This document shows positions 1 through 5,527 of a stretch of 5,527 nt of DNA, one piece after another (position 1 is the first letter of the stretch; the number at the start of each line of letters is the position of its first letter). The stretch comes from Streptosporangiaceae bacterium (GTDB lineage Bacteria; Actinomycetota; Actinomycetes; Streptosporangiales; Streptosporangiaceae), in NCBI GenBank assembly GCA_030042885.1, contig JASHYW010000352.1:1-5527 (forward strand), given 5' to 3'. Position numbers and translations under genes: made by a program. Below the pieces are notes generated by a model. That model did no database searches. It was given only the letters and a program-made list of their open reading frames with translations, and had not been told where the DNA came from.

Positions 1-436
1 TCACCGGGTTCCCCCGCGGGTTGGTAGGCACGCACGCCGGATCGGCCTTCGTCGCGAACGGGTTGGTCGCCGACGGCTGGCCGTTCAGGCCCACCGTGTT
101 GACGCCCGCCACGAACCCGATCAGCAGCGGGTTCGACGGCCCGAGGTTGCTGGCACCCGACGAACTGCCGTCGTATCCGGCCCCCGCGGCTGAGGGACGC
201 GGCTGGAAATACTGCGGCAGCGGGTTGCCCTTGCTGTCGGTGAACTCCTGCCCGAGCAGCTCCGAACCGACCAGCTTGCCGCCGGAGTAGATCAGCGAAC
301 CGTTCGCCTGCCTGTGGAAGAACAGCTGGGACAGGCCCGTGACGACCAGCGGGTAACCGAATCCCAGGACCACCGTCACGACAAGCAGCATGACAATGCT
401 GGCGACGAGGTGGCGGCCGAACACAGCGGGGCGCAT
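1..436 (-). CDS. kdpC: KdpC, potassium-transporting ATPase subunit C (C-terminus beyond left edge)
   Basis: KdpC is the small single-pass subunit of the KdpFABC high-affinity K+ pump. It is anchored in the membrane by its N-terminus and is needed for assembly and high-affinity function. The visible 145 residues start at the ATG at 436-434, one base after the kdpB stop (TGA T ATG), with no clear Shine-Dalgarno, so translation is probably coupled to kdpB. One membrane helix lies at about residues 11-35 and ends in the family pattern GYPLVVTGLSQ. It is followed by QANGSLI (43-49), RPSAAG (80-85) and SGASNLGPSNP (93-103), all typical KdpC blocks. After SNP comes an extended segment rich in N, P and T (about 104-145), unlike the short E. 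coli version; from memory, such an insert occurs in some actinobacterial KdpC proteins. The ORF stays open to the edge, and the conserved C-terminal third is outside the window. The identification is very secure. Confidence 0.96.
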   Translation of the reverse strand, partial: MRPAVFGRHLVASIVMLLVVTVVLGFGYPLVVTGLSQLFFHRQANGSLIYSGGKLVGSELLGQEFTDSKGNPLPQYFQPRPSAAGAGYDGSSSGASNLGPSNPLLIGFVAGVNTVGLNGQPSATNPFATKADPACVPTNPRGNPV

Positions 437-437
437 A

Positions 438-2522
438 TCAGTGCAGTCCGATTGCGGTCAGGATCAGGTCGATCGGCTTGATGAAGACGAACGGCGCGAC
501 GATCCCGCCGATGCCGTACATGAGCCCGTTGCGCCGCAGGATGGCGGCGCCGTCCAGTGGCCGGAACTTCACCCCGCGTAGCGCGAGCGGGATGAGCGCC
601 GGGATGATGAGGGCGTTGTAGATCACCGCCGACATGATCGCCGTGTGCGGGTTGCCCAGGTGCATGACGTTCAGCACGTGCAGCTTCGGGTACACCACGA
701 CGAACATGGCCGGGACGATCGCGAAGTACTTGGCCACGTCGTTGGCGATGGAGAAGGTGGTCAGCGAGCCGCGGGTGATCAGCAGCTGCTTGGCCACCTC
801 GACGACCTCGATCAGCTTGGTCGGGTTGGAGTCCAGGTCGACCATGTTGCCGGCTTCCTTGGCGGCCTGCGTGCCGGTGTTCATCGCCAGCCCGACATCG
901 GCCTGCGCGAGCGCGGGCGCGTCGTTGGTGCCGTCACCGGTCATCGCCACCATGTGCCCGCCGCGCTGCTCACGCCGGATCAGCGCCAGCTTCTCCTCGG
1001 GCGTCGCCTCGGCCAGGAAGTCGTCTACCCCGGCCTCGGCGGCGATGGCCTTGGCGGTGAGCGGGTTGTCACCGGTGATCATGACCGTCCGGATGCCCAT
1101 GTCGCGCAGCTGCCGGAACCGCTCGGTCATGCCCTGCTTGACCGTGTCCTTCAGGTAGATGACGCCGAGGACGCGCGGCCCGTCCGCCACGACCAGGGGC
1201 GTCCCGCCGGCCTGGGCGATGCGCTCCACGACCGGGGCGAGGTCATCCGGGACGCTGCCGCCCGCCTGCTCGACCCAGCGCCGGATCGAATCGGCGGCGC
1301 CCTTGCGGATCGGCCGTCCGCCGAAATCGATTCCGCTCATCCGCGTCTGGGCCGAGAACGGCACGAGCTCGGCGCCGGTCAGGGCTGGGGGCGGGAGCTT
1401 GTAGCGAGTCTCGGCCAGCTCCACGATGGAGCGGCCCTCGGGTGTCTCATCGGCCATGCTGGACAGCAGCACCGCCTTGGCCAGTTCGTTCTCGCCGACC
1501 CCTGCCACCGGGACGAACTCGTCGGCCATCCGGTTCCCGTAGGTGATGGTTCCGGTCTTGTCCAGCAGCAGCGTCGAGCAGTCCCCGGCGGCCTCGACGG
1601 CCCGCCCGGACATGGCCAGCACGTTCCGCTGCACCATCCGGTCCATGCCGGCGATGCCGATGGCCGACAGCAGGGCGCCTATCGTGGTGGGCGCCAGGCA
1701 GACGAACAGCGCGACCAGGACAGCGGTGGACTGGATGGCCTTGTCGTAGATCGCCATCAGCTGCAACGTGACCACCGCCACCAGCAGGATCAGCGTCAGC
1801 CCCGCGATCAGGATGTCGAGTGCGATTTCGTTCGGCGTCTTCTGCCGGCTCGCCCCCTCGACCAGGGAGATCATGCGGTCGAGGAACGTCTCGCCCGGGT
1901 TGGAGGTGATCTGGACCACGATCCGGTCGGACAGGACGACGGTGCCGCCCGTCACGGCGCTGCGATCACCGCCTGACTCGCGGATCACCGGCGCCGACTC
2001 GCCGGTGATCGCCGACTCGTCGACGACGGCCATCCCCTCGACCACGTCCCCGTCGCCGGGAATGACCTGTCCGGCCGTGACCACGGCCAGGTTGCCCGCC
2101 CGCAGCTGGGCCGACGGGATCTCCTCGGTCGTGCCGTCCGGCTTGAGCAGGCGAGCGAAGGTTTCCTTGCGGCTGCGGCGCAACGTATCGGCCTGGGCCT
2201 TGCCTCTGCCTTCGGCCACCGCCTCGGCGAAGTTGGCGAACAGCACGGTCGCCCACAGCCACAGGGTGACCAGGCCCACGAACACGCTGGGCCGGGCGAT
2301 GAACTCGACCGAGGTGATCACGCTGCCGATCTCGACCACGAACATGACCGGGATGTGAATCATCTTGCGCGGATCGAGCTTGACGAACGCCTCACTGATG
2401 GCGCGACGGAGGATCGATCGCTCGAACAACGAGGTGGCCGGCCGGGTGCGGACCTTCGGCGGCCGTGTTTCCGCGGGCGGTGCCGTGACGCTCCGCCCGG
2501 CCGGAATGCCCTGCTCGCTCAT
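438..2522 (-). CDS. kdpB: KdpB, P-type potassium-transporting ATPase subunit B
   Basis: KdpB is the catalytic P-type ATPase subunit of the K+ uptake pump in the cytoplasmic membrane. The 694 aa are close to the usual length (682 in E. coli). Visible landmarks: first helices at about 55-100 with [10 protein letters not shown]; actuator motif TGES at 173-176 (S176 aligns with the serine whose phosphorylation inhibits the E. coli pump); the APTTIG helix at 277-282; phosphorylation motif DKTGTIT with D321; nucleotide-binding KGAA at 407-410; TGDN at 483-486; TGDGTNDAP at 528-536. D595, K598 and N636 in the C-terminal helices match the E. coli residues of the intramembrane K+ site (D583, K586, N624), as do P278 and T279. 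Two positions differ from the common pattern: I57 where NPVMF usually has Asn, and A277 where IPTT usually has Ile. The ATG at 2522 overlaps the stop of the small upstream ORF (ATGA), and kdpC follows one base after the stop. The gene is intact, but the usual upstream neighbour kdpA is absent. Confidence 0.98.
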
Positions 2523-2677
2523 GTCGTGCCGCCCGATCCGGGCCCCGGTCCGGACGCGTCATCGCCGAGATCGTCGTCGGAGCCGTAGTGGGTGATCATG
2601 TGGTCCAGGACGCGGACCAGCCGAGCGGCCGCCACGAAGAACGCTACGATGGCGGCAATGAGGATGATGTCGGTCAT
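2519..2677 (-). CDS. 52-aa single-pass membrane microprotein in the kdpA position
   Basis: This is a short unrecognised ORF between kdpF and kdpB. It starts at the ATG at 2677-2675, 10 bases after the kdpF stop, and ends at a TGA (2521-2519) that overlaps the kdpB ATG by four bases, so it is probably translated with kdpB. Residues 3-18 ([16 protein letters not shown]) form one hydrophobic helix. It is followed by a basic/amphipathic stretch [10 protein letters not shown] (19-28), an acidic SDDDLGDD (33-40) and a Gly/Pro-rich tail [10 protein letters not shown] (43-52). The likely topology is N-out with a cytosolic tail, because the positive charges follow the helix. No Shine-Dalgarno is evident. 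It does not look like a remnant of KdpA: the KdpA N-terminal pattern, selectivity-filter regions and C-terminus are not visible. Small one-helix proteins beside kdpF may exist in other actinobacteria, but I cannot verify that here. Its role is unknown; its position suggests a Kdp accessory protein. Exact operon fit and coupling argue that it is real. Confidence 0.62.
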
Positions 2678-2687
2678 GACCGGCTTG

Positions 2688-2777
2688 CTAGAAGCGCTCC
2701 GGCATGAACATCGCGATGCCCAGGTAGATGAACACCGCGATCGAGATGGCTAGCAGGATGCCCTCAGCGACAGTCAT
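2688..2777 (-). CDS. kdpF: KdpF, small subunit of the potassium-transporting ATPase
   Basis: KdpF is a hydrophobic peptide of about 29 aa that stabilises the Kdp complex in the membrane. This ORF begins at the ATG at 2777-2775, encodes 29 aa and ends with TAG at 2690-2688. It starts MTVAEGILLAIS, continues as a single membrane helix (about residues 5-24) and ends in PERF, the ending most typical of KdpF. The residues just before PERF are MFM rather than the more usual leucine/arginine pattern. A GAGG at 2793-2790 lies 12 bases before the start, slightly far for a Shine-Dalgarno site. It is the first gene of the leftward operon and is followed by the 52-aa ORF instead of kdpA. Length, ending and position together make the call good despite the small size. 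Confidence 0.87.
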   Translation of the reverse strand: MTVAEGILLAISIAVFIYLGIAMFMPERF

Positions 2778-2935
2778 GGCCCACCAGATCCTCGGTCGCG
2801 TGTATCACGGCAGCTACGAACGCTACACCGGCCCGGGTGACCGGCCTAGGATCCTTACGTTCTCCATGCGGGTCTGCCCTCGTTCCAAGCAACTTCCTTG
2901 TGGCCATGTCCGTTATGTCCTGTCAGAATGAAGGC
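2778..2935. promoter_or_regulatory. Divergent control region between kdpF and the short kdpD
   Basis: These 158 bases separate the divergent starts of kdpF and the KdpD-like gene, so promoters for both units should lie here. Seen directly: GCTAC repeated at 2813-2817 and 2822-2826 (9-bp period), and ACCGGCC repeated at 2827-2833 and 2840-2846 (13-bp period). Short tandem repeats of this kind can be response-regulator sites; KdpE, an OmpR-type regulator, controls kdp operons in many bacteria. On the minus strand GATACA (2806-2801) could be a -10 element for kdpF, without a good -35 match. No known KdpE consensus could be matched, so the operator reading is inference only. No riboswitch fold was recognised; the kdp-linked ydaO (c-di-AMP) type was not seen. 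Confidence 0.5.
2924..2929 (+). promoter_or_regulatory. Possible -10 element for leaderless kdpD transcript
   Basis: CAGAAT lies six bases before the chosen ATG at 2936, the spacing expected when an actinobacterial transcript starts at the A of the start codon. It fits TANNNT only in part and has no good -35 partner (TTGTGG at 2898-2903 gives a 20-base spacer). The only purine-rich stretch, AAGG at 2931-2934, is one base from the ATG, too close for a normal Shine-Dalgarno. This supports, weakly, a leaderless start. Confidence 0.2.
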
Positions 2936-4171
2936 ATGAGCGAGCAGGCGGCTCGCGCACCCGCCAATGCTGACGCTTCCGATGTGGTCGAGGCGGCCGG
3001 TCACTTCCGGATCTACCTGGGCGCGGCCGCAGGCGTGGGCAAGACCTACGCCATGCTCAACGAGGGTCGCCGGCGGCGAGACCGGGGAACCGACGTCGTC
3101 ATCGGGTTCGTCGAGTGTCACGGCCGGCAGCGGACCGAGGACATGATCGACGGGCTGGAAGTCGTGCCCCGCAAGAAGGTGGACTACCGCGGCAGCATCT
3201 TGGAGGAAATGGACCTCGACGCGGTGCTGGCCAGGAAACCCGAGGTCGCGCTGATCGACGAGCTCGCCCATACGAACGTGCCGGGGTCAGGCAAGCACGC
3301 CAAACGGTGGGAGGATGTCCTGGAAGTCCTCGCCGCCGGGATCAACGTCATCACCACCGTCAATATCCAGCACCTGGAGAGCATCGCCGACGAGGTCGAG
3401 CACATGACCGGAGCCCGGGTGCGGGAACGTGTCCCGGACTGGGTGGTGCGCAAGGCGGATCAGATCGAGTTGGTCGACTCCTCACCCGAGCAGCTCCGCC
3501 GCCGCATGCTGCACGGCAACATCTACCCGAAGGAACGGGTCTCGCTGGCCCTGACCAACTTCTTCCGCACCGACAACCTGATCGCGCTGCGGGAGCTCGC
3601 GCTGCGGTTCCTGGCCGACGAGACCGATGAGGAACTACTGGAGCACCTGCGCCGGCACGAGTCGAAGGTTGTGTGGGAGACCTGCGAGCGCGTCATGGTG
3701 GCCGTCACTGCGACTCCCGGGAATGATGGCCTGATGCGACGGGCGGCCCGGATGGCGACCAGGTTCAAGGCAGAACTTGACGTCCTCCACGTCGCCGCCA
3801 GCGACGCCACCCGCCCCGGAGATCGCAAGGTCATCGAGAAGCTCCGCGAGCTGGCCGCCGATCTCGGCGCCCGGTGGCACGAGGTACCAGGCGACGATCC
3901 CTCCCGCGTCATCGCCAAGTTCGCGCAGGAGCATCAGGTCACCCAGATCGTGATCGGGTCCAGTCAGCGGAGCCGGTGGCAGCAGCTCACCGGCGGCGGC
4001 TCGAACGTGACCCGGGTCCTCCGGGAGGCGGGTGCGCTCGGCATCGACGTCCACGTCATTGCCCTCCGAAAGGAGTCTGCCGCCGAGCCGCCCGAAGAGA
4101 CGGCCGTCGGCCGTCCTGGCCTGGTCGAGGTGAGGGCATCCGCTGCGGACAGCTCCGATCTCCTTACCTGA
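2936..4171 (+). CDS. kdpD: Short KdpD-like protein: KdpD ATP-binding domain plus Usp domain, no kinase half
   Basis: Full KdpD is a sensor histidine kinase that controls kdp expression through KdpE. This 411-aa protein holds only the cytoplasmic N-terminal half. Residues 21-230 are the KdpD domain: Walker A GAAAGVGKT (29-37), then GFVECHGR (57-64), DYRG (83-86), DELAHTNVPGS (108-118), KRWEDV (123-128), TTVNIQHLES (140-149) and NLIALRELALR (214-224). Residues 250-378 are a Usp-like domain with VMVAVTATPG (253-262) and the nucleotide-binding pattern IVIGSSQRSRW (338-348) to TGGGSNV (352-358). A short acidic tail follows, then TGA. The DUF4118 membrane helices, GAF, HisKA and HATPase domains are absent, and no remnant of them follows. 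Short KdpDs of this make-up are known from Anabaena and Deinococcus, so it may be functional as it is. The start at 2936 was chosen because homology begins soon after; in-frame ATGs at 2837, 2906 and 2915 would add residues unlike the family. It is transcribed away from kdpFBC. Confidence 0.93.
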   Translation: MSEQAARAPANADASDVVEAAGHFRIYLGAAAGVGKTYAMLNEGRRRRDRGTDVVIGFVECHGRQRTEDMIDGLEVVPRKKVDYRGSILEEMDLDAVLARKPEVALIDELAHTNVPGSGKHAKRWEDVLEVLAAGINVITTVNIQHLESIADEVEHMTGARVRERVPDWVVRKADQIELVDSSPEQLRRRMLHGNIYPKERVSLALTNFFRTDNLIALRELALRFLADETDEELLEHLRRHESKVVWETCERVMVAVTATPGNDGLMRRAARMATRFKAELDVLHVAASDATRPGDRKVIEKLRELAADLGARWHEVPGDDPSRVIAKFAQEHQVTQIVIGSSQRSRWQQLTGGGSNVTRVLREAGALGIDVHVIALRKESAAEPPEETAVGRPGLVEVRASAADSSDLLT

Positions 4172-4390
4172 GAGCATGACCTGCTCAGGCCAGCGGAGTT
4201 CGAAGGTCCCTGGGATGTCATTCTTTCGGCCCTGGTAGCACGGCTTCCGCGCGATGTCATCGTTGGCTACGACCAGGCCTCTGGGCGTCGACGCCGACTC
4301 GCTCACCGGAGCCGTGCGCCTCTGCGAGCGGGTCGGCTCCACCCTCGACAACACCTGGACGGCCTGCAAGAAGCAGCTGCGCCAGAGCGA
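4172..4390. other. Convergent intergenic gap without a supported gene
   Basis: This stretch of 219 bases lies between the ends of the short kdpD (plus) and the J-domain gene (minus). It has lower third-position GC in every open frame than the neighbouring genes. The kdpD frame stays open past its stop up to about 4575 but has no start and no KdpD similarity. No tRNA, attachment-site core or transposase fragment was recognised. The only clear structure is the inverted repeat at 4293-4337. As the gap separates the kdp genes from a transfer-type gene pair, it is where a module boundary would fall. Confidence 0.6.
4293..4337. terminator. 12-bp inverted repeat, possible bidirectional terminator
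   Basis: GCCGACTCGCTC (4293-4304) pairs with GAGCGGGTCGGC (4326-4337): 11 Watson-Crick pairs and one T-G pair, around a 21-base loop. It lies between two convergent genes, where a stem can end transcription from both. There is no T-tract on either side; terminators without one are common in actinobacteria. The long loop weakens the case, and an operator or chance repeat is possible. A shorter stem (GAGCG/CGCTC, 4385-4389 and 4395-4399) spans the stop of the J-domain gene. Confidence 0.4.
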
Positions 4391-4900
4391 TCACCGCTCC
4401 GGCGGGGTGGCCAGGTCCTTACGGCCGGTCAGTACGAACCACAAGACCAGCCCGCCGACGTCGGCCGGGGCGGCGGGGGTGCCGGGGATCAGGGCCAGCA
4501 CGGCCATGGACAGCAGCGCGGCGACGGCCGCGCGGACCAGCAGGCGCAGCGGCCGGCCGCGGCGGATCCGGGCCGGTAGCCGGCATAGATCGATCAGCGG
4601 CAGCCAGGGCGGCACCGGCGGCGGCAGCACCTCGCCGGGGATGGCAGGCAGCGGCGAGGTATCTGGCTCCCCGGACCGTTCCGCCCGTGCGGCGAGGTCG
4701 GCCCAGGCTTCGCTGCGGCCCCATCCAGTCCGCAGCTCGGCGTAGGCGGCCGACGCGGCGGTGTACCGGGCTAGGTCCCCGCCGTCGGCGCGGTCGGGGT
4801 GGGTGGCGGCGGCGATGGCCCGCCAGGCCGCGCGGACCTGCTCGTCGTCCAGATCCGGGCGGGCGGGCAGGCCGAGCGCCTCGAACGGGTTGGTGGTCAT
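4391..4900 (-). CDS. J-domain protein with C-terminal membrane helices
   Basis: This 169-aa protein has an N-terminal J-like domain. FEALGLPARPDL (6-17) opens it, helix II runs from about 19 to 32, the HPD motif that stimulates Hsp70 (DnaK) ATPase is at 34-36, and helix III runs from about 42 to 56. The middle (75-100) is Pro-rich, ending PPPVPPWLP. A basic segment (109-119, PARIRRGRPLR) precedes a hydrophobic helix at about 119-138 and a second hydrophobic stretch at about 146-158, so the protein is likely membrane-anchored with the J-domain in the cytosol. The G/F region, zinc centre and substrate domains of DnaJ are absent, so this is a type III J-protein. Its ATG (4900-4898) overlaps the stop of the upstream ATPase gene by four bases (ATGA), indicating translational coupling. 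The context suggests it recruits DnaK to a membrane translocation machine, which is inference. The J-domain call itself is good; the partner is unknown. Confidence 0.85.
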   Translation of the reverse strand: MTTNPFEALGLPARPDLDDEQVRAAWRAIAAATHPDRADGGDLARYTAASAAYAELRTGWGRSEAWADLAARAERSGEPDTSPLPAIPGEVLPPPVPPWLPLIDLCRLPARIRRGRPLRLLVRAAVAALLSMAVLALIPGTPAAPADVGGLVLWFVLTGRKDLATPPER

Positions 4901-5527
4901 GGGGCGGCTCGGGGTCCGAAGATGTCATCCAGGCTGGGCGAGGCCGGCCAGGCCGAGGGGGCGGCTTCGCGGCGCGGAACGGGCACCTGCGCCGCCGGCT
5001 CGCTGGTGGGCGAGGGGAGCAGAGTGAGCGGCGACGGCCTGGGCCGGGCGACCTGGACGAAGGTGGCCGCGCCGCGGTGGATGTAGCATGCCTGCCCCAC
5101 GTCGAGGCGGCGGATCAGGTCCGGGTCGGCCGTCCACGCGTGCCGGATGCGGGTGGTGCCTTCGTCCCCCCAGCTGCTGCCGATGAGCCTGTGCGCGGTC
5201 TCCAGCACCCGCCGCCTCCCGGCCAGCTGGCTCAGCGGCTCCGGATGCGGGGTGTGCAGCACGAAGATCCCGCCGTCTGCGGTCGCCGCGATCCGGTACC
5301 GCTCGTCCTCGTCCCGGCCCAGGCCCTGCCAGGACTGGGCGCTGACCTGCACCCCGATGCCCAGCGACCGGCCCCGCTCGTACAGGCTCGAGACCGGCAC
5401 CCGCCCGGAGACCGCGCTGTAGTCGTCGGCGGCCAGCAGCATGGCCCGGGGCTCGCCGTGCAGGCTGGTGGCGGCGTGCGCGGCCAGCTCGGTGATCGCC
5501 ATGGCCTGGGCTTCGGCGACCGACGGC
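4897..5527 (-). CDS. C-terminal part of a HerA/FtsK/TraG-type (type IV secretion-like) ATPase
   Basis: 209 residues are visible; the frame is open through the right edge, so the true start and Walker A are outside, and the ATG at 5502 is unlikely to be the start. Counting from the edge, a Walker B-like strand with double acid, AMLLAADDYSA (28-38), is followed by LYERGRSLGIGVQVSAQSWQG (split at 48-57 and 58-68). This is the arginine-containing helix and the sensor-like strand of RecA-fold DNA-pumping ATPases such as TraG/VirD4 and HerA. A C-terminal part with GQACYIHRG (144-152) and a Pro/Ala-rich, probably disordered tail follows. Similar proteins in actinobacteria are annotated as ATP-binding or TraG-like proteins of conjugative elements (from memory). 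It probably moves DNA or protein at the membrane. It is the upstream, coupled partner of the J-domain gene. Coupling protein, VirB4-like or FtsK-like identity cannot be decided without the N-terminal half. Confidence 0.7.
   Translation of the reverse strand, partial: PSVAEAQAMAITELAAHAATSLHGEPRAMLLAADDYSAVSGRVPVSSLYERGRSLGIGVQVSAQSWQGLGRDEDERYRIAATADGGIFVLHTPHPEPLSQLAGRRRVLETAHRLIGSSWGDEGTTRIRHAWTADPDLIRRLDVGQACYIHRGAATFVQVARPRPSPLTLLPSPTSEPAAQVPVPRREAAPSAWPASPSLDDIFGPRAAP

Follow-up and report, generated by a model that had tools for sequence, protein, structure and literature searches.

Gene content of the locus

The window, by which we mean the whole stretch of DNA analysed here, is apparently an entire contig of 5,527 bases whose left end falls inside kdpC; in the protein database, the longest contig given for its own ORF52 and KdpB has this same length. 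On its minus strand we find, tightly joined and in this order, kdpF, a small open reading frame that we call ORF52, kdpB, and kdpC; a gene for a short KdpD lies divergently on the plus strand (Table 1). ORF52 and kdpB share four bases (ATGA), and a 10-base gap separates kdpF from ORF52, in agreement with the gene order and tight junctions reported in an earlier note on this DNA. The Pfam scores of KdpC and KdpF are both above their cut-offs (145 aa of kdpC lie in the contig), and the score of kdpF against TIGR02115 is 23.1 bits, under the cut-off of 26.85. Among the matches listed, the best tblastn match of kdpF is at 62% in locus L035. A role as a Kdp K+ importer is predicted for this operon from its sequence.

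Table 1. Coordinates of features in the window and of small open reading frames in canonical kdp operons
Feature	Location	Strand	Description
kdpF	2688-2777	minus	29 aa; PF09604, 35.8 bits (cut-off 21.2)
ORF52	2519-2677	minus	52 aa; ATGA overlap with kdpB
kdpB	438-2522	minus	694 aa; TIGR01497 (NCBIfam), 1015.1 bits (cut-off 527.9)
KdpB codon 246 (E. coli position 232)	1785-1787	minus	Leu, not Phe; aligned to E. coli KdpB
KdpB codon 277 (E. coli position 263)	1692-1694	minus	Ala, not Ile; aligned to E. coli KdpB
kdpC	2-436	minus	first 145 aa, rest beyond contig end; PF02669, 106.3 bits (cut-off 24.1)
short KdpD	2936-4171	plus, divergent	411 aa; KdpD domain and Usp
small hydrophobic ORF before kdpF, L001	258-503		canonical kdp operon
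small hydrophobic ORF before kdpF, L159	4663-4803		canonical kdp operon
small hydrophobic ORF before kdpF, L164	4564-4728		canonical kdp operon
small hydrophobic ORF before kdpF, L165	3766-3993		canonical kdp operon

In the short KdpD, PF02702 (311 bits) and PF00582 (45.8 bits) both score above cut-off; the Pfam scan of this protein revealed no histidine kinase domain and nothing further above cut-off. Its score against the NCBIfam model NF038185 is 385.1 bits, under the cut-off of 550, and its identity to plasmid proteins is <60% in 440 out of 440 records. The available part of one report describes phosphorylation of KdpB Ser162 by the KdpD domain, and a response of the short Deinococcus form to c-di-AMP (PMC11018627).

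Two genes at the right end of the window (4391-5526, minus strand) overlap each other and show no clear connection with kdp. One codes for a small protein whose DnaJ match stays below threshold, and it overlaps the end of the other, which resembles the gene of a conjugation-type ATPase. The latter resemblance was judged by eye, no family scoring above cut-off, and against plasmids the gene gave weak matches in two records; the kdp genes may thus have a mobile element as their neighbour. A search of the window against Rfam returned nothing at the gathering thresholds, and no promoter- or terminator-like sites were found in 2450-3000.

Absence of kdpA and its position in related loci

There is no kdpA in the 5,527-base contig, in which kdpB is the sole open reading frame longer than 450 aa. 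Eleven KdpA queries (the ten of alignment A2 and one from Streptomyces orinoci, locus L002) gave only chance-level tblastn matches against the window (the best covers 30 residues and scores 23.5 bits, E 0.079). Searching the window's 115 stop-to-stop frames with a KdpA profile gave nothing at E ≤ 10. By open reading frame, tblastn, and profile alike, kdpA is therefore missing between kdpF and kdpB, as had been claimed. Around 2767-2892 on the plus strand, a short piece from the N terminus of KdpA aligns for five of the 11 queries, which are related to one another. The E values of 2.1-4.2 are at chance level, and the KdpA profile misses this stretch.

We collected KdpB loci from the best 80 of at least 590 relatives in genome contigs and from further genomes, with wider regions added; 140 distinct loci remained after removal of duplicates. 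Five of these (L003, L101, L135, L155, and L176) end too near kdpB for the position of kdpA to be judged. In the search of related genomes that the earlier note had proposed, all 135 distinct loci that extend 500 nt or more upstream have kdpA no more than 2.5 kb upstream of kdpB, a sample that represents relatives of the window's KdpB, not all bacteria, and includes none from the window's own KdpB clade. A kdp order without kdpA between kdpF and kdpB is rare.

The junction of kdpA with kdpB could be read in 133 distinct loci. In 48 of them kdpB could start within an ATGA-type overlap, in 32 the two genes share a single base, and in 53 kdpB begins after the kdpA stop. We considered the ATGA overlap as a marker of the ORF52-kdpB junction in other members of the clade, and rejected it, since the same overlap joins kdpA to kdpB in those 48 loci.

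Absence from the contig need not mean loss. It is quite conceivable, although we would put it somewhat below an even chance, that kdpA was moved and now lies either in another kdp operon of the genome or downstream of kdpC, past the end of the contig; KdpFABC would then be normal, and the changes in KdpB described below would tune its gate. The contig does end inside kdpC, and other gene orders exist: L077 (5618-10070, a Solirubrobacterales MAG), one of the 135, has kdpA-kdpC-kdpB, and among the 140 loci it alone has kdpB separated from the kdpA match by >300 nt. Some genomes also have two KdpB matches each (G635, G657, G682, and G687). A point on the other side comes from contig sizes. The ORF52 and KdpB match lists have five sizes in common (20,624, 9,726, 7,035, 7,016, and 6,858 bases), suggesting contigs that carry both genes, whereas the 120 best of 8,000 scored KdpA share none with either list, and the size for one ORF52 homologue, P0042, was compared by eye and recurs in neither of the other lists; this is a weak argument, as the clade's KdpA may be absent from those 120.

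A small open reading frame associated with kdp operons

ORF52 has one hydrophobic stretch near its N terminus, as judged by eye, and no family in Pfam or NCBIfam reaches its cut-off for this protein. It has 51 homologues besides itself, with E values from 1.5e-13 to 6.4e-5, and must on that account be a real family and more than a chance reading frame. In their alignment (A1, 51 rows), V11-V15 and V21-D25 are invariant. In one homologue (P0012), KdpF is fused to the ORF52 relative in a single protein of 85 aa, so the order kdpF-then-ORF52 is not private to this contig.

More distant relatives of ORF52 were detected by tblastn near other kdp genes: in L001 (36%) and in five of 20 regions (L152, L153, L158, L159, and L162, the last being a wider region of L094). 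ORF52-like reading frames were recognised by eye in L157, L164, and L165 as well. We took matches in L161, L050, L059, L074, L096, L097, and L098 as chance, all except that in L161 being short. Wherever kdpF is readable, the small reading frame precedes kdpF, which is followed by kdpA, with an ATGA overlap in L001, L159, L164, and L165. Because these relatives precede kdpF in canonical operons, the small reading frame is, as far as sequence comparison can tell, an old member of kdp operons. The window looks as if the kdpF-kdpA stretch between ORF52 and kdpB had gone and a kdpF had been placed in front.

Weak matches to ORF52 (E 0.003-0.008) occur in four of 298 whole genomes of one order, and none in 396 genomes drawn from the phylum; the kdpF-ORF52 stretch has no match in plasmids, and neither ORF52 nor KdpB has a relative in the viral contigs searched.

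These observations bear on another explanation, namely that an assembly error or a deletion private to this strain removed kdpA, and that the normal operon of the species has kdpA between ORF52 and kdpB. The evidence is a single contig of 5,527 bases, and, given that kdpA and kdpB can themselves be joined through ATGA (48 of 133 loci), a seamless deletion between two such junctions is possible. The junction is nevertheless a seamless ATGA with both genes intact, kdpF-then-ORF52 recurs in another contig as the fused P0012, and such an accident would not explain the clade-wide Leu232 reported in the next section. We regard this explanation as improbable.

Residue changes in KdpB

To the window's KdpB we assigned a clade consisting of its 120 best homologues, itself included, the others being 83-91% identical to it; members were picked from the top of the list and not by motif. 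They were compared with 134 nonredundant KdpB sequences from the loci (of 153 long enough, after removal of duplicates and contained sequences), in an alignment referred to and numbered by E. coli KdpB (6hra_B).

Counting changes fixed in a group at columns with ≥97% conservation among the remaining sequences, we find six in 288 columns for the window's clade and none in the 265-284 columns available for each of four control clades. The controls comprise 21, 32, 49, and 12 rows (114 of the 134), each row being placed with a representative to which it is ≥74% identical. Any control more diverse than the window's clade has a lower chance of fixed changes, and we take the Streptomyces-like group of 49 as the fairest control. 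Position 232 is Leu in 119 clade members, the window included, and Ile in one, compared with Phe in 134 out of 134 others. Position 263 is Ala throughout the clade and in the window (120/120; others Ile 132, Ala 1, Ser 1). The remaining changes are at 565 (Ala 119/120; others Gly 134/134), 623 (Tyr 120/120; others Phe 133, Tyr 1), 225 (Ile 120/120; others Leu 131, Ile 3), and 533 (Leu 115/120; others Val 130, Leu 3, Ile 1). Positions 225, 232, 263, and 623 are altered jointly in 119 of the 120 clade proteins, and neither Phe232Leu nor Gly565Ala occurs in any of the 134 others.

Positions 225 and 232 are located in M3 and position 263 in M4, and 623 is beside the K+ ligand Asn624; to judge from their neighbours, 225 and 623 probably matter for the ion path. 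In the part of PMC8385062 available, Phe232 of E. coli (TM3) is described as a tunnel constriction at the KdpA/KdpB interface that controls K+ entry, and the F232I mutant as keeping K+-coupled ATPase activity while transport is ∼80% lower. Relocation of kdpA would leave unexplained why this gate, which is Phe in every one of the 134 other proteins, has changed across a whole clade.

Of the six changed columns, two are residues named in the literature, against 16 of 282 (P = 0.048, weakly significant), and a test of membrane location is not significant (4/6 vs. 76/282, P = 0.052); given these values, our claim rests on the individual residues and not on either test. A hand-picked residue set (4/6 vs. 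18/282) was partly chosen after the result had been seen and is not used as evidence. Among the others, a departure at a literature-named residue occurs in only three of 134 proteins (L156 and L135 at 263, L067 at 228), and a single KdpB departs at a median of one near-invariant column (maximum 20).

The Ile263Ala change is also present in L156, which has kdpA and keeps Phe232, so Ile263Ala alone does not signify loss of KdpA. The KdpB of this locus (genome G734) falls close to the window's clade in the tree, and its KdpA is divergent, with 56% identity to that of L001 compared with 62-68% for the other eight of A2.

Outside the altered positions the protein is well preserved. Asp307, Ser162, Pro264, Thr265, Asp583, Lys586, Asn624, and Thr75 are unchanged in all 120 clade proteins and in the window. 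The earlier statement that KdpB keeps all catalytic motifs and K+-site residues thus stands for the catalytic and K+-liganding residues, and fails for the gate, where Phe232 has become Leu and Ile263 Ala. The clade as a whole conserves 273 of the 288 columns conserved in the others, and its KdpB for this reason looks functional.

Residues that face KdpA are also largely kept. Asp300, Gly510, and Arg651 are retained in 120/120 clade proteins; Asp302 is Ser in the clade, but is Asp in just 14 of the 134 others. In the portions of the two reports at hand, salt bridges connect Asp300, Asp302, and Gly510 with KdpA (PMC6255902), and Arg651 is part of a cardiolipin site between subunits (PMC8385062). 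The first 120 aa of KdpC include 15 columns with ≥90% conservation across 138 other KdpC proteins, and the window's protein keeps all 15. The conservation of KdpC and of the KdpA-facing residues is what would be expected if KdpA were still present in trans, and favours a moved kdpA.

The same data speak to a third possibility, that the kdp locus is in an early stage of decay. kdpA is essential in known Kdp pumps, and its loss could be read as a first step of this kind. The window's KdpB, however, departs at seven near-invariant columns against a clade median of eight, none of the named catalytic residues has changed, the visible part of KdpC is intact, and the reading frames are uninterrupted. 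The locus accordingly appears not to be decaying, as the earlier note had also judged from the motifs of KdpB, an intact-looking kdpC, and the tight junctions, and we consider early decay highly improbable.

Relatives of the locus and its mixed affinities

Among the matches listed, the nearest KdpB sequences are 73% (L001), 75% (G749), and 76% (G758, residues 78-693) identical to the window's, and the nearest KdpC is at 62% in L152, the same operon type as that of KdpB. The nearest KdpD matches listed are at 74% in L057 and, over residues 13-155, at 78% in L041. The loci nearest in KdpF and KdpD (L035, L057, and L041) have KdpB proteins only 67-68% identical to the window's, and L035 and L057 lie elsewhere in the tree. 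The locus thus seems to be of mosaic origin, with kdpF and kdpD most like the genes of one operon type and kdpB and kdpC most like those of another. Such a mixture makes a second operon conceivable, and with it a kdpA encoded there.

A quick tree was built from 95 rows, with 20 taken from the 120 clade proteins and 75 from the 134 others. In it the clade forms one branch with 100% support; its neighbours G734, G282, and G001 join at 93%, below the tool's 95% mark. The label Acidimicrobiia-like rests on L001, which is labelled Acidimicrobiaceae, and on genome draws from that class. One of the 120 clade proteins (P0164) is named as coming from an Acidimicrobiales MAG. We found no genome of the window's KdpB clade across 1,916 genomes searched, repeats counted; KdpB searches in eight overlapping draws (396, 8, 32, 345, 14, 2, 58, and 355 genomes) gave 76% at best and no clade member. 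In plasmids, the best KdpB among the matches listed is 69% identical.

A proposed Kdp pump with a remodelled ion entry

The reading we prefer, to which we give a probability of roughly 45%, is that the window carries an intact-looking kdpF-ORF52-kdpB-kdpC operon without kdpA in place, whose ion entry has been remodelled such that the cation reaches its site without the KdpA tunnel. The changes Phe232 to Leu, Leu225 to Ile, Ile263 to Ala, and Phe623 to Tyr would represent a rebuilding of the entry that normally receives K+ from KdpA. KdpB, KdpC, and KdpF, possibly with ORF52, would run the usual P-type cycle. The cation would bind at the conserved canonical site (Pro264, Thr265, Asp583, Lys586, and Asn624), arriving by an altered path without the KdpA tunnel and the Phe gate. 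As in other Kdp systems, the neighbouring short KdpD might switch the pump off by phosphorylating Ser162. KdpA would be absent from the complex, and ORF52 a possible partner within it.

A wider and more tentative version is that the whole clade, with at least 120 database members, has dispensed with KdpA: KdpB, KdpC, KdpF, and ORF52 may move a cation through the membrane domain of KdpB, with Leu232 and further changes around the canonical site. Points in favour of function without KdpA are the lack of kdpA in the contig as opposed to its presence in 135 of 135 other loci, the clade-wide Leu232 together with the absence of fixed changes in the control clades, and a KdpC intact where seen. Several points stand against it. 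The absence of kdpA is documented in a single contig, for one of the 120 clade members. Asp300, Gly510, and Arg651, which in E. coli touch KdpA or the inter-subunit lipid, are kept throughout the clade, and KdpC, which is close to the filter of KdpA, is unchanged where seen. Ile263Ala occurs in L156 alongside kdpA, and Leu225Ile in three of 134 others.

Two readings come out nearly even in our judgement: a variant that works without KdpA, and a pump with a retuned gate whose KdpA is encoded at another place in the genome. The former is favoured by the gate change, and the latter by the conservation of KdpC and of the residues facing KdpA. The earlier note had offered three options: kdpA elsewhere, another partner, or a precise deletion. 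The contig by itself proves none of them, and the clade-wide loss of Phe232 lends support to altered partnering.

KdpFABC is the textbook channel-pump chimera, in which KdpA supplies both selectivity and the entry path. A natural KdpB clade with a changed interface gate is therefore a ready-made experiment on how KdpA hands ions over to KdpB. Should KdpA prove to be absent, it would also be one on what KdpB can do alone. The six named residues make remodelling of the entry directly testable in the E. coli complex. In the titles and abstract openings of openly licensed literature, we found no description of a kdp operon that lacks kdpA, of a stand-alone KdpB, or of a KdpB clade with a rebuilt entry; the part of PMC10654040 available describes the four-subunit complex only. 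Whichever of the two main readings holds, a KdpB clade whose ion entry has been rebuilt is new to us.

Comparison with known systems

The closest well-characterised counterpart of the predicted pump is E. coli KdpFABC, the P1A-type K+-importing ATPase. The window shares with it the catalytic and K+-site residues of KdpB, KdpC, KdpF, and the Ser162 of the TGES motif, and differs in having no kdpA in the contig, Leu in place of the Phe232 gate, Ala in place of Ile263, and the additional ORF52 between kdpF and kdpB.

In gene content the window can be set beside the canonical Acidimicrobiia-type operon, small ORF-kdpF-kdpA-kdpB-kdpC-kdpD (for example L001 and L152, the class being inferred from the label of L001). 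Among the matches listed, the two are alike in KdpB (73% for L001, 75% for G749) and in KdpC (up to 62%, L152), and both have a small hydrophobic reading frame and ATGA overlaps. The canonical operon, however, has kdpA, and its small reading frame precedes kdpF, whereas in the window the small frame follows kdpF and overlaps kdpB. The window's kdpD is divergent and short, unlike the kdpD that follows kdpC in the operon.

The short KdpD has a parallel in the described form that combines a KdpD domain with Usp and is an atypical serine kinase, according to the part of PMC11018627 available. The window's protein has the same set of domains, without the histidine kinase domain, and the target of that system, Ser162, is conserved in the window's KdpB. 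It scores below the NF038185 cut-off, and by likeness of domains it may act as a serine kinase.
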